This document shows, piece by piece, positions 1 to 64,000 of a stretch of DNA of 64,000 nt. Position 1 is the first letter of the stretch; the number at the start of each line of letters is the position of its first letter. The DNA is taken from NCBI GenBank assembly GCA_944326605.1, contig CALVEM010000003.1, positions 62,001 through 126,000 of the forward strand. The letters are read 5' to 3'. The notes under the pieces were generated by a model. That model saw only the letters and a list, made by a program, of their open reading frames with translations, searched no databases and was not told where the DNA came from. Both the position numbers and the translations under genes were made by a program. The stretch is from Candidatus Gastranaerophilales bacterium. GTDB lineage: Bacteria > Cyanobacteriota > Vampirovibrionia > Gastranaerophilales > Gastranaerophilaceae.

Positions 1-605
1 TTATTAAACTGCTGTGAAATCTGACTTTGTTGTTCTATTTCTGCCTGAGCCTCCGCTTTTTTTTCAGAATGACTTTTGCCTACGATTTTACTCATAACCC
101 AATCGCCGACAAAACCGCCTATCAAACCTCCTACTAATGGAATAGGAATTAATGCCTGGCCTATTGCAAAACCGGCAGTTGCTCCGGCAAGTCTAACTGT
201 TGATTTTCCTGTTTCTAATACTCCGCCTACCAGCCCTTCGTCTTTGAATGCTGAAAATATATTTGGCAATTCAATTGCAGCAGTTAAAAGTACACCGAGT
301 AACGGCATTCTCTTGCCCAGTTGGCCGACTACAGCTTTACTTTTTGCCCCTATACCCTTTGCAGCTTGCCAGCTGTTTTTGATATCAGGTCCCAGGCTGG
401 TCAATGAAGTTTTCATATTGCTGAAAAATGGAGTATTAACAGTTGCCTTATCTGCTTTTACAAAAGCATCTCCAATTTGTTTATGCAAATTTTTATAGCC
501 GAGAGTTTTTTTTGAAGCAGCAATTGAAGTAGTGACCGTATCTTGAAACTTAGGGTCAAAAAGAAGTCTGCCGCCTGCTTTCAATATTCTTGAAATACCA
601 ACCAT
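1..605 (-). CDS. Partial glycine-zipper hypothetical protein
   Basis: An open frame runs from an ATG at 605 leftwards off the window edge without a stop, about 201 codons. An AGG-x-AGG-like ribosome-binding site lies just upstream of the ATG. The visible protein begins MVGISRILKAGG, is basic at first, and has a glycine-rich hydrophobic stretch at about residues 139-170 (GATAGFAIGQ, PLVGGLIGGFVGDWV) resembling glycine-zipper segments that associate with membranes. It then turns into a charged, Gln-rich helix (KKAEAQAEIEQQ). A degenerate version of the motif before the genes at 12.3, 13.9, 22.9 and 43.5 kb (GCAATT, then ATTTTTTATGT) lies at 647-672, so it may belong to the same group. I do not recognise the family; function unknown. 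Confidence 0.75.
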   Translation of the reverse strand, partial: MVGISRILKAGGRLLFDPKFQDTVTTSIAASKKTLGYKNLHKQIGDAFVKADKATVNTPFFSNMKTSLTSLGPDIKNSWQAAKGIGAKSKAVVGQLGKRMPLLGVLLTAAIELPNIFSAFKDEGLVGGVLETGKSTVRLAGATAGFAIGQALIPIPLVGGLIGGFVGDWVMSKIVGKSHSEKKAEAQAEIEQQSQISQQFN

Positions 606-714
606 TTTTACCTGCCTGATTATAAACTAACCTACCTTACTTACATAAAAAATTTTTTGTTTTATAAATTGCTTTTTTTATTAATTATGTTAAGAAATAT
701 TAATTTCTGCTTTA

Positions 715-743
715 TTTACAAAGCAGACTCAAAGGTGTATAAT
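715..743 (+). promoter_or_regulatory. Sigma70-type promoter, leaderless arrangement
   Basis: TTTACA at 715-720, a 17-nt spacer and a perfect TATAAT at 738-743. The predicted transcription start falls about 7 nt after the -10, on the A of the ATG at 750, so the transcript may have no leader. Confidence 0.65.
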
Positions 744-749
744 TTTTGT

Positions 750-968
750 ATGTATTCTTGTGACGGTAAAATATTTATAGAAGATGATGACCAGTGCATG
801 GATTGTAAATACTATGCGGAAGGCGTATCTTGCCCTTTGCTTACCGCTTTAGGTATAGGTGTTGTTTATTTAGAGGATAGTTTAACCGTCACTAATTGCG
901 GATTTTTTAAAAAATTTGAGAGAAAGCTTCATATTGTGAGGAATAATGAAACAGATTACATTGATTAA
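750..968 (+). CDS. Small four-cysteine hypothetical protein
   Basis: A 72-residue protein beginning MYSCDGKIFIEDD. It carries a cysteine cluster C-M-D-C-K-Y-Y-A-E-G-V-S-C-P-L followed by a later N-C-G-F-F, a spacing that could bind a zinc ion or iron-sulfur cluster. The frame is open further upstream (to 657), but that longer version would run through a clear promoter at 715-743, so I chose the ATG at 750. Its 3' end overlaps the dehydrogenase start at 946 by 23 bases, implying co-transcription and perhaps translational coupling. Family not recognised. Confidence 0.6.
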   Translation: MYSCDGKIFIEDDDQCMDCKYYAEGVSCPLLTALGIGVVYLEDSLTVTNCGFFKKFERKLHIVRNNETDYID

Positions 969-1944
969 CGGAGACGGTATAGGCCCTGAGATTTGTGATG
1001 CAGTTGTAAAAATTATTGAGGCTTCAGGACTAAAAATTAATTGGGATATACAAACGGCAGGTGCTGATGTTATAGAAAGCGAAGGGACCCCTTTACCTGA
1101 AAGAGTTATAAATTCTATTAAGAAAAATAAAGTGGCCTTAAAGGCGCCTGTAACAACTCCAATTGGTAAAGGTTTTCGTTCTGTTAATGTTCAACTGCGC
1201 AAAGAATTGGATTTATATGCTAATTTGCGTCCCTGCAAAAATCTGCCTAATGTCAATACAAAATTCAGCAATGTTGATATTGTTGTTGTTCGCGAAAATA
1301 CGGAAGATTTGTATGCGGGAATTGAACGTCAGATTGATGCTGATACTGCTGAAAGTATAAAATTAATTACACGAAAAGCATCGGAGCGTATTTGCCGTTT
1401 TGCGTTTGATTATGCTGTTAAAAATAATAGAAAAGAGGTTTGTGTAGTAACCAAGGCAAATATTATGAAGCTTTCTGACGGTTTGTTCCTTGATTGTTTT
1501 AGAAATATTGCGCTCAGCTATCCTGATATAAATAAGCGGGAAATATTAGTTGATAATTTATGTATGCAGCTTGTTCAAAATCCTGCGCAGTTTGATGTCC
1601 TTGTATTGCCGAATTTATACGGCGACATTGTGTCGGATTTATGTGCCGGCTTAGTCGGCGGTTTAGGAATTGCTCAGGGTGCCAATATCGGGGCTGATTG
1701 CGCTGTATTTGAACCGGTTCATGGTTCTGCTCCTGATATAAAAGGACAGAATAAAGCTAATCCGACAGCTCTTCTTTTATCCGCTGTTGAAATGTTAAAG
1801 TATATTAATGAAAACCATTATGCAGTTAAAATAGAGCGTGCTTTATTCAAAACTTTTGAGCAGGGAATATACACATGTGATCTGGGCGGACAGGCTTCTA
1901 CCACGGAATTTGCTGATGCTGTAATAAAAAATCTTAATCAATAA
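946..1944 (+). CDS. NAD-type isocitrate/isopropylmalate dehydrogenase family
   Basis: A 332-residue beta-decarboxylating dehydrogenase of the short IDH3/LeuB type. Visible motifs: INGDGIGPEI at the N-terminus; VNVQLRKELDLYANLRP for substrate binding near residue 80; VVRENTEDLYAGIE with the catalytic Tyr; VTKANIMK with the catalytic Lys; LYGDIVSDLCAGLVGG with the metal-binding Asp residues; and EPVHGSAPDIKGQNKANP. In this last motif the Asp-Ile after HGSAP is the pair found in NAD-dependent enzymes, where NADP-dependent isocitrate dehydrogenase has Lys-Tyr. Most likely substrates are isocitrate or homoisocitrate; isopropylmalate is possible. It overlaps the upstream four-cysteine gene and, by 11 bases at its 3' end, a convergent gene. 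A LeuD-like hydratase small subunit at 46.9 kb could be a pathway partner. Confidence 0.85.
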   Translation: MKQITLINGDGIGPEICDAVVKIIEASGLKINWDIQTAGADVIESEGTPLPERVINSIKKNKVALKAPVTTPIGKGFRSVNVQLRKELDLYANLRPCKNLPNVNTKFSNVDIVVVRENTEDLYAGIERQIDADTAESIKLITRKASERICRFAFDYAVKNNRKEVCVVTKANIMKLSDGLFLDCFRNIALSYPDINKREILVDNLCMQLVQNPAQFDVLVLPNLYGDIVSDLCAGLVGGLGIAQGANIGADCAVFEPVHGSAPDIKGQNKANPTALLLSAVEMLKYINENHYAVKIERALFKTFEQGIYTCDLGGQASTTEFADAVIKNLNQ

Positions 1945-2260
1945 GACCTAAATCTCTTAAAAAACGTCTGTTATCAGACAGTTCAAGTAATTTTTCATCA
2001 TCAGCGGGGTCGATTACACCTTTGTTAAAAAGTTCGTTGACTATTTCATTATGGGATGTATTTTCAGGATCTGAAAGTGCTAGTTTTGTAAAATTTTTAA
2101 TATCACATTTTTTTTCATATAAGTTTAATGCATTTTTAGTAAGCTTTTTTAAAAAATCGTGTTTTCTATCATCAAAATCAACATCAATAGGGTTGATTGC
2201 TGCACTTGATGATTTTTCTTTGTCAATATTCAGTTTTTGAACAAGCTTTTTAAACATCAT
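1934..2260 (-). CDS. Hypothetical acidic-basic protein
   Basis: About 108 residues starting MMFKKLVQKLNIDKEK. I place the start at 2260, where a GAGGG ribosome-binding site lies 9 nt upstream; a GTG two codons further up is possible. The protein is charged and probably helical, with no transmembrane segment or familiar motif; its end reads DNRRFLRDLGLID. Its 3' end overlaps the convergent dehydrogenase by 11 bases. Function unknown. Confidence 0.6.
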   Translation of the reverse strand: MMFKKLVQKLNIDKEKSSSAAINPIDVDFDDRKHDFLKKLTKNALNLYEKKCDIKNFTKLALSDPENTSHNEIVNELFNKGVIDPADDEKLLELSDNRRFLRDLGLID

Positions 2261-2344
2261 AAACACATACCCTCAATCATCATTATACATTATCTGTCAA
2301 GAAAATCCATAATTCTTTACAATTGTACACAGATAATTACAATC

Positions 2345-2373
2345 TTGATTATAACTTTTATTTAAACTAGAAT
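2345..2373 (+). promoter_or_regulatory. Candidate serS promoter
   Basis: TTGATT at 2345-2350, a 17-nt spacer and TAGAAT at 2368-2373, giving a leader of about 30 nt. A second TATAAT at 2387-2392 has no good -35 but could drive a very short leader. Confidence 0.45.
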
Positions 2374-2410
2374 AATTGTATAGACGTATAATAATAAAAG
2401 AGGTATAAAG

Positions 2411-3676
2411 ATGCTTGATATCAAGATGATTAGAGAATGTCCGGATAAGGTGAATGAACTTTTGAAAAGAAGAAATCCGGAGCTTTCGATAGATGAAGTT
2501 ATAGAAATTGATGCAGAAAGGCGAAAAATTCAAACTCAGGCTGATGAATTAAGAGCAAAGAGAAAAAATGATTCGCAAAAAATCGGTATTATGAAGAAAA
2601 ATGGTGAGAATACTGATGCTGTTCAAGAAGAGGTGAGAAAACTCGGCGATGATATAAAAGAATTGGAAGAAAAACTTTCCGAATTAGATAACAAGCAGCG
2701 CGATATTCTTCTTCATACACCTAATATTCCTGATGAAACCACTCCGGTAGGATTGTCAGAAGATGATAATATAGAAGTTTACAAATGGGGTGAACCAAGA
2801 AAATTTGATTTTGAATTTAAAGCTCACTGGGATTTATGCGAAGAAAAAGGACTTGTTGATTTTGAACGCGGTGTAAAACTTTCTCAGAGCAGATTTATTT
2901 TATATAGAGGTAAAGGTGCAAAATTAGAAAGAGCCATTATAAACTTTTTCCTTGACTATCATACGTCTGAACAGGGCTATGAAGAAGTTTTACCTCCATT
3001 TATGGCAAATGCGGCGACAATGACAGGAACAGGTCAGCTGCCTAAATTTAAAGAAGATATGTATAAATGCGTTGACGAAGATTTATATCTTATTCCGACT
3101 GCGGAAGTTCCTGTTACAAATATATATGCAAATGAAATTCTTTCAGAAGATGATTTGCCTAAATATATGACAGCTTACACTCCATGTTTCAGACGCGAAT
3201 CTGGTTCTGCCGGAAAAGATACAAGAGGTTTGATAAGAGTTCATCAATTTAATAAGGTTGAACTTGTTAAGCTCTGTACTCCTGAAACAAGTAAAGATGA
3301 GCATGAAAAACTAACAGAAGATGCAGAAAAAATGCTGCAGCTGCTGGAACTTCCTTATCGCCGCGAGGCTTTATCAACAGGTGATATAGGTTTTTCAGCG
3401 AACAAATGTTGGGATTTAGAGGTTTGGATGCCGTCTTACGGAACATATAAAGAAATTTCAAGCTGTTCAAATTACGGCGATTATCAGGCAAGGCGTGCAA
3501 ATATAAGATACCGTGAAAAATCAACAGGTAAAACACGTTTTGTTCATACTATTAACGGATCGGGTCTGGCTGTCGGCAGAACTTTTGCTGCGATAGTAGA
3601 GAATTATCAGCAAGAAGACGGTACAATTATAATTCCGGAAGTTCTCAGAAAATATACCGGATTTGATAAAATATAA
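2411..3676 (+). CDS. serS: Seryl-tRNA synthetase
   Basis: A 421-residue class II aminoacyl-tRNA synthetase that charges tRNA-Ser (and tRNA-Sec if present) in the cytoplasm. It starts [20 protein letters not shown] and has the typical N-terminal coiled-coil arm (residues about 30-100, [15 protein letters not shown] and [13 protein letters not shown]). Then come motif 2 ([24 protein letters not shown], seen at about residues 255-280), [18 protein letters not shown], and motif 3 near the C-terminus ([19 protein letters not shown]). Length is normal. The ATG follows AGAGGT. It appears to be a single-gene unit ending in a bidirectional terminator. Confidence 0.97.
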
Positions 3677-3708
3677 AAAAATAGCTCCTTTAAGAGGAGC
3701 TATTTTTT
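3675..3708. terminator. Bidirectional terminator serS / 3.7-kb gene
   Basis: Stem AATAGCTCCT / AGGAGCTATT with loop TTAAG, flanked by A-rich and T-rich tracts, so it can act for both convergent genes. Confidence 0.85.
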
Positions 3709-4120
3709 ATTTCATTTTATCCAAAACATCATCATACGGAATATCTGCATACTCTTTCATCTTTATCGCCTGTTTATCAGCATATTTGGCAACTTTTTCA
3801 ATAAAACCTACAACGCCGCCGAACATTTCTGATATTTTGTTTTCACTGAATTGTTTAAAGACTTTTATATTATTAAATTTTGCTTCTTTATCTGTTGCAA
3901 TATACGCATTGGCGCTTAATGATTTGCCGTTAGGATTTACTAATAAAGTGATATCGACAAAGTCATTCTTTGCTTCTCTTTCAATAATTTTGTTTAATTT
4001 TTCAATTTCTTTGGAAGTTTTTATCCTTGATTTAATAACTCTGTTTACAGTTGGATTTGAGTGAATTGCCATACCGAAATTTTGGTTATTTGAAGTTTCT
4101 CTGTTTAAATTAATCTTCAT
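3707..4120 (-). CDS. Small protein with N-terminal NQNFGMAI motif
   Basis: A 137-residue protein, ATG preceded by GGAG. It begins MKINLNRETSNNQNFGMAIH; a short basic/polar start followed by N-x-N-F-G-M recurs in loosely similar form at 6.6, 34.3 and 37.3 kb (F-T-A-K-F, T-F-T-S-I). The middle is a charged segment (KSRIKTSKEIEKLNKI) followed by an alternating hydrophobic stretch (VDITLLVNPNGKSLSANAYI), then helices to the end. There is no signal peptide or transmembrane segment. Function unknown; the motif looks lineage-specific. Confidence 0.75.
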   Translation of the reverse strand: MKINLNRETSNNQNFGMAIHSNPTVNRVIKSRIKTSKEIEKLNKIIEREAKNDFVDITLLVNPNGKSLSANAYIATDKEAKFNNIKVFKQFSENKISEMFGGVVGFIEKVAKYADKQAIKMKEYADIPYDDVLDKMK

Positions 4121-4208
4121 ATTATAACTCCTTCTGTTTTTTATTCAATTTTAATTTCAATATATTAATGCTTATAAAAAATTTTTTTGATTAAAATTTT
4201 TAATTAGT

Positions 4209-4237
4209 TTTACAAATATTAATATTTCTGGCATAAT
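4209..4237 (+). promoter_or_regulatory. Promoter of the DExH helicase gene
   Basis: TTTACA at 4209-4214, 17-nt spacer and extended -10 TG-G-CATAAT at 4229-4237. The predicted start falls at about 4244, right at the AAGGAGA ribosome-binding site, so the leader would be only about 11 nt. Confidence 0.6.
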
Positions 4238-4254
4238 ATAAATAAGGAGATATC

Positions 4255-6540
4255 ATGAGCGAATTCCCTTTTGAGTTGGATGAATTTCAAAAAGATGCTT
4301 GTAAATATATTGATGACGGTAAGAGTGTTGTAGTGTGCGCCCCGACAGGTGCTGGAAAAACTGTTATAGCACAGCATGCTATACACAAAGCTCTCGAAGA
4401 AAATAAAAGGATATTTTATACTACACCATTAAAAGCTTTATCAAATCAGAAATATTATGATTTTGGAGAAAAATACGGAACTGATAAAGTAGGGCTTTTA
4501 ACAGGCGATACATCTATTAACAGAAATGCTCAAATTGTTGTTATGACAACTGAGGTTTTCCGCAATATGCTCTATGGGACAAATTTTGGTGCTGTAGCCG
4601 ATAATATGAAAGATGTTAGGTATGTTGTTTTAGATGAAGTCCATTATATGAACGATGAGCAGCGCGGTACTGTCTGGGAAGAAAGTATTATTTACTGCCC
4701 GACTAATGTTCAGATTATTGCTCTTTCGGCCACTGTTGCCAATGCGGATGAACTTACTGACTGGATAAATACAGTTCATTCAAAAACAGAACTTGTAGAC
4801 ACTGATTTTCGACCGGTGCCTTTGAAATTTTATTATTTTGACAGTTCACAGCCGACAAAATTGTTGCCGCTGTTGACCCCGAGCGGTCAGCTTAATAAAA
4901 AAATACGTCCAGAAAAACGGCTTTTTGGTAAAAAACTGCAGAACAAACGCTCTTTTGTGAAAGATATAGTGAGAAATTTACAGGAAAATGATATGCTTCC
5001 TGCAATATATTTTACTTTCTCACGTAAAAAATGTGATGAACAGATGGAAAAATGCGCATCGCTTGATCTTGTTACAAAAGGCGAGCAGGCTCAGATAAGA
5101 CAGTTTGTTGATGAATACATTGCTGAAAATCCTCATTTATATAATAACAAACATCTTGAATATCTTTATTGCGGTGTTGCATCGCATCATGCAGGTTTAT
5201 TGCCTGCGTGGAAAAATCTTGTGGAAAAACTTTTTCAAAAAGGGCTTATAAAAGTTGTGTTTGCAACAGAAACACTTGCTGCAGGAATAAATATGCCTGC
5301 ACGTTCAACGGTTATCAGTTCTACAAGCAAGCGTACAGACAGCGGTCACAGAATGTTAACTGCAAGCGAGTTTTTACAAATGTCGGGACGTGCCGGCAGG
5401 CGAGGTATGGATGAAGTCGGGTATGTCGTAATAGTCGGAACTCAATTCCAGAGTCCGGAAGAAGTTGCAGAACTCGTTTTAAGTGATGCAAATCCTCTTG
5501 AAAGCAGGTTTTCACCTTCCTATTCAATGGTATTAAATTTGCTTCAGCGTTTCAGCCTTGAGGAAGCCAAAGAACTTATCCTAAAAAGTTTTGGATATTT
5601 TTCTGCAGGATCACGTTTACAGCCGCTTTTAAAAGCAAAAGAACAGCTGCAAAATGAAATTTCTGACCGTAATTTTATTTGCCCTTCAAAACTCTCAGAT
5701 AATGAACTCTTTGAGTACGATAAATTGCGTCATATCTATGTTCAAAACAGGCAGACTTATAAAAAGATTTGTAAACAGGAACGTGCAAAAAACAGACCTT
5801 TATCAACAGATGCAGTACAATTCGGCAGAGAAACTAAAGAACTTCTTTATAAAATGCATACTTATCCTTGTGACAATTGCAAGCTTTATAAAAAGCATTC
5901 AAAAAATGTTGAAGTGCTTTCCAGATTTTCTGTTCGTTTGAAGAAGCTTGATAAAGAAATTGAGCGCCAGCGTGATATTTTTTGGAATAAATTTCTTGCG
6001 CATAGAAGTGTTCTAACTGATATGGGATATCTTGCCGATGATTATCCTACTGAACGCGGGGTTACGACATCTCAAATTCGTTCTGAAAATGAATTATTTA
6101 TTGCTGAAATTATTTTTTCAAATATATTGAATAATCTTACGCCTGCGCAGCTTGCGGCTGTTATTTGTGCGATTACAACGGAAGATTTAAGGATTGATAT
6201 TCCATATCTTCCTATATCTGAACCTGTTAGAAAAACTTTAAATTTAATAAGGAATATAAGACGTAAAGTTGAAAAAGTCCAAAATCGCTATATGGTTGAG
6301 GCACCTATGTTTATTAATCCTTATTTCAGCTCTTTAATCGAACTCTGGGTAGAAGGTGCTGAATGGGAGACAATTACAGAGCAAATTGATATGGGAGAAG
6401 GCGATATTGTGCGATCATTTAAGAGAGTTGTTGATGTTTTAAGACAATTTACAACTATTTCTAATGTTCCTGAGCCTCTTGTTTTTACTGCTCGTGAGGC
6501 AATTGAAAAAATTCTCAGAGAACCAGTTGACGTTGATTAA
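4255..6540 (+). CDS. Ski2-like DExH RNA helicase (DSHCT type)
   Basis: A 761-residue superfamily 2 helicase of the Ski2/Mtr4 group, like the cyanobacterial and chloroplast ISE2 proteins. Seen in order: Q-motif-like DEFQKDA, Walker A APTGAGKT (about 29-36), TTPLKALSNQK, LLTGD, TTEVFRNML, DEVHYMND (motif II), LSATVANA (motif III), a second RecA domain with CGVASHHAGL and ATETLAAGINMPA, and motif VI QMSGRAGRRGMDEVGYV. The C-terminal third fits a DSHCT domain, with a CDNCKLYKKH cysteine pair near residue 541. Expected role: ATP-driven RNA unwinding in RNA processing or turnover. Single-gene unit; ATG follows AAGGAGA. Confidence 0.92.
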   Translation: MSEFPFELDEFQKDACKYIDDGKSVVVCAPTGAGKTVIAQHAIHKALEENKRIFYTTPLKALSNQKYYDFGEKYGTDKVGLLTGDTSINRNAQIVVMTTEVFRNMLYGTNFGAVADNMKDVRYVVLDEVHYMNDEQRGTVWEESIIYCPTNVQIIALSATVANADELTDWINTVHSKTELVDTDFRPVPLKFYYFDSSQPTKLLPLLTPSGQLNKKIRPEKRLFGKKLQNKRSFVKDIVRNLQENDMLPAIYFTFSRKKCDEQMEKCASLDLVTKGEQAQIRQFVDEYIAENPHLYNNKHLEYLYCGVASHHAGLLPAWKNLVEKLFQKGLIKVVFATETLAAGINMPARSTVISSTSKRTDSGHRMLTASEFLQMSGRAGRRGMDEVGYVVIVGTQFQSPEEVAELVLSDANPLESRFSPSYSMVLNLLQRFSLEEAKELILKSFGYFSAGSRLQPLLKAKEQLQNEISDRNFICPSKLSDNELFEYDKLRHIYVQNRQTYKKICKQERAKNRPLSTDAVQFGRETKELLYKMHTYPCDNCKLYKKHSKNVEVLSRFSVRLKKLDKEIERQRDIFWNKFLAHRSVLTDMGYLADDYPTERGVTTSQIRSENELFIAEIIFSNILNNLTPAQLAAVICAITTEDLRIDIPYLPISEPVRKTLNLIRNIRRKVEKVQNRYMVEAPMFINPYFSSLIELWVEGAEWETITEQIDMGEGDIVRSFKRVVDVLRQFTTISNVPEPLVFTAREAIEKILREPVDVD

Positions 6541-6547
6541 TTTTTGT

Positions 6548-6576
6548 TTGACATAATTTGTTCTTTGAAGTTTAAT
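6548..6576 (+). promoter_or_regulatory. Sigma70-type promoter
   Basis: Perfect TTGACA at 6548-6553, 17-nt spacer, TTTAAT at 6571-6576; start predicted near 6583, before the gene at 6613. Confidence 0.65.
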
Positions 6577-6612
6577 TGTGTGTGTATTTAATAAGAAAAG
6601 GATATTAAAATT

Positions 6613-7056
6613 ATGATTTCAAAAATTACATCTACCCCGGTGGTATCGTTTGCCTTTGTAAACTCAAATTTTTCAAAACAGAAAGTTAACAATAACAATT
6701 CATACTTTAATAAAGACTTGAATACTGATGTTGTTTCATTTTCAGGTAAGAGTACTCAACGAATAATTAAAGATGTTGTTGAGAATGCTTTTAATAAATT
6801 GGGCACTTGCTCAATAAATACTAAAAATGGCTTAAAAATATTCGGTTCAAAAGCCGGTGAAGTAAATATTTTTATTCAGGAAAAGGTTTTAGGTAAAGAA
6901 GCACGATTAACATTAAGTAATGGCGACTTTAACGGGCGTTCTTTCTTAAATTTTGATTTAAAACGAACATTAAATCGAAATTCTCAAATAAGTCCTGTTG
7001 ACAGTGAAATGGAACCTTTAGAAGCAGCGAAATTAATAAAACTATATTTAAAATAA
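6613..7056 (+). CDS. Hypothetical protein, N-terminal VSFAF/VVSFSG motifs
   Basis: A 147-residue protein with an AAGGAT ribosome-binding site 8 nt before the ATG and a good promoter. The N-terminus (MISKITSTPVVSFAFVNSNF, later VVSFSGKS) is Asn/Ser-rich with repeated aromatic-Gly/Ala motifs, similar in style to the small proteins at 3.7, 34.3 and 37.3 kb. A predicted mixed alpha/beta region follows (NGLKIFGSKAGEVNIFIQEK, ARLTLSNGDFNGRSFLNFDL). It has no hydrophobic segment. Function unknown. Confidence 0.7.
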   Translation: MISKITSTPVVSFAFVNSNFSKQKVNNNNSYFNKDLNTDVVSFSGKSTQRIIKDVVENAFNKLGTCSINTKNGLKIFGSKAGEVNIFIQEKVLGKEARLTLSNGDFNGRSFLNFDLKRTLNRNSQISPVDSEMEPLEAAKLIKLYLK

Positions 7057-7117
7057 AAGTGTAAAGAGTACCTTATTTAGTTTTGTAAATTCTTTACAAC
7101 TCTTTCAGGGCTTAGGC

Positions 7118-7146
7118 TTGCGCTTTTTGTTAAATTATGTTACAAT
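7118..7146 (+). promoter_or_regulatory. Candidate promoter of the phosphodiester glycosidase gene
   Basis: TTGCGC at 7118-7123, 17-nt spacer, TACAAT at 7141-7146. The predicted start near 7153 gives a leader of about 147 nt. Confidence 0.5.
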
Positions 7147-7153
7147 AGTAGTA

Positions 7154-7253
7154 GAGGGGCGTTCCTATTTAGGGGCGTCGCAAAAAAAGAAAAAGAAATA
7201 ACACCCCTAAACAGCAAAAAGTCCTTCTCTGAGTGTTATTCCCCACCCCACTC
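7154..7253 (+). promoter_or_regulatory. Structured mRNA leader, possible pseudoknot/switch
   Basis: Within the leader, TTTAGGGG (7168-7175) can pair with CCCCTAAA (7204-7211), and AATAACAC (7197-7204) can pair with GTGTTATT (7233-7240). The two 8-bp helices interleave: they form an H-type pseudoknot or are nearly exclusive. AGGGGCG is repeated (7154-7160, 7171-7177), and a third stem GAGTG/CACTC (7231-7235/7249-7253) is possible. No known riboswitch class was recognised. Confidence 0.45.
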
Positions 7254-7299
7254 ACAAATAAAAAAGGTATCCGGTTACTTTTAAATATGAGGTGACGTT

Positions 7300-8559
7300 A
7301 TGGATACGTTGTTTTTTGCTGAAAATTATGAGCTGAGAAAATTAGCGGAAGTTACGATTAATGTAACTATAATCGGGGTTTTAATTTTGTGTCAGGCACT
7401 GTTGCCAATTCACGCAAGCAGTATGAAAGTAGCGAAAGTGACAGCGCCTGACTTTGATACAGGTAGTGCAAAGGTTAAGTTATTTGACCGTATTAATCCT
7501 GAAATTAAAAAGAAAAATTTTGACGAAAAAATTCGTATTCAATACCCGAATGCAACAATTAAAGATATTGCAGAGGGTGTTAAGCATGTTAGAATGACTA
7601 AATATTACAGCGGTCGCCCTGTAAGAATAAATCTTGTTCAAGTAGATATGGAAATCGCCAAAGATCTTGAACTTACGCCTGTTTTGTCTTCTAACGAGAC
7701 TTTAAAAAGCAGACGAACAATTACTGCAATAGCAAAAAATAACGATGCACTTGTAGCTCTTAACGGCACATATTTTAAGCCTCAGACAGGTGTTCCTCTC
7801 GGAACTTTAATGATTGATGAAAAACTTTATACAGGACCTATTTATGACAGAGTAGCAATGGGAATTTTTGACGACGGTTTTGATGTCGCAAGAGTTCAGC
7901 TTGATGCAACAGTCAAGGGCAGCGGCAAAACAATAAAAATTGATAATATAAATCAACCGAGGATGCTTTCAACACATGTTCTTATTTATACTCCGCAATG
8001 GGGAACATACTCCCCTGCTGCTCCTAAATACGGTGTAGGTTTACAGGTTATAGACGATAAAATTACTAAAGCTTCTGCTAATGCAGTTGAAATTCCAAAA
8101 AACGGATATGTTATTTCAGGCCCTAAAAGCATTCTTTACCAATTGCTTGAGAAAAAGGACGTAAAATTATCAATAAGCACTACGCCTGAGTGGAAAGGCG
8201 TAAAACATATAATCAGCGGCGGACCTTACCTTGTTAAAGACGGAGAAGTTTATGTTGATATGACCGCTCAAAAGCTTGGATCTATAGGCGGCAGAAATCC
8301 GAGAAGTGCAATTGGATACACTGCAGACCACAATTTAATCCTTGTTGCAGTTGACGGACGTGAAGGAAGTTCTATCGGAATGACTTTAATGGAACTCGCC
8401 AGCCTGATGAAATCAGCCGGATGTGTAGGTGCAATCAACCTTGACGGCGGCGGATCGACTGTTATGTATGTAAACGGTCAAATCGTAAATAAACCTCAGA
8501 TGAGAGGCGGTATCCCGCTTTCTAACGCAATTATTTTAGCGAAAACAGCAGAATCTTAA
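7300..8559 (+). CDS. Phosphodiester glycosidase (NAGPA-like), exported
   Basis: A 419-residue protein with one hydrophobic segment (about residues 20-42, VTIIGVLILCQALLPIHASS) that looks like a signal peptide or anchor, then a NAGPA/DUF2233 domain. Family motifs: VALNGTYF, GVPLGTLMI, GGRNPRSAIGYTADHNLILV, AVDGREGSSIGMTL and the hallmark INLDGGGSTVMYVNG. Members cleave phosphodiester-linked sugars, and cyanobacterial or clostridial versions are thought to act on cell-envelope polymers. Translation starts at ATG after GAGGTGAC. A long structured leader suggests control of expression. Confidence 0.88.
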   Translation: MDTLFFAENYELRKLAEVTINVTIIGVLILCQALLPIHASSMKVAKVTAPDFDTGSAKVKLFDRINPEIKKKNFDEKIRIQYPNATIKDIAEGVKHVRMTKYYSGRPVRINLVQVDMEIAKDLELTPVLSSNETLKSRRTITAIAKNNDALVALNGTYFKPQTGVPLGTLMIDEKLYTGPIYDRVAMGIFDDGFDVARVQLDATVKGSGKTIKIDNINQPRMLSTHVLIYTPQWGTYSPAAPKYGVGLQVIDDKITKASANAVEIPKNGYVISGPKSILYQLLEKKDVKLSISTTPEWKGVKHIISGGPYLVKDGEVYVDMTAQKLGSIGGRNPRSAIGYTADHNLILVAVDGREGSSIGMTLMELASLMKSAGCVGAINLDGGGSTVMYVNGQIVNKPQMRGGIPLSNAIILAKTAES

Positions 8560-8595
8560 TATCATAATTCATAATCTTTTCATTAATGCACAGCT

Positions 8596-8619
8596 CCCTG
8601 CATCTTTTGCAGGGTTTTT
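8596..8619 (+). terminator. Terminator after the glycosidase gene
   Basis: Stem CCCTGC / GCAGGG with a 7-nt loop followed by TTTTTATTT. Confidence 0.8.
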
Positions 8620-8621
8620 AT

Positions 8622-9032
8622 TTATCTTGAAACATTTTGATCTATGATATCGGAAATCCACGGGATATAGCTGTATTTTCCGGCGAAAGCCATAACTGCA
8701 AGATATATTAACAGAATATATATGACAGTTTGGATTAATGAATAGCTAAAAATCAGTGGCATATTCAATAAAAACGTAATTTGAGCGACAAGTCTGTTAA
8801 TAAACGGAATAAAGCTCAGCAAATTAGAAAGCCAGCCGATAAAAATCGAAAGAACAGCAAATGCAAGCGAAATAAAGATTGACTGGAATATGTGATATTG
8901 TAAAAAAGGCTTTAAAGCTGCTTTTGTAAACAAACTTATAATAAGCCAGATAAACCCTGCCATTCCCATTGTAAGGTATGAAAAACCTGCTACAAGTCTT
9001 TCAATCATATACGGCGAATTGTTTTCTCTCAT
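8622..9032 (-). CDS. Tic20-like membrane protein
   Basis: A 136-residue protein with four predicted transmembrane segments. The order ERLVAGFSYLTMG, then LKPFLQYHIFQSIFISLA, then a central FIPFINRLVAQITFLL and a terminal YIPWISDIIDQNV matches the Tic20 family, whose members end in an I-P-x-I-S motif. In plastids Tic20 forms part of the inner-envelope import channel; the role of bacterial versions is not established. It starts immediately after the stop codon of the TPR gene (TAA-ATG), so the two are surely co-expressed. Confidence 0.7.
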   Translation of the reverse strand: MRENNSPYMIERLVAGFSYLTMGMAGFIWLIISLFTKAALKPFLQYHIFQSIFISLAFAVLSIFIGWLSNLLSFIPFINRLVAQITFLLNMPLIFSYSLIQTVIYILLIYLAVMAFAGKYSYIPWISDIIDQNVSR

Positions 9033-10088
9033 TTATACTGGTTCTCCGTTTCTTTTCTTATCTATATATTCATCAAGAACCTGAGTATATATAAGTCTGT
9101 ATTCATCGTTTTCCGGTGAAATGTTTATTGAAGAACGATAAGAGCCTATAGATTGCTCAATTTCACCTTTCAAATAGTGAGCATTACCTAAAAGCATATA
9201 TGTTTCTGCGCTGTTTGGTTTTAATCTAAGAGCTTCTTTATATAAATCCATTGCAAGATCAAGATGATTAAAGTTCGTATAAAGGTTCGCAAGAAGAATC
9301 TGTGCGTCAATTTCTTTGGGCTGAATATTTTCTGCACGTTTGTACATTTCCACAGCCATATCATATTCCCCGAATTCAGAAAGTGCAATTGCATAACAGA
9401 TGTATGCTTTGTAGTTGTCACCTTCCATTTTGAGAGCTTTTTCAAAGTAATTGTAAGCTTTTTCCCTTTCCCGCATAAGCGTAAGTGTATTGCCGATACA
9501 GATTGCAACTATTTTGTTATCGGGATTAAGGGCAAATACTTTTTTGTATAATACCAGAGCTGTTTCATAATCAAACAATTTAAAGCACACATTACCCATA
9601 TCAACCAGTGCTGTAATATTTTCAGGGTCAAGTGACAGAGCTTTTTCGTAATATGCTTTAGATTCAACATAATCCTCGTTATCCTGATAAAGCAAAGCTA
9701 TTGCGTTATAAATTTCAGGGTTAGTAGAGTTTAAATCAATTGCACGATTGTAGTAAAACAGCGCCTTTGGAAAATTCTTCCACTCCGCAAAAACATTACC
9801 CATGTTGTAATAAATTAAAAAGTTTTTAGGATTAATTTCAAGGGCACGGTTATAGTATGAGAGTGATTTTCTGAAATCTTTCTCATAAAACCACATAGTA
9901 CCCATTCCGACCAAAGCTTGAACATCATCAGGTTTTATTGTCAAAAGACTTTCAAGAACAGACATTACTTTGTCATAATCTTCTTTTTTCAGGTACAACT
10001 CCGCAAGTTTGTGATAATTTTCGACATTTTGCGGATCTTTTGCCATTTCCATTATTAATTCATTAATTTGTTTTTCTGTATCGCTCAT
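9033..10088 (-). CDS. TPR repeat protein
   Basis: A 351-residue soluble protein made almost entirely of about nine tetratricopeptide repeats of 34 residues (pattern A-L-x-x-N-P-x-N, Y-x-x-x-G-N-x-x-x). Repeats are visible from residue 17 (NVENYHKLAELYLKKEDYDK) to about 335. There is no signal peptide. TPR proteins act as scaffolds; here it directly precedes and is translationally linked to the Tic20-like membrane protein, suggesting that the two work together at the membrane. Confidence 0.88.
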   Translation of the reverse strand: MSDTEKQINELIMEMAKDPQNVENYHKLAELYLKKEDYDKVMSVLESLLTIKPDDVQALVGMGTMWFYEKDFRKSLSYYNRALEINPKNFLIYYNMGNVFAEWKNFPKALFYYNRAIDLNSTNPEIYNAIALLYQDNEDYVESKAYYEKALSLDPENITALVDMGNVCFKLFDYETALVLYKKVFALNPDNKIVAICIGNTLTLMREREKAYNYFEKALKMEGDNYKAYICYAIALSEFGEYDMAVEMYKRAENIQPKEIDAQILLANLYTNFNHLDLAMDLYKEALRLKPNSAETYMLLGNAHYLKGEIEQSIGSYRSSINISPENDEYRLIYTQVLDEYIDKKRNGEPV

Positions 10089-10193
10089 TTTAACCTGCTT
10101 TTCCTTTAAATTATACTCTCTCTGCTTTTATTGTACATTATTTCAAGGATTTTGCAATACTATTTAGAAATGTAACATTTACTATTTTCTATA

Positions 10194-10219
10194 AAGAAAA
10201 AGCTCCGTGATTGCAGAGC
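10194..10219 (-). terminator. Terminator after rsfS
   Basis: On the minus strand GCTCTG / CGGAGC form a 6-bp stem with loop CAATCA (one wobble pair), followed by TTTTTCTTT. Confidence 0.6.
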
Positions 10220-10230
10220 CGATTACGTTA

Positions 10231-10623
10231 TTAAAATTTTGCATATTCTTTGGAAATTTCGCGCCATTCATTTTCATTTATGCTGAAGGCGTTATTCCAG
10301 AACTTTTCTATAGCATAAGTCTCACGTTCTTCTTTGTGAAGAATATGAACTACAACATCGCCATAATCAAGCAAATTCCATCTGTTTCGTGCATCATTTT
10401 CAACTCTCAACGGTGAACGCGAGAAAATTTCTTTAATTTTATCTTTTACTTCATTCATCAAAGCCTTAACCTGCGGAGTAGAATCCCCTGTAACTATGAC
10501 AAAGTAGTCTGCAAGAGAAGAAACATTGCTTATATTTAAAATAGTAATATCTTTTCCGAGTTTATCATCAAGTATTCTTGCAATCACACAGGCAAGTTTT
10601 TTTGAATCTGTTTGTTCTGTCAT
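10231..10623 (-). CDS. rsfS: Ribosome silencing factor RsfS
   Basis: A 130-residue protein of the RsfS/Iojap family, which binds ribosomal protein L14 and blocks subunit joining when nutrients are short. Visible family signature: DITILNISNVSSLADYFVIV with the conserved S-x-x-D-Y-F-V-I, GDSTPQVKAL, and the C-terminal RNRWNLLDYGDVVVHIL followed by an acidic/aromatic end (YAIEKFW). Length is typical. It follows rpiB on the same strand with an 85-nt gap. Confidence 0.95.
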   Translation of the reverse strand: MTEQTDSKKLACVIARILDDKLGKDITILNISNVSSLADYFVIVTGDSTPQVKALMNEVKDKIKEIFSRSPLRVENDARNRWNLLDYGDVVVHILHKEERETYAIEKFWNNAFSINENEWREISKEYAKF

Positions 10624-10708
10624 AAATATTCCTTTAAGTTCTGCCTGATAATTATATCACAAAGTCTTTTGACCTGCAAGAATTAACTCAGAATTTATCC
10701 GGATAATC

Positions 10709-11143
10709 TTATTCAAGCATATCAACTCTTCTTTGATGTCTGCCGCCTTCAAATTCAGACTTAAGCCACATATCAACAATATCAAGTGCAAGATATTCAC
10801 CTATTACTCTCTGCCCGAGACATAAAATATTTGAATTGTTATGTGCCCGTGTTGCTCTTGCAGAGAACGTATCGTGGCATAAAGCTGCTCTTATCCCTTT
10901 TATTTTATTAGCAGCAATAGACATTCCTATGCCTGTTCCGCAAATTAGTATCCCCCTGTCAGCCTCGCCGGACAAAATCTTTTCTGCCGCTTTTTTAGCT
11001 ATTACAGGATAATCGCAGGAGGCCTTTGAATAAGTACCGACATCTATATAAGAAATATTTTTTGACTTTAAAAAATTTATAACAGCTTCTTTATATTCAA
11101 ATCCGCCATGATCAGAACCTACAACTACTTTTAAATTTTCCAT
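10709..11143 (-). CDS. rpiB: Ribose-5-phosphate isomerase B
   Basis: A 144-residue RpiB/LacAB-family sugar-phosphate isomerase interconverting ribose-5-phosphate and ribulose-5-phosphate in the pentose phosphate pathway. Motifs: GSDHGGFEYKE near the N-terminus, the catalytic-loop GILICGTGIGMSIAANK containing the active-site Cys, then RAALCHDTFSARATRAHNNSNILCLGQRV with the conserved H-N-N/D-x-N-x-L. It ends with an Arg-rich tail (GGRHQRRV) typical of the family. Upstream lies a repeat element. It may be co-transcribed with rsfS. Confidence 0.95.
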   Translation of the reverse strand: MENLKVVVGSDHGGFEYKEAVINFLKSKNISYIDVGTYSKASCDYPVIAKKAAEKILSGEADRGILICGTGIGMSIAANKIKGIRAALCHDTFSARATRAHNNSNILCLGQRVIGEYLALDIVDMWLKSEFEGGRHQRRVDMLE

Positions 11144-11212
11144 TTTCTACCTGCTTTCATCAATATATATATTATACATTGAGCTTTAAATGTTGTAAAT
11201 AATTAAAAAAAT

Positions 11213-11363
11213 GGGACTTATCTCGTAGTTTATACCAATTATGAGTAAAATCGTCATGCTGAACTTGTTTCAGCATCTTACAAAGTTAAAATTCCGAAAC
11301 AAATTCGGAATGACAGTATGATTGTTTTTTAGGATATCTCGTGTAAACTGCGAGATAAGTCCC
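11213..11363. repeat. Composite inverted repeat (two 68-75-bp half-elements)
   Basis: The ends are inverted: GGGACTTATCTCGTAGTTTA at 11213 and its near complement at 11341-11363 (TAAACTGCGAGATAAGTCCC). Each half also contains a hairpin of the dispersed family: GATGCTGAA...TTCAGCATC (left, reversed) and ATTCCGAA...TTCGGAAT (right). The flanks are TAAAAAAAT and TAAAAAAT, possibly a slipped target duplication. A single half-element of the same kind lies at 52397-52463. No coding capacity; MITE-like. Confidence 0.7.
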
Positions 11364-11365
11364 TA

Positions 11366-11398
11366 AAAAATAACTCCCTTTTTCAGGGAGTTATTATA
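11366..11398 (-). terminator. Terminator of the 11.4-kb gene
   Basis: Minus-strand stem AACTCCC / GGGAGTT with loop TGAAAAA, followed by ATTTTTTA. Confidence 0.8.
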
Positions 11399-11408
11399 GT
11401 CAATTTTT

Positions 11409-12341
11409 TTATTCAGACCATGCGGCTTTTCCGTATCCTTCGGTGTCAGTAAAGCTTCTTTGCGAGAGTTGATAGCCGCCGCCGGGTTTCTTTTCAAGTA
11501 TATATATCTGGTTTGCATGCGGAGTATTAACATCCTGTACGTATATAAAGCCGTCATTATTGATGATTTTATAATCTTTGCCGCCAATTCTTACTGTATC
11601 TCCTTCTTTAAGAGATTCTTTTCCGCTCAAATCAGCTTTTGCATCCTCAAAATCACCTATATCTCTGCCATTTGAATCATGTCCGTAATCATAGACGCCT
11701 GTCAAGTTCTTGAATATGTCCATTAAATTTGCACCGTCAAATTTAACCGGTGAATAGTCTTTTACATTATTATCTTGGTATGCTTTTTCCAGAGCTGTCA
11801 AATCTGATGGTGTTTCAGCTGTTCTGGATCCCTGTGTTGTAACTTGCGGTTTAGGAGCTTCTGCGCCTTGATTTTTCCCGCCTTTGATGTTTTTATATAA
11901 ATCTTCTATAGATGAACCATCGTAGGTTTTACCGTCTATATTTGCCTGATAAAGGTTATCAGTAATTTTAATAAACTCACCATCAGGGAATGCTTGTTTC
12001 AGACCGGCAAATTCGTCATTGCTTTGCTGGGGTTGAGCTTCTGCTCCTTTTTCTGCTTTGTTGCCTCCGAATAAACTTAGAATACCGCCAAGGAATGAAG
12101 CACCTATGCCGATGCCCATCAGCCAGTTCATCCAGCTGGGGGTAGAATCCTGATGGCATTGATGGTCAAAATAACCGTAATTATAACCGCCCATATATCC
12201 ACCGGCAAAAATGTTATTATTGATAACAGTTTTGTTCTGGAATACGTTGTATTTGCCTGTTCTGAATTGTCCGGCTTTCAGTCCGTAGTTTATCGGTCTT
12301 CGACCACCTCCGGACCAACCTGTAATGCCATAGTAGCCCAT
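11409..12341 (-). CDS. Unknown protein with INNN/Gly-Tyr-rich N-terminus (motif regulon)
   Basis: A 310-residue protein beginning MGYYGITGWSGGGRR. The first 60 residues are rich in Gly, Tyr and Asn (KTVINNNIFAGGYMGGYNYG) and His/Cys (DHQCHQD). A hydrophobic stretch follows (residues about 69-95, WMNWLMGIGIGASFLGGILS), then a long polar part with Gln, Pro and Thr linkers. The C-terminal region resembles small beta domains (KYSPVKF-type and KDYKIINNDGFIYVQD). There is no classic signal peptide. The N-terminal plan, I-N-N-N-I then Gly/His-rich then W/N-W-M hydrophobic, is shared with the gene at 12549-13922. It is preceded by the bipartite motif at 12371-12402 and an AGAGGT ribosome-binding site. 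Function unknown. Confidence 0.75.
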   Translation of the reverse strand: MGYYGITGWSGGGRRPINYGLKAGQFRTGKYNVFQNKTVINNNIFAGGYMGGYNYGYFDHQCHQDSTPSWMNWLMGIGIGASFLGGILSLFGGNKAEKGAEAQPQQSNDEFAGLKQAFPDGEFIKITDNLYQANIDGKTYDGSSIEDLYKNIKGGKNQGAEAPKPQVTTQGSRTAETPSDLTALEKAYQDNNVKDYSPVKFDGANLMDIFKNLTGVYDYGHDSNGRDIGDFEDAKADLSGKESLKEGDTVRIGGKDYKIINNDGFIYVQDVNTPHANQIYILEKKPGGGYQLSQRSFTDTEGYGKAAWSE

Positions 12342-12370
12342 GTCAGTACCTCTTATTTATTCTCTCTTAT

Positions 12371-12402
12371 ATATATAAAGTATATAATTATTCAATAATT
12401 GC
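12371..12402 (-). promoter_or_regulatory. Bipartite promoter motif, site 1
   Basis: In gene orientation GCAATT (12402-12397), 13 nt, ATACTTTATATAT (12383 downwards), about 40 nt before the gene start. A second shared block TTGTAAAGAAATGTAA lies upstream (12436-12421) and recurs before site 4. Confidence 0.65.
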
Positions 12403-12496
12403 TTATATAATGCGTGTTCGTTACATTTCTTTACAATATATATATAATAGAGATAATAGTTATATGCCCGATTTTTGACATATACAATCGCATAAC

Positions 12497-12531
12497 AAAA
12501 ACCGCATCCATTACAATTTGAATGCGGTTTT
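12497..12531 (-). terminator. Terminator of the 12.5-kb gene
   Basis: Minus-strand stem CCGCATTC / GATGCGG with an 11-nt loop, followed by TTTTTG. Confidence 0.8.
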
Positions 12532-12548
12532 AAAATTTTATAAATAAA

Positions 12549-13922
12549 TTATACTTTAGCAGCTCCGCTCATTACATCATCCATTAAATAAGTTTTGTTA
12601 TTTGTTGTGACTGTTACACGTCCGTCCTTCTCTCTTTTTATAACTGCATTATCAAGTTTGCCGGTAAATCCCGGTTCTGCTTCAAGTCTGTAGCTTGCTT
12701 TAAAACCTGCACCGCCCCATGCTCTTGAATTATTACCATTGAAACGACCTGTATTTCTGTCTATTAATTCATAATCCATGAAGTGACCTTTTCTGTTACC
12801 TGTTATCTGGCAGTAATCCACTTTTGTATTTTGACCGTTTATTTTGAGTGAGTATTTTACGCCGTCAATGACAAATATTGCATCATCATCAAGTGTGCCG
12901 GTTCCGTTTTTCTTATATATGTAGTTTCCGGATTTATATTGCATTTTTCTTGTGCCGTCTTTGTATTCCAAATCTTTAGCAAGTACTTTGGGCTGTTTAG
13001 ATTGTGAAGCATGTACTGATTGAGTTTTCATACAATTGCTTTTAAGCCATTTATAAGTCGGAATATCAAGTCGGCTTACGTCAGCACCGTCTTTAAGGTT
13101 GCCATCAGCTGTAAATACGCTCGGGTTCTTTTTGATAAGTTCGGAACGTAATTTATTTGTATCGAGTTTGCCGTTGTTTGAAGCAAATTTATTTACTATA
13201 ATGTCAACGGAAGTATTTGCTCCTGAGTGAGCTTTTAAGTCTTCTTCACTAAATTTGTAAGCATCACTGCCTGCGCTTTGAGATCTGTACCAGCCATCAG
13301 GTGATTTTGAAGTTGAAGTAACATAAGAATATTGCGTCATTACAGCTGCTGTATTAACAACTTCATCTGTAGTTTCATTTCCTTCGTCACTCTGTACTGT
13401 TTCTTCTGCGGGAGCTTCTGTTAAATCAAAAATTTCTTCTTCAACAGCTTCTCCTCCAGCTTCGCTTACAGAAGTATTTTCTGCCTTTTCAGGTTCATTT
13501 GCATTTGTTTGTCTTGTATTTGCTTGTTTATCTAATAATTCTTTCAAGCTATTTGCAATTATTGTGTTGTCGCCGTTTGTATAAGAATAAATTAATTTAC
13601 CGTCTTCTCCTGTTCCGATGCCATAACCTGCTTCTTTCGTAAATCCAAGGCTGTCAAGGGTTCTTCTTGCTTCTGCTGTTGAATCTCCGATAGGATTTTT
13701 CAACGGTGAGTAATCAGGATTTTGTGAAAAATTGTAATAAGGAGGGATATATGTCTGCATTCTGAATGGAGAGAAAAGACCATTCAACATATTTTGCGCA
13801 AGACTAAAACCTGCCATCCAATTAAACATGTTGCCAAATCCGCCGAAGCAGTGATGGTGTATTCTTGGCGGAACAAAACCTATATTGTTATTTATTATTG
13901 TTGTTCGTCTTATTGGCCACAT
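12549..13922 (-). CDS. Unknown protein with INNN/His-Gly-rich N-terminus (motif regulon)
   Basis: About 457 residues, starting MWPIRRTTIINNNIGFVPP. The frame is open 40 codons further upstream, but that would overlap recG and contain the promoter motif, so the ATG at 13922 (AAGGATT ribosome-binding site) is preferred. After the I-N-N-N start come a His/Gly patch (RIHHHCFGGFGNM), a hydrophobic stretch (WMAGFSLAQNMLNGLF) and an acidic low-complexity linker (about residues 140-190, Glu/Ala/Thr). The C-terminal half has several charged, possibly beta-rich segments with DGNLKDGAD and NNGKLDTNK loops. It looks exported or surface-associated, but no signal peptide is visible. Function unknown. Confidence 0.75.
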   Translation of the reverse strand: MWPIRRTTIINNNIGFVPPRIHHHCFGGFGNMFNWMAGFSLAQNMLNGLFSPFRMQTYIPPYYNFSQNPDYSPLKNPIGDSTAEARRTLDSLGFTKEAGYGIGTGEDGKLIYSYTNGDNTIIANSLKELLDKQANTRQTNANEPEKAENTSVSEAGGEAVEEEIFDLTEAPAEETVQSDEGNETTDEVVNTAAVMTQYSYVTSTSKSPDGWYRSQSAGSDAYKFSEEDLKAHSGANTSVDIIVNKFASNNGKLDTNKLRSELIKKNPSVFTADGNLKDGADVSRLDIPTYKWLKSNCMKTQSVHASQSKQPKVLAKDLEYKDGTRKMQYKSGNYIYKKNGTGTLDDDAIFVIDGVKYSLKINGQNTKVDYCQITGNRKGHFMDYELIDRNTGRFNGNNSRAWGGAGFKASYRLEAEPGFTGKLDNAVIKREKDGRVTVTTNNKTYLMDDVMSGAAKV

Positions 13923-13951
13923 AAATTCAATCCTTATTTTTATACTCTTAA

Positions 13952-13983
13952 ATATATAAAGTATATATTGTTTAAATAATTGC
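13952..13983 (-). promoter_or_regulatory. Bipartite promoter motif, site 2
   Basis: Gene orientation: GCAATT (13983-13978), 13 nt, ATACTTTATATAT (from 13964), about 30 nt upstream of the start at 13922; the motif sits between recG and the gene it should serve. Confidence 0.65.
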
Positions 13984-14022
13984 TTTTTTCGGATTAAATT
14001 ACTTAATAAAACTTTACAGATA

Positions 14023-16401
14023 TTAAATATCAAGACTTCCAAAAATATTTGTCGATGTAACTTCTTTTAAAACAGGATAGTCATCAAGATTTTTTGTTTT
14101 AACAAAGCTTATTGCTTCATTCCTTGCAAGTTCAAGTATTTTTGCATCTCTTACAATGTCAGAAATAATCAAATCAGGCAATCCGCTCTGGCGTGTGCCT
14201 AAAAATTCGCCGGGGCCTCTCAGCTGTAAATCTTTTTCTGCTATTACAAATCCGTCGTTTGTCTGTGTCATTATATTCAATCTTTCGCGGGTTTCTTGCG
14301 ATTTTGAGGCCGTATACAGTATGCAATATGATTGTAAATAGCTTCTTCCAACTCTCCCCCTTAACTGGTGAAGCTGTGAAAGTCCGAAGCGTTCGGCATT
14401 TTCAATAAGCATGACTGTGGCATTTGGAACATCAACTCCTACTTCTACAACAGTTGTTGAAACAAGAATATCGTATTTTTTATTCTTAAAATCTTCCATA
14501 ACCTGCTCTTTTTCATCATTTTTAAGTTTCCCGTGAAGCAGACCTACTTTATATCGTGGAAATACTTCATTTTGAAGTCGTTCTGCCTCGATTGTTGCGG
14601 CTTTTGCAGATAGTGTTTCGCTTTCTTCTATCAACGGATAAACTACGTAAGCCTGCCTGCCCTGTTCTATTTCATTTTGTATGAGTTCATAAACTCCTCT
14701 GTGTGATGTGACAAGCGTTGTTTTTGTCGGTTTTCTTCCTTTTGGCAATTCGTCTATTATTGTCAGGTCGAGATCTCCATGAACCGTCAGAGCAAGTGTT
14801 CTCGGTATAGGGGTTGCTGTCATTGTAAGCATTTGAGGATTTTGCGATTTTTTCTTTAAAACGTTTCTTTGTTTTACGCCGAACCTGTGCTGCTCATCAA
14901 CAACAATTGCTCCGAGATTATTAAAATCAACACCTTCTTGGATTAGAGCATGGGTTCCTACTGCTATGTTCATCTGTCCGTTGCGTAGATCTGTGCGGAA
15001 TTTTTCTCGGAGTTTTTTCCCCTGACTGCCTAAAAATAATCCGACACTAAGCCCCATAGGTGTCAGCCATTTTATAAGGTTATTGTAATGCTGTTGTGCA
15101 AGAATTTCTGTCGGCGCCATAATTGCTCCCTGATAGCCGTTTTCAACAGCTGCAAGAAGCATAATTGCAGCAACAACTGTTTTCCCGCTGCCGACATCTC
15201 CCTGCAAAAGTCTTGCCATGGGAACATCGGAATTTAAATCATTTAAAATTTCATTTACAGCTCTTTTCTGACCGCCGGTTAATTCAAACGGCAAATTATT
15301 AATAAATTGTCTTACAAGACCATTAGTATTAATTTTTAGCGCAATTGAGCTGTGGGAGTGAGAATTTTCTTCTCTTATTCTTGCTAGTTTAAGCTGGATT
15401 ATAAAAAGTTCTTCAAAAATTAATGAAAACCTTGACTGCTCAAGAAGTTCCATACTCTCAGGAAAATGTATCTGCTCAACTGCTGTTTTTTTATCTAAAA
15501 TTCCGTATTTTTCCCTTATAAAATCAGGTACGATATTTTCAATTTCATTTTTGTATAATTGGATTGCATTAAATATTGCTCTCCTGAGAACTTTTATGCT
15601 TAAGTCTTCACATACGGTATAAACAGGAACAATTCTTGCCAGATTGAGATTGGAATTTTTGTCCTCAATAAATTCTCCTGTCATTATTGAATAGTTTGGC
15701 TTATCAAAAGTCAATTTATTGTCGTAGTTGTTACGTTTAACTTTACCTGAAATCATAATCCCTGCGTTTTTGGGAAATTGACTTTTTATTCTTTGAAGCA
15801 TAAATTGATTTGATTTCGCTTGAAAAAAGCTCAGATCAAGTTTCCCGCTTTCATCAGCGACACTGACTTTGACAACTGAAAGGTTATTTCGTGTGTTAAA
15901 AGCCGAAACAGATGTAATATATCCAAAAACAGTTGTAGTTTCGCCTTCTTTCAAGTCGCGGATTAGCGTTCTTGAGGAATAATCAATGTGTTTTTTGGGA
16001 AAATAAAGCATTAAATCTTTTGCTGTATAAATGCCTAATTTATTTAGCTTATAGGCGATTTTCGGTCCTACGCCTTTTATATACATTACATCAGTATCAC
16101 CCGCAGGTTTTTGCGCATTTTTATCTGCGGCTGCGGGAGGTTCTTTTTTTGTTTCAGACTTTAAAACTTTAATAAGCCTGTCAATGCTTTTTCTTCGCTC
16201 GTTAATGTTTGCAAAAGGATAGTGCTCGAATATTTCAACGAGCACTGCCCATTTTGGATTATTTTTGGAAAGTTTGTAGTATTTTTTTGCTTCATGCTTG
16301 ATAAAACTTGAAAAAGCCTGAGTTTTACCGTGAATATCAATATATTTATATTGAATTTCAATTTCAATTGCTTTTTTAAGTTGTTCTATGTTATCAATCA
16401 T
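14023..16401 (-). CDS. recG: ATP-dependent DNA helicase RecG
   Basis: A 792-residue superfamily 2 helicase that remodels stalled replication forks and branched recombination intermediates. N-terminal extension of about 100 residues (helical, basic), as in cyanobacterial RecG, then a helix-hairpin-helix-like YIKGVGPKIAYKLNKLGI and the OB-fold wedge domain (about 140-250). Helicase motifs: Walker A GDVGSGKT, APTEILAQQH, DEQHRFG (motif II), TMTATPIPRTLAL (III), VVEVGVDVPNAT (V) and QLRGRVGRSYLQSYC (VI). The TRG-like region QLRGPGEFLGTRQSG is present. Length is at the upper end of normal. Confidence 0.96.
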   Translation of the reverse strand: MIDNIEQLKKAIEIEIQYKYIDIHGKTQAFSSFIKHEAKKYYKLSKNNPKWAVLVEIFEHYPFANINERRKSIDRLIKVLKSETKKEPPAAADKNAQKPAGDTDVMYIKGVGPKIAYKLNKLGIYTAKDLMLYFPKKHIDYSSRTLIRDLKEGETTTVFGYITSVSAFNTRNNLSVVKVSVADESGKLDLSFFQAKSNQFMLQRIKSQFPKNAGIMISGKVKRNNYDNKLTFDKPNYSIMTGEFIEDKNSNLNLARIVPVYTVCEDLSIKVLRRAIFNAIQLYKNEIENIVPDFIREKYGILDKKTAVEQIHFPESMELLEQSRFSLIFEELFIIQLKLARIREENSHSHSSIALKINTNGLVRQFINNLPFELTGGQKRAVNEILNDLNSDVPMARLLQGDVGSGKTVVAAIMLLAAVENGYQGAIMAPTEILAQQHYNNLIKWLTPMGLSVGLFLGSQGKKLREKFRTDLRNGQMNIAVGTHALIQEGVDFNNLGAIVVDEQHRFGVKQRNVLKKKSQNPQMLTMTATPIPRTLALTVHGDLDLTIIDELPKGRKPTKTTLVTSHRGVYELIQNEIEQGRQAYVVYPLIEESETLSAKAATIEAERLQNEVFPRYKVGLLHGKLKNDEKEQVMEDFKNKKYDILVSTTVVEVGVDVPNATVMLIENAERFGLSQLHQLRGRVGRSYLQSYCILYTASKSQETRERLNIMTQTNDGFVIAEKDLQLRGPGEFLGTRQSGLPDLIISDIVRDAKILELARNEAISFVKTKNLDDYPVLKEVTSTNIFGSLDI

Positions 16402-16425
16402 AGAATAATTTTATCACAGCAAAAG

Positions 16426-17222
16426 CTAATATGTCATTTCCCAGTTGTCATTTAATATTTTCCCGAAACATCCCGCGCCATTCCAGGACTTTTTGCACAT
16501 AGAATTATAATAAGTATCTCTTATATCTTTAAGTGAACTGCCGCCGCAGATGCCTCTGGATTTGCAGGCAGGTGTAGCCCCCACTACATCTATTGAGCCG
16601 TCATCGTAAAATTCAACGTAGAATATATCTCTGCCACCTATATTAGGTCCCTGAGGACCATTTATATCAATTACCAGATGACCGTAATATGATGTAACTC
16701 CGTCAACAGTTGTAGAATAAACCTTAGGTGCATCAATAACAATTGATGCACCGCTTGCAAGAGTAACTACAGAAGCCATCGCCCAGTTTTTGTTTGTGTC
16801 AGTCGAAACTCCGTTTAAATTTCTATAACTTTCGGCAAAACAAGGTTCTTTTATAACAGTTCCGCAGTCGTTTACTACTTTAAAATAATTTAGAGTAAAT
16901 TCCTTCATTTTTGCCGCACTTGTCAATCCAGCTTCTCTTAGATTTACAGCATTTTGGTCCGTCATATAGCGGATAGAAGCCTGTTGAATTTCTGTATAAA
17001 CTTTATGTAGCTGTGTAACATAAACTTTTCTCTGGTGGTTTTGCATTAAAGTTGGTACGGTCATAGCCGATACTACACCAATAATCCCTAAAGTAACCAA
17101 CACCTCTGCCAGTGTAAATCCATAAAAATAGTTGCCAAAATTCCAAAACTCCCTAATACTGCTGGTCAAGCGGCTACGCTTGTCGGGGGGGGGGCAACTT
17201 CTAGAGCTTTTAAATCAATCAT
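16426..17222 (-). CDS. Pilin-like protein, out of frame by one C at a C10 tract
   Basis: The downstream frame encodes a type IV pilin-like/pseudopilin protein: cleavage-site region Y-G-F-T-L-A-E-V-L-V-T-L-G-I-I-G, hydrophobic helix, QNHQRKVYVTQLHK, and a Cys-rich C-terminal domain (NDCGTVIKEPC, ATPACKSRGICGG, NDNWEMTY). The only good start is the ATG at 17222, 9 nt after AAGGAGG and with a promoter at 17247-17275. Between this ATG and the pilin part lie 10 consecutive C (17194-17185) and the palindrome CAAGCGTAGCCGCTTG. With C10 translation stops after 18 codons; C11 (or C8) would join both parts with a 35-residue leader. A weak TTG at 17169 is the alternative start. A paralogue with the same arrangement is at 54032. 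Confidence 0.8.
17167..17194 (-). repeat. C10 homopolymer plus 16-nt palindrome, copy 1
   Basis: Ten G on the plus strand at 17185-17194 next to CAAGCGGCTACGCTTG (17167-17182). The same pair occurs at 54058-54084. Confidence 0.9.
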
Positions 17223-17246
17223 TTCTGCCTCCTTTTTGATATTTTT

Positions 17247-17275
17247 ATTATTTACCATGCTTGGTCATTTGTCAA
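17247..17275 (-). promoter_or_regulatory. Sigma70-type promoter of the pilin-like gene
   Basis: Minus strand TTGACA (17275-17270), 17-nt spacer, AATAAT (17252-17247), about 25 nt before the ATG at 17222. Confidence 0.6.
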
Positions 17276-17294
17276 TATTTAAGCAAGGGTACAT

Positions 17295-19238
17295 CTAACT
17301 CAGTCTTAAAACCTCATAAATATCCATTTTTTTTGCTTTTCCGCGTATTGTGACATCTGCAATTTTTATAACATCAACAATGTCGCTTACACAGGAGTAT
17401 GTAGTGCTGCTTATCAACAAATTCGTTTTATAGACTTTGTTATAGCTTTCAATGCGGCTTGCAAGATTAACCATGTCGCCTATTACAGTGTATTCAAGGC
17501 GTGTTTCGGAGCCGATATTGCCGACAAAGGCTTCTCCTGTATTAATGCCAATTCCGATTTCAATTTTTGGTTTACCTTCAAAAAGCCATTTGTCTTGAAG
17601 CTGGTCAACTTTTTTAAGCATTTCGCAGGCGCATTTAACTGCATTTTGAGGGTGATTTATGTCTTGTATGGGTTCGCCAAAGATTGCCATTACAGCATCG
17701 CCTATAAATTTATTGATTACTCCGTTATATTTTGTAATAATTGGTTCAATTTCCGAAAAATATTCGTTTAAAATAACCGAAACTTCTTCTGCGGTCATTT
17801 TTTCACTCATGCTTGTAAAACCTCTTATATCCGCAAATAAAACAGTTACGTTTGCTTTCTTGCCGCCAAGCTTAATGTCATCAATATTTTGGACAACATT
17901 TTTCATTATATCCTGAGACAGGTATTTCCCCATTGCGTTTTTAATTTTTTCTTTATTGCGTCCTTCAACGATAAAGCGGTAAGAATAGCCGAATATCATT
18001 GTACTCAGCTGAACTGCAAGCGGTGTAATTACGTCCGGCACTAAATTATGTTTAAAACATAAAACACAGAAGATAATATAAATGATTGCGCTGGCAATAA
18101 GAGTTAGCAGCGATGCAAGAAACGGAAAAATAAGTATTAATATAAATGTTACAACCGTAAAGAATGAAATTATCAGAAAATTAAGTAAGGGCGAAAATTT
18201 TATCATAAATTCATTATTCAGAAAGTTATTTAAAATGGTCGCCTGAATATCAACTCCGGGGTGGCTTAGTGAAATTGATGTTTCAAGAACGTCTTCAACT
18301 CCTATAGCATTTGCTCCCACAAGCACTATTTTGTTGTCAAATTCAGAAGGTGATATTAAAGGTTTTTTACCTTCTTTTATAAGTCTGTTTGAATTTATTA
18401 TATCTATGGCAGAATAATTTTTGTGTGAATAAGTCGAATTTTCACGGAGCTTGTAGTATTTTATATAGTGGTTTAAATCGCCGCTTTGTTTAATAACAGG
18501 GATCTTTAACCCTGTTTTATTTACAATAATATGATTATTGGTCAGTGTTATTTTATCTGTTTTATTTGCAAGCAGATAAGCACTCAGCGCAAGCGAAGGA
18601 TAAAAATTGTCGTTGTAGCTTATAAGGTCGTTTGATGTTCTTAAAACACCGTCAACAGGATTTAAATTGAGATTTACTGATCCTGCATATTGCTGAGCAT
18701 CAAAGTATGCCTGAGGAAACATTGTCAGGCTTTTATATTCGCTGTATCTTGAATTATTTTTTGTACGTCTGTCAGAAATATCAATTGAGAATTTTTTATG
18801 AAATTTACTGTCATAATCTGCCCCTTGCTCCGGATTTTCATAGTCAGAAGCAAGAGCCATGTACCCACCTATAAAATTAGGCGTTTTTTTCACTGTATCG
18901 AAAAAATAGTTGTCAGAATCTGCCGGTCTTTCCTTATCAAGGCTGCTTAATATTGAATCAAATACGACAACTTTTGCATTTGTTTTATTTAAATAATCAA
19001 AAATTTCTCCGTATAACGAGCGAGCCCATGGCCATCTGTAGCTGTCCAGCGATTTATCATCAATTACAATCAAGGATATACTATCTGAGCCCGTCATTGT
19101 TGCGTTAGCAGAATTTACAATTGTATCATAAATTGGATTTTCCCAGAAATTTAATGATACAAAAGCTATTATTAAAACCAAAAATATGTGAAAAAATATA
19201 GTTTTAAAAAAGAATGCTTTACCTTTGAATATTTTCAT
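17295..19238 (-). CDS. CHASE2-domain adenylate cyclase (class III)
   Basis: A 647-residue membrane signalling enzyme that makes cAMP from ATP. Order: N-terminal transmembrane helix (about 9-28); extracytoplasmic CHASE2 sensor (about 30-330, containing SLIVIDDKSLDSYRWPW and KIVLVGANAIGVEDVLET, typical of CHASE2); three transmembrane helices (about 345-435); then a class III cyclase domain (about 460-640). Cyclase motifs: VTVLFADIRGFTSMSE with the metal Asp, NKFIGDAVMAIFG with the purine-binding Lys and second metal Asp, and YTVIGDMVNLASRIES with the specificity Asp and the catalytic Asn and Arg. These residues favour ATP over GTP. Divergent from eda. The ligand of the sensor is unknown. Confidence 0.92.
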   Translation of the reverse strand: MKIFKGKAFFFKTIFFHIFLVLIIAFVSLNFWENPIYDTIVNSANATMTGSDSISLIVIDDKSLDSYRWPWARSLYGEIFDYLNKTNAKVVVFDSILSSLDKERPADSDNYFFDTVKKTPNFIGGYMALASDYENPEQGADYDSKFHKKFSIDISDRRTKNNSRYSEYKSLTMFPQAYFDAQQYAGSVNLNLNPVDGVLRTSNDLISYNDNFYPSLALSAYLLANKTDKITLTNNHIIVNKTGLKIPVIKQSGDLNHYIKYYKLRENSTYSHKNYSAIDIINSNRLIKEGKKPLISPSEFDNKIVLVGANAIGVEDVLETSISLSHPGVDIQATILNNFLNNEFMIKFSPLLNFLIISFFTVVTFILILIFPFLASLLTLIASAIIYIIFCVLCFKHNLVPDVITPLAVQLSTMIFGYSYRFIVEGRNKEKIKNAMGKYLSQDIMKNVVQNIDDIKLGGKKANVTVLFADIRGFTSMSEKMTAEEVSVILNEYFSEIEPIITKYNGVINKFIGDAVMAIFGEPIQDINHPQNAVKCACEMLKKVDQLQDKWLFEGKPKIEIGIGINTGEAFVGNIGSETRLEYTVIGDMVNLASRIESYNKVYKTNLLISSTTYSCVSDIVDVIKIADVTIRGKAKKMDIYEVLRLS

Positions 19239-19259
19239 TTCAATTATCCCTTTATTTTA

Positions 19260-19268
19260 TGATATAAT
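19260..19268 (+). promoter_or_regulatory. Extended -10 of the eda operon
   Basis: TG-A-TATAAT at 19260-19268 with no convincing -35, 23 nt before the eda ATG and followed by AAAGGAT. Confidence 0.45.
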
Positions 19269-19291
19269 AAATTTTGGAAAAAGGATAGACT

Positions 19292-19900
19292 ATGACAGAA
19301 AATTTAATTAAACTTTTGGCTGAAGAGAAAGTTTTCCCTATTGTACGAAACAGAGACCCGAAAATTGCTCTTGACATTGCAAATGCTCTTATAGAAGGCG
19401 GAATAAAGGCTCTTGAAATAAATGTTGAAACCCCTTCTATTTATAAAGTAATAGAAGAAGTATCAAAATCAGCTTATGTTTGCGCGGGCGGTGTAATAAC
19501 ATCAATGCAGGCAGATGCAGCCATTTTATCCGGCGCAAAAATTTTATCATCTCCGGTTTTTTCAATGAATCTTGTTAAAATTTCAAAAGATAAACAAATT
19601 CCGTATATAGCAGGAACTTCTACCGCAAATGAAGCATATAACGCATGGAAAGCGCGTATTCCGCTAATAAAAATTTACCCTATTACAGCTATGGGCGGAG
19701 CAATGTATGTTGAAGATTTGTTAAGACCCATGCCGTTTTTAAATATTATGCCCTTAGGGAATGTTAAAATTGATGAAATCAAGTCTTATATTAATGCGGG
19801 TGCTTCTGTTGTAGGTGTAGGTCGTGATTTCTACGAAAATTACTCTTTAAATGAAATAACTAAAAGAGTTAAAAAAGTATTAAAAGAATTAAAGGGTTAA
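19292..19900 (+). CDS. eda: KDPG aldolase
   Basis: A 202-residue class I aldolase of the KDPG/KHG family, cleaving 2-keto-3-deoxy-6-phosphogluconate to pyruvate and glyceraldehyde-3-phosphate. Motifs: VFPIVRNRDPKIALDIANAL, ALEINVETP with the catalytic Glu, CAGGVITSMQADAAILSGA, and PLIKIYPITAMGG with the Schiff-base Lys. Next comes kdgK two bases later, so together they turn 2-keto-3-deoxygluconate into central metabolites. The ATG follows AAAGGAT. Length is typical. Confidence 0.93.
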   Translation: MTENLIKLLAEEKVFPIVRNRDPKIALDIANALIEGGIKALEINVETPSIYKVIEEVSKSAYVCAGGVITSMQADAAILSGAKILSSPVFSMNLVKISKDKQIPYIAGTSTANEAYNAWKARIPLIKIYPITAMGGAMYVEDLLRPMPFLNIMPLGNVKIDEIKSYINAGASVVGVGRDFYENYSLNEITKRVKKVLKELKG

Positions 19901-19902
19901 CA

Positions 19903-20847
19903 ATGGATCAAAAACTTGATATTATAGCTATTGGAGAAAGTTTAATAGAATTATCAACGAATGCAAAATTGTCTGATGCCGGCTGCCTTTATAAAAGCTA
20001 CGGCGGTGATGCTTTAGCCACAGCGATTGCGGCATTAAGAATGGGTTCAAAAGTCGGTTTTGTGACAAGAATTGGAGATGATCCGTTTAAAAATTTTTTG
20101 CTGGATAGCTGGGAAGCGGAAGGGCTTGATGTATCACAGGTAAAATTAACAAATGAGGCAAACGGGTTATATATCATTGCCCGTCCTTCACTTGATGAAA
20201 AAGAAATTGTACATTACAGAAAAAAAATAGCACCTTCAAAACTTTCAATTGATGACATAAATGAAGATTATATTAAAAATTCTTCGGTAGTATACGCTTC
20301 AGGGGTTACACAATCTCTTTCTCCTTCAGCTGATGAGGCTGTTGAATATACATTTAAAATTGCCAAAGAAAACGGCATAACTACAGCTTATGACCCGAAT
20401 TATTATTCAAAATTAACAACGCCTGATGATGCTAAAGAGGCTTTTTCAAGAATAAATTCTTATGTTGATATTATGTTTATGAATACAAAGCATGACGCAA
20501 TTAATATCTTAGAGATCGACTCTTACGAAAATGCTATAAAAAAACTCTGGGATATGGGAATTTCTACTGTTGTTTTAAAATCTATTGAAAGGAGAGGATA
20601 TTATACCGGATATAACGGTAACATTGCATTTACTGAATTTTATTCATCTGATTACATAGATACAACATGTTCCGGTGATGTCTTTAACGGCGGTTTTTTG
20701 CATGCTCTTACACATGGCTTTACACCGCTTGAAGCTACAAAATTCGCATCTATTCTTGCAGGCTTGCAGGCTCAGGGTATAGGTGCAATCAAATCAATTC
20801 CCTATAAAGATCAAGTTTATTCAATCTACAGAGGTAACAATGGTTAA
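19903..20847 (+). CDS. kdgK: 2-keto-3-deoxygluconate kinase (PfkB family)
   Basis: A 314-residue ribokinase-like sugar kinase: AIGESLIEL start, YGGDALATAIAALRMGSKVGFVTRIGDDPF (substrate site, residues about 35-65), DPNYYSKL, and the catalytic/anion-hole motif DTTCSGDVFNGGFLHAL with the general-base Asp. KDG kinase is supported both by similarity to the KdgK subgroup and by its position after eda, which consumes the product KDPG. It overlaps the csaB start by 8 bases. Confidence 0.85.
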   Translation: MDQKLDIIAIGESLIELSTNAKLSDAGCLYKSYGGDALATAIAALRMGSKVGFVTRIGDDPFKNFLLDSWEAEGLDVSQVKLTNEANGLYIIARPSLDEKEIVHYRKKIAPSKLSIDDINEDYIKNSSVVYASGVTQSLSPSADEAVEYTFKIAKENGITTAYDPNYYSKLTTPDDAKEAFSRINSYVDIMFMNTKHDAINILEIDSYENAIKKLWDMGISTVVLKSIERRGYYTGYNGNIAFTEFYSSDYIDTTCSGDVFNGGFLHALTHGFTPLEATKFASILAGLQAQGIGAIKSIPYKDQVYSIYRGNNG

Positions 20848-21850
20848 GGCTGTTATTTCCGGCTATTACGGATTTAAAAATTTTGGAGACGAAGCTATAC
20901 TTTCTGTTTTAACTAATCATTTAAAAGCTTTAGATGTTGATGTTACTGTATTTTCTTCTGATCCTGAATTTACTAAAAATTCATATAATGTAAATTCAGT
21001 AAATAGTTTTGATTTTAAAAAGATTATAGCTGCAATAAAAAATTCAGATTTTGTAATATCAGGCGGCGGAAGCCTTTTGCAAGATGTTACAAGTTTAAAA
21101 AGTCTTGTATATTATTCTTTGATTATTGCAGCAGGGCTGTTTTTTAATAAAAAAGTAATAGTATTTGCTCAAGGGATAGGACCTGTAAATAATAAATTAG
21201 CCCGTTTTATTATTATGAATTTATTGAAGCAGTGTTCTCTGGTTACCGTAAGAGATGAAGAAAGTTATAATTTATTGAACAAATTCGGTGTACAAGCAAA
21301 ACAGGTATGTGACCCAATTTTTTCTCTTAATATAAACTCACAAACATCAGATGATTCCGTGGGGGTTCAATTGAGAGATTTTAAGACAATGAATTATAAT
21401 CTGCTCAATAAGCTGGCATTGCTGGTTTCAAATTATTTTAGCGACAAAAAAATTAAGATTTTTTCACTGCAGGAAGCTCTTGATCTAGAGCTGTGCAAAA
21501 AATTTGAAAATTTGCTGCATACTGTTAATCCGGATATAAAAACAGAAATCGTAACTGATAGCATAATTAATGAGATTTCATCTCTTGAATATATGATTGG
21601 TATGAGATTTCATGCGCTTCTTGCGGCCATAAAATGCGGAGTTAAAACCTGTGCGATTAATTATGATATCAAAGTAGAAAAATTAGCTAAAGAAGCATGT
21701 CTACCGGTTATTTCCATGGATTTTCATGAAAATGTTGCTGAAATTTATTCAAAAATACAAAATCTCAAAAGAGATGAACTTTTGAGATTTACAAAAACGA
21801 AATCATTTGACTGGTCGGATTTTGATAAATTATTCTTCGCCACCAAATAA
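20840..21850 (+). CDS. csaB: Polysaccharide pyruvyl transferase CsaB
   Basis: A 336-residue pyruvyl transferase. CsaB adds ketal-pyruvate from phosphoenolpyruvate to secondary cell-wall polysaccharides, which anchors SLH-domain surface proteins. Motifs: ISGYYGFKNFGDEAILSVL at the N-terminus, VISGGGSLLQDVTSLKS, FAQGIGPVNNKLARF, and the C-terminal MIGMRFHALLAAIKCGVK. I start at the ATG at 20840, preceded by AGAGGT; an earlier in-frame ATG would lie deep inside kdgK. It shares the eda-kdgK operon and ends with a 21-base overlap with a convergent gene. Confidence 0.88.
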   Translation: MVKAVISGYYGFKNFGDEAILSVLTNHLKALDVDVTVFSSDPEFTKNSYNVNSVNSFDFKKIIAAIKNSDFVISGGGSLLQDVTSLKSLVYYSLIIAAGLFFNKKVIVFAQGIGPVNNKLARFIIMNLLKQCSLVTVRDEESYNLLNKFGVQAKQVCDPIFSLNINSQTSDDSVGVQLRDFKTMNYNLLNKLALLVSNYFSDKKIKIFSLQEALDLELCKKFENLLHTVNPDIKTEIVTDSIINEISSLEYMIGMRFHALLAAIKCGVKTCAINYDIKVEKLAKEACLPVISMDFHENVAEIYSKIQNLKRDELLRFTKTKSFDWSDFDKLFFATK

Positions 21851-22882
21851 ATTTTTATAATTTTTAGTTAATGTGTCTGAAAAAGTTGATGTTTTCGGAT
21901 CAATCATTGCTTTTGACCAGTTTACATAATCTGTTGAATTAAACTGACCGTCTTGTTTCCCTTCCGAATCAGTGTCTATTGTCGCCATTGTTGCGGCTAT
22001 TTCTTTCCAGTCAGCCTTGCCGTCCTGATTTAAATCCATTCTGCTGAATGCAATTTTAGCACCGTTTCTTATATTTTGTTTTTCCTCTTCAGTTGCGTTT
22101 GACGGAAGTCTTGAAAGTTCGTAATTAATATATTCTTCCATTGTTAATTCCTGATCTACTGTTCCTGACGAATTTTTTTCCATATAAGCAGCGAACGATT
22201 TTGCAATGCCAGACAAATCTTTCTTATATTCTTCTTTGTTTTCATTATCTGAAAGTATTATTTTTTTGCCGTCAACAGGTGCACCGTCTTTATCTACCAT
22301 TTTTGCGGTTCCTTCATCAAATGTTTTGCCGTTTACAGTACTTTGATCAGCGTCCCATTTACCGGCATATTCATTGTTCTGTTTTTTTAGACCTGCAATA
22401 CCGCCTGTTGCTGAATTTGAATTCCCTGTTGCCTGTGTTCCTGGATTTTGAGCGTTTAACTGTTCCATATACATTCTTCCGTATGCATAAGGATCCATGC
22501 CGCCGGTCAAACCCATCATCCCCATATTCATTCCCGTCATTGGCATTCCTGTCATGCCCATACCGGTTCCCATATATGACATTGGGTTAAACATTCCTGT
22601 CATATTCCCCATGCCAAACAGGTTACCGCCTAAAAGGTTCATTCCAATCGGATAATTACAACCTGTTCCGAGCATACCAGCCCAAATGCTTCCGCCTCCG
22701 CAGCAGCCTCTTCTATTGTTCATATCGTGTATCATAGCACCGGTAAATCCGACAGTAAAAGCTGTCATGCCCGCTGCAGTAATACCCTTTTGAATATTAC
22801 CGTTGTTCCAGCCTTTTTTAATACTCTGACCGATTTTATTAAAAAATGATGAATTACCTTGTGTACCTGATACTTCTGTCAT
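21830..22882 (-). CDS. EF-hand protein with Gly/Met-rich N-terminus (motif regulon)
   Basis: A 350-residue protein. Residues about 25-50 are weakly hydrophobic (GITAAGMTAFTVGFTGAMIH), followed by a CCGGG patch and a Gly/Met-rich low-complexity region (about 65-135, NLFGMGNMTGMFNPMSYMGT, repeated GMTGMPMTGM). The C-terminal half contains a canonical EF-hand loop DLNQDGKADWKE (calcium ligands at positions 1, 3, 5, 9 and 12) and a degenerate second loop DTDSEGKQDGQFNSTDY. Calcium binding is therefore likely. It is preceded by bipartite motif site 3. Convergent 21-base overlap with csaB. Function unknown. Confidence 0.8.
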   Translation of the reverse strand: MTEVSGTQGNSSFFNKIGQSIKKGWNNGNIQKGITAAGMTAFTVGFTGAMIHDMNNRRGCCGGGSIWAGMLGTGCNYPIGMNLLGGNLFGMGNMTGMFNPMSYMGTGMGMTGMPMTGMNMGMMGLTGGMDPYAYGRMYMEQLNAQNPGTQATGNSNSATGGIAGLKKQNNEYAGKWDADQSTVNGKTFDEGTAKMVDKDGAPVDGKKIILSDNENKEEYKKDLSGIAKSFAAYMEKNSSGTVDQELTMEEYINYELSRLPSNATEEEKQNIRNGAKIAFSRMDLNQDGKADWKEIAATMATIDTDSEGKQDGQFNSTDYVNWSKAMIDPKTSTFSDTLTKNYKNLFGGEE

Positions 22883-22909
22883 AATAATTCCAATAGTTAT
22901 ATACTTTAT

Positions 22910-22941
22910 ATATATAAAGTATTGAAAATGTTAAAAATTGC
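22910..22941 (-). promoter_or_regulatory. Bipartite promoter motif, site 3
   Basis: Gene orientation: GCAATT (22941-22936), 13 nt, ATACTTTATATAT (from 22922), about 28 nt upstream of the start at 22882. An overlapping repeat of ATATACTTTATA lies immediately downstream. Confidence 0.65.
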
Positions 22942-22975
22942 ATATTATATTATTTTTTATTAATATTTCTTAATG

Positions 22976-23004
22976 AAAAAAAGAACTCTAATATGAGTTC
23001 TTTT
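22976..23004 (-). terminator. Terminator after tRNA-Leu
   Basis: Minus-strand stem AAAAGAACTC / GAGTTCTTTT with loop ATATTA, running into a T tract. Confidence 0.8.
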
Positions 23005-23011
23005 GAAGATT

Positions 23012-23097
23012 TGCCCTGGGCCAGACTTGAACTGGCACTGGATTTAACTCCAACCGGATTTTAAGTCCGACGCGTCTACCGATTCCGCCACCAGGGC
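23012..23097 (-). tRNA. tRNA-Leu (anticodon TAA)
   Basis: On the minus strand the acceptor GCCCTGG (5') pairs with CCAGGGC (3'). The D-loop reads GGAATCGGTAGACGC, the anticodon stem-loop GGACTTAAAATCC carries TAA in the loop CTTAAAA, a long class II variable arm follows, and the T-loop is GTTCAAGTC. The 3' CCA is not encoded. Length is about 86 nt including the discriminator A. Confidence 0.95.
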
Positions 23098-23183
23098 TTA
23101 TTTAATTTTGAAATAAAATCCTGCTTTTATGCTTAGCGACAAGATTTTGAGCAAATTTATATTAACTTAAACATATAGTTATG

Positions 23184-24395
23184 TCAAGAAATTTGTTTGT
23201 CTTTATATTTAGAAATATACTTATCAAAATCATTAATTTTAGTTTTTAAATTATTGTTTATCCTTGCAAGTTCCGTTTTTACAAGGGTTTCATTAGAAAG
23301 CTTTGCAGCTCCGAAAAGAGGAGGATATTTTATATTTTGTAAGAATAAATTTTTGAAAGATTTAATATCGTTATAGTCTTTTTGGTCAATAAATGAATTA
23401 AACTCAGCCAATTCAATAAATAAATCCCCCAGTTCTATTTTTGCTTTTATAATTTTTTTTGCGGCTAAGAATTTATTTATTCTTTGTGTAAAAGAAAGAA
23501 TTTTTTCATAATATGATTTTATTTTTACTTTTTTATCGGTTAAAAATCCGGTAAAATATTGCATTGTTTGTTCATATCCTGATTGAATAAGTTCATTTCT
23601 TTTTGCTTCACTCATATTAAAATCAACTATAACAATATCTCCTGTATTCAAAACAATGTAATCGAATTTATCATTATTTTCGTAAATGCTCGTGATAAAT
23701 GCGGTTGACATTGCTGTCATGCAGCTGTATACGGCATTAGCATAATCAATGCCGGATATATTATTTTTGTCATAGTCACCTTCAAGTCTGAATTCAAGTA
23801 TTCTGGCATTTTCATTAAGCAAATTTTTTGAAAGTTTCCACATAGGATAGCTTTTTTGAAGGTCCCCGTCGACCAGAAGCGTATTGTTGTATTCTATGGG
23901 CTTCATAAGCCCCGGCATACATGATGAAATACGGATAGCTGAAGCGATCTCATAATCAGGGGTCTCAAATCTGGAAAATTCTTTGCACTCAAAATTTGAA
24001 AGGTCAGTTGTTATAATAACAAGATTTTTTGCAATATCTTTAAAAGTAACTGCTTTATTTGCTCCTTTTTTGTATTTTTCTCCGTAAAATTTTGCTTCTA
24101 TAAGTTCTCTTACCCATTCTAAAAATACTTCGCCTTTACTTATTGCAAACAGAGGACCAATGCCTATTGAAATGTCTTTGAATAATTCAAAATTAACTTT
24201 AATAAATATTTGTTTAAGTTCTTCTGCGGTATAGCCTACAGCAAGAAGTGCCGCAATTATCGAGCCCACTGAAGAGCCTCCGAAAGTCTCAATTTCGAGC
24301 CCCAACTCTTCCATTGCTTTTATTGCGCCGATATAAGAAACCCCGCGTATTGCTCCGCCGCCGAATAAACATGTGTATTTCAAATTATTGTCCAT
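23184..24395 (-). CDS. Patatin-like phospholipase
   Basis: A 403-residue lipid acyl hydrolase. The N-terminal patatin domain has the oxyanion motif FGGGAIRGVSYIGA (about 11-24), the nucleophile elbow GGSSVGSI (Ser near residue 42), and the dyad Asp in LLVDGDLQKSYP (D-G-D where most members have D-G-G or D-G-A). The C-terminal 120 residues are charged and helical, with no known domain. No signal peptide, so it probably acts in the cytoplasm or is secreted by another route. It is 15 nt downstream of a membrane glycosyltransferase-like gene on the same strand. Confidence 0.87.
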   Translation of the reverse strand: MDNNLKYTCLFGGGAIRGVSYIGAIKAMEELGLEIETFGGSSVGSIIAALLAVGYTAEELKQIFIKVNFELFKDISIGIGPLFAISKGEVFLEWVRELIEAKFYGEKYKKGANKAVTFKDIAKNLVIITTDLSNFECKEFSRFETPDYEIASAIRISSCMPGLMKPIEYNNTLLVDGDLQKSYPMWKLSKNLLNENARILEFRLEGDYDKNNISGIDYANAVYSCMTAMSTAFITSIYENNDKFDYIVLNTGDIVIVDFNMSEAKRNELIQSGYEQTMQYFTGFLTDKKVKIKSYYEKILSFTQRINKFLAAKKIIKAKIELGDLFIELAEFNSFIDQKDYNDIKSFKNLFLQNIKYPPLFGAAKLSNETLVKTELARINNNLKTKINDFDKYISKYKDKQIS

Positions 24396-24410
24396 ATTTT
24401 AATTATACTC

Positions 24411-25919
24411 TCACTTAAAATTTATACCTGTATTAAATAATGTATTTTTATAATAATTCAAATCATCGGTCGGTTGAATAAATTTTCTGGCAGCTTTTGA
24501 CTTAGGCAGAAAAACTCCGAAAGCTTTATCCTCATAAACAAGCTTCCAGTCACCTTCTTTTTGTAAAACATTATATACAGGGTAATACTTTTCAATAATT
24601 ATAATGTCCGGCGGGAAATAAGTAAAAATTTGTTTCCAATGCGGATAAGCAAGACAAAATTCTTTCAACATCGGCACCATATAATCATAATAGACTTCTT
24701 CATACCTTCCGTCCATAAATATTTTATTATCAGGATATGTTTTATAAGCTACGTAGCTGCCTAAACCGAAATTCACAAGTATATTGCCTTTAAGGTTATT
24801 TTGTTTAATAAATTCGACTTCCTTTACAGGATAAGTACCCATTCCCGGCGGAACTGAAAAATCTTTTGATATAAGCGTAAAAATTGATATGAAAAGCAGC
24901 ATTCCATATACTGCTTTGTCTTTCCATACCGGAAATTTGTATTTTCCAATCAGATTGTAAAAGTCCTCATAAACAAAACAAAGTGCCGAAATTGCAAAAA
25001 ACGGCATAAGTTTTACATGGCTTATTGCAAGATACAAAGTCGTCAGAAGGACAATATACTTGACTTTGTCAGCTTTGCAGTACCGGTTTTTAACCCCTTC
25101 CAGTTTGATTAATTTGAATATATTAATTCCCTCAATAATAAGCATGGCAAACATAAACGTTTTAAATATAATATGTTTGAATAAATGGAATTTAGAAAAT
25201 ATTCCCCACCACTCAACAATATGTGTTCTTTCCATGGTGTTTGCCATTAACAGAAATTTTATATACTCGTATCCCCAGGGATTAATTATCAAAACAGCGG
25301 ACGAGATAATAAATGTTAATATATACTTAACGAATTCTTTTTTATTTAAAAATTCTCCTGCCGCATACATCAAAAGAAGTCCCAAACCTGATACAACACC
25401 GCCGTGCAAGTTATTCCACAAAATTGTTAATAAAGGAATAATAAATAAAAGTTTGTTATTACCTTTTCGGACGCGCTCAAGTATATATATATAAACTGTA
25501 AACAATAAAAAACTAAACATGTGGCAGCGAACAGGTGCGTTTAATGTACCCATTACAGCCATTATGGAGAAAAAATAGAATAGTATGTTGTAAGGTTGAA
25601 TATTGTTTCTTAATTTTATAATTCTTGAGGCCGTGAAAAATATTAAGAACATTAAAATTGCCTGTAATATAATCAGGCTGTAAGGACCTATATATCTTAA
25701 AAACAGATAAAATATAACACCCGAGCCCCATTCATGATCCCACCATGTATGAACAGGAGTATAAGAAAGAAAATCTTCCTTTAATACGTGTCCGCCGTCA
25801 ACAACTCCCATACCGGCGATTAAGCGTGCCCAAATGTCAAAATCAAAATAATTTGCCGCTGTCGAAAATGCAAGAATTAGCAAAAAAAGTGTTAAATAAA
25901 ACAATATCCCCTTTTTCAT
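24411..25919 (-). CDS. Polytopic membrane protein, GT-C-like
   Basis: A 502-residue protein with about ten transmembrane helices and a soluble C-terminal part of about 130 residues. The first external loop contains DFDIWARLIAGMGVVDG, then DFLSYTPVHTWWDHEWGSGV; this Asp-x-Asp-rich loop after the first helix is the layout of GT-C lipid-linked-sugar glycosyltransferases, in which an acidic pair binds metal or sugar-lipid. The C-terminal part (FMDGRYEEVYYDY) is also seen in uncharacterised family members. Probable function is in surface glycan or lipoprotein glycosylation, but no specific substrate can be named. Confidence 0.65.
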   Translation of the reverse strand: MKKGILFYLTLFLLILAFSTAANYFDFDIWARLIAGMGVVDGGHVLKEDFLSYTPVHTWWDHEWGSGVIFYLFLRYIGPYSLIILQAILMFLIFFTASRIIKLRNNIQPYNILFYFFSIMAVMGTLNAPVRCHMFSFLLFTVYIYILERVRKGNNKLLFIIPLLTILWNNLHGGVVSGLGLLLMYAAGEFLNKKEFVKYILTFIISSAVLIINPWGYEYIKFLLMANTMERTHIVEWWGIFSKFHLFKHIIFKTFMFAMLIIEGINIFKLIKLEGVKNRYCKADKVKYIVLLTTLYLAISHVKLMPFFAISALCFVYEDFYNLIGKYKFPVWKDKAVYGMLLFISIFTLISKDFSVPPGMGTYPVKEVEFIKQNNLKGNILVNFGLGSYVAYKTYPDNKIFMDGRYEEVYYDYMVPMLKEFCLAYPHWKQIFTYFPPDIIIIEKYYPVYNVLQKEGDWKLVYEDKAFGVFLPKSKAARKFIQPTDDLNYYKNTLFNTGINFK

Positions 25920-25934
25920 GATTATAATTCTACC

Positions 25935-25975
25935 ATAAAAAATAAAAAGACCGCCCGAAACTGAACGATCTTTTT
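25935..25975 (-). terminator. Terminator of the 26-kb HEAT-like gene
   Basis: Minus-strand stem AAAAAGATCG / CGGTCTTTTT with a 12-nt loop, followed by ATTTTTTA. Confidence 0.65.
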
Positions 25976-25998
25976 ATTAATATTAATTTTATAGCTCA

Positions 25999-26283
25999 TT
26001 AAGCAACAACAGAACCTTTAATTTCTCTGATAAGGTATTCAGCAACCCATTCAAAGTCTTTGTTGCATTCAGCAGCTTTTTTCAAATATTTAACGGAAGC
26101 GTCGCCTATTCTAATCAAAGTCATTGCAACAACTCCTCTTTTAATACCTCTTACAACCTGTAATTCATCTACAAGCTGCGGAAGAACAGATGTTCCGATA
26201 TTAACAAGTTCATTTTCCAATTCGTTTTTAGTTGTGTTGTCGGCATTTTCTAATTTTGAAAGAATTTCATTAACTGTTTCCAT
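25999..26283 (-). CDS. Small HEAT-repeat-like protein
   Basis: A 94-residue helical protein starting METVNEILSKLENAD. The start at 26283 is chosen because a GGAG ribosome-binding site sits 8 nt upstream; a further upstream ATG would overlap that site. The segment GTSVLPQLVDELQ, RGIKRGVVAMTLIRIGDASV and DFEWVAEYLIREI has the paired-helix pattern and the G-x-x-A/V-x-x-x-L-x-x-I spacing of HEAT repeats. Single-gene unit with its own terminator. Function unknown. Confidence 0.7.
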   Translation of the reverse strand: METVNEILSKLENADNTTKNELENELVNIGTSVLPQLVDELQVVRGIKRGVVAMTLIRIGDASVKYLKKAAECNKDFEWVAEYLIREIKGSVVA

Positions 26284-26700
26284 TATAATTATCTCCATTT
26301 ATCTTATCTATATTCAAATTATAAACGAAAAATTACCATGACTTTGATTTCCTTACATAATCTTTATATCTGTATAAAGAAAAAATTATTTTAAATAATA
26401 ATCCACCCCTGTCCATTCAGGGAGGGGGTGGGTATTGATGATTGTTACCCATCCTATTATCCTTCCCTAACAAGGGAAGGAAGAGTTTGTTGTTTTCGAT
26501 ACTTCTTGCTTCGCCTCTCTGCCTCTGTGCTACCAGTTAAGAGATCCTGAAACAAGTTCAGGATGACATAAATAACCCTCTCTGAGCCTTGCGAAATGTC
26601 GCAAGGGAAAGACATTCATTATCAGATTTTTATCAATAATACCAATAAAAAAGCAGGTATTAAACCTGCTAAGTGTGTGTGGTGTAGTGTTTTTATAAAG
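26284..26700. repeat. Intergenic repeat cluster
   Basis: This stretch has no supported gene. It holds a series of hairpins: CCACCCC...GGGGTGG-like (about 26404-26432), CCTTCCCTAACAAGGGAAGG (about 26462-26481; related sequence inside the gene at 54032), the dispersed hairpin ATCCTGAAACAAGTTCAGGAT (26542-26569) and CCTTGCGA/TCGCAAGG (26587-26606). The last part is the terminator of the following gene. Confidence 0.7.
26645..26670 (-). terminator. Terminator of the 736-residue filament-like gene
   Basis: Minus-strand stem AGCAGGT / ACCTGCT with a short loop, followed by TTTTTATT. Confidence 0.8.
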
Positions 26701-28911
26701 TTAACTGTACATTTTGAATGTTCTTTCAACGTTTTTATCTATTGCTGTTTTGATTGAATCGTATTCTGTCTGCAACGAATTGTGTTCGGTATCTATGTTT
26801 TTCAATTCAAGATCATATCTTTTGTCTTTATTTTCAATTTTGTTCATTGCCGCATTGTATTCAGCTTCGGCAAGTGCTATTGCTTTGTCATCTGTTTGCT
26901 CTGTAATATCGCTGCAGTTAGAGTAATTTAATCCGTTCCAGTTGCCTTCAGAATCGACCTGTTCCATAGTTACAATACCGTTTTCTAAGGCAAATTGAAT
27001 CCATTCGCTGCTTGAAGCAAGTCCGTCTTGCAGAACTTTGAAACCGTTTTGCATACGTGTAAACAGGTTTGAATACCAGTTGTATTTAGCTTCACCGTTT
27101 TCGTTGTAAGAATCTGTTGGACTGCTTGTGTCAATCCAGCTAATCTTTGGTTCGCCGTATGTATTCATTACATTATTAAGAACAATAACATCAATTAAGT
27201 CCTGCATTGCTTTTTTGTCTAATGCCAGATTTCCTGATTTTGTAGGGATACCAGTATCTATGTATTTCATTAAACTCGCGGAATCGCTTGCCATGGCAGT
27301 TATTTTGTCTAATTCAATATAATATTCTGTTCCATTTTCATCTTTTACAAGAATAGACATAACGTCGCTATCTTTAACTGTCATTTCGCCAATTTCAAGT
27401 TTTGGTTGATCGGCAGCTTTACCTTCATTATAGAGTTTTACAAGGAATTCAGCAGCTGCCTGTCGGTATGCAAGGTGTGCTTCAGATTCAACTTTGTTAC
27501 CCTTACCGTCATCGACTTTTATAAATTCTTCTTTATTTGTATCCCAATATGTAAAAATAGAAGTGTTGAGTTCACTAATTATATCTTTAGCAGCGTTTAT
27601 TTGTTCTTCTGCTGTTAGTTTTGATGTAGTATTTACAACAGCATCAGTTGGAACCGGATCGGTGCACAAATCAGCTATCCCGTTTGGAAACTCATAACAC
27701 TGTTCATATACAGTAGGCTCTCCGCTTAAAAGTGTCGGGTTGCCGCTTGTATCCTTGCCTATATAAAATTTAGTAGTGCCGGAAGAGATTGAACCAAGAT
27801 TATGTTCTGTACCTACATCGTCATCATCATCTTCAAAAACAACCATTACTACATCATAGCTGCTGCCATTCTTTACTAGTTTAAGTTCATCAGAAATAGA
27901 AAGAGTATTACTTGCAGCATCCCAGCTAATTTCTGAGCTGTCTACCGGATTAGTACTAAATCCTTGGCCTAAATTATTTGCTTCTTCCGCAAGATCATTA
28001 AAATAACTTCCTGCAGTGTCTGATGCATAGTCACCAGCTTTTAAGATTATAGATTCTAGATCTGATAGTAAATTTGTAAGTGTCTTTTGATCTTCTTCGT
28101 TTTTAGTAGTGCCATCCTCATTTAATTCTATTTTACCTAATTTTGTAGAAATGTCATTTAATTTATTATTGTTAGTACCATCAGTCAAACTCTCAAGCAC
28201 GTTAGTCATGTTTTTAGAAATAGTGCCTGCAAAATCTGTATATGCAGCGTCAAATTTTCCCGCATAAGATGTATAGTTGTTGTACACTGCAGAATACAAG
28301 GCTGTATCATAACCGCTGTGACTGATATCATTAGAATCTACACCGCCGTTAAACATTATTTCAAGATCTGCTGCTGAGTAGCCGGAACCTGTATATCCAA
28401 TAGTCCCGTCTATTGCATCAGTATACATAACAGGAATTTCATCCTCAATACCATTTTGACCGGGTTTCCATATTTCTTTCCCGTTTTCATCAGTGTATGT
28501 TATATTAGAATAGTTTTTATGAAGTTCATCAAAGTAAGTTGTTGTCTGTTCCAGACCATAGCTTGCCAGGAATTTTTCCATATCGCCGTCTGCATTAATA
28601 AAGTTTGTAGCGTCACGTTCTGATACAAGTATTTGTCCTGAAGCGTTTACAAGCCCGTACTGGTTGTTATAAGGGTTATAAGAAGTTAATGAATTAAATG
28701 TCAATTGCTGGTAGCTTGTGTTGTTATCTGCATCATAGTTAGTAAACATCATTTGAGCCTGATTTAAAGCGTTAACATAAGCTTCGCTTACCTGCGAGCT
28801 TTCTGTTGCAAGACGCATCTTGTTATTGTTGATAATCTGAGCTCTAAGCTCGTTATCAGACATACGAGATGTGATTGATAATAATCTAGCCTGTCCTGCC
28901 GCCATTCCCAT
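26701..28911 (-). CDS. Large protein with helical termini, filament- or hook-like layout
   Basis: A 736-residue protein without signal peptide. The first 60 residues (MGMAAGQARLLSITSRMSDN, then NNNKMRLATESSQVSEAYVN) and the last 60 (KDKRYDLELKNIDTEHNSLQ, then TAIDKNVERTFKMYS) are long amphipathic helices. The middle is Thr/Ser/Asn/Asp-rich and probably beta-rich (acidic FEDDDDDVG near residue 360). Helical ends around a variable centre are the layout of flagellar axial proteins and some type III-secreted proteins, but no flagellin or hook signature is clear. A TAAAGTTT-N12-GCCGTTAG sequence upstream resembles a sigma28 promoter. Function inferred only from architecture. Confidence 0.7.
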   Translation of the reverse strand: MGMAAGQARLLSITSRMSDNELRAQIINNNKMRLATESSQVSEAYVNALNQAQMMFTNYDADNNTSYQQLTFNSLTSYNPYNNQYGLVNASGQILVSERDATNFINADGDMEKFLASYGLEQTTTYFDELHKNYSNITYTDENGKEIWKPGQNGIEDEIPVMYTDAIDGTIGYTGSGYSAADLEIMFNGGVDSNDISHSGYDTALYSAVYNNYTSYAGKFDAAYTDFAGTISKNMTNVLESLTDGTNNNKLNDISTKLGKIELNEDGTTKNEEDQKTLTNLLSDLESIILKAGDYASDTAGSYFNDLAEEANNLGQGFSTNPVDSSEISWDAASNTLSISDELKLVKNGSSYDVVMVVFEDDDDDVGTEHNLGSISSGTTKFYIGKDTSGNPTLLSGEPTVYEQCYEFPNGIADLCTDPVPTDAVVNTTSKLTAEEQINAAKDIISELNTSIFTYWDTNKEEFIKVDDGKGNKVESEAHLAYRQAAAEFLVKLYNEGKAADQPKLEIGEMTVKDSDVMSILVKDENGTEYYIELDKITAMASDSASLMKYIDTGIPTKSGNLALDKKAMQDLIDVIVLNNVMNTYGEPKISWIDTSSPTDSYNENGEAKYNWYSNLFTRMQNGFKVLQDGLASSSEWIQFALENGIVTMEQVDSEGNWNGLNYSNCSDITEQTDDKAIALAEAEYNAAMNKIENKDKRYDLELKNIDTEHNSLQTEYDSIKTAIDKNVERTFKMYS

Positions 28912-28956
28912 AGTTGACGATTATTCCTTTCGATTTCCTTAGTAACGTTCACTATT

Positions 28957-28984
28957 GTCTAACGGCTGTTTTATATAAAAACTT
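28957..28984 (-). promoter_or_regulatory. Possible sigma28-like promoter
   Basis: Minus strand TAAAGTTT (28984-28977), 12 nt, GCCGTTAG (28964-28957). The consensus is TAAAGTTT-N11-GCCGATAA, so spacing is one longer and the -10 has two mismatches. A similar pair is at 37728-37755. Confidence 0.35.
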
Positions 28985-29033
28985 TAATTATAAAAGATAA
29001 TTTTGTAACAAAACGTAATAATTGACTACATCT

Positions 29034-29182
29034 CCCTCTCCTTGAAAAAGAGAGGGTTATCAATGTTAGACAATCCTGTCATTGCGGAAAGCTAAGCTGA
29101 TCCGCAATTGCATTTTTATACACATCTATTGCCCATAAAAATTCTATTAAGTTAAGATCCTGAAACAAGTTCAGGATGACAT
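29034..29182. repeat. Intergenic hairpin repeats (28912-29213 gap)
   Basis: The 302-nt gap before the PLP-enzyme gene's end holds no supported gene. It contains CCCTCTCC...AGAGAGGG (29034-29058), TTGCGGA...TCCGCAA (about 29084-29108) and a copy of the dispersed hairpin ATCCTGAAACAAGTTCAGGAT (29155-29182). Confidence 0.65.
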
Positions 29183-29213
29183 GTTATTTCTCTAATTAGG
29201 AAGCGCCGGAGGT

Positions 29214-30239
29214 TTAAATTTTTTGCATAGCCCTAAACAGCCTTAATAATTTTTTTTCATCCGTTCCTATGCCGCAAAGAAGCATAGTTGAAACATCATT
29301 TGTTTTTTCATCTTCAATATTAAAATCATTATAGAGCTTTTCTGAAAGCTCATAACCTGTAATGCCTTCTTTTTTTATGAGAATTTTTGTTATATCATCC
29401 CCGCCAAAATCAATATTTGATACAGAATTTTTTAACCTTTTTATGTTTTCGATTAATACATCAATTTTTCCCCGTCCTTTTTTTGAATTCAAAAAATTAA
29501 TATTGGCTTCTATACTTGCAAGAAGCGGATATGAAGGTGAAGTTGTATTAATCATGGAAAGAGCTTTATCAGCGTTCATATTACAATTAACATGAAGCAA
29601 AGCAGTCGGGTTTAGCCCGCCGGCTGTTTTATGAAGAGATTGTATAGTAAAATCAGCAATTTTGACGGCGCTTTCAGGAAGTTTCTCAGAAAACGGGTAA
29701 AGAGCTCCATGCGCCTCGTCAACTATTAAATAAGAACCATTTTTCTCGCAAATGTTTTTTAATGCTTTTATATCTGACACAATGCCTTCGTAAGTCGGAG
29801 ATGTGACAATAACTGCTTTTACACCTTTTATATCAATCAGAGCAGGAGTTGTTTTATCAGGAATTCCCCACTCACTTATTAAAGGAAGCTTATAAAAAAC
29901 AGGTTCGCATCCGGCGAGTTTAACAGCATTAAGATGTGACGGATGAGCCTGATCCCATATAAGAACTTTATCTCCTTTTTGCGTACACGCTAAAACAGTA
30001 GCGATAATACCGCTTGTTGAACCGTTTGTTAGAAAGCAGGTATATTTTGTCCCGTAAATTTTTGCGGCGTATTTCTGAGCTTTCTTCAAAGCTGTTTGCG
30101 GATCATAAGCGTCAGTTTCTGAAATATCATATTTATAAAACTGTCTGAATTTATGAAAAATAGAAAACTTTTGAGAATGCGACGGTGTCGTAAACAAAAG
30201 TTTTCTATTTTTTCTTCTTAATAATTTTACAAGGCTCAT
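29214..30239 (-). CDS. PLP-dependent Orn/Lys/Arg decarboxylase-family protein
   Basis: A 341-residue fold-type I PLP enzyme matching the major domain of Orn/Lys/Arg decarboxylases (speA/cadA/YaaO group). Visible: TTPSHSQKF start, FLTNGSTSGIIATVLACTQKGDKVL (phosphate binding), TSPTYEGIVSDI, VDEAHGALYPFS (cofactor Asp and His), and QSLHKTAGGLNPTALLH with the Lys that forms the Schiff base. The C-terminal domain present in full-length enzymes of about 480 residues is mostly missing, although the ORF is intact. Likely polyamine-related amino-acid decarboxylation; exact substrate unknown. Confidence 0.82.
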   Translation of the reverse strand: MSLVKLLRRKNRKLLFTTPSHSQKFSIFHKFRQFYKYDISETDAYDPQTALKKAQKYAAKIYGTKYTCFLTNGSTSGIIATVLACTQKGDKVLIWDQAHPSHLNAVKLAGCEPVFYKLPLISEWGIPDKTTPALIDIKGVKAVIVTSPTYEGIVSDIKALKNICEKNGSYLIVDEAHGALYPFSEKLPESAVKIADFTIQSLHKTAGGLNPTALLHVNCNMNADKALSMINTTSPSYPLLASIEANINFLNSKKGRGKIDVLIENIKRLKNSVSNIDFGGDDITKILIKKEGITGYELSEKLYNDFNIEDEKTNDVSTMLLCGIGTDEKKLLRLFRAMQKI

Positions 30240-30251
30240 TAATACCTTTTT

Positions 30252-30346
30252 ACCCTCTCCTTAACCCTCCCCCGAGGGAGGAAAATAATATTTGTAAGAG
30301 ATTCCGAAACAAGTTCGGAATGACATTTATTAGAGCGGCTACGCTC
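30252..30346. repeat. Hairpin repeat cluster before the PilZ gene
   Basis: CCCTCTCC then CCCTCCCCCGAGGGAGG (30252-30282, also at 54230-54264), the dispersed hairpin ATTCCGAAACAAGTTCGGAAT (30299-30326) and GAGCGGCTACGCTC (30333-30346). The last palindrome recurs at 30397-30410, where it overlaps the PilZ stop codon, and beside both C10 tracts. Confidence 0.75.
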
Positions 30347-30408
30347 CTTCTTTAGCTTAGATCGTACAAATTTATACAAAACTTGTATGGTGGGTTGAGC
30401 GGCTACGC

Positions 30409-30999
30409 TCATTTGTTGCGGATTTCAATACTTCTTTTTGTACAGAATTGAATTAAAGTCATTCTGTCTTTACCGTCATTATATTCAAAACGCCCTGATA
30501 GCGTATATCCGCCGTTTTCATTCTTTTCAATCCTTATGGGTACAAACAAACATTCAACTGATTGTTCTTCCGAAAGCGGAAGCATAATTTTGTATTTGCC
30601 TTCTATATTAATGTTTTCTTGTGTACGAAATTTCATACCGCCAGCTGAGATATCAAGAGTTGTAATCTTATGTGAAACACCTTCTCCATTCAAATTTAAA
30701 TCATAAACATATTTAATACGCCTGTACTGACGTCTCTGTAAAAATCTGTGTTTTGCAGGATTTGCTACTTTAATTATGTTTCCTTCTATAGTTTCAGCAT
30801 AGGAATCAAAATATAATGTGCCATGTGTAGTCTGCGTATAAAATTCGCAGTAGTTGTGTCGCATGATTCCTTTTGGTTCGTACTCAAGCTCTATTGTAAA
30901 GTATCTCGGCTCAACGTCAACGATTTTTCCTTTGTTAGCACATTTGATATCAGCAGGAACTACTGTTATTTTTCTATCTTTTTCAACTAATTCTCTCAT
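30409..30999 (-). CDS. PilZ-domain protein (c-di-GMP effector)
   Basis: A 196-residue protein with a YcgR-like N-terminal beta domain (about 1-90) and a C-terminal PilZ domain. The c-di-GMP-binding motifs are FLQRRQYRRIKYVYDL (R-x-x-x-R box) near residue 85 and LDISAGGMKF (D-x-S-x-x-G) near residue 118. Such proteins couple c-di-GMP to motility, secretion or envelope polymer production. The stop codon lies inside a palindromic repeat. Single-gene unit; the target in this organism is unknown. Confidence 0.88.
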   Translation of the reverse strand: MRELVEKDRKITVVPADIKCANKGKIVDVEPRYFTIELEYEPKGIMRHNYCEFYTQTTHGTLYFDSYAETIEGNIIKVANPAKHRFLQRRQYRRIKYVYDLNLNGEGVSHKITTLDISAGGMKFRTQENINIEGKYKIMLPLSEEQSVECLFVPIRIEKNENGGYTLSGRFEYNDGKDRMTLIQFCTKRSIEIRNK

Positions 31000-31059
31000 A
31001 ATAACCTCTTTCTTATGATTTATTCTACACTATTTTTTATAATTTGTCGATATGTTAAG

Positions 31060-31130
31060 AAAGAAAAGCCCTGATCATATGTGTCAGGGCTGAAATACTG
31101 AGCAATCAGAAGAGTTGAGGATTTACATTT
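31060..31130 (-). ncRNA. Candidate small RNA or second secY terminator
   Basis: Minus-strand hairpin AGCCCTGA / TCAGGGCT (31091-31067) with a T-rich tail lies about 95 nt beyond the strong secY terminator. A -10-like TATTAT (31138-31133) upstream would allow a short RNA of about 65 nt. No good -35; it may simply be a second terminator. Confidence 0.3.
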
Positions 31131-31186
31131 ATATAATACAAATATTTGCGTTGATTATCATTCAACTAAATATTAATTATTTGCAT

Positions 31187-31222
31187 AAAAAAATAGCCCC
31201 TAAGGATTAGAGGCTATTTTTA
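31187..31222 (-). terminator. Terminator of the rpsE-rpmD-rplO-secY unit
   Basis: Minus-strand stem AAATAGCC / GGCTATTT with a 13-nt loop, followed by TTTTTTTATG. Confidence 0.85.
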
Positions 31223-31239
31223 TTTAGTTAATTTAATTG

Positions 31240-32577
31240 TTACTCTTTAAGGAATGATTCGTAATTCCTTGCAAGCAGATGTGTTCTGACCTGATTTATT
31301 AAATCAAGCGCTACACCGACCATGATTATTAATGACGTTGCCCCGATACCCTGCAATGTTTTGATGTTAGTTACATAACTTGCAAGTGACGGAACAAGAG
31401 CTATAATACCAAGTCCCATAGCTCCGATGAATGTTGTTTTTGTCAAAATTCTGTCAAGAGCTTCTGCTGTCGGTCTGCCCGGTTTAATTCCCGGAATTGA
31501 TGAACCGTATTTCTTTAAGTTATCCGCAATATCTTTGGGCTGCATATTCGGCATAATTGAAGCATAGAAGAATGTTAATGCCACAATCAGCAAGAAATAT
31601 AAGACATAATATGTTATACCGTCAGGACTTAAAAACTGGTTTAATTGTATAACAACATTTTTGACAGCCTCGCTTTTGAAATTTGCCTGCCCGACAAGAC
31701 TTAAAATCGTTGACGGGAAAAGCAAAATTGCAATAGCAAATATAATAGGCATAACACCGCCGGGATTGAGTTTAAACGGAATAAAGGAATTCATCCCGCC
31801 GTAAACTTTGTTCCCAACCTGTCTTCTCGGATTAACAATTATAACTTTTCTTACGGCTTCCTGCATTATAACAATGAAAATCATTGCCGCAAAGAAAATT
31901 AAAAGCAAAGTTGCCAACCCAAGCTGCATCATGGAGTTGTTAGCAACAATCTGTGCAGTTCTCGACGCGTAAATCGGAATACCTGATAAGATACCGATAA
32001 AGATGATTAAAGAACCGCCGTTACCAATACCCTTTTCAGTAATAAGCTCAGATATCCACATAACAAGAACCGAACCTGCAGTTAACACTACAATAGAGCT
32101 TATAAAGAACATTACAGGGTTAACATTCGGCAGCACAGCACCAGGCAGGTGGTGCAAATACAGCATAAATATCAAGGATTGAAATACTGCTAACACAACC
32201 GTAAATACACGGGTGTATTGAGATAATTTCCTTCTGCCTGCTTCGCCTTCTTCTTTCTGTAATTTTTCCAGTGACGGTATTACTACAGAAACAAGCTGAA
32301 TAATAATTGATGATGTAATGTAAGGTCCGATACCTAAAGCAAATATTGAAACTTTACCGAGAGCACCGCCGGAGAACAAATCCAAAAATCCTATAATATT
32401 ATTCCCTTGAGCAATGTTCTGGAAAATCTGGTTGTTTATACCGAACAAAGGCATTTGAACCCCGAATCTGAATGCTGCAATCATCAGGAAAGTAAACAAT
32501 ATTTTTTGTTTTAGCCCCGATGCATTCCACATTGACAGTAAATCATCAGTTGTCGGCATTTTCATTTGTGGTGCCAT
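31240..32577 (-). CDS. secY: Preprotein translocase subunit SecY
   Basis: A 445-residue inner-membrane channel protein with ten transmembrane helices. Family features: the plug/loop FGINNQIFQNIAQGNNIIGFLDLFSGGA-type region (about 45-70), LGIGPYITSSIIIQLV, GEAGRRKLSQYTR, and the cytosolic loop MQPKDIADNLKKYGSSIPGIKPGRPTAE-type segment (about 345-370). It overlaps rplO by one base (TAATG). adk, map and infA, which often follow secY, are absent here. Confidence 0.97.
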   Translation of the reverse strand: MAPQMKMPTTDDLLSMWNASGLKQKILFTFLMIAAFRFGVQMPLFGINNQIFQNIAQGNNIIGFLDLFSGGALGKVSIFALGIGPYITSSIIIQLVSVVIPSLEKLQKEEGEAGRRKLSQYTRVFTVVLAVFQSLIFMLYLHHLPGAVLPNVNPVMFFISSIVVLTAGSVLVMWISELITEKGIGNGGSLIIFIGILSGIPIYASRTAQIVANNSMMQLGLATLLLIFFAAMIFIVIMQEAVRKVIIVNPRRQVGNKVYGGMNSFIPFKLNPGGVMPIIFAIAILLFPSTILSLVGQANFKSEAVKNVVIQLNQFLSPDGITYYVLYFLLIVALTFFYASIMPNMQPKDIADNLKKYGSSIPGIKPGRPTAEALDRILTKTTFIGAMGLGIIALVPSLASYVTNIKTLQGIGATSLIIMVGVALDLINQVRTHLLARNYESFLKE

Positions 32578-33023
32578 TATACTAACTCAACCTTTCCGCC
32601 TGCTTTTTCAATTTTTTCTTTTGCTGATGGTGTTACATAACAAGCTTTAACAGTAACAGCACCTTTTAATTCACCGTTACCTAAAACTCTTAAACCTACA
32701 CATGAAGGGTGAACTCTTCCAGCTTCTTTTAAAATTTCAAGAGAAACTTCTTTCAAGCCGTACTGAGCAATTCTGCCTACATTAATTTCAGCATATTGAA
32801 GCTGATTGATAAGTTTAAACCCTTTTAATTTTGGCATTTGTCTGTAACCTGGCATCTGACCGCCTTCAAATCCTCTTTTAGCAGAGCTTCCGGAACGCTG
32901 ACCTTCACCGTTATGTCCGCGGCAAGATGTTTTACCTCTGCCTGATGAACGGCCTCTGCCTACTCTTTTAATTTTATGTGTTGAACCTTCTGCGGGTTTT
33001 AAATCTTCTAATGTAATTGTCAT
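32577..33023 (-). CDS. rplO: 50S ribosomal protein L15
   Basis: A 148-residue large-subunit protein: MTITLEDLKPAEGSTHKIKR, then the Gly/Arg-rich RVGRGRSSGRGKTSCRGHNG, GFEGGQMPGYRQMPKLKGF and VNVGR-like NVGRIAQYGL. Directly precedes secY with a one-base overlap, as in most bacteria. Confidence 0.97.
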   Translation of the reverse strand: MTITLEDLKPAEGSTHKIKRVGRGRSSGRGKTSCRGHNGEGQRSGSSAKRGFEGGQMPGYRQMPKLKGFKLINQLQYAEINVGRIAQYGLKEVSLEILKEAGRVHPSCVGLRVLGNGELKGAVTVKACYVTPSAKEKIEKAGGKVELV

Positions 33024-33112
33024 TTTTAATTTCCTTTCTTACTCGCTTTCGCTTACGCAATACCGGAAGAACAGAGATCAAATTTAATAAACAGTTTTGA
33101 TCTCCGAGCTTC

Positions 33113-33304
33113 TTATTCTACTATTTGAACTAAATGAGGCACTTTGTTAACCATGCCTAAAATAGTTGCACTGTTGTAGTGTTCTACAACCTGATTTTGT
33201 TTTTTCAAACCAAGACCGGCAACAACTCTGCGCTGTTTTTCTGAAGCGCCGATAAGGCTGCCTGTAAGTTTGATTTTAATTTGTTTTAATTCTGTTTTTG
33301 CCAT
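33113..33304 (-). CDS. rpmD: 50S ribosomal protein L30
   Basis: A 63-residue protein with the L30 signature IKIKLTGSLIGASEKQRRVV and GLGLKKQNQVVEHYNSATILGMV-type core. It sits between rpsE and rplO as usual, but with larger gaps (116 and 89 nt) than the close packing normal in spc operons. Confidence 0.96.
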   Translation of the reverse strand: MAKTELKQIKIKLTGSLIGASEKQRRVVAGLGLKKQNQVVEHYNSATILGMVNKVPHLVQIVE

Positions 33305-33420
33305 TTTTATTATTTCCTTTTTTATATTTTATTTTATTACAGTTAATATGTGAATAGGTTAATAGGTGAATAAGTGAATAAGTTCATTACGTTAAATAGC
33401 TCCACCTGTCATTGTATTAT

Positions 33421-34101
33421 TTAGTTTAGCAATTCTGCCATTGTTAAACCGCGCTTAGCAGCAACTTCAGAGAATGGAGTTAATGCTTTTAGAGCTTCCA
33501 AAGTTGCGTTTGCAGCATTAAGCGGAGATTTTGAACCTAAAGATTTTGAAAGAATATTTTCAATACCAGCAAGTTCAAGAACCAAACGAACAGCGCCGCC
33601 TGCAATAATACCGGTACCTTGTGAAGCCGGTTTCAACATTACGGCGCCTGCACCTGAACGTCCTGTAATCGGGTGCGGAATAGTTGTTTTAAAGATAGGA
33701 ACAGTGATAAGATTTTTTCTGCCGTCTGCAATAGCTTTTTGAATAGCAATAATAACTTCGGCAGCCTTAGCACAGCCAACACCTACCTGACCTTTTTTGT
33801 TTCCGACGATTACAATTGCACGGAAGCTCAATTTTTTACCGCCTTTAACAACTTTAGTAACACGGCTTATCTGAACAACACGTTCAATCCATTCAGACTG
33901 CGGTTTTTCTTCTGATGCATCTATTTTTTGTTTTTTGCCGCCTCTGGATCTTCTTTTTGAAGGTCTTTCTTCTTCTGCCGGCAATTCTTCTGCTTTAACT
34001 TCTGTTTCAACTGTTTCTTCAGCAGCAGTATTTTCAGTTTCTTCAACTACATTTTCAGCAGCTGCTTCGACGTTCATTTCTTCTTTGTTTTCTAAATCCA
34101 T
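33421..34101 (-). CDS. rpsE: 30S ribosomal protein S5 with long acidic extension
   Basis: A 226-residue S5. The conserved part starts near residue 69 ([20 protein letters not shown]) and contains [17 protein letters not shown] and [20 protein letters not shown], followed by [17 protein letters not shown]. The N-terminal 60 or so residues form a low-complexity acidic tail (runs of Glu, Ala, Val, Thr) ending in a basic patch [11 protein letters not shown], beyond the short N-terminus of E. coli S5. It is first in its transcription unit here: the upstream neighbour is unrelated, so rplR and the rest of the spc operon lie elsewhere. Confidence 0.95.
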
Positions 34102-34264
34102 TGATTTTTACCTTTCGTTTTAAATGTAATTATTTTATTTGCACACGATAGAATTATGTTTTGTTTATCAAAGTGTATCTATGTGCCCTGTTTCGAATAT
34201 ACCAAAATAAAGCTAATTAAAGCCTATGGTAAAATATTCGTGAGTAACTTTTCTGACAAGAGTT

Positions 34265-34293
34265 ATTATTACAAAAAAAAATATATTTTGCAA
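34265..34293 (-). promoter_or_regulatory. Candidate rpsE operon promoter
   Basis: Minus strand TTGCAA (34293-34288), 17-nt spacer, AATAAT (34270-34265). The leader to the rpsE start would be about 155 nt. Confidence 0.5.
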
Positions 34294-34330
34294 GCCCTTT
34301 ATACTTTTTATTATTCTTATTTAAAAAGTT

Positions 34331-34876
34331 TTAATAATTTAAACTTCCTGCTTTAACTTCATTTATAAATTCATCAAAAGTTACACATTTTGCGTTATTC
34401 TTTTTAAGAAATTTATTAAATTTTGGCACATCAATATCTGCTAATTCTTTGTAAACTTTTGCATTTTTTAGATGAGACGGAAAATTTTCAGTCTCGGCGT
34501 TTGCCGCAAGTTTCCATATACGTATTAAGTTTGGAACAAAATTTTTTAGATTATAGAAAGCAAGTTTTACTTTGTCTATACCGGTAAATACATGAAGCGG
34601 AAGATTGCCTATAGTGTCATAATCAATCAATTTATGCTGTATTGCATTATTAATAACCCATCTTTGAGACGTTTTTTCTATGACTGCAATTTTTTTTAGC
34701 TGCCTCCAGAAATTTGTTTGTTCATACGAATCTGCCCGATATACAATATTATTATTACAAAAATCTTTGAAATTTTTGGTAAAATAAGCGACCTGCTCCG
34801 GAGTTGCTTTCACAACTCTTATTGATGTAAACGTCTGATTAAATTTATTTTGATATGTACCACTATCTATTTTCAT
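34331..34876 (-). CDS. Hypothetical protein with N-terminal NQTFTSIRV motif
   Basis: A 181-residue protein beginning MKIDSGTYQNKFNQTFTSIR; the short polar lead followed by N-x-T-F-T-x-I recalls the small proteins at 3.7 and 37.3 kb. The rest is mostly helical and basic (residues about 95-125, VKLAFYNLKNFVPNLIRIWK) with a final FDEFINEVKAGSLNY. No signal peptide. It starts 4 nt after the stop of the phosphohexomutase gene, so it is co-transcribed with it. Function unknown. Confidence 0.7.
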   Translation of the reverse strand: MKIDSGTYQNKFNQTFTSIRVVKATPEQVAYFTKNFKDFCNNNIVYRADSYEQTNFWRQLKKIAVIEKTSQRWVINNAIQHKLIDYDTIGNLPLHVFTGIDKVKLAFYNLKNFVPNLIRIWKLAANAETENFPSHLKNAKVYKELADIDVPKFNKFLKKNNAKCVTFDEFINEVKAGSLNY

Positions 34877-34879
34877 AAG

Positions 34880-36328
34880 TTACTTCAAAATATTTTCAAG
34901 TGTATTAATCATACATGATTTAAATCTGTCGCACTCTTCTCTGTTTTTAGCTTCAAACCTTAGAGTAAATACCGGTTCTGTATTACTTTGTCTTATCAGG
35001 GCAAAGCCGCCGTCAAAAACAATTCTCATGCCATCTAGTGTAATTATTTCCTTAATATCCGAACCAAACATATTTTTATTTGCTTCTACACACTGTTTGA
35101 ACTTTTCAAGGACTTCCTTTTTCTTTTCATTCGGACATGGGAAGCGTACTTCCGGAGATGAACAAACTTCATCAAAAGGTTTTAGCATATCTGAAATTTT
35201 AAAATTCGGATTAACCTTTTTATGTTTTGAAATAATTTCAATAATTCTGCAGCCTGCGTAAATTGCATCGTCAAATCCGTAGTAACGGTCTTTAAAAAAG
35301 GTGTGTCCGCTCATTTCTCCTGCAAGAAGCGCATTGGTTTCTTTCATTTTGTCTTTAATATAGCCATGACCTGTTTTACACATTACAGCATTACCGCCGA
35401 GTTTATTTATTTGATCGTATAAGACCTGAGAGCACTTAACTTCGCTGACAACAGTAGGACAGGTGCCTGTTTTTTTGCAGTCCTCTATTAAATCCATAGC
35501 ATAAATTAACAGCAGCTTATCACCTGTTAAAAATTTTCCGTCCTCATCTATGATACCTATTCTGTCGCTGTCTCCGTCATAGGCAATTCCGATATCAGCC
35601 TTGTTCTCAATAACAACTTCTTTTAAAGTATCGAGAGTTTTTTCAACACTCGGGTTCGGGTGATGGTTTGGGAAATTTCCGTCAGGTTCTGAGAATAATT
35701 CAATAACGTCACAACCAAGTTTTCTGTAAAGTTCAGGTCCGACAACACCGCCGGTTGCATTTGCACTGTCTACAACAACTTTTACGCCTTCTCCTATATT
35801 TCCGAAACGGTTTACCATATCTTTTATATAATCGGGGATTATATTGTATTGCTTTACTGTTGAACTGTCAGAAAATTGGGCTGGCTTGTTTGTCCACTGC
35901 TTAAATGTAATTTCTTTAACTTCTGCAATTTGTTTTTCAGTTAAAGTCCTTTTATTATATGTCATTTTAAGTCCGTTATATTCTTTTGGGTTGTGGCTTG
36001 CCGTAATAATTGCAGCTGCAATAATGTTATATCCGGGAATTCCTGCGACTTCAGAATAATATCCTATTGGAGTCGGGGCAAGTCCCAGTTGAATAACGTT
36101 CGCACCGGTTGATGAAATTCCGTCAGTCAAAGCTTTTTCAAGAACTGGTGAATGCAGTCTTGCATCACGGGTAATTGTAATCCACATATCAGCTTCATTT
36201 TTGCCTGATTGTTTTTTTAACCATTCCACAAAGCCTCTGCCTGTATTATAAAAAAGTTCTTCTGTTATATCTTCCCCGTAAATACCTCTTATATCATTTT
36301 TTCCGAAGGCGTGTTCATATTTTTTCAT
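34880..36328 (-). CDS. Phosphomannomutase/phosphoglucomutase
   Basis: A 482-residue alpha-D-phosphohexomutase interconverting hexose-1- and hexose-6-phosphates for glycan precursor synthesis. Motifs in order: NDIRGIYGEDI start, active-site phosphoserine loop TASHNPKEYNGLKM (about 110-124), metal loop YDGDSDRIGIID (about 240-251), sugar-binding GEMSGHTFFKDRYYGFDDA (about 325-343), and phosphate-binding RQSNTEPVFTLRFEA near the C-terminus. Fits the bifunctional PMM/PGM (AlgC/ManB) group; specificity cannot be decided by eye. Confidence 0.92.
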   Translation of the reverse strand: MKKYEHAFGKNDIRGIYGEDITEELFYNTGRGFVEWLKKQSGKNEADMWITITRDARLHSPVLEKALTDGISSTGANVIQLGLAPTPIGYYSEVAGIPGYNIIAAAIITASHNPKEYNGLKMTYNKRTLTEKQIAEVKEITFKQWTNKPAQFSDSSTVKQYNIIPDYIKDMVNRFGNIGEGVKVVVDSANATGGVVGPELYRKLGCDVIELFSEPDGNFPNHHPNPSVEKTLDTLKEVVIENKADIGIAYDGDSDRIGIIDEDGKFLTGDKLLLIYAMDLIEDCKKTGTCPTVVSEVKCSQVLYDQINKLGGNAVMCKTGHGYIKDKMKETNALLAGEMSGHTFFKDRYYGFDDAIYAGCRIIEIISKHKKVNPNFKISDMLKPFDEVCSSPEVRFPCPNEKKKEVLEKFKQCVEANKNMFGSDIKEIITLDGMRIVFDGGFALIRQSNTEPVFTLRFEAKNREECDRFKSCMINTLENILK

Positions 36329-36360
36329 ATTAAGTCTCCCCTTATTTAAATTAATTATTG

Positions 36361-36366
36361 TATAAT
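36361..36366 (+). promoter_or_regulatory. TATAAT placed for a leaderless mRNA
   Basis: A perfect -10 at 36361-36366, six nt before the ATG at 36373; no -35 and no ribosome-binding site between. The predicted start coincides with the A of the ATG. Confidence 0.45.
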
Positions 36367-36372
36367 TATAGC

Positions 36373-37254
36373 ATGAAAAAAATCTTTAATGATTTCTCTA
36401 ACAGCGAAAAATTCGCCGGCTGGATATTTATATTCCCTGCATTAATCGGAACTTTTATATTTATAATTATTCCGGTAATATGTTCTTTCGGGCTAAGTTT
36501 TACGAAGTGGGATTTGCTAAATCCTATACAATTTGTAGGTTTTGAAAATTATAGAAATCTATTTGCAGAACCTTTGTTTTATAAAATACTTGTTAACACT
36601 ATTGTATTTGCGCTTTCGACTTCAATTTTAGGTGTAATAATTCCTTTAGTGTTAGCTTGCATATTAAACTCCAAAATAAGAGGAAGTGAATTTTATAAAA
36701 CTGCTTATTTCCTTCCGTTTATAACTCCAATGATTGTTATAGGAATTGTGTGGGAATGGATTTTTGATCCAAACATCGGAATTTTAAATCACGTTTTACA
36801 TCTTCATATTAACTGGCTATATAATACACATTTTGCTATGCCTGCATTGATTATTGTTTCAGTTTGGAAACTTATAGGATACAATATGATAATATTTTTA
36901 AGTTCTTTAAGCTCAATTTCTCAAAGCATGTTTGAAGCCGCAAAAATTGACGGTGCCAGCCCTGTACAGACATTTGTTAATGTTACGGTACCGCTGTTGT
37001 CTCCAAGTATATTTTTTGTGGTTATAATTACAGCTATAAGCTCTTTTCAAATTTTTGATTTGATCTATTTAATGACAGAGGGAGGTCCGCTGGATAGTAC
37101 AAATGTTCTGGTTTATGCAATTTATAAAAATGCGTTTGAATACTTTAACGTAGGCAAAGCATCTGCTATTGCCTACGTTTTGTTCGTAATTATTCTTTTA
37201 TTGACAGTTATTCAGTGGTCATTGCGCAAAAAAATTGTTTATAATGAAAATTAA
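36373..37254 (+). CDS. Sugar ABC transporter permease (MalF/UgpA type)
   Basis: About 293 residues with six transmembrane helices, of the carbohydrate ABC transporter permease group. N-terminal helix GWIFIFPALIGTFIFIII, signature EAA loop FEAAKIDGASPVQTFVNVTVPLLSP (about residues 195-220), and family motif LMTEGGPLDSTNVL. The usual partner permease, solute-binding protein and ATPase are not next to it: the next gene is convergent and unrelated. The ATG at 36373 is chosen because a TATAAT directly upstream rules out the longer TTG start. Confidence 0.88.
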   Translation: MKKIFNDFSNSEKFAGWIFIFPALIGTFIFIIIPVICSFGLSFTKWDLLNPIQFVGFENYRNLFAEPLFYKILVNTIVFALSTSILGVIIPLVLACILNSKIRGSEFYKTAYFLPFITPMIVIGIVWEWIFDPNIGILNHVLHLHINWLYNTHFAMPALIIVSVWKLIGYNMIIFLSSLSSISQSMFEAAKIDGASPVQTFVNVTVPLLSPSIFFVVIITAISSFQIFDLIYLMTEGGPLDSTNVLVYAIYKNAFEYFNVGKASAIAYVLFVIILLLTVIQWSLRKKIVYNEN

Positions 37255-37637
37255 ACAGTTATGTCTGTTGTATAGTTTTTCATAATATCATTTGCTGTTA
37301 TATTTTCTTTAACATTACCGCCGACTAGTTTTCTGAATTTAGAGCCGAGTGTGCCGAGATCAATTATTCCGTTTAAAGAAGCTTCCGCAGGAGTATTTGC
37401 CGTTTGGTTGTAAATAGACCTTTTGCCCATTGTAAAGTTAGAAAAAACACGGTTGCCATTTGACCCGTGCATAATCAAAATATCTCCTTCATTAGCTTTT
37501 TTAAGATTGTTCAAAGCACTGTCAAGAGCTCTGAGTTGCTTTGTTTTTTGTGCATAATCTACAACTTCTTTAAAAGCTTTATTGGGAATAAATTTTGCAG
37601 TAAATGCGGGGTGATTACATTTTTTAGAAATTTCCAT
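37251..37637 (-). CDS. Hypothetical protein with N-terminal HPAFTAKF motif
   Basis: A 128-residue protein beginning MEISKKCNHPAFTAKFIPNK; AAGGAGG lies 6 nt before the ATG. P-x-F-T-A-K-F recalls the F-G-M and F-T-S motifs in other small genes of this window. A helical charged middle (FKEVVDYAQKTKQLRALDSA) is followed by GDILIMHGSNGNRVFSNFTM, possibly a beta hairpin. No membrane segments. Overlaps the convergent permease by 4 bases. Function unknown. Confidence 0.72.
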   Translation of the reverse strand: MEISKKCNHPAFTAKFIPNKAFKEVVDYAQKTKQLRALDSALNNLKKANEGDILIMHGSNGNRVFSNFTMGKRSIYNQTANTPAEASLNGIIDLGTLGSKFRKLVGGNVKENITANDIMKNYTTDITV

Positions 37638-37727
37638 AATTTGCCTCCTTTTAATAATTTTATATAAAAATCATAAAATTTTTTTTTGCTAAAAGATAAA
37701 TTTTTGTAACAATGCTTTAGATTTTAT

Positions 37728-37755
37728 TAAAGTTTTCCTCAAATTATTCCGAATA
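37728..37755 (+). promoter_or_regulatory. Possible sigma28-like promoter, second site
   Basis: TAAAGTTT (37728-37735), 12 nt, TCCGAATA (37748-37755). Same spacing as at 28957-28984, but the -10 matches the consensus poorly. Confidence 0.25.
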
Positions 37756-37782
37756 CAGTATATGTAATAGGGAGTGTATATT

Positions 37783-37923
37783 ATGTATGAAGATTTAAAA
37801 AACGAAAAAATAGTAATAGAAATAATTAATCTTGTTGAAAATATAGAACAATTTGAAAATGATGTTGATGCGTATTGTGCCTTTATGAAAGATGTTATTT
37901 TAAATACCTCCGGATTAAATTAG
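37783..37923 (+). CDS. 46-residue acidic small protein
   Basis: A short frame starting MYEDLKNEKIVIEIINLVEN and ending MKDVILNTSGLN, with GGGAG 8 nt before the ATG. Predicted mostly helical and acidic. It lies alone 50 nt before the CoA-disulfide-reductase-like gene and could be its co-transcribed partner. Too short to assign a family. Confidence 0.55.
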   Translation: MYEDLKNEKIVIEIINLVENIEQFENDVDAYCAFMKDVILNTSGLN

Positions 37924-37973
37924 TAAAGGTGATAATTGTTTTATTTAAGTTTATCTGATAAATTAGATAAGCT

Positions 37974-39335
37974 ATGAAAATTTTAATTATAGGCGGTGTT
38001 GCAGCAGGGGCAAAGGCGGCTGCAAAATCTCGCAGAGAACTGCCTGATGCTGAAATAAATTTATATACCGATGATACGCATATTTCGTATTCAGCCTGCG
38101 GTCTTCCTTATTATATTGAAGGCAATTTTGAGGATTACAGACTACTTCTGGTTCGTTCTCCAGAAGAATTTGAAGAAAAAAATATACATATTCACCTAAA
38201 ACATAGAGCAGTGAAAATTGTTCCGGAATCAAAACAGGTATTAATTCAAAATTTAGATACCCAGAAGGCGTTCCTTGCTGAATACGACAAATTAATAATA
38301 GCGACCGGCGCAAGACCTATTATTCCCAGAATTAAAAATGTATATCTGCCGGATGTTTTCACCTTAAGGAAAATAGAAGACGGCATCGCAATAAAAGAAA
38401 AAGCTCTTAAGTCAAAACATGCAACAATTGTCGGAGCCGGCTATATTGGCATGGAACTTTTAGAAGCTTTTGTCCGTCAGAATTTGCATGTTACTGTATG
38501 CGAGTATTCACCGCAAATTATGAATTTTTTTGATGAAGATATGTCAAAGCTTATAGAGGAGCAGTTAAAATCAATTAGCAACGGAAGATTTGAACTTTAC
38601 ACTTCTGAACTTGTTACAGAATTTTCTGGCGATACAACCGGAGTAAATGCTGTAAGAACAGGTTCCGGCCGAGAGTTTCAAACTGATATGGTTGTTTTGT
38701 GCGCAGGTGTTGCCCCGAATGTTGAAATAGCCCAGGAAGCAGGTATAGAACTTGGAATTACAGGTGCTATAAGTGTTAATGAACGTATGGAAACAAGTAT
38801 AAAGGATATTTATGCGTGCGGAGATTGTGCAGAATCAAATCTTATTGTAAGTAACACTAAAATATGGATGCCTCTTGGTTCCAATGCTAATAAACAGGGA
38901 AGAACAGCTGCAATTAATGCATGCGGCGGTGATGACAAGTTTAGCGGTGTTCTTGGTTCGGCAGTTACAAGATGTCTTAATTTAACTATGTCAATGACAG
39001 GATTAACCGAAAAAAAAGCAATAATGCTTGGCTATAAACCTGTTTCAGTAACTGTTACAAAAAACGATAAAGTAGGTTATATGCCTGATGTAAATAATAT
39101 TACTCTTAAATTAACTGCTGACTATGAAACCGGTCAAATATTAGGTGCGCAGGCTGTTGGTGCAGGGGATGCAGATAAAAGAATTAATGCTTTGACTGCA
39201 GCATTACTGGCTAAAATGTCTGTTACAGAATTTTATAAAAATGATTTAACATATGCTCCGCCTTATTCACCAACAATTGATCCGCTTTTAAATGCAGCAC
39301 AAATTCTTGCAGGAAAAGTTAAGCCAAAAGACTAG
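37974..39335 (+). CDS. CoA-disulfide reductase / NADH oxidase family flavoprotein
   Basis: A 453-residue FAD/NAD(P)H-dependent enzyme of the single-cysteine group. N-terminal FAD fold IIGGVAAGAKAAAKSRRE, redox Cys in ISYSACGLPYYIEG (about residues 39-52), second nucleotide fold TIVGAGYIGMELLEAF (about 150-165), ACGDCAES (about 281-288), and the C-terminal dimerisation domain with YAPPYSPTIDPL. Members reduce CoA disulfides or dioxygen with NAD(P)H. No strong ribosome-binding site precedes the ATG. Convergent 17-base overlap with the next gene. Confidence 0.88.
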   Translation: MKILIIGGVAAGAKAAAKSRRELPDAEINLYTDDTHISYSACGLPYYIEGNFEDYRLLLVRSPEEFEEKNIHIHLKHRAVKIVPESKQVLIQNLDTQKAFLAEYDKLIIATGARPIIPRIKNVYLPDVFTLRKIEDGIAIKEKALKSKHATIVGAGYIGMELLEAFVRQNLHVTVCEYSPQIMNFFDEDMSKLIEEQLKSISNGRFELYTSELVTEFSGDTTGVNAVRTGSGREFQTDMVVLCAGVAPNVEIAQEAGIELGITGAISVNERMETSIKDIYACGDCAESNLIVSNTKIWMPLGSNANKQGRTAAINACGGDDKFSGVLGSAVTRCLNLTMSMTGLTEKKAIMLGYKPVSVTVTKNDKVGYMPDVNNITLKLTADYETGQILGAQAVGAGDADKRINALTAALLAKMSVTEFYKNDLTYAPPYSPTIDPLLNAAQILAGKVKPKD

Positions 39336-40617
39336 CTATGTATTTAGCAACACCTTCCCCCATTGAAAAGCAGCTTCCTTGAACACGTAAAGCACCCTGT
39401 GAAAGGAAATCAGCCGATAAACATCTCCCTGCAACAAACAGGTTATCAATATCAGCCGACATCAAACTTTCAATTGGCAGCTGATAATCTTTAACCTTTT
39501 CTAATCTGCTTTCGGCTTTTTTGTTTGAATGCACATCAACAGGATAATCAGATATGACAACAGGGTGAGAAAACTTTTTACCGGATCTTAAATCATCAAT
39601 TGTATATACATATTTTCCTTTAATTCTTCTGGATACACGTACTCCAAGCATATCAGCCATATTTGATATATAAGCATTTTCAAAGCCGGGAAAATATTTT
39701 CGGCAAAACTGAAGATATCTGTAAATGTTCTGTCTTGCTAACAGTAAAGCCTTAGAAATACTCTTAACCTCAAGAGAATTGTTGTAATCAATAATTCTCG
39801 GACAGTTGAATGCAACGGTATCAGGCATTCCGGGGACAGTAAATATTTGAAAATAGTTGGTATCATACCTTTTTAGCACACCTTGCTTGACTGCATCCTT
39901 AAATATCGGCTCAAGCGCCCACTTTTTATCTTTATCCCATGTGTAAGCCGTAGAAAGATGTATGTAGCCGTCTATCTCTTGTATAACCGTGACATTTCTG
40001 TCTTTATCATAGACCTTAAGCCATTCGGAAAATTTTCTTAAATTAATACCTGCCATCATGAATCTTAAAGTAACAGGCTGAAACTCATGGTCTTTTTCCA
40101 AAAAATTGCAATTACAAATTTTTCCGACAACACAATTTCCTGTTGCATCAATAACGTATCTCGCTCCGACAGATACCGATAACTTTTTTGTTTCCATTTC
40201 TATCTCGTCGTTATATGCCGATAATATTTCCTTAGTAATTTTGATACGCTTTATCATGTTATTTTCTATTTTGATACCAAGTATGTTTGTATCAAAAAAT
40301 ATTTCAACGTGTGCTCTTTTCATTAGATTATCAAGTGCAATTTTAGTAATCTCAGGATTAAACCAGGCCGGATTATCCTGAAAAGTTGTCTGCCCGCCTA
40401 ATTTTCGGCATTCTTCGATTAATGCATTTCTAAATTCCGTATTAATCTGGTTGTTCCCTGACTTCATAACAGGAATAACGAGGCCTGAAGTTATTGTACC
40501 TCCCAGATGAATATTTTTTTCTATAATTAAAGTTTTTAAACCTGCCATTCCGGCAGTATACGCGGCAGCACAACCTGCAGTTCCGCCTCCTACAACAACT
40601 ACATCATACTTATTCAT
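39319..40617 (-). CDS. FAD-dependent oxidoreductase
   Basis: A 432-residue flavoprotein of the FAD-dependent oxidoreductase group (PF12831-like). N-terminal Rossmann motif DVVVVGGGTAGCAAAYTAG, then LIIEKNIHLGGTITSGLV; ARYVIDATGNCVVGKI in the middle; and C-terminal LFVAGRCLSADFLSQGALRVQGSCFSMGEGVA, the usual closing FAD contact. No membrane segments or Fe-S cysteines. Substrate unknown. Confidence 0.85.
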   Translation of the reverse strand: MNKYDVVVVGGGTAGCAAAYTAGMAGLKTLIIEKNIHLGGTITSGLVIPVMKSGNNQINTEFRNALIEECRKLGGQTTFQDNPAWFNPEITKIALDNLMKRAHVEIFFDTNILGIKIENNMIKRIKITKEILSAYNDEIEMETKKLSVSVGARYVIDATGNCVVGKICNCNFLEKDHEFQPVTLRFMMAGINLRKFSEWLKVYDKDRNVTVIQEIDGYIHLSTAYTWDKDKKWALEPIFKDAVKQGVLKRYDTNYFQIFTVPGMPDTVAFNCPRIIDYNNSLEVKSISKALLLARQNIYRYLQFCRKYFPGFENAYISNMADMLGVRVSRRIKGKYVYTIDDLRSGKKFSHPVVISDYPVDVHSNKKAESRLEKVKDYQLPIESLMSADIDNLFVAGRCLSADFLSQGALRVQGSCFSMGEGVAKYIASLLA

Positions 40618-40726
40618 AATTTATAATTATATGATTTAATTACGATATTGCAAAATAATTAAAATTTATTAAATTTTGTATGGATGCTCTTTGTACTTGA
40701 TATATCTCTACGGTATATGCTGATAA

Positions 40727-41923
40727 TTATTTTGTTGACAATTTATACTCTTTAATAAATTTTGAACTTGAAATAAGATTTGAATTTTCAACTTCTTTTT
40801 GATGTCTCTCTATAATCGCCTCATTAAGGTCGTTTAAATTTTCATCACGATAAAATATACCTGCCTTAGTTTTCATAAGCCCTAAATCGTATTCTGAAAG
40901 CTCATTTTTTATAAGTGATTTATTTTTAACAGCAACAGTGCCTGTAAATTTATTTAAACTTTCAGAAAAGATCTTACCTACGTGAAATCCTGAATTAAGA
41001 AAAGCATTTCTAACGACTGCCGAATTTGAATAGGTTAAAATCATACCATTATCATCGAGATGATGATAAAGTTGCTTAAAGAAATCTATTGTCCATAGAC
41101 AAGGACATTTTGACGGTGTAAAAGCATCCAGAAATATATAATTGTACTTTTTCTCGTCATTAATGATTGCTAATCTTGCATCGTTAATTTCAAGGTCAAA
41201 ATTAAAATCAGCCATTTTAAAGGCTTTTAATGCGTTTTTATAACTAGAAGAAATATACTTATAATATATATTATGTAAGAAGGTCGATAAACATTTTAAG
41301 AGGGTATAATTGCCATCTTGTGATTTATAAAATGTATACAAATCGATTATAGACCTGTCAAAAAATTGTGAATATTTCTTAGAAAATAGTATTTTTTCTG
41401 TTTCGGCATCAATACTATTTTTAATCAGATTTAATAATATTATATTAGTTTCTTTCTTTAATTTATAGAATACTTTAGTTTTCCCGGATAGCATCTTTTT
41501 AATTTTACCTTGAGAAAAAATAATTTTATCATTTTTCAAGTTATTTTTATTAGTTGCAAAAAATGGTGACAAACCGGATAAAATTTTATCTGTATCAATA
41601 GCGTGTATATAAATACTGTATTTTTTATTATCAGTATCTATCTCGGAGTTACATTTAATATTATAAGTATCTATCGTTCCGTTATATATAAATTCTAAAA
41701 AATTATTTATGAAACTTTTTGTGTTATATCCGATTCCAAAACAAATATCTAAAATTTTTATTTTATTATTTTTTTGAAAAAATTTTTCGAATTCTGCCGG
41801 AATAATAAATTTTTCATAAGCTTCTGTGAGCGCACCGTATGTAGAATGATATATATCATCCGCTTCCGGTGAAAAAAGTCCTACGGAACCGTCATTTGTA
41901 AAATAAGGGTATAATTCGTACAT
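40727..41923 (-). CDS. MnmC-like SAM-dependent methyltransferase (DUF752)
   Basis: A 398-residue protein. It begins YPYFTNDGSVGLFSPEADDI; YHSTYGALTEAYEKFI is the MnmC start signature. The SAM site is KILDICFGIGYNTKSF (about 54-69), and the catalytic region is YNYIFLDAFTPSKCPCLWTIDFF with NDGMILTYSNSAVVR. MnmC-type enzymes perform the last methylation of wobble-uridine in mnm5s2U tRNA. A poorly conserved insert of about 100 residues (about 105-220) separates the two halves. The MnmC oxidase domain is absent. Confidence 0.8.
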   Translation of the reverse strand: MYELYPYFTNDGSVGLFSPEADDIYHSTYGALTEAYEKFIIPAEFEKFFQKNNKIKILDICFGIGYNTKSFINNFLEFIYNGTIDTYNIKCNSEIDTDNKKYSIYIHAIDTDKILSGLSPFFATNKNNLKNDKIIFSQGKIKKMLSGKTKVFYKLKKETNIILLNLIKNSIDAETEKILFSKKYSQFFDRSIIDLYTFYKSQDGNYTLLKCLSTFLHNIYYKYISSSYKNALKAFKMADFNFDLEINDARLAIINDEKKYNYIFLDAFTPSKCPCLWTIDFFKQLYHHLDDNGMILTYSNSAVVRNAFLNSGFHVGKIFSESLNKFTGTVAVKNKSLIKNELSEYDLGLMKTKAGIFYRDENLNDLNEAIIERHQKEVENSNLISSSKFIKEYKLSTK

Positions 41924-41998
41924 ATTGCTATTATAATTTACTTAACAAATAGTTCAAATTCTTTAAATATCTTCATTAATAGCTTTTTTTCTTATTTT

Positions 41999-42007
41999 TG
42001 CTATAAT
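41999..42007 (+). promoter_or_regulatory. Extended -10 of thrB
   Basis: TG-C-TATAAT at 41999-42007; start predicted near 42014, with TGAGGA ahead of the ATG. Confidence 0.5.
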
Positions 42008-42030
42008 ATAATTAACAAAATGAGGAAAAT

Positions 42031-42978
42031 ATGAAAATAAGTGTAAAAGTGCCGGCGACAACAGCTAATTTAGGACCTGGATTTGATTGTCTGGGTATGG
42101 CTTTGCCTATTTATAATACTATAACAATAGAAGAAACTGTTTTGCCCGGTACAGGTATAGAAATAAACGTAATCAATGACGATGCAACTGCTGACGAATT
42201 AATGCTTGAACATATCCCAATGGATGAAAACAGCATTATTTATAAGGCTGTTGAGCTTTTGTATAATTCGATAGGACAAACTCCGAGTGAATTAAAAATC
42301 ACGGTACAGGGGCAAATTCCGATAGCAAGAGGCTTAGGGAGCAGTGCTGCTGTTATAGTCGGCGGGTTGCTTGCTGCAAATGAACTTTTAGGCCGCCCTG
42401 CAGATGAAGTAGCTTTATTGTCTATTGCATCCGAAGTGGAAGGTCATCCTGATAATGTTACACCGGCAATTGTCGGCGGGCTTGTACTAACTTCTCAGGA
42501 AGATGACGGTAGAATTGTTTATACAAAACTTGATTGGCCTGAGGAGTGGAACATAACTGTTTGTATACCTGATTATGAATTATCGACAGAAATTTCCCGT
42601 TCTGTATTGCCGGAATCAGTTCCGCTGCAAGATGCCATATTCAACGCTAAACGTCTGGGAATGTTTGTTCAAGCAGTAAATACAAAAGATGCGGAATTAA
42701 TGAAACTTGCTCTTCAGGATCGATTGCATCAGCCCTACAGAATGAAACTTGTCCCCGGATTAGATAAAATTATTGAGAATTTAAAACATGAAGAAAATGT
42801 TCTCGGTTGTGTTCTTAGCGGAGCTGGGCCTTCAATTGTTGTAATATCACAAAAAAATAATCTTGATAAAATAAAGGCAATTGTAAAAAACACCTGGGAA
42901 GAAATGAACGTAAAAGTTAATATGCTGACGTTACCTGTAGCTAAAGAAGGTGCAAGCATTATAAATAACGAAAATTAA
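42031..42978 (+). CDS. thrB: Homoserine kinase
   Basis: A 315-residue GHMP kinase phosphorylating homoserine for threonine synthesis. Motifs: KVPATTANLGPGFDCLGMAL at the N-terminus, the ATP-binding GHMP loop PIARGLGSSAAVIVGGLLAA (about residues 95-114), GHPDNVTPAIVGGL, and the C-terminal GCVLSGAGPSIVVI. Length is typical. Single-gene unit between divergent and convergent neighbours; thrA and thrC are not in the window. Confidence 0.96.
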   Translation: MKISVKVPATTANLGPGFDCLGMALPIYNTITIEETVLPGTGIEINVINDDATADELMLEHIPMDENSIIYKAVELLYNSIGQTPSELKITVQGQIPIARGLGSSAAVIVGGLLAANELLGRPADEVALLSIASEVEGHPDNVTPAIVGGLVLTSQEDDGRIVYTKLDWPEEWNITVCIPDYELSTEISRSVLPESVPLQDAIFNAKRLGMFVQAVNTKDAELMKLALQDRLHQPYRMKLVPGLDKIIENLKHEENVLGCVLSGAGPSIVVISQKNNLDKIKAIVKNTWEEMNVKVNMLTLPVAKEGASIINNEN

Positions 42979-42982
42979 GCAT

Positions 42983-43010
42983 TAAAAAAGGCTCTCTTAT
43001 AAGGAGAGCC
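42983..43010 (-). terminator. Terminator of the 43-kb coiled-coil gene
   Basis: Minus-strand stem GGCTCTC / GAGAGCC with a 7-nt loop followed by TTTTTTAAT; on the plus strand the tail is poor, so it mainly serves the minus-strand gene. Confidence 0.75.
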
Positions 43011-43020
43011 TCTGCATTTA

Positions 43021-43512
43021 TTAACCCTGTCCGCCTGTGTAATCCGGAACAATATTTTTTGCGCCGTCCTGTTCTTCTTTCTTCTTGGCTTCGTATTGAC
43101 CTTTTGCTACTTCAAGTCTGGATTCAAGATTGTCTTTTTGAGTTTCAAGCTGTTCCTGAATTGCTTTCAACGGTTCAAGCTGAGCATCTCTCATTATATC
43201 AAACTGCTCAGCCATCATTGATTGCTGCTGCATCATCTGATACTGTAATTGTTGTGTTCCCATTAAGAAATTGTTGTAAGATGTAGAATTAGACTGATCT
43301 ACACCTGACATCATGCCCATTCGCATCTGGTTAAACACATTCATATTGTACATATTATATGAGCGTTCCTGACGCTGCAGGCTTTCTTCCATGTCACCAA
43401 TCTGTTTGGTAACACGGTTATAACGGTTCGTTACGCTTGTCAGCTGCCATTGTAGCTGTCGCATAAGTCGACCGGCCATTAATTTGCCATATGCGCCTGA
43501 TAGGAAACCCAT
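43021..43512 (-). CDS. Coiled-coil Met/Gln-rich protein (motif regulon)
   Basis: A 163-residue protein beginning MGFLSGAYGKLMAGRLMRQL. Three helical stretches: residues about 15-60 (QLTSVTNRYNRVTKQIGDME), a Met/Gln-rich middle (NQMRMGMMSG; LQYQMMQQQSMMAEQ), and a final heptad-rich coil (LEPLKAIQEQLETQKDNLES). No signal peptide. Its short, all-helical plan resembles needle- or filament-type secreted proteins, but no signature decides this. AAAGGAT precedes the ATG, and bipartite motif site 4 lies 40-60 nt upstream. Confidence 0.75.
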   Translation of the reverse strand: MGFLSGAYGKLMAGRLMRQLQWQLTSVTNRYNRVTKQIGDMEESLQRQERSYNMYNMNVFNQMRMGMMSGVDQSNSTSYNNFLMGTQQLQYQMMQQQSMMAEQFDIMRDAQLEPLKAIQEQLETQKDNLESRLEVAKGQYEAKKKEEQDGAKNIVPDYTGGQG

Positions 43513-43542
43513 GTCTTTATCCTTTGTGTTTAGTCCTCGTAA

Positions 43543-43574
43543 ATATATAAAGTATATCTATTAATGATAATTGC
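43543..43574 (-). promoter_or_regulatory. Bipartite promoter motif, site 4
   Basis: Gene orientation: GCAATT (43574-43569), 13 nt, ATACTTTATATAT (from 43555). The block TTGTAAAGAAATGTAA (43607-43592) lies upstream, as at site 1. Confidence 0.65.
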
Positions 43575-43636
43575 CTATATAGGGTATTTTTTTACATTTC
43601 TTTACAAAAAATTTACAATTGTAAACTTATTATTAA

Positions 43637-43665
43637 TTGCAAGATTATTTAATTTTTGATAAAAT
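43637..43665 (+). promoter_or_regulatory. Promoter of the AI-2E transporter gene
   Basis: TTGCAA at 43637-43642, 17-nt spacer, extended -10 TG-A-TAAAAT at 43657-43665; AAAAAGGAG follows before the ATG. Confidence 0.55.
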
Positions 43666-43684
43666 TTTTTAAAAAGGAGTAATA

Positions 43685-44728
43685 ATGCTTTATAAACGTT
43701 TTTTTACAGGAAAGAATATAATTTTTGCAGCTCTGGTAGTAATTCTTTTGTTAATACTACCAAAAATTATAGGGGTTTTAATGTTGTTTTTCGGAGCTTA
43801 TGTTATAGCCTGTGCACTTAACCCTTATGTTACAAGATTAATGAAAAAAATGAACAGAACAACTGCCTCATCAGTTGTTTTAATGGGAAGTATTCTTGCT
43901 ATAATTGCACTTTTTATTCCTATATTTTTTGTTGCTTATAAGGAAATAAAAACTTTTTTGATAACTTTACCTGAAAAAATAACAGATGTTACAAATTTTC
44001 TCTTAAATACAGAATTTATGGGGCATAAAATTCCTGAAATGTTCGATCCGGGAAGTATTTTAGGTAGTTCATCATCTTTTGCTCAAGGACTTGTTAATCA
44101 ATCCTGGAGTTTCACAGTTGCAATATTTCAGCTTGTAATGGTATCTGTTGCTTTAACTATGATTGTTTATTACATCCTTGCAGACAAGGCTTACTTGAAA
44201 AAGAAATTTCTAGAATTTTTCCCGCCTGATTTAAAAGATAAAGCGAATGAAATTTTAAGCAATATAAGCAATAAAGTCGGCGGATATGTCAGAGCACAAA
44301 TTTTGTCTATGGCTGCTGTCGGAATAATGATGGCCGTTGTTCTCGTTATACTCGGTGTTGAATATTCAACGCTTTTAGGGCTTATATCCGGTATACTTGA
44401 TATTATACCTATTCTCGGGCCTACAATTGCGCTCGGGATTATAATACTTGTTGCTTACCCTGCAGGAATAATAAAAATCATTTTGATTGTAGCGGGATTT
44501 CTGCTTGTTCAGCAAATTTCGAATTATGTAGTCAGACCTGTTTTATTTGGCAAATTAATGGAATTGCATCCGTTGATGATATTTCTTGCTTTATTTTTAG
44601 CAGAACAATTTTTAGGCTTCTGGGGAGTAATACTGTCTCCTGCAATTGCTGCAACAGTGTGTGTGCTTATAGATGAAATCTACATAATCCCTATGAATTT
44701 AAAGGCAAAAGATTCTGATGAGCAGTAA
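43685..44728 (+). CDS. AI-2E family transporter (PerM-like)
   Basis: A 347-residue membrane protein with about seven transmembrane helices, of the AI-2E/PerM/TqsA superfamily. Typical pieces: two N-terminal helices, GAYVIACALNPYVTRLMKKM, the long central hydrophilic part, KVGGYVRAQILSMAAVG, LGLISGILDIIPILGPTIA (the family's conserved I-P-x-x-G-P), and VVRPVLFGKLMELHPLMIFLAL. It may export signals or act as a cation antiporter; the substrate cannot be read from sequence. It overlaps the following radical SAM gene by 11 bases. Confidence 0.9.
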   Translation: MLYKRFFTGKNIIFAALVVILLLILPKIIGVLMLFFGAYVIACALNPYVTRLMKKMNRTTASSVVLMGSILAIIALFIPIFFVAYKEIKTFLITLPEKITDVTNFLLNTEFMGHKIPEMFDPGSILGSSSSFAQGLVNQSWSFTVAIFQLVMVSVALTMIVYYILADKAYLKKKFLEFFPPDLKDKANEILSNISNKVGGYVRAQILSMAAVGIMMAVVLVILGVEYSTLLGLISGILDIIPILGPTIALGIIILVAYPAGIIKIILIVAGFLLVQQISNYVVRPVLFGKLMELHPLMIFLALFLAEQFLGFWGVILSPAIAATVCVLIDEIYIIPMNLKAKDSDEQ

Positions 44729-46250
44729 AGAAATCTTTTTATACGAAAGAAAACAAAATAAAAATGATGATTTTACAATATGGATGGCTTTTCCGGGAGT
44801 TTATTCCTTTTCAATGTCATCACTCGGGTATCTATGGATGTTTAAGACACTGGATATGCTTGAAGGCGTAAACATTGAGAGAATTTGCTCTGACACAGAG
44901 AAAACAGCTTTCAGTATAAAAGATGTAAACTTATTCGGATTTTCTTTTTCATTTGACATGGATTTTTTAACAATTTTTTCAATGCTCGAAAAATACAATA
45001 TCCCTCTAAAGTCAAAAGACAGAACAAAAGAGCCTCTTATATTCGCCGGCGGACCTGTAGTTACGGCAAATCCGGAACCATATAAAGAATTTTTTGATTT
45101 TTTTATAATCGGAGACGGAGAAGATGTAAATCTTACTGCTGTTGATATTTGCAGGAAATACCCGGATAAAGAGGAAGCGTTACAAGCGTTGTCCGAGGTT
45201 GAAGGGATTTACGTTCCTAAATACTCAAATAAAGTAAAAAAATTGACCAAAAAGCTTTCAGAATGTATTTACACCCCTATTTTAAGTGAAGATGCATTTT
45301 TTAAAAATACATTTATTCTTGAAATGTCAAGAGGATGTGCAAATCGCTGCGGCTTTTGTATTGCTTCATATTTGAATCTTCCGCTGAGGTTTGTTTCTTA
45401 CGATGACTTAATTAAAACTATTGATTTTGGATTGTCTTATACTGATAAAATAGCTTTGCTGGGAGCGCAAATAAGTGCACATCCGCATTTTCATGATATA
45501 TGCGCCTATATTTACAACAAAATTAAATCAGGACAAAAAATTGAAATGAGTGTTTCATCACTGAGGGTTGACGCTATTACTCCTGATGTCGTCAAAACAC
45601 TTGCTGCTACAGGGCAGAAAAATGTAACACTTGCAATAGAAGCAGGGAGCGAAAGACTTCGCAAAGTTATTAATAAAAATTTGAGTGAAGAACAAATTTT
45701 TAATGCCGTAAAAATCGCAAAAGAAAACGGATTAAAAGGCTTTAAATTTTATGGAATGCTCGGTTTGCCAACAGAGACACAAGAAGATTTAAATGCTATG
45801 ATTGAACTTGGTAAAAAAGTAAAAAAAGAAAATAAAGGTTTTGATATTTCTTTTGGGGTTTCAAGCTTTGTTCCTAAGCCTAACACTCCGTTTCAATGGG
45901 TAGGGAGAGAGAATACAAAAATACTTGAAGATAAAGCAAATTTCCTAAAAAAAGAGCTACACAAAATAGGGATATCATCTAATATTTCGAGTATTAAATG
46001 GGATTACTGGCAGGCTGTTTTGTCCCGCGGTGATGAAACTTTAAATGATTTCGTTCTTGAAGTCTACAAAATGGGCGGCAAACTTGGTGCATTTAAATCT
46101 GCTGCAAAAAAACTAAATATTGATACAGACTTTTTTGCTATTAAAAACTACTCTTTTGACCAGAAATTACCGTGGGATTTTATAGAAATAACTCCAGGAA
46201 AAGATTTTCTAATCAAAGAATATAATCGTTTACTGGAAAATTTTACATAG
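44718..46250 (+). CDS. Radical SAM protein (TIGR03960-like)
   Basis: A 510-residue radical SAM enzyme. The N-terminal 200 residues are a fold resembling the B12-binding region of related proteins (FPGVYSFSMSSLGYLW; IFAGGPVVTANPEPYKEFFD; IIGDGED). The [4Fe-4S] motif is in SRGCANRCGFCIAS (C-x3-C-x2-C, about residue 213), followed by EAGSERLRKVINKNL and FYGMLGLPTETQEDL. The 'Y-F' start, GGP/IGDGED and the C-terminal part match the group paired with a DUF2344 protein in many bacteria, thought to act on tRNA or a cofactor. DUF2344 is not adjacent here. Substrate unknown. Confidence 0.83.
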   Translation: MSSKEIFLYERKQNKNDDFTIWMAFPGVYSFSMSSLGYLWMFKTLDMLEGVNIERICSDTEKTAFSIKDVNLFGFSFSFDMDFLTIFSMLEKYNIPLKSKDRTKEPLIFAGGPVVTANPEPYKEFFDFFIIGDGEDVNLTAVDICRKYPDKEEALQALSEVEGIYVPKYSNKVKKLTKKLSECIYTPILSEDAFFKNTFILEMSRGCANRCGFCIASYLNLPLRFVSYDDLIKTIDFGLSYTDKIALLGAQISAHPHFHDICAYIYNKIKSGQKIEMSVSSLRVDAITPDVVKTLAATGQKNVTLAIEAGSERLRKVINKNLSEEQIFNAVKIAKENGLKGFKFYGMLGLPTETQEDLNAMIELGKKVKKENKGFDISFGVSSFVPKPNTPFQWVGRENTKILEDKANFLKKELHKIGISSNISSIKWDYWQAVLSRGDETLNDFVLEVYKMGGKLGAFKSAAKKLNIDTDFFAIKNYSFDQKLPWDFIEITPGKDFLIKEYNRLLENFT

Positions 46251-46866
46251 GCGTATAATCACAGTATACAAGGCTTGCCCACTTTTCATAATAACTTATC
46301 TGTGTAGCACTGCCTGATTTCACATAAATTCTGCTGAGCGATGTATGCGGGATATCAAGCGCAAGACAAATAGCAGCTTTAATTATGTCTTTATGAGTAA
46401 CTATAATTATTCTATTCCCGATGTTTTCTTCAATTACTTGATTTAGTGTTACTTCAACTCTGTTAATAAAATCAGTTATACTTTCAGCATCAGCAGGGGT
46501 TGCAACGTCCGGACAATTAATTAATTTTTCAAGGTCGTCAGGACATTTTTCATACAATTGTTCAAAAGTCATTCCGTTAAATCCGCCGCATTTTCTAGGG
46601 TGCAAATCTTCTATAACCTCAAAATCCTGTTTATAAATTTTTGCGACCATTTCAGCACTTTGGCGCGAACGTACTGCCGGAGATGAATAAATTTTACTGT
46701 TTTTTATCCCGCGTTGTTTTATAAATTCACATATTTTTTCTATCTCTTCTTGTCCGGCGTCGCTTAATGGAGGATAATTTTCTGAATCTGTTAGTCTGTC
46801 ATCCTCACTATATATTGTTGCACCGTTACATATAAAAGTCACTTTACATTTTCTGTTAAAATACAT
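46243..46866 (-). CDS. Histidine-phosphatase-fold protein lacking the catalytic His
   Basis: A 207-residue protein of the phosphoglycerate-mutase/histidine phosphatase superfamily. The fold is recognisable: LSDAGQEEIEKI, IYSSPAVRSRQSAEMVAKI (second Arg box), LHPRKCGGFNGMTFEQL, and IIVTHKDIIKAAICLAL with the second His. The start, however, reads VTFICNGATIYSE where active members have R-H-G-E/Q-T: both the Arg and the phosphate-accepting His are replaced (C-N-G). It is therefore probably catalytically dead and perhaps binds a phosphorylated ligand. Convergent 8-base overlap with the radical SAM gene. Confidence 0.82.
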   Translation of the reverse strand: MYFNRKCKVTFICNGATIYSEDDRLTDSENYPPLSDAGQEEIEKICEFIKQRGIKNSKIYSSPAVRSRQSAEMVAKIYKQDFEVIEDLHPRKCGGFNGMTFEQLYEKCPDDLEKLINCPDVATPADAESITDFINRVEVTLNQVIEENIGNRIIIVTHKDIIKAAICLALDIPHTSLSRIYVKSGSATQISYYEKWASLVYCDYTPM

Positions 46867-46934
46867 AATAAATTACCTCATTTTTTATATTATAACACTA
46901 TTTTGTAGTATAATCAAGAAAAAAGGAGTAAATC

Positions 46935-47429
46935 ATGAGAGGAAAAGCTTTTAAATTCGGAGACAACATATCAACTGACCATATTGCACCGGGCAGATTA
47001 TTCCACCTGCGTTCAAATCTGCCTGAATTTGCAAAACATGTTTTGGAAGATGCTGACCCAAACTTTGCAAGTTCAATGAAAAAAGGAGATTTTGTTGTTG
47101 CAGGATCAAATTTCGGTCTGGGATCTTCAAGAGAACATGCTCCTCAGATTATTAAAATAGCAGGCGTAGGTGCTGTTATTGCAAAATCTTTTGCCAGAAT
47201 ATTTTACAGAAATGCAATAAATATAGGTCTTCTTGCAATTGAAGCGGATACAGATGCCATTGATGCAGGAGATGAACTTGAACTGGACGTTGAAAAAGGT
47301 ATATTAACGGATATGACAAACGGAGCAATTATACCGATTGAACCTTTGCCGCCGGTTATGATTAAACTTCTTAATGATGGCGGTCTGGTAGAGCATATTA
47401 AGAAAAATGGCGATTTCAAACTAACATAG
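46935..47429 (+). CDS. LeuD-like dehydratase small subunit (isopropylmalate/aconitase type)
   Basis: A 164-residue swivel-domain subunit. The sequence FGDNISTDHIAPGRLFHL at the N-terminus and VVAGSNFGLGSSREHAPQII (the substrate-binding S-R-E-H-A loop) are diagnostic of the aconitase superfamily. The D-H-I-x-P form of the first motif is closer to aconitase/homoaconitase-type members than to classic LeuD (D-x-I-I/I-P). The catalytic Fe-S large subunit is not in the window. With the NAD-type dehydrogenase at 946 it could serve citrate, homocitrate or isopropylmalate isomerisation. Confidence 0.85.
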   Translation: MRGKAFKFGDNISTDHIAPGRLFHLRSNLPEFAKHVLEDADPNFASSMKKGDFVVAGSNFGLGSSREHAPQIIKIAGVGAVIAKSFARIFYRNAINIGLLAIEADTDAIDAGDELELDVEKGILTDMTNGAIIPIEPLPPVMIKLLNDGGLVEHIKKNGDFKLT

Positions 47430-47430
47430 A

Positions 47431-48123
47431 TTACCATTCTTTTAAATTACTTAATGCCTGGACTGTTGCAGCATAATTTCTGCTTTTTAAAATAACATAC
47501 TTGTTATTATAAGGATTAATTATACATGATGTTTTCCCGCATTGTTTAAAGAATTCCGCCATATTTGAATAATCAGATGCGGCTTTACGCTGTTTGTTAC
47601 ATTCTTCCAGACTGTCGCAAATTTTGCTCGGACCGATCATACCGGCTTTTATATTTTTAAAACTTGAGGCTGAATAAGCTACAACTTTATAATAAGGCTT
47701 CATTTCTTTTGTATTTAAATAATATTCAATTCGCTCGTGGAAATCGGGAGACAGGCTTCTGTTATTGCCTGACGGATCATAGACATAAAATATAACTTTT
47801 TTATCGGCGTTAAAAACATCCAGCCATGTATTTGATTCGTAAGCTCCGTCAATAACAGTTTGAGGAATAGTGCGGAGTCTGTAGTTTTCATAGGAAGATG
47901 ATTTTTTTGATGTTGAATTACCCGTGCTCAAAATGTTTGAGCGAACTTCTTTTGAGGGAGCTTTTTTAGAAAGATTATATACAATTTTTTGATATGTATC
48001 AACAAAATCTTCAGATGTAAAACCTTTTAAAAATCCTGTATAATAGCCTATACCCAGCAAAACAACTACACAAACAATAAAACTGCCTGCTTCCTTTAAC
48101 TTATTTATTATATTCTTGTTCAT
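47431..48123 (-). CDS. Membrane-anchored hypothetical protein
   Basis: A 230-residue protein with one N-terminal transmembrane segment (about residues 13-32, SFIVCVVVLLGIGYYTGFL) and a Ser/Lys-rich linker (to about 78). The C-terminal domain (TWLDVFNADKKVIFYVYDPSGN, later FFKQCGKTSCIINPYNNKYV) has four Cys; its beta-alpha pattern could be thioredoxin-like, but there is no C-x-x-C at the usual place. Probably periplasmic-facing. Function unknown. Confidence 0.65.
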   Translation of the reverse strand: MNKNIINKLKEAGSFIVCVVVLLGIGYYTGFLKGFTSEDFVDTYQKIVYNLSKKAPSKEVRSNILSTGNSTSKKSSSYENYRLRTIPQTVIDGAYESNTWLDVFNADKKVIFYVYDPSGNNRSLSPDFHERIEYYLNTKEMKPYYKVVAYSASSFKNIKAGMIGPSKICDSLEECNKQRKAASDYSNMAEFFKQCGKTSCIINPYNNKYVILKSRNYAATVQALSNLKEW

Positions 48124-48184
48124 TTATAAAACGCCTCTCTTTAAATGTGATTATATAGCATTATTAAGTTATTTGCAATATTTG

Positions 48185-48213
48185 TTGACAAAGAGTTCGG
48201 GCTGTAGTTAAAT
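48185..48213 (+). promoter_or_regulatory. rpsL operon promoter
   Basis: TTGACA at 48185-48190, 17-nt spacer, TTAAAT at 48208-48213. Start near 48220, leaving a leader of about 160 nt. Confidence 0.65.
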
Positions 48214-48263
48214 AAAAATACGCACTTGCCGAATTTTATGTTAAAAATTTGTGATATTGTGCG

Positions 48264-48351
48264 GGTAAAGCAGGAACGTAGGGATGATTAATCGTCCGGC
48301 AGTTCCGGTTAAAATCAGAATGCGTAAGGGTTTTAGATTTTAATCTTTACC
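48264..48351 (+). promoter_or_regulatory. Structured rpsL leader (multi-branch)
   Basis: GGTAAAG (48264-48270) pairs with CTTTACC (48345-48351) and encloses GGAAC/GTTCC (48273-48277/48302-48306), GGATGAT/ATCGTCC within it, and AAAATC/GATTTT (48311-48316/about 48335-48341). A closed multi-branch element like this before rpsL suggests autoregulation by a ribosomal protein. No known Rfam family was recognised. Confidence 0.5.
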
Positions 48352-48379
48352 GGTGTAGAAAAAGAAAAGGAGAAATTAA

Positions 48380-48766
48380 ATGCCTACAATTAACCAGCTT
48401 GTTCGCAGAGAACGTAAAAAGCTAACTGACAAAACAAAATCTCCTGCTTTGATGGATTGTCCACAAAGACGCGGAGTATGTACAAGGGTTTATACAACAA
48501 CCCCTAAAAAACCTAATTCAGCTTTAAGAAAAGTTGCAAGGGTAAGATTAACCAACGGATTTGAAGTTACTTCATATATTCCGGGTATCGGTCACAACCT
48601 TCAGGAACACAGTGTTGTTTTAATCAGAGGCGGAAGGGTTAAAGATCTTCCTGGTGTTCGTTACCACATCGTAAGAGGTACACTTGATACTGCAGGTGTT
48701 GCAAATCGTGCACAGAGCAGATCTAAATACGGTGCTAAGAAAAATGCTAAAGGAGGTAAGAAATAA
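48380..48766 (+). CDS. rpsL: 30S ribosomal protein S12
   Basis: A 128-residue protein, [15 protein letters not shown], with [29 protein letters not shown] in the decoding-site loop (wild-type Lys pattern) and [20 protein letters not shown]. First gene of a short str operon; its stop overlaps the rpsG start (TAATG). Confidence 0.98.
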
Positions 48767-49236
48767 TGTCAAGACGTTCTAAACCAGCTAAAAGAATACC
48801 TTTAGCAGATCCTGTATACAACAGTGTTGATATTTCTAAATTTATCAACAGAATTATGAGACGCGGTAAAAAATCATTAGCAGAAAAAATCTTCTATGCA
48901 ACTTTGACTAAAATAGAAGAAAGAACAGGTGAAAAACCGCTTGATATTTTCCAGAAAGCTATGTCAAATGCAACACCGCTTCTGGAAGTTAAAGCTAGAC
49001 GTATCGGCGGTTCAACTTATCAGGTGCCTATTGAAGTTAAAGCAGACAGAGGTTTTGCTCTTGCTTCTTCATGGCTTATTGAAGCTGCTAAAAAACGCGG
49101 CGGGAAATCTTTCATTGACAAGTTGACAAATGAATTGATTGATGCTTCAAACGGTTCAGGTTCTGCTTGCAAAAAACGTGAAGATACCCACAAAATGGCT
49201 GAAGCTAACAAGGCTTTTGCTCATTACAGATATTAA
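48766..49236 (+). CDS. rpsG: 30S ribosomal protein S7
   Basis: A 156-residue protein: [58 protein letters not shown] and MAEANKAFAHYRY at the C-terminus. It overlaps rpsL by one base and is followed by a strong terminator, so fusA and tuf, the usual next genes, are elsewhere. Confidence 0.98.
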   Translation: MSRRSKPAKRIPLADPVYNSVDISKFINRIMRRGKKSLAEKIFYATLTKIEERTGEKPLDIFQKAMSNATPLLEVKARRIGGSTYQVPIEVKADRGFALASSWLIEAAKKRGGKSFIDKLTNELIDASNGSGSACKKREDTHKMAEANKAFAHYRY

Positions 49237-49261
49237 TTTAAATATCTTTTTGTGAAATGTC

Positions 49262-49297
49262 AAAAAAACGAGGAATTTTATATCCCTCGTTTTTTTA
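49262..49297. terminator. Bidirectional terminator after rpsG
   Basis: AACGAGG / CCTCGTT with an 11-nt loop, flanked by A and T runs; it serves rpsG and the convergent Hcp-like gene. Confidence 0.85.
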
Positions 49298-49298
49298 T

Positions 49299-50879
49299 TT
49301 ATATTATTTTTTTTAAGTCAGTTTCCGGGTCAGAAAGTTGATTAATTTTGTATACTCCGGAAAAAGAATTTAAAACTGACGGATTAACAATGGTTGGCGG
49401 ACAATCAGATAAAAATATATTTTTTGCACCTTCATTTTTCAAATTAATTATATTAGAAAATGAATTTAAATCGCATTTCGTTAGAAAAAAAGCCAGTTTA
49501 TCGGAATTAAGAGGAATTTTTTCAAAAATTTTTTGAAGTACCCCAGAAATAAGCGGATAGTTATTGCACAGATTTGCGTAAAAAACATTTTCTGAGCGGG
49601 GATTATATGAAAAACTAACAGCATAGCAAGAATCCGGCAGCAAAGTAAATAATTTTTGGAAATAATCATTATTCTTCATGTTAAGATTTGAATTTCCGAT
49701 TATAAATAATTTCCGAAAATCTGTCGAAATTACTTTATCAAGAAACGAATTAAATTCAATTTCGCTAAAACCAACGCTTATTGGATTTCTCTGCTGTCCT
49801 TTTGCAAATCCTTTTGCCTGCATAGCAGATTCAATTAACGGTGAAAAATCATTATCTTTTATTTTTACAACACCTTTTGGTGCAATTTCATCTGTTGTAA
49901 ACAACCTTCCTCGGTATAAATATTCAATATTTTGAGCTTCATTTTTTGTTAAGAGTATAGCCCCGGGGAAAGTTGCAAAGTCTAGAATTGTATTCATTGA
50001 ACCTGTTCCGAAATGACCTTTTAAATTTTTAAGATTATTAAAATACGAAAACGCGTGAGAAATTAACAGATTGCCATTTGTATAGACATCAATATCAGTA
50101 TCTTTCACATATTCAAGAAGATTTTTCAAATCGCTGAGATTTGAACCTGATACCAGTATTGCTTTATTTGGCTTTGTCGAAGCAGAAACCTCAACATTTT
50201 CAATATTTCCAAAAGTACGCATCTGTTCTTCTCTTAAAAGTTTCAACAGTCCAGCATCAATCTTTGAAAGAATTTCTGCATACTTTTTGACAGCTTCATA
50301 GTCAATTTTTGAAGAATTAAAAATATTTAATCCTTCAAGCACCTTATCACAGGCGTATTCAGGCTGACAATTATATTCATAAAGCGACATTAAATTACTG
50401 CATACACTTTTTATAACTGCCGTTAAAATTTCTTCACTGTATTTCTTTTCCGTTTTTAACTTTTTATATTTTGCTAAAAACTCTCGGTCACCTTTATTAA
50501 GAATAGATGATAAATTAGTTTCCGAATTCAATCTTAAAAGATTTTTTAAATCATGGCATTTTTCATTATTGCTTTGACAGATTTTTAAATACTCTTTTCT
50601 TACTTTTACAAGATTTTTATAGTGTTTGGAAAAAAGATTTAACACTTGATACTCTGAAAAGTCTTTAACAGCATCAAAAAGTGTAATTTGATAAATTAAT
50701 GAAAAAGTTATCTCATTATTTGCAATTTTAAACTCTTTTAGCTTTAAAAGATAATAAGCTATCTGTCTTAAGAGTATTAGCATAACTTCTTGCATGGATG
50801 ATATTGCAGGAGATATTGAACAAGCTCCTTTTGACACACAGTCATTATATTCAAAGCTGTTTGATGAGTTATAGAACAT
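49299..50879 (-). CDS. Hybrid-cluster-protein homologue without cluster ligands
   Basis: A 526-residue homologue of Hcp (hydroxylamine/NO reductase). The fold can be followed throughout: CVSKGACSISPAISSMQEVM equals the Hcp C-x6-C region; DVYTNGNLLISHAF, FATFPGAILLTKNEA, LYRGRLFTTDEIAPKGVV and GAKNIFLSDCPPTIVNPSVL all align. The ligands, however, are gone: the first two Cys of the N-terminal Fe-S motif (MFYNSSNSF), the G-H-D His (G-S-N, about 245), the H-G-E Glu (N-G-N, about 270), T-N-C (K-N-E, about 304), the G-G-C (G-N-S, about 366) and later Cys and Glu. It is therefore unlikely to carry the hybrid cluster. It follows a glutaredoxin-like gene by 3 nt. Confidence 0.78.
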   Translation of the reverse strand: MFYNSSNSFEYNDCVSKGACSISPAISSMQEVMLILLRQIAYYLLKLKEFKIANNEITFSLIYQITLFDAVKDFSEYQVLNLFSKHYKNLVKVRKEYLKICQSNNEKCHDLKNLLRLNSETNLSSILNKGDREFLAKYKKLKTEKKYSEEILTAVIKSVCSNLMSLYEYNCQPEYACDKVLEGLNIFNSSKIDYEAVKKYAEILSKIDAGLLKLLREEQMRTFGNIENVEVSASTKPNKAILVSGSNLSDLKNLLEYVKDTDIDVYTNGNLLISHAFSYFNNLKNLKGHFGTGSMNTILDFATFPGAILLTKNEAQNIEYLYRGRLFTTDEIAPKGVVKIKDNDFSPLIESAMQAKGFAKGQQRNPISVGFSEIEFNSFLDKVISTDFRKLFIIGNSNLNMKNNDYFQKLFTLLPDSCYAVSFSYNPRSENVFYANLCNNYPLISGVLQKIFEKIPLNSDKLAFFLTKCDLNSFSNIINLKNEGAKNIFLSDCPPTIVNPSVLNSFSGVYKINQLSDPETDLKKII

Positions 50880-50882
50880 ACA

Positions 50883-51113
50883 TTACCTCTTGCTTTGTAC
50901 ATATTTAATTATGTCATCAGATTCATACATGCTTTTGTTATTTTCACTGTCAAAAAGAAAAGGAACCTGCTCATAGCCGCCGAGTTTAATTAACTGCTCT
51001 CTGTTAACTTTATCTGAAATATTTTTTTTATTATATGTTATTCCGTTTTTTTCAAAATAATCCATTACTTTCCTGCAATAAGGACAGGTCTCTAAAATAT
51101 ACAAGTCAAACAT
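50883..51113 (-). CDS. Glutaredoxin-like protein
   Basis: A 76-residue thioredoxin-fold protein: MFDLYILETCPYCRKVMDYF with the C-P-Y-C active site, the cis-Pro loop YEQVPFLFD and a C-terminal SDDIIKYVQSKR helix. It corresponds to the GST-N/glutaredoxin group. It ends 3 nt before the Hcp-like gene on the same strand, a pairing that points to thiol or nitric-oxide-related redox chemistry. Confidence 0.88.
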   Translation of the reverse strand: MFDLYILETCPYCRKVMDYFEKNGITYNKKNISDKVNREQLIKLGGYEQVPFLFDSENNKSMYESDDIIKYVQSKR

Positions 51114-51212
51114 TTTTCTCTCCTTACAATGGTATTATAAAGTCTTTATGATAAATTAAAATCAGCAATGTAACCAATTAAAATATTGTACAATTGCATA
51201 AGAAAAATTTTT

Positions 51213-51218
51213 ATAATA
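51213..51218 (+). promoter_or_regulatory. -10 close to the wecB start
   Basis: TATAAT at 51213-51218, ten nt before the ATG at 51229, with no ribosome-binding site; start predicted about 4 nt before the ATG. Confidence 0.4.
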
Positions 51219-51228
51219 AACTGAACAT

Positions 51229-52341
51229 ATGAAAAATATATTATTCGTATTCGGTACAAGACCGGAGGTTATAAAACTTGCTCCGGTTATGTTAGAGCTT
51301 AAAAAATACCCGCAAAAGTATAACGTTATTATATGTAATACCGAGCAGCAAAAAGAACTCTCAAATCAAACCCTGACCTATTTCGGGCTTAAAGCAGATT
51401 TAAATCTTGATTGTATGCGTCCTGATCAATCTCTTCTGGAGGTCCAGACGAGAATTTTAACCGCTCTTGATAACGTTTTTGACACACATAAGATTGATGC
51501 AACAATCGTTCAAGGCGATACTATGACTGTTTTATGCGGAGCTCTGGCAAGTTTTTACAGAAAAATTCCGGTTTATCATGTAGAGGCCGGATTACGCTCT
51601 TATGATATATATGAACCGTTTCCGGAAGAAGTTATGCGGCAGATGACTTCAAGAGTTGCCGAACTTAATTTTGCACCGACAGAGAAAAACAAACAGGCGC
51701 TTCTAAAAGAAAATATAGCCGGTGACAAAATTTTTGTAGTTGGGAATACCGTTATTGATGCACTTTTTTGCCTGTCTGATGCCACACTTAATAACGCAAA
51801 AAAATATTTTGAAGATTGCGGCATAAAAATAGATGACAAACTTGTTTTAATTACAGCGCACAGACGGGAAAATCACGGAGAAAGAATTGATCGTATTCTT
51901 GATGCAATAGAATATCTTGTGCAAAAATATAAAGATCATACATTTGTAATTCCGGTTCATCCAAATCCTAATGTTAAAAACAAAATTTATTCAAGGCTTG
52001 AAAAATATGAGAATGTCAAACTCTTAAAGCCGCTTGACTACCCATATCTTGTTTATTTAATGAAGAATGCGAAGCTTATTCTTACGGATTCCGGCGGAAT
52101 TCAAGAAGAAGCACCATCATTTGGCTGTCCGACACTTGTAATGCGCTATGAGACGGAAAGACAGGAAGGAATTGACGCAGGGGTTTCAATTCTTGTCGGA
52201 GCTGACTATGATAAAATAGTTTCACACAGTGATGCAGTACTTTCAAAAAATAGAAGTGAAACAAGATTAAAAGCACAAAATCCATACGGTGACGGCACAT
52301 CAGCTAAAAAAATAGTAGAAATAATAAATCAAATCTACTAA
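51229..52341 (+). CDS. wecB: UDP-N-acetylglucosamine 2-epimerase (non-hydrolysing)
   Basis: A 370-residue epimerase interconverting UDP-GlcNAc and UDP-ManNAc for cell-surface polysaccharide synthesis. Motifs: FVFGTRPEVIKLAPVMLEL at the N-terminus, VQGDTMTVLCGALASFY, HVEAGLRSYDIYEPFPEE, ITAHRRENHGERI, and LLTDSGGIQEEAPSFGCPTLVMR (about 280-302). The His/Glu residues of the non-hydrolysing enzyme are present. The mRNA may be nearly leaderless. Confidence 0.96.
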   Translation: MKNILFVFGTRPEVIKLAPVMLELKKYPQKYNVIICNTEQQKELSNQTLTYFGLKADLNLDCMRPDQSLLEVQTRILTALDNVFDTHKIDATIVQGDTMTVLCGALASFYRKIPVYHVEAGLRSYDIYEPFPEEVMRQMTSRVAELNFAPTEKNKQALLKENIAGDKIFVVGNTVIDALFCLSDATLNNAKKYFEDCGIKIDDKLVLITAHRRENHGERIDRILDAIEYLVQKYKDHTFVIPVHPNPNVKNKIYSRLEKYENVKLLKPLDYPYLVYLMKNAKLILTDSGGIQEEAPSFGCPTLVMRYETERQEGIDAGVSILVGADYDKIVSHSDAVLSKNRSETRLKAQNPYGDGTSAKKIVEIINQIY

Positions 52342-52396
52342 GTAAGTTATACAGCAGTTTGCGCTATTGAATTCCGTGTTTCAGATCTAATTACTA

Positions 52397-52463
52397 TAAG
52401 ATGCTGAAACAAGTTCAGCATGACGTTTTCCTTATAATTAGTGTAAACCGTGAGATAATTCCC
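52397..52463 (+). repeat. Single half-element of the dispersed inverted repeat
   Basis: Matches the reverse complement of 11213-11280 over 67 bases with about eight substitutions and one indel: hairpin GATGCTGAA...TTCAGCATG followed by TAAACCGTGAGATAATTCCC. Confidence 0.75.
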
Positions 52464-52467
52464 TCAA

Positions 52468-53091
52468 CTAAACCCTTGTCAAAGTATTGTTGTAATGTCT
52501 TAAAGTTTCACCTTTCAAAACATGCTTTTTATAGCTTCTTAATTTGTAATTAGGAACTGACATTGCATCAACTTCTTTTTGAAAATTTTTATATAAAGCC
52601 ATTTCGCGTTCTTTCAAAAGTTCATCCTTACTTTTGGGAGCGGTTTGTTTTTTAGCTGAACGCATTGCCGCAAATAAAATAATCAAAGAAATTATGCTCC
52701 ATAAAATTTTATCTTCGCGGGTTCTGCTGACAACAGTTATAGGTGCCGCATTAGGCGTTTCAAGAACTACATTAGCTTTTGAAATTCCTTTTGCGTCAAG
52801 ATATATTTTAATACCATTATTTCCATCACTCTGAATTGCAACGCCATTTACGTTTGATGTATTTTTATAAAGTGTATTTATATCAGGCGACTGCTCAATA
52901 CCATAAAGATAAAGTACTATCTTATCCGCAGCTTCTATCTCTTTTCGAACCTTAGCCAGTTTATCCGCACGCAATATAACAGACAATTGCCCGTCACTAT
53001 TATCAATAACCACTGAATTTAAAAAATTATCAGCAGCAAAGGCTGATAGACCTGCAAATATAACTAATGTAAGAATAATTTTTTTCAACAT
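52468..53091 (-). CDS. Exported AMIN-like protein with one membrane helix
   Basis: A 207-residue protein with an N-terminal signal peptide (MLKKIILTLVIFAGLSAFAA, cleavage near A-A-D). A beta-rich part follows (about 25-120, QLSVILRADKLAKV, KIVLYLYGIEQS), the pattern of AMIN-type domains found on cyanobacterial envelope proteins that bind peptidoglycan. Next comes a transmembrane helix (about 131-147, ILWSIISLIILFAAM) and a basic cytoplasmic tail. Topology implies an envelope protein with the beta domain outside. The AMIN call is tentative. Confidence 0.65.
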   Translation of the reverse strand: MLKKIILTLVIFAGLSAFAADNFLNSVVIDNSDGQLSVILRADKLAKVRKEIEAADKIVLYLYGIEQSPDINTLYKNTSNVNGVAIQSDGNNGIKIYLDAKGISKANVVLETPNAAPITVVSRTREDKILWSIISLIILFAAMRSAKKQTAPKSKDELLKEREMALYKNFQKEVDAMSVPNYKLRSYKKHVLKGETLRHYNNTLTRV

Positions 53092-53281
53092 ATCCTTTTA
53101 ATCCTCTACCTTTATACATTACTTTATTCTTTGTAAATTCACATCAATCAAGAGTTTTAAGTATATAAATCAACAGGTTGATATATTTGTTAAGGAATGT
53201 AACAAAGAAAAGCCATGCTGAAATATGAAAAAAAAATTTTTGTTTATATAAGTGTAAGACACGAGAATTAGGAGTTTGAAA

Positions 53282-53656
53282 ATGAACGGTATTTTAGCAA
53301 AGACTTCAGAAGACAGAACAAACAATATAAGAAGTACAAAACCGGCAGAACAAGTTGAAACAGCAGGTTCTCTTGCAATGAACCAATTCCACAGCCTTTT
53401 TGAAACAAATTCTTATGATGAATTTTCAACAAACAATCCGTTTGCGGTTGATTATTCTCAGTATTCTGATGCTGGAGATACAGTTGCTTATTCAGGTTTT
53501 TTAAGCAGTTTTTCTAATGCCGTATCAACACTTTCAACATCAACAGGTTTTTCATCATCAGCCACTTCAACTGCCGGATCCTGCGGAGGTTTTTCCGGAG
53601 GTGCGTCAGCAGGCGGTTCTTGCGGAGGCGGCGGAGGATTTTCATCAGTTTGCTAG
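53282..53656 (+). CDS. Small Ser/Gly/Cys-rich protein
   Basis: A 124-residue protein; AGGAG lies 7 nt before the ATG at 53282. The N-terminal half is polar (ILAKTSEDRTNNIRSTKPAE). The C-terminal third is Ser/Thr- then Gly/Cys-rich: TAGSCGGFSGGASAGG followed by SCGGGGGFSSVC. The Cys-Gly tail looks like a precursor-peptide core or a low-complexity surface sequence. No modifying enzyme is adjacent (the nearest radical SAM gene is 7 kb away). Has its own terminator. Function unknown. Confidence 0.7.
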   Translation: MNGILAKTSEDRTNNIRSTKPAEQVETAGSLAMNQFHSLFETNSYDEFSTNNPFAVDYSQYSDAGDTVAYSGFLSSFSNAVSTLSTSTGFSSSATSTAGSCGGFSGGASAGGSCGGGGGFSSVC

Positions 53657-53693
53657 GTTATAAAAGGTAATAAAGGAAAAGAAATACTATAAA

Positions 53694-53720
53694 CGGCGGT
53701 ATACAAAACCGCCTTTTTTA
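53694..53720 (+). terminator. Terminator of the Ser/Gly/Cys-rich gene
   Basis: GGCGGT / ACCGCC with a 7-nt loop followed by TTTTTTT. Confidence 0.85.
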
Positions 53721-53734
53721 TTTATAAAAGATAT

Positions 53735-53995
53735 ATGTGTAAAAAATATTTTACTTATATACTGCTGACAGAGAATAATACATTCTACTGCGGGTATACG
53801 GACGATATTGAGAAACGATTTAAACAGCACTGTGAAGGCAAAGGAGCTAAATATACACGTGCACACAAACCTGTAAAAATTGTTTACAAGAAAGAATTTC
53901 AAACCAAATCCGAAGCGATGAAAGAAGAATGCAGAATAAAAAAATTATCACATAAAGAAAAATTACTTCTATTGACAAACGAGGGTAAATCGTAA
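53735..53995 (+). CDS. GIY-YIG nuclease-domain protein
   Basis: An 86-residue single-domain protein of the UPF0213 type. Motifs: YFTYILLTENNTFYCGYTDD (the Y-x-Y-I / Y-x-G-Y variant of G-I-Y...Y-I-G), the catalytic Arg and following Tyr/His in IEKRFKQHCEGKGAKYT, and the conserved YKKEFQTKSEAMKEECRIKKL with its metal-binding Glu. Stand-alone GIY-YIG proteins are widespread, with unsettled cellular roles. No clear ribosome-binding site. Confidence 0.88.
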   Translation: MCKKYFTYILLTENNTFYCGYTDDIEKRFKQHCEGKGAKYTRAHKPVKIVYKKEFQTKSEAMKEECRIKKLSHKEKLLLLTNEGKS

Positions 53996-54031
53996 ATAAT
54001 AAAAAAAAAGAAGAATTTAGGAGGATTAAAG

Positions 54032-55065
54032 ATGAGTAATAGAGAAGCATTGAACTGCCCCCCCCCCGCAAGCGTAGCCGCTTGAACCGCGACGTTAGAG
54101 CATTTTCAGGTTTTGTTATTTTTTTGACAGACTTCCTTTCCTTGTTAGGGAAGGATAAGAGGCTGAAGCCCAGAGGTCAATCCGGCGTTCAAGAGATCCT
54201 GAAACGAGTTCAGGATGACAGGACTAATCACCCTCTCCCTCAATCCCTCCCCCGAGGGAGGGAAGCAGAGAAACTCACTTCACGTTTCCTCCTTGACCCT
54301 TCACTGAAACGAACTTATCGTCCTAACGTCTTAACGTCCTATCGTCTAAAGAAATCTGCATTTACATTAGCAGAGGTTCTCGTTACCCTCGGCATTATCG
54401 GCGTTGTGTCTGCTATGACTGTACCGACTTTAATGCAGAACCACCAGAGAAAAGTTTATGTTACACAGCTGCATAAAACCTACAATGAAATGCAGCAAGC
54501 TTTTCTAATGGAAATGAATGAAAAAAATGCTCTTAACCTAAAAGAAGCAGGACTTACCTCTATTGGCATGATGGAGGGATTTATAAAAAGAAGATTTAAG
54601 GTTCTCGAATCTTGCCCTGCGAATGAACATTGCGCAAGCATTGATTATCATAACCTAAATGGGGATACAATCAATAACAATTCTATATTATCCTGGAATA
54701 ACGGAGCATGTGCCATTATTGCAAGCGGGGCTGAAATTTGCATTGATGCATTGCTGAATAGATCTGACAGAACACATACATATAATGGATACTCTTCTCT
54801 ATATGGATTTACTTTTATTGATGTCAACGGTGCCAAAGGACCTAATATTTTAGGCAGAGATGCGTTTATAATGGTTAATTGGGATGATGGTACACTTGAC
54901 ACTGTTAACGCAAGTCCTGCATGTCGAACAAAAGGCGTTTGTGACGGTGAATCACTTGAAGCAATCAGAAATGCAGCAGGTGCAGCATGTGAAGCGACCA
55001 AAACACATACAGATAACCAGTGCATTGGAAAAATATTAAATAATAATTGGGAAATGACTTACTAA
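54032..55065 (+). CDS. Pilin-like protein, out of frame by one C at a C10 tract
   Basis: The downstream frame encodes a pilin-like protein with KSAFTLAEVLVTLGIIG, QNHQRKVYVTQLHK and a Cys-containing C-terminus (ASPACRTKGVC, NNNWEMTY), clearly paralogous to the gene at 16426. The strong ribosome-binding site (AGGAGG) serves the ATG at 54032, but C10 at 54058-54067 puts translation into a stop after 17 codons; C11 restores the frame. The resulting leader before the processing site would be 110 residues, and contains translated copies of three dispersed repeats (GKDKR region, EILKRVQDDR, PLPQSLPRGRE). Without C11 only a weak TTG at 54082 could start it. Confidence 0.8.
54058..54084 (+). repeat. 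C10 homopolymer plus 16-nt palindrome, copy 2
   Basis: Ten C at 54058-54067 then G and CAAGCGTAGCCGCTTG (54069-54084). Same pair as at 17167-17194, in the same place relative to a pilin-like gene. Confidence 0.9.
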
Positions 55066-55125
55066 TTATCAGATGCAAATTATTTTAAAAAGATTGGTCT
55101 GTAAAATTAATAAAAAGAATAAATT

Positions 55126-56469
55126 TTATTGATTTTGCTGTTTAGCCTTTTCTTTTTCAAGACGCTTTAACTCTTTTTGTTTAAGTTTTTCAAGTTTTTG
55201 CTGCTCTTTTAATTCTTGCTTTTCTTTTATTTCATTATACTTAATTAGAATTTCATCTCCTGATGTTGAGCCTTGAATCCGTTTACGGAGCTTATAATCT
55301 TTTTGCTGCTCTTTAAATTCCTTATCCATTTCTTTAACTTTAGCTTTGTAAGATGCTTCTAAATCTTTGACATAAGCTTTATCTTCTTCTTTTTTCTTTT
55401 TAATATTTGCTTTTTCTATTCGTTTCAGCTGTTCTTCTTCACGTTCCGTAACCGCCGGCGGAACTACGCCTTTTTTTTCAAGTTTATAACCGTTCATACT
55501 TATATTAACAGTTTCAGGCTTAAAAGTTATAAGGCGTGATTGTTCACCTTTATAATTAACAGTCCATGTTCCCAGATTAACCGGTGTATCGCCAGTATAT
55601 GCGAAAGCATTAACAACAATCCAATCAGGATTGTCAGCAGCAAATCCTAAGGGATAAACATCCCATCGTTTATCTTCCAGTTTCAAGCCTTTATTTTCTT
55701 CCCAGTAATAGGAAATTGCATCTCTGACTTCAACGAGGCTGTATGAAACATTTGTCGTAAAATCATAAACAACAGGCGTTGTTTTCCATATACCGTCTTT
55801 TGTGTTTCCGATTTTCTCTTTTACAAGAAGCTTTGTACCGTCTGCTGAAAAATCGACAGGTGTAATAGTTCTAAATGTGAAATAATTATCTATATTTTTA
55901 TCAGTGGATAATATAGGTTCAGCCAGTCTGTGAATAACGTTAGCAGTTAAAATTTTATCAAGATTTGATTTTGCTTCTTCCAAATTAATCACAAATAAAT
56001 CGCAAGCGGTTGATGCACTATCCGGATAATAGTAAACAGAAGGATAAACCAGTTTTGAAAAGTCCGGAGCAACTATTCCCTGCGCATTTAACTGGCGTTT
56101 TTTATAAAAAGTTTTATTTAAAGAAATTTCAGCAGCACCCGGCGGATTATTATATTTTACAATCCTGTACGCAGGCTGAGGAACATAAACCATATCCGCA
56201 GGTGTCGGTATTTTGGGAACTTCTACCTCAACAGTCATTCGGTCTTTTGGTGCGGATAATTGCTCATACTCTTCAACCGTCATAAAACCGGAAGGATTTC
56301 TCTCAAACTTAGTTTTTTTGAATTTTTCTTTCTCAGCTTTTTTGTTTACATTATGAACATATTTTGCTTCTTTCTGATTAACATCATCAAAATTCGGGAG
56401 GGGAATTTCATCTCCCCACTGAATAAAGGCACAAAAAGCAGCAGCAATTCCCAGCAGTGCATAAATCAT
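55126..56469 (-). CDS. Hypothetical protein with TM anchor and coiled-coil tail
   Basis: A 447-residue protein: N-terminal hydrophobic segment (MIYALLGIAAAFCAFI), a polar linker, and a central globular part (about 90-310) with repeated beta-strand-like stretches and FAADNPDWIVVNAFAYTG. The Lys/Glu-rich coiled coil of about 130 residues at the end (EEQLKRIEKANIKKKKEEDK; LEKLKQKELKRLEKE) contains IQGSTSGDEILIKYN. It starts one base after the LuxR-type regulator, so it belongs to the two-component operon and may be its target or a co-regulated envelope protein. Function unknown. Confidence 0.72.
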   Translation of the reverse strand: MIYALLGIAAAFCAFIQWGDEIPLPNFDDVNQKEAKYVHNVNKKAEKEKFKKTKFERNPSGFMTVEEYEQLSAPKDRMTVEVEVPKIPTPADMVYVPQPAYRIVKYNNPPGAAEISLNKTFYKKRQLNAQGIVAPDFSKLVYPSVYYYPDSASTACDLFVINLEEAKSNLDKILTANVIHRLAEPILSTDKNIDNYFTFRTITPVDFSADGTKLLVKEKIGNTKDGIWKTTPVVYDFTTNVSYSLVEVRDAISYYWEENKGLKLEDKRWDVYPLGFAADNPDWIVVNAFAYTGDTPVNLGTWTVNYKGEQSRLITFKPETVNISMNGYKLEKKGVVPPAVTEREEEQLKRIEKANIKKKKEEDKAYVKDLEASYKAKVKEMDKEFKEQQKDYKLRKRIQGSTSGDEILIKYNEIKEKQELKEQQKLEKLKQKELKRLEKEKAKQQNQ

Positions 56470-56470
56470 A

Positions 56471-57145
56471 TTATACTAAACCTTCCTTCATAGCCATCGA
56501 AATAGCTTTGGAACGGGAATTCACATACAATTTCTGCAAAATACTGTGAACATGGGTTTTTGTTGTAGAAATAGTAATAACAAGTTTTTCTGCAATTTGC
56601 GGGTTTGTAAGCCCGTCAACTATCAAAGCAAGAACTTCCATTTCGCGTTCTGTAAGCCCGTAAAGGTTCTTGCCCAGCTTGTAATTAATTTCTCCGCGTT
56701 TTTCAGTATACTCATTACCGCGTCTTATATTTGTTAACACAACTTTTGCAATAGCAGGATCAAGCCAGCCGGCGCCCTCTGAAACGGCTGTAACAGCAGC
56801 TACAGTCTGTTCTGATGTTGCGCCTTTAGTTATATATCCGTCTGCACCCGCCTGAAAAGAATCAAAAATATCATCTTCGCTTTCTCTTGATGTGTACATC
56901 AAAACCTTAATATCAGGAGCTGACGATTTTATTCTTTTAGTTGCTTCAATACCGTCAATAGTCGGAAGCCCTATATCCATAACTACAACATCAGGCTTTA
57001 CTTCAAGAGCTTTTTCAACGCCTTCCAAACCATCTGCGCACATACCGGTAATTTCCACATTTGGATTATTACTTAAAATTACAGAAAGTCCCATACGCGC
57101 CATGTCGTGATCTTCTACAATCATAACTCTTATATTTTTAGCCAT
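56471..57145 (-). CDS. NarL/FixJ-family response regulator
   Basis: A 224-residue transcription factor. N-terminal receiver: VMIVEDHDMAR start, phospho-acceptor Asp in VVVMDIGLPTIDGI (about residue 55), YTSRESEDD and the Lys in YITKGATSEQ. C-terminal LuxR-type helix-turn-helix: LTEREMEVLALIVDGLTNPQ, then KTHVHSILQKLYVNSR. It overlaps the upstream histidine kinase by 8 bases, so the two form a pair. Confidence 0.94.
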   Translation of the reverse strand: MAKNIRVMIVEDHDMARMGLSVILSNNPNVEITGMCADGLEGVEKALEVKPDVVVMDIGLPTIDGIEATKRIKSSAPDIKVLMYTSRESEDDIFDSFQAGADGYITKGATSEQTVAAVTAVSEGAGWLDPAIAKVVLTNIRRGNEYTEKRGEINYKLGKNLYGLTEREMEVLALIVDGLTNPQIAEKLVITISTTKTHVHSILQKLYVNSRSKAISMAMKEGLV

Positions 57146-58742
57146 TAGAAACCTGTCTTTCTTTAACTTTACCGTCTGTTACAACATTTGTTAAAAGGAA
57201 AGAAAATTCACTTCCTTTATTAATTTTACTGTCAACCCAGATTTTACCGTTATGAGCTTCAATAATTTGTCTGGACAGATACAATCCAAGCCCTGTGCCT
57301 GTAGAGCGTTTTCTTGTCGTTCCTTGCGAAAATCTCTTAAACAAATTAGGAATATCAGCCTGAGGGATGCCGTTTCCGTTGTCGCTTACAGAAAAAATAA
57401 AATCATTATTCTGAGCCTTTGCAAGAATTTTTATTTCTCCGCCTTTATTAGTGTAATTCACAGCATTTCCGCAGAGATTTGTAATTACACGTTTAATTTC
57501 CGCCCTGTCTGCATAAATATGCAAACTGTCGGATAATTCAAAAGTAACTGTAAATTTTAAATCTTTTTTATCCGCAAGCGGTTTCAATTCCGAATAACAC
57601 TGTTCCACAAGATCTTTAACAGGAAAAGCTGTCTTACAAAGCGATAATTTGCCGCTTTCAAAGCGGTATACTTCCAGAAGAGCATTAACAAGTCCTAGTA
57701 AATCTTCGTTACTTTGAAGCATTGTCGATAAAAGAACTTTTTGCTTTTCTTCAAGATTACCGATAGCACCTTCAAGGAAAAATTTTAAAGTTTGAATTGC
57801 GGCAAGAAGCGGAGTTCTCATATCATGTGTCAGAGTGGCGATAAAATCATCTCTCAAACGCTCAGTTTCTTTTTGAACACTAACATCTCTTATAACACCT
57901 ACAAATTTGTCATAATTATTGTCGCTGTCATTTGAAATTGCTGCAAAACTAATTTCAACCGGTGTATGCTCACCGCTCAGGGAGTTTACGATATAATAGT
58001 CACGCAAAAGCACTTCGGATTTGTCACTTCCGAGACCGAAAATTTCTCCTGATTTATTGTCCTTTGCCGAGTTTAATTCTTTAACAGTAGAATAGGCAAT
58101 TTCCTGAAACTTTTTCTTGCAAAGAGATTTTTCAGAAAGTCCGACAAGATTTTCGCACGCCGGGTTTACCTGAAGTATATGCCCTTCACCGTCAACAATT
58201 ATAATTCCGTCAGCACAAAAGTTGATTATACCGGAAAGTTTTTTATTCGCTTCCAATAAATCAGCCGTACGTTCGGCAACAACCTTTTCCAGATTTTGAG
58301 AATAATCTTGAAGCTTCAATTTTGCATCTTCAAGTTCATTTATTTTATTACGAAGATTTTCAAGCAGATGACTTCTTTCTATCCCGTTTTTGATATTCAT
58401 CATCAAATCATCGTTATCCCACGGTTTTTCAATATATTTGTAAAGCCCGATTTCATTAATCGCCTTTATTGCGTTTTCCTTATCAGCATAACCAGTTAAT
58501 AAAATCATACTGACTTCGGGATACAATTTTTTTGCTTCTCTTAAAAATTCAAGCCCGTTCATCTCCGGCATTATAAAATCAGAAATTATTAAATCGGGAA
58601 TATTCGCTTTTAAAAATTCAAGCGCATCCTTCGGGGAATTAAACAAATGTATATCAGAATACCCCTCAACTTTAAATAACGCTTTAAATGCCGAGGTAAC
58701 TATTTTTTCATCATCAACAACTACTATTTTACTGTTTTCCAT
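57138..58742 (-). CDS. Hybrid sensor histidine kinase (REC-PAS-HisKA-HATPase)
   Basis: A 534-residue cytoplasmic kinase without transmembrane segments. Order: N-terminal receiver (about 1-120; IVVVDDEKIV, phospho-Asp in DLIISDFIMPEMNG, Lys in YIEKPWDND), coiled-coil linker, PAS domain (about 165-290; ADGIIIVDGEGHILQVNPAC), HisKA box FIATLTHDMRTPLLAAIQTL (phospho-His near residue 320), and HATPase (N box ITNLCGNAVNYTN; G1/G2 SVSDNGNGIPQAD and GTGLGLYLSRQIIEAHNG). It partners with the overlapping NarL-type regulator. Confidence 0.94.
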   Translation of the reverse strand: MENSKIVVVDDEKIVTSAFKALFKVEGYSDIHLFNSPKDALEFLKANIPDLIISDFIMPEMNGLEFLREAKKLYPEVSMILLTGYADKENAIKAINEIGLYKYIEKPWDNDDLMMNIKNGIERSHLLENLRNKINELEDAKLKLQDYSQNLEKVVAERTADLLEANKKLSGIINFCADGIIIVDGEGHILQVNPACENLVGLSEKSLCKKKFQEIAYSTVKELNSAKDNKSGEIFGLGSDKSEVLLRDYYIVNSLSGEHTPVEISFAAISNDSDNNYDKFVGVIRDVSVQKETERLRDDFIATLTHDMRTPLLAAIQTLKFFLEGAIGNLEEKQKVLLSTMLQSNEDLLGLVNALLEVYRFESGKLSLCKTAFPVKDLVEQCYSELKPLADKKDLKFTVTFELSDSLHIYADRAEIKRVITNLCGNAVNYTNKGGEIKILAKAQNNDFIFSVSDNGNGIPQADIPNLFKRFSQGTTRKRSTGTGLGLYLSRQIIEAHNGKIWVDSKINKGSEFSFLLTNVVTDGKVKERQVSNG

Positions 58743-58799
58743 ACTTATATGATAAGCTATTTTTTAATTTCGGACAAATTGTTTACAAAATTGAAATAA

Positions 58800-58834
58800 T
58801 TAAAAAAGCGGGAATTTTATTTTCCCGCAGCTTT
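58800..58834 (-). terminator. Terminator after ferritin
   Basis: Minus-strand stem GCGGGAA / TTCCCGC with an A/T-rich loop, followed by TTTTTTAATT. Confidence 0.85.
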
Positions 58835-59344
58835 TTACTTATATGAATGAACTTTATATTCACGATTTCCAAGTTCTTTATCGAGATGATAAAGTGAGGC
58901 TTTTTCATCTCCGAACATATTTAATTTTGTTATAATATCTCTTGCATTTGCTTCTTCTTCAACCTGTTCAGATATATACCAGTTAATAAAATGACGGGTT
59001 GCAAGATCACACTCATCTTCACTTAAAGAAGCAACACAATTTATACTGTCAGTTACAAATTTTTCATGATCAAGGATTTTTTCAAAAACCTGAAGCGGGT
59101 TATGAAAATCTCGTTCAGGAGCATCAATTTGTTCTAACTTAACTTTGCCGTCCCGCTCTATTATATAATCAAACAAAATCATTCCGTGATCCATTTCTTC
59201 CTTTGCTTGAACTTTTGTCCAGTTTGAAAAGCCAAACAGACCTATTTCATCAAAATAAGCTGACATAGCAAGATAAAGATATGCTGAATAAAATTCTTTA
59301 TTTATTTGTGAGTTTAAAATATTTTCTACTTTTTCGTTAATCAC
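58835..59344 (-). CDS. Ferritin
   Basis: About 169 residues. The start is a GTG at 59344, with GGGAGG 6-7 nt upstream; it overlaps the desulfoferrodoxin stop (GTGATTAA), so translation is coupled. The ferritin start INEKVENILNSQINKEFYSA is followed by the di-iron ligands in YLAMSAYF-FSNWTKVQAKEEMDHGMILF (E-x-x-H), FEKILDHEKFV and INWYISEQVEEEANA. It stores iron as ferric oxide and limits Fenton chemistry. The longer reading frame start upstream lacks a ribosome-binding site and falls in the neighbour's C-terminus. Confidence 0.93.
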   Translation of the reverse strand: MINEKVENILNSQINKEFYSAYLYLAMSAYFDEIGLFGFSNWTKVQAKEEMDHGMILFDYIIERDGKVKLEQIDAPERDFHNPLQVFEKILDHEKFVTDSINCVASLSEDECDLATRHFINWYISEQVEEEANARDIITKLNMFGDEKASLYHLDKELGNREYKVHSYK

Positions 59345-59729
59345 TTTGTCCCTCCCACAGTCCGTGTAAATTGCAAAATTCCCTGGCAAGAGTTTTTCCT
59401 AATTTTTGTTCTAAAAGCATCTTAGGCTCCTGACCGGGGTGTAAATATTGAAGCTGTACATGATTTTTATCTTCGGAAATAGTTTCTATAAACATAATAT
59501 AGTGTTCTTCAGTCATCGGATGCAAAACTTCACCAACTCTGACTTCGTCTTTATTATTTTCATTTTTAACAAAAACAGGAATATGTTTTTCAAAAATAGC
59601 CTCTTCCCGATTTTGTCCGCTTACCTTTTGCATAGGCTGACCGCAGCACACAAGTTCACCGCCTCCGACAAGGATAACTTCAACAAGATTCCCGCAGATT
59701 TCGCATCTGTATAAATCAAGTCTTTCCAT
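59337..59729 (-). CDS. Desulfoferrodoxin (superoxide reductase)
   Basis: About 130 residues, ATG at 59729 after AAGGAG. Two iron sites are visible: the N-terminal desulforedoxin site YRCEICGN ... LVCCGQPMQ (C-x2-C, C-C), and the superoxide-reductase site EKHIPVFV, HPMTEEHYI and CNLHGLW giving the His4-Cys set. It reduces superoxide to hydrogen peroxide without releasing oxygen, typical of anaerobes. Overlaps ferritin by 8 bases, forming an oxidative-stress unit. Confidence 0.94.
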   Translation of the reverse strand: MERLDLYRCEICGNLVEVILVGGGELVCCGQPMQKVSGQNREEAIFEKHIPVFVKNENNKDEVRVGEVLHPMTEEHYIMFIETISEDKNHVQLQYLHPGQEPKMLLEQKLGKTLAREFCNLHGLWEGQSD

Positions 59730-59837
59730 TTTTTCTCCTTTCAAACTATTATTAACCTGCTTCTTTTAAAATTAACATTCACCAAATGTCTATAAAATAA
59801 AAATGGAAATATTGAATTTTTATGCTAAAATAAAATT

Positions 59838-60098
59838 GACCGTGCTCCACGGGGAATTGCAATCCCTCGACCCGAAGTTTATGCGGGGTGCAGAGCCTGT
59901 TGTGAGGGTATAACGGTAAATTTTGATAAATTTGATATTGTTGACGTTTAAATATAGGGTGGCGTAAGCTGTCGAACCGTGTCAGGATGGAAACATAGCA
60001 GCACTAAGACAATACTTGCGGGTGTCGTATTTTTAAAAAGAGATATCAGGTTTAAAGATTTTTTCCGGTGTATTCGATAGACAGTGGCACGGTTTTTT
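59838..60098 (+). ncRNA. ffs: Signal recognition particle RNA, large type
   Basis: The apical domain reads GTGTCAGGATGGAAACATAG then CAGCACTAAG, the SRP domain IV motif (GTCAGG...GGAA...AGCAGC). The ends pair (CCGTGCTCC / GTGGCACGG). A GTTGACGTTT box about 110 nt in matches the large SRP RNA with an Alu domain, and the total of about 260 nt fits that class. An extended -10 (TG-C-TAAAAT at 59823-59831) precedes it and a T8 run follows. Confidence 0.88.
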
Positions 60099-60101
60099 TT
60101 C

Positions 60102-60127
60102 AAAAAAAAGCCTCCTTTTTAAGGAGG
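60102..60127 (-). terminator. Terminator of an orphan minus-strand unit
   Basis: Minus-strand stem CCTCCTT / AAGGAGG followed by CTTTTTTTT. On the plus strand the same stem could also act behind the SRP RNA. Confidence 0.65.
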
Positions 60128-60215
60128 TAAATTTTTATTTTAGGAAGGTAGGAATAGGAATTTTAAGTCTCTCTCTTATTTAAATACTCTCTTTTAATAT
60201 CCTTGTGTTTATTTA
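60104..60215 (-). ncRNA. Orphan transcription unit: small RNA or decayed motif-regulon gene
   Basis: Between motif site 5 and the terminator at 60102-60127 lies about 110 nt with no start codon in a useful frame. Its 5' part (AAACACAAGGATATTAAAAG) resembles the leader of the 43-kb gene (AAACACAAAGGATAAAGACA) but has lost the ATG. Confidence 0.4.
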
Positions 60216-60224
60216 ATGTTCTTA

Positions 60225-60257
60225 TATATATAAAGTATATAATAATTATATAATTTC
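60225..60257 (-). promoter_or_regulatory. Bipartite promoter motif, site 5
   Basis: Minus strand GAAATT (60257-60252, one mismatch from GCAATT), 13 nt, ATACTTTATATATA (from 60238). Spacing is identical to sites 1-4, but no intact gene follows. Confidence 0.6.
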
Positions 60258-60351
60258 AAAGATTACCCGATTTGTTACAAAAGTTAATACTTGATTTTTT
60301 ATTTACGTCGTACTAAAATATAAAAGGTAGGAGACATAGTAGGAGTTAGGA

Positions 60352-60615
60352 ATGTTAGTTTCTTCAATTGCCCGTCTGAATGTACATAATACTCTAAATA
60401 ATTCAACATTTTCGCAAAATAATAACAGCGGGATTTCTGCACATACTTTTGGCGGTGAACATGATTTAAGCATGCTGAATAAACAGGGCAATAAGTTAAA
60501 CCTTGATTTAGGAACAAATAGTTTTCTTTATAAAATTAATTTCCTTCAGGAAAAACTCTTTGCAAATCAAAGCGACAAAGTGAATAAAAATAAATCTCTT
60601 AATGTTTTAGCCTGA
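60352..60615 (+). CDS. Hypothetical Asn/Ser-rich small protein
   Basis: An 87-residue protein with AGGAG 7 nt before the ATG. Begins MLVSSIARLNVHNTLNNSTF, then a polar segment with GISAHTFGGEHDLSM and a short hydrophobic helix (NSFLYKINFLQEKLFA). No signal peptide or recognised motif. Converges on the MFS gene 3 nt away. Function unknown. Confidence 0.55.
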   Translation: MLVSSIARLNVHNTLNNSTFSQNNNSGISAHTFGGEHDLSMLNKQGNKLNLDLGTNSFLYKINFLQEKLFANQSDKVNKNKSLNVLA

Positions 60616-60618
60616 TGG

Positions 60619-61785
60619 TTAATCTTTAAATAATTCTTTAACAAGCACAGAACAAATTGCCGGTATAATCGCAACAAATATCAATACGTTTGTGATACCG
60701 AAATTTTCAGCGACAAAACCTAAAAGAGACATTACAATTGCAACTATTCCCCAGGAAAAACCGTTTATAAAGCCTGAAATTATACTTTTATATTCAGGTA
60801 AGACATTTTGCGCCATAACCATGGTTACAGGTGTCGCCATCATGGTTATAAAGCCCATTATAACGAATATAGCAAGCGAAATAGTCGGATGAGCTTTATA
60901 TGTAAAGACAAACAACAGCATCAATGGGAAAGTTGAAATCATAGAAATATAAAAAACATTTGCTGCGCCGATACGTCTTTCAACAAAATTACTGACAAGA
61001 GAGCCAATTCCGCCTGCAAATATAAATATAAACAGTGCAAAACCTATGTAAAAAGGTTTATATCCCATATTTTTCCATAAAAAAGGCAGTAAAATAAAAC
61101 ATGATGAATTAATCATGGTTTTAAGCATTGCAATAAGATTTAAAATATTCAGTTTTCTATTCGTTAAAATCCGTTTAAAAGCAGTTTTAAAATCTATTTT
61201 AGAAATTACGGGTTCTGACAAAGATAATTTCGGCACAAAATTAAACATTAGCAAAGCCCAAGTTACACCTAAACAGGTCATTAAAGGCATCTTATGCATT
61301 CCGAGAAACTGTGTTATTGCAGATGAAATTACCGGACCAAAAGAATAGCCTAATGTTCCCATTGCAACAAATATTGCCATTGATTTGCCCGGATTTATTT
61401 TATCTGCAAATCTTGATGTAAAGCCTAGAGCCTGCGGATGAAAAAAGCTTGACCCGATACTCCCTATAATAATAAATAAAACCAGAATAAAAGGGTTATC
61501 AGATAAAGTTGAAAGCGGAATAAATATTGACGACAAAATCAATCCCCAGAATATAAAAGATCGTTTTACAATATTGTCCGCCAGAAATCCGAATAACGGC
61601 TGCATAAGAGATGAAAAAATATGCGAGATAGTTAATATAATAGTTGCAACAGCCATAGATAATCCTATTTTTGCCGCAATAAAAGGCATGATCGGGTTTA
61701 AAACGCCTGTATAAATATCATTTATAAAATGACCGCCGCTTAGCCAGACTAAAGCTTTTTTATTTGAGGGTAAAGTATTTTTCAT
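60619..61785 (-). CDS. MFS transporter, fosmidomycin-resistance (Fsr) type
   Basis: About 388 residues with twelve transmembrane helices. The Fsr group signatures are SGGHFINDIYTGVLNPIMPF in the first helix and IGSSFFHPQALGFTSRFA (the F-H-P-Q motif) in the middle of the N-terminal half. Related proteins export fosmidomycin or similar small molecules; the natural substrate is unknown. I start at the ATG at 61785: a TTGATT-N17-TTTAAT promoter ends 9 nt before it, leaving no room for a leader. Confidence 0.87.
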   Translation of the reverse strand: MKNTLPSNKKALVWLSGGHFINDIYTGVLNPIMPFIAAKIGLSMAVATIILTISHIFSSLMQPLFGFLADNIVKRSFIFWGLILSSIFIPLSTLSDNPFILVLFIIIGSIGSSFFHPQALGFTSRFADKINPGKSMAIFVAMGTLGYSFGPVISSAITQFLGMHKMPLMTCLGVTWALLMFNFVPKLSLSEPVISKIDFKTAFKRILTNRKLNILNLIAMLKTMINSSCFILLPFLWKNMGYKPFYIGFALFIFIFAGGIGSLVSNFVERRIGAANVFYISMISTFPLMLLFVFTYKAHPTISLAIFVIMGFITMMATPVTMVMAQNVLPEYKSIISGFINGFSWGIVAIVMSLLGFVAENFGITNVLIFVAIIPAICSVLVKELFKD

Positions 61786-61794
61786 AACACACAA

Positions 61795-61823
61795 ATTAAA
61801 CGCTAAATACAAATAAAAATCAA
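61795..61823 (-). promoter_or_regulatory. Promoter of the MFS gene, near-leaderless
   Basis: Minus strand TTGATT (61823-61818, overlapping the lgt stop), 17-nt spacer, TTTAAT (61800-61795), nine nt before the ATG at 61785; no ribosome-binding site. Confidence 0.5.
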
Positions 61824-62605
61824 CAGTTTTTTCTCCTAAGAAGAACAGCCATAAATATAGAAGCCAAAATTATAATAACACACGATACAATTTGCGCTAT
61901 CGGGAAACTGCCTATATTCAAGACACTGTCAATTCTGCACCCTTCAACTAAAATTCTTGCGGCAGAATACATTATCAAATAGAGGCATGCGGCAGTTCCC
62001 GGATATTTTGACAATTTTTTAAGCATCAATATTAAAACAAAAAATATAAGCAAATCAAGTATACTTTCATACAAAAAAGCAGGATGAAAATAGTCATAAT
62101 TTATATACTCAAGAGGTCTGTGAGAAAGCGGTATATAAAGTTTCCACGGGAGATTTGTAGGCAGCCCGAAAGCTTCAGAATTAAAAAAATTTCCCCATCT
62201 GCCAACACTCTGAGCCAGCGGAGTAGCGCACAAAAAAGCATCTGTAAGCTTTAAAAATGACATTTGATATTTACGTGCAAAAAAGTACAGAGCCGAAATT
62301 CCAACAATTATCATTCCGTGTATTGACAATCCGCCCTGTCTAATATTTAAAATTTCAAACGGATTAGCGGCATAATAAGAAAAATTAACAAGACAATAAT
62401 AAAGCCTTGCTCCCAAAACTCCGATTATTATAATAAAGGGAGAGAAATCAACGATATATGAAGCTTTTACATTGTCATAATATCTTCTATACAGCAAATA
62501 AGCTGTATATACCCCAATTAATATTGCAAACGCGAGTATTATTCCGTAATAATATACAGGAATACTAAATATTTTAAAAGCAACTTCTCCCGGCGATTGA
62601 AACAT
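61820..62605 (-). CDS. lgt: Prolipoprotein diacylglyceryl transferase
   Basis: A 261-residue inner-membrane enzyme with seven transmembrane helices, transferring diacylglycerol to the lipobox Cys of prolipoproteins. Motifs: GVLGARLYYCLVNF, RQGGLSIHGMIIVG (H-G essential His), and the Lgt signature SVGRWGNFFNSEAFGLPT. RILVEGCRIDSVL lies near the C-terminus. It follows the TPR protein by 3 nt. Confidence 0.97.
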   Translation of the reverse strand: MFQSPGEVAFKIFSIPVYYYGIILAFAILIGVYTAYLLYRRYYDNVKASYIVDFSPFIIIIGVLGARLYYCLVNFSYYAANPFEILNIRQGGLSIHGMIIVGISALYFFARKYQMSFLKLTDAFLCATPLAQSVGRWGNFFNSEAFGLPTNLPWKLYIPLSHRPLEYINYDYFHPAFLYESILDLLIFFVLILMLKKLSKYPGTAACLYLIMYSAARILVEGCRIDSVLNIGSFPIAQIVSCVIIILASIFMAVLLRRKNC

Positions 62606-62608
62606 AAA

Positions 62609-63202
62609 TTACTCTGCTCTGTGTGTATTTTCCGCAAGAAGTTTTTGAAGCTCTTTTATTTTATTTTCGACATAAGTTCTGTCATCTATAGTACCGACTT
62701 TATCCAGATAAATACCGTAATCGGAGATAGCGTTATTTAAAAGATCATACATCATTTTTTTATCATTTTCAGAAAGAACTTTGTTCGTCTCTTCTTCCTC
62801 AATATTCTCCGCATCTGCTTCAACTTTTTCTATTGTTCCGTCATCACTAACTTTAATATAGCCGGATATAATATCTTTTGCCAAATTTTCTTCACACACA
62901 GCTAATGAATAATAAGCATCCGCAAAATCCGGATTTAATTTCAATGCTGTATTGTAAGTTTGAATTGCATTTGCATAATCTTCAGCTTTTGTATAAGCTA
63001 CAGCAAGATTATATTGAGTTTCAAAAACACTTGCATCAAGATCAACACTTGATTTTAAACGTTCAATTGCTGATATATAATCACCTCTATCCATAAATTC
63101 TTTAGCTTTATTGTTCAACTCCTGAACAGCAAAATTATTTATGCAAGCAGTAGATATAACCGAAATAAATAAGATACTAGCTAGTAAAAAAGCTTTTTTC
63201 AT
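62609..63202 (-). CDS. TPR protein with signal peptide, possible lipoprotein
   Basis: A 197-residue exported protein: signal peptide MKKAFLLASILFISVISTAC, where C-terminal S-T-A-C is close to a lipobox although the -3 residue is Ser rather than Leu/Ile. About two to three TPR repeats follow (residues 25-105, VQELNNKAKEFMDRGDYISA; YNTALKLNPDFADAYYSLAV), then an acidic linker and a helical end. It sits 3 nt upstream of lgt, whose substrate it may be. Confidence 0.8.
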   Translation of the reverse strand: MKKAFLLASILFISVISTACINNFAVQELNNKAKEFMDRGDYISAIERLKSSVDLDASVFETQYNLAVAYTKAEDYANAIQTYNTALKLNPDFADAYYSLAVCEENLAKDIISGYIKVSDDGTIEKVEADAENIEEEETNKVLSENDKKMMYDLLNNAISDYGIYLDKVGTIDDRTYVENKIKELQKLLAENTHRAE

Positions 63203-63313
63203 GCTATAATTATCCTCATAAAATCATCCGTATTTTGAATTATAAAATAAGTATTGATATTTGGCAAATTTTATAAAAAAAAGTTACAAACGGATATTGA
63301 AAACGAGGTGAAA

Positions 63314-63580
63314 ATGTCAGAAGAAAAAGTGATAAAATTAGGAGATAAAAGAGAAAAAAAATCAGAAAGAACTGAGCACGAAAATAATAAAGATGATTTA
63401 GTTTATTGCAGTTTCTGCCACAGACCAAACACTCAGGTATTGAAAATGGTTCAGGGGCCGGGAGTAAATATATGTTCGGAATGTGCCATGATTGCAGTGC
63501 AATATCTTATTTTAAATGACAGAATGCCGTCTGCCGAAGCACAGCAAATTCTTGATGCTTTTTGGGGGAAAGCCCGATAA
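63314..63580 (+). CDS. Stand-alone ClpX-type zinc-finger protein
   Basis: An 88-residue protein; GAGGTGA precedes the ATG at 63314. The C-terminal half is the ClpX C4-type zinc-binding domain: YCSFCHRPNTQVLKMVQGPG and VNICSECAMIAVQYL, with two C-x2-C pairs. No AAA+ domain follows. In ClpX this domain binds substrates and adaptors and mediates dimerisation. It overlaps the next gene by one base (TAATG), so they are translated together. Confidence 0.85.
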   Translation: MSEEKVIKLGDKREKKSERTEHENNKDDLVYCSFCHRPNTQVLKMVQGPGVNICSECAMIAVQYLILNDRMPSAEAQQILDAFWGKAR

Positions 63581-64000
63581 TGGTTGAAAAATTTGAACTT
63601 AATCCGTTTGAAATAAAAGCTGAAATAACGAATATTCTAACAAAACTCGCAGATGTAAAGGATTTTGAAAGTTATGAAATTCATTACAGAACCCTTGATA
63701 TGCAAAAAGATAAAAATATTATTGTTAAGCTTTTGTTTAAAGAAATAAATTCAACACATAAAAATTCCGATTTAATCAAATTTTTGCTTATAAGATACTG
63801 CCCGCAAAAAGAACTTACCGAGCGATTATGGAATATAATTAAAAATAATATGGCATCAAATAATGCAAAGATATTTGCGCTTGATTTGCTTAGAAGTATT
63901 GATACAAACTGGTCATACGAACAATGCGATCAATATCTTGATAACCCTGACGAACTTGTAAATTCCGATACTAAAAAAATTCTTGATAATGCTTTGGCCA
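63580..64000 (+). CDS. Partial hypothetical protein, HEAT-like helices
   Basis: An open frame of at least 140 codons beginning MVEKFELNPFEIKAEITNIL and continuing past the window end. The visible part is entirely helical and polar (SDLIKFLLIRYCPQKELTER; ASNNAKIFALDLLRSIDTNW) with the period of HEAT/ARM repeats. Its start shares a base with the stop of the ClpX-type zinc finger gene. Function unknown. Confidence 0.7.
   Translation, partial: MVEKFELNPFEIKAEITNILTKLADVKDFESYEIHYRTLDMQKDKNIIVKLLFKEINSTHKNSDLIKFLLIRYCPQKELTERLWNIIKNNMASNNAKIFALDLLRSIDTNWSYEQCDQYLDNPDELVNSDTKKILDNALA

Follow-up and report, generated by a model that had tools for sequence, protein, structure and literature searches.

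A C10 tract near the start codon of a pilin-like gene, a candidate slipped-strand switch in a large and mostly OFF pilin repertoire of Candidatus Gastranaerophilales

Pilin-like genes and C10 tracts in the window

The DNA analysed, referred to as the window, was a stretch of 64,000 nucleotides (C3:62001-126000) from a 2.05-Mb, 26-contig Candidatus Gastranaerophilales genome (the own genome, G000). Positions without a contig name are those of the window. The first pilin-like gene lies on the minus strand and has a Shine-Dalgarno sequence (AAGGAGG, 17228-17234) and an ATG (17222-17220), both of which agree with the first-pass annotation. That annotation had also placed a run of ten C right after the start codon. 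A C10 tract, the presumed phase switch, is present at 17185-17194 on the minus strand (G10 on the plus strand), but it starts 28 nt after the A of the ATG, with 25 nt of coding sequence between the ATG and the tract, and does not immediately adjoin the start codon. As assembled (C10, OFF), the frame at 17166-17222 on the minus strand runs from ATG to TGA over 18 codons (MIDLKALEVAPPPTSVAA). With a tract of 11 or 8 (ON), translation continues over 16426-17222 on the minus strand (Pfam N_methyl, E 2.4e-5), giving a 35-residue leader, FTLAEVLVTLG from 17118, a pilin-like body and a TAG stop at 16426; the premature stop and the two opening lengths are those originally claimed. Directly after the tract, an inverted repeat, CAAGCGTAGCCGCTTG, occupies 17167-17182 on the minus strand.

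The second gene, on the plus strand, has the same design, as had been stated of it: a Shine-Dalgarno sequence (AGGAGG, 54019-54024), an ATG at 54032, a C10 tract at 54058-54067 (G10 on the minus strand), and the inverted repeat CAAGCGTAGCCGCTTG after the tract at 54069-54084. The as-assembled frame at 54032-54085 (C10, OFF) encoded MSNREALNCPPPASVAA followed by TGA, a peptide of 17 residues, while the ON frame covered 54032-55065, with FTLAEVL from 54361 (Pfam N_methyl, E 1.3e-4) and a long leader built of repeat-derived sequence. Both genes are opened from C10 by one additional base or by the loss of two bases. The N-terminal methylation motif was the sole Pfam match of either protein and was above the cut-off, and the neighbouring genes matched RecG and CHASE2-adenylate cyclase. 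Relatives of the 17-kb pilin protein came from Candidatus Gastranaerophilales MAGs. The inverted repeat was also found near a G10 tract at G000:C1:176965.

Features of type IV pilin-like proteins, and genes for pilin processing and assembly, were present in the genome. The G/A|FTLxE cleavage and methylation motif with a hydrophobic helix was recognised in both window genes by N_methyl, and a search for the pilin-start motif returned FTLAEVL at about 100 sites, in about 100 genes. A prepilin peptidase (Peptidase_A24 at C1:233147) and an assembly ATPase (four T2SSE matches over the cut-off) were encoded.

Tract lengths, reading phase and leaders in the genome and its relatives

Homopolymers of G or C were counted in 1.22 Mb of the own genome. 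There were 249 runs of length 5, 11 of length 6, 3 of length 7, 1 of length 8 and 9 of length 9, followed by 74 of exactly 10, 2 of length 11 and 1 of length 16. Base composition predicted about 0.06 runs of 10 or more, compared with 77 found, and in the window shuffling predicted 0.22 matches to C8 or longer, compared with 6 overlapping matches (the two C10 runs). These figures, with in-frame homopolymers well beyond chance as in SSR loci, uphold the earlier argument against a chance origin. The lengths were unusually tight, with 85% of tracts at exactly 10 and length 11 rarer than 9 (2 vs 9); in Campylobacter, 53% of tracts are at 9 and 26% at 10 (PMC6321876).

A total of 70 tracts were located in pilin leaders of the own genome, and 67 of these pilins were ON at 11 or 8. 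Of those with a tract of length 10, 58/60 were open only at 11 (p = 1.7e-25) and only 4/70 were open as assembled (two G11, one G16, and one G10 in another phase), well under the one third expected for neutral drift (p 6e-8), p-values that overstate the number of independent observations, as paralogs share ancestry. One repeat unit opened or closed the gene in translations at neighbouring lengths. The start-to-tract distance took all three values modulo 3 and was compensated each time by the downstream part, and G9 and G11 alleles without frame compensation also exist.

The tracts were not confined to pilins. A G10 or C10 in frame at 10 was found in two GT2 glycosyltransferase genes (C2:3445 and C2:120805), a GT8 plus methyltransferase gene (C4:50277), a radical SAM gene (C2:27094), an AAA/M41 gene (C3:13884) and a gene for a TrbI-like protein below the Pfam cut-off (C5:26905). 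Glycosyltransferase and other non-pilin tracts were therefore phased ON at 10, where the pilins were phased OFF. Glycosyltransferases are a classic phase-variable class, and with 70 pilin tracts and the GT2, GT2 and GT8 genes, surface-exposed or surface-modifying products were enriched.

Relatives carried the same design. Their leaders (loci L002-L087, n=97) had exactly ten G or C in 81 cases, needing one more base; G11 leaders were in frame in 4/5, and G9 leaders were off by two. The pilins were ON at 11 or 8 in 41/42 cases in genome G031, 33/34 in G036 and 84/86 at loci L008-L087. Genome G029 of the same genus had tract lengths of 9 to 15 with scattered phases, the sharp peak at 10 being lost, and in G068 (genus g5) most G-type pilins were open at 9 and C-type pilins at 10 or 11. 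Nearly every genome of the genus had between 12 and 169 exact G10 tracts, and one had none; genera g7 and g8 were also rich in them, most other genera having few or none. The first-pass annotation had made its case dependent on a variable tract in related genomes, and lengths of 9 to 15 were found in other Gastranaerophilales genomes.

Near-identical copies differed in tract length, both within the genome and between species. The closed G10 leader at C1:168730 and the open G11 leader at C12:44367 shared 99.3% identity in the 434 nt that start at the tract; as the identity starts at the tract, recombination rather than slippage could be part of the cause. Orthologs of two species, L022 (G11, open) and L062 (G10, closed), had 94.4% identity across a stretch of 1,002 nt that includes the tract, and L055 (G9) and L076 (G10) were 88.9% identical. 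A search of viral contigs for a relative with host flank, for strain comparison, returned none.

Between the tract and the pilin (6,212 codons in 58 genes), the pilin frame had 5 stops, confined to 2 genes, compared with 403 and 521 stops in the two remaining frames; reading through the tract into the pilin frame is therefore under selection. Short leaders had no ATG between the tract and FTLAEVL, and together with the selected open frame this means that the pilin must come from the upstream ATG across the tract. Nearly every upstream ATG in the family was preceded by a Shine-Dalgarno sequence. The leader after the tract reached about 700 nt of repeat-like DNA. Such long repeat-derived leaders are presumably tolerated because the prepilin peptidase cuts the leader off.

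Two further observations were made on the leaders. Those of up to about 230 residues consisted of intergenic repeat families (..QEILKRVQDD.. and KDAKRRRCKAS..) kept in frame, for example at 54140-54330 of the window and at C1:120-170 kb. At L069, L077, L072, L025 and L010, a promoter-like TTGTAA-N17-TATAAT, a ribosome-binding site and a second ATG lay downstream of G10, about 120 nt before FTLAEVL; the upstream frame through the tract was nevertheless also kept open.

A total of 45 pairs of own-genome leaders had at least 90% identity just after the tract and less than 70% just before it, so copying of leader blocks from one pilin to another, often bounded by the tract, appears to have taken place. 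Such breaks in homology would arise if leaders recombined at the tract or if repeat-derived DNA was inserted. Different pilins share near-identical leader blocks, at G000:C1:168731-169163 and on the minus strand of C12 near 43940-44376, that start precisely with the G tract and stop immediately short of the mature pilin.

Tract strand and the probable replication terminus

The G strand of neighbouring tracts within contigs agreed in 67/69 pairs, compared with only 28/54 for the pilin gene strand. Gene-strand bias as the cause of tract strand was rejected on these counts. In the own genome the tract strand switched in only two places, on C9 and C3. The C9 switch was located between 13.3 and 25.6 kb, around dnaN (C9:17971-19092). 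On C3 the G strand changed from plus to minus within 17195-54057 of the window, that is, between the two pilin tracts, and the replication terminus probably lies there. The GC skew of the window was by itself too mixed to show a terminus, and a search for a dif site to pin it gave no unique site, the best 28-mers belonging to a dispersed palindromic family. This family, ACTTCC.ATAATATTTATTATGTAAA, is dif-like but has many copies (G000 C7:74088, C1:150214, C2:188774, C4:62296 and others).

In nearly all contigs the G strand of the tracts was the G-rich strand, and hence presumably the leading strand. Genome G031 gave the same picture, with 73 tracts and strand switches at only two places within contigs. 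Genes oriented with the fork had a G-type leader (n=48), and those against the fork had a C-type leader of different sequence (n=22). The tract context in the own genome was mostly TC-G10-C, unrelated genes included, whereas 8% of runs of 4-6 had C..C flanks. A T that follows a G tract is a recognised hotspot of substitution (PMC10710837). With T a hotspot beside the G tract and A to G a transition, C may be the most stable tract boundary. The replication-strand rule offers a testable statement on the determinants of homopolymer length and slippage in vivo.

Probable slipped-strand phase variation and its alternatives

The reading preferred here, with a probability of roughly 0.84, is that the C10 at 17185-17194 is a slipped-strand (SSR) phase switch, one of about 70 on a large, mostly OFF pilin repertoire. 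The earlier designation as a candidate phase-variable locus gains support from about 74 G10/C10 tracts, their presence in related species, one-base differences between copies, and the selected frames. Slipped-strand phase variation accounts for the tract and the frames, for the length alleles and gene classes, and for the link to replication. We infer slippage as the cause, switching within the population, a pilus as the product and a benefit from host- or phage-driven diversification. Loss of mismatch repair as a source of hypermutability was rejected, with both MutS1 and MutL present and intact in the own genome.

In the proposed mechanism, the tract lies downstream of the start codon and ahead of the prepilin cleavage site. 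While it has its usual length of 10, ribosomes would leave the pilin frame and stop after 18 codons, and no 17-kb pilin would be made. A replication slip to 11 (or 8) would put leader and pilin in one frame, and the leader would presumably be cleaved at G|F by the prepilin peptidase. With nearly all of the approximately 70 pilins OFF at the favoured length of 10, each cell would express few and daughter cells would change the set, while a few other genes, glycosyltransferases included, would have the same tract ON at 10. The sharp peak at 10 and the uniform one-base OFF phase are accounted for by assuming a slippage equilibrium at 10 and selection for a low ON frequency. Against phase variation are the tight lengths and the near-uniform OFF state, where neutral slippage would leave about a third ON.

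An unlikely, though not negligible, alternative is that a mobile element or dedicated machinery actively generates the C-G10-C tracts at length 10 on the leading strand, or keeps them at that length, with slippage serving as a programmed selector of a few pilins at a time and not as an ordinary neutral process. It draws on the sharp peak at 10 and the near-absence of lengths 6-8, the TC-G10-C context even in unrelated genes, the strand polarity and the frequent homology break at the tract.

Somewhat less probable still is -1 programmed ribosomal frameshifting or transcriptional slippage, by which the DNA would be fixed at 10, a fraction of products would gain one base, and every pilin would be made at a low level. 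The nearly constant phase (the 67/70 of the own genome and the three counts from relatives) and the nearly constant tract length fit such a process, as do the slippery nature of ten C or G and the inverted repeat that follows at some genes. However, genes with C in the mRNA and genes with G in the mRNA share length and phase, and the tract obeys the replication strand and not the transcribed strand, its strand following the replichore. The direction of the shift was constant in most of genus g1 and in g7 but not family-wide, as opening lengths in G068 were 9, 10 or 11 and both lengths and phases scattered in G029. The uncompensated G9 and G11 alleles and the glycosyltransferase tracts in frame at 10 also argue against it: a length optimum at the DNA level with gene-specific selection of phase predicts both the ON state of non-pilin genes and the OFF state of pilins at 10, whereas a family-wide programmed frameshift does not. 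The inverted repeat was absent from most loci, and CAAGCG..CGCTTG was dropped as a frameshift stimulator since it occurs after the tract at few loci only.

A sequencing or assembly artefact, in which all tracts are truly 11 and were shortened by one base, had been named as the alternative by the first-pass annotation and is very improbable: Illumina-style assemblies of homopolymers can err by one and the same shift is seen at nearly every locus, but the same assemblies report 9, 11, 12, 13 and 16, lengths in G029 reach 15, MAGs of different projects concur on 10, and adding a base everywhere would break the glycosyltransferase, radical SAM and AAA genes, whose frames are uninterrupted at 10. 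Hardly any weight, likewise, is given to the pilin copies being decayed pseudogenes or starting at a downstream TTG with the tract irrelevant, since the TTG codons in the pilin frame at 17169 and 54082 both lack the Shine-Dalgarno sequence that nearly every upstream ATG has, short leaders offer no ATG after the tract, and a leader frame open over so many codons is unexpected for pseudogenes or untranslated sequence.

Most known cases of homopolymer phase variation are from pathogens, among them Neisseria, Campylobacter and Helicobacter. Neisseria opa and pilC are a multigene surface family and a pilus gene with their own repeat near each start codon, of which random subsets are expressed; the Opa repeats are CTCTT, located in the signal peptide, and the family has about 11 gene copies. 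The pilins described here likewise form a surface family in which each gene has its own repeat near the start codon, but the repeat is a homopolymer, the gene copies number about 70, and what is switched is the gene for the pilin itself. With the poly-G/C contingency loci of Campylobacter and Helicobacter they share an in-frame G/C homopolymer of about 9-11 whose change in length swaps ON and OFF, the involvement of surface-structure and glycosyltransferase genes, and tens of loci per genome (PMC6321876, PMC4965091). In contrast to those loci, one gene family holds most of the tracts, the peak is at 10 and not 9, almost all pilins are OFF at the modal length, and MutS and MutL are present. Campylobacter also follows a coding-strand rule, with only 5% poly-C (PMC6321876), whereas the tract here follows the replication strand. 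In Neisseria, pilE changes through gene conversion into a single expression locus (PMC11868660); as in pilE/pilS, a large pilin repertoire in one genome shows signs of copying, here between leaders, but every copy carries a ribosome-binding site, a start codon and a switch of its own.

No prior report of phase variation in Gastranaerophilales was found in the searched literature, and the one mention of homopolymers in a Melainabacteria paper of 2014 concerns read errors in amplicons. As far as that literature shows, the lineage, the scale, the replication-strand lock and the uniform phase are new. An uncultured lineage of gut commensals in the cyanobacterial phylum appears to apply phase variation to about 70 pilins at once, and up to 169 G10 tracts occur in one relative. 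If this holds true, gut populations would be made up of cells that differ in their surfaces, which would bear on host immunity and on attack by phages, and gene callers would miss or truncate most pilins of these bacteria. The uniform one-base-OFF phase suggests selection for few-at-a-time expression without a regulator.

Tracts in other sequence settings were seen in two relatives. None of the 27 tracts examined in G039 (genus g8) was assigned to a pilin; at its loci L244-L254 many G10 were flanked C..T and belonged mostly to short dispersed repeats (AGCGGTTTA-C10) that do not fall in long reading frames. In G029 (loci L228-L243), tracts were also located in sugar epimerase, polysaccharide deacetylase-like and glycosyltransferase-like genes, as named from reading their translations.
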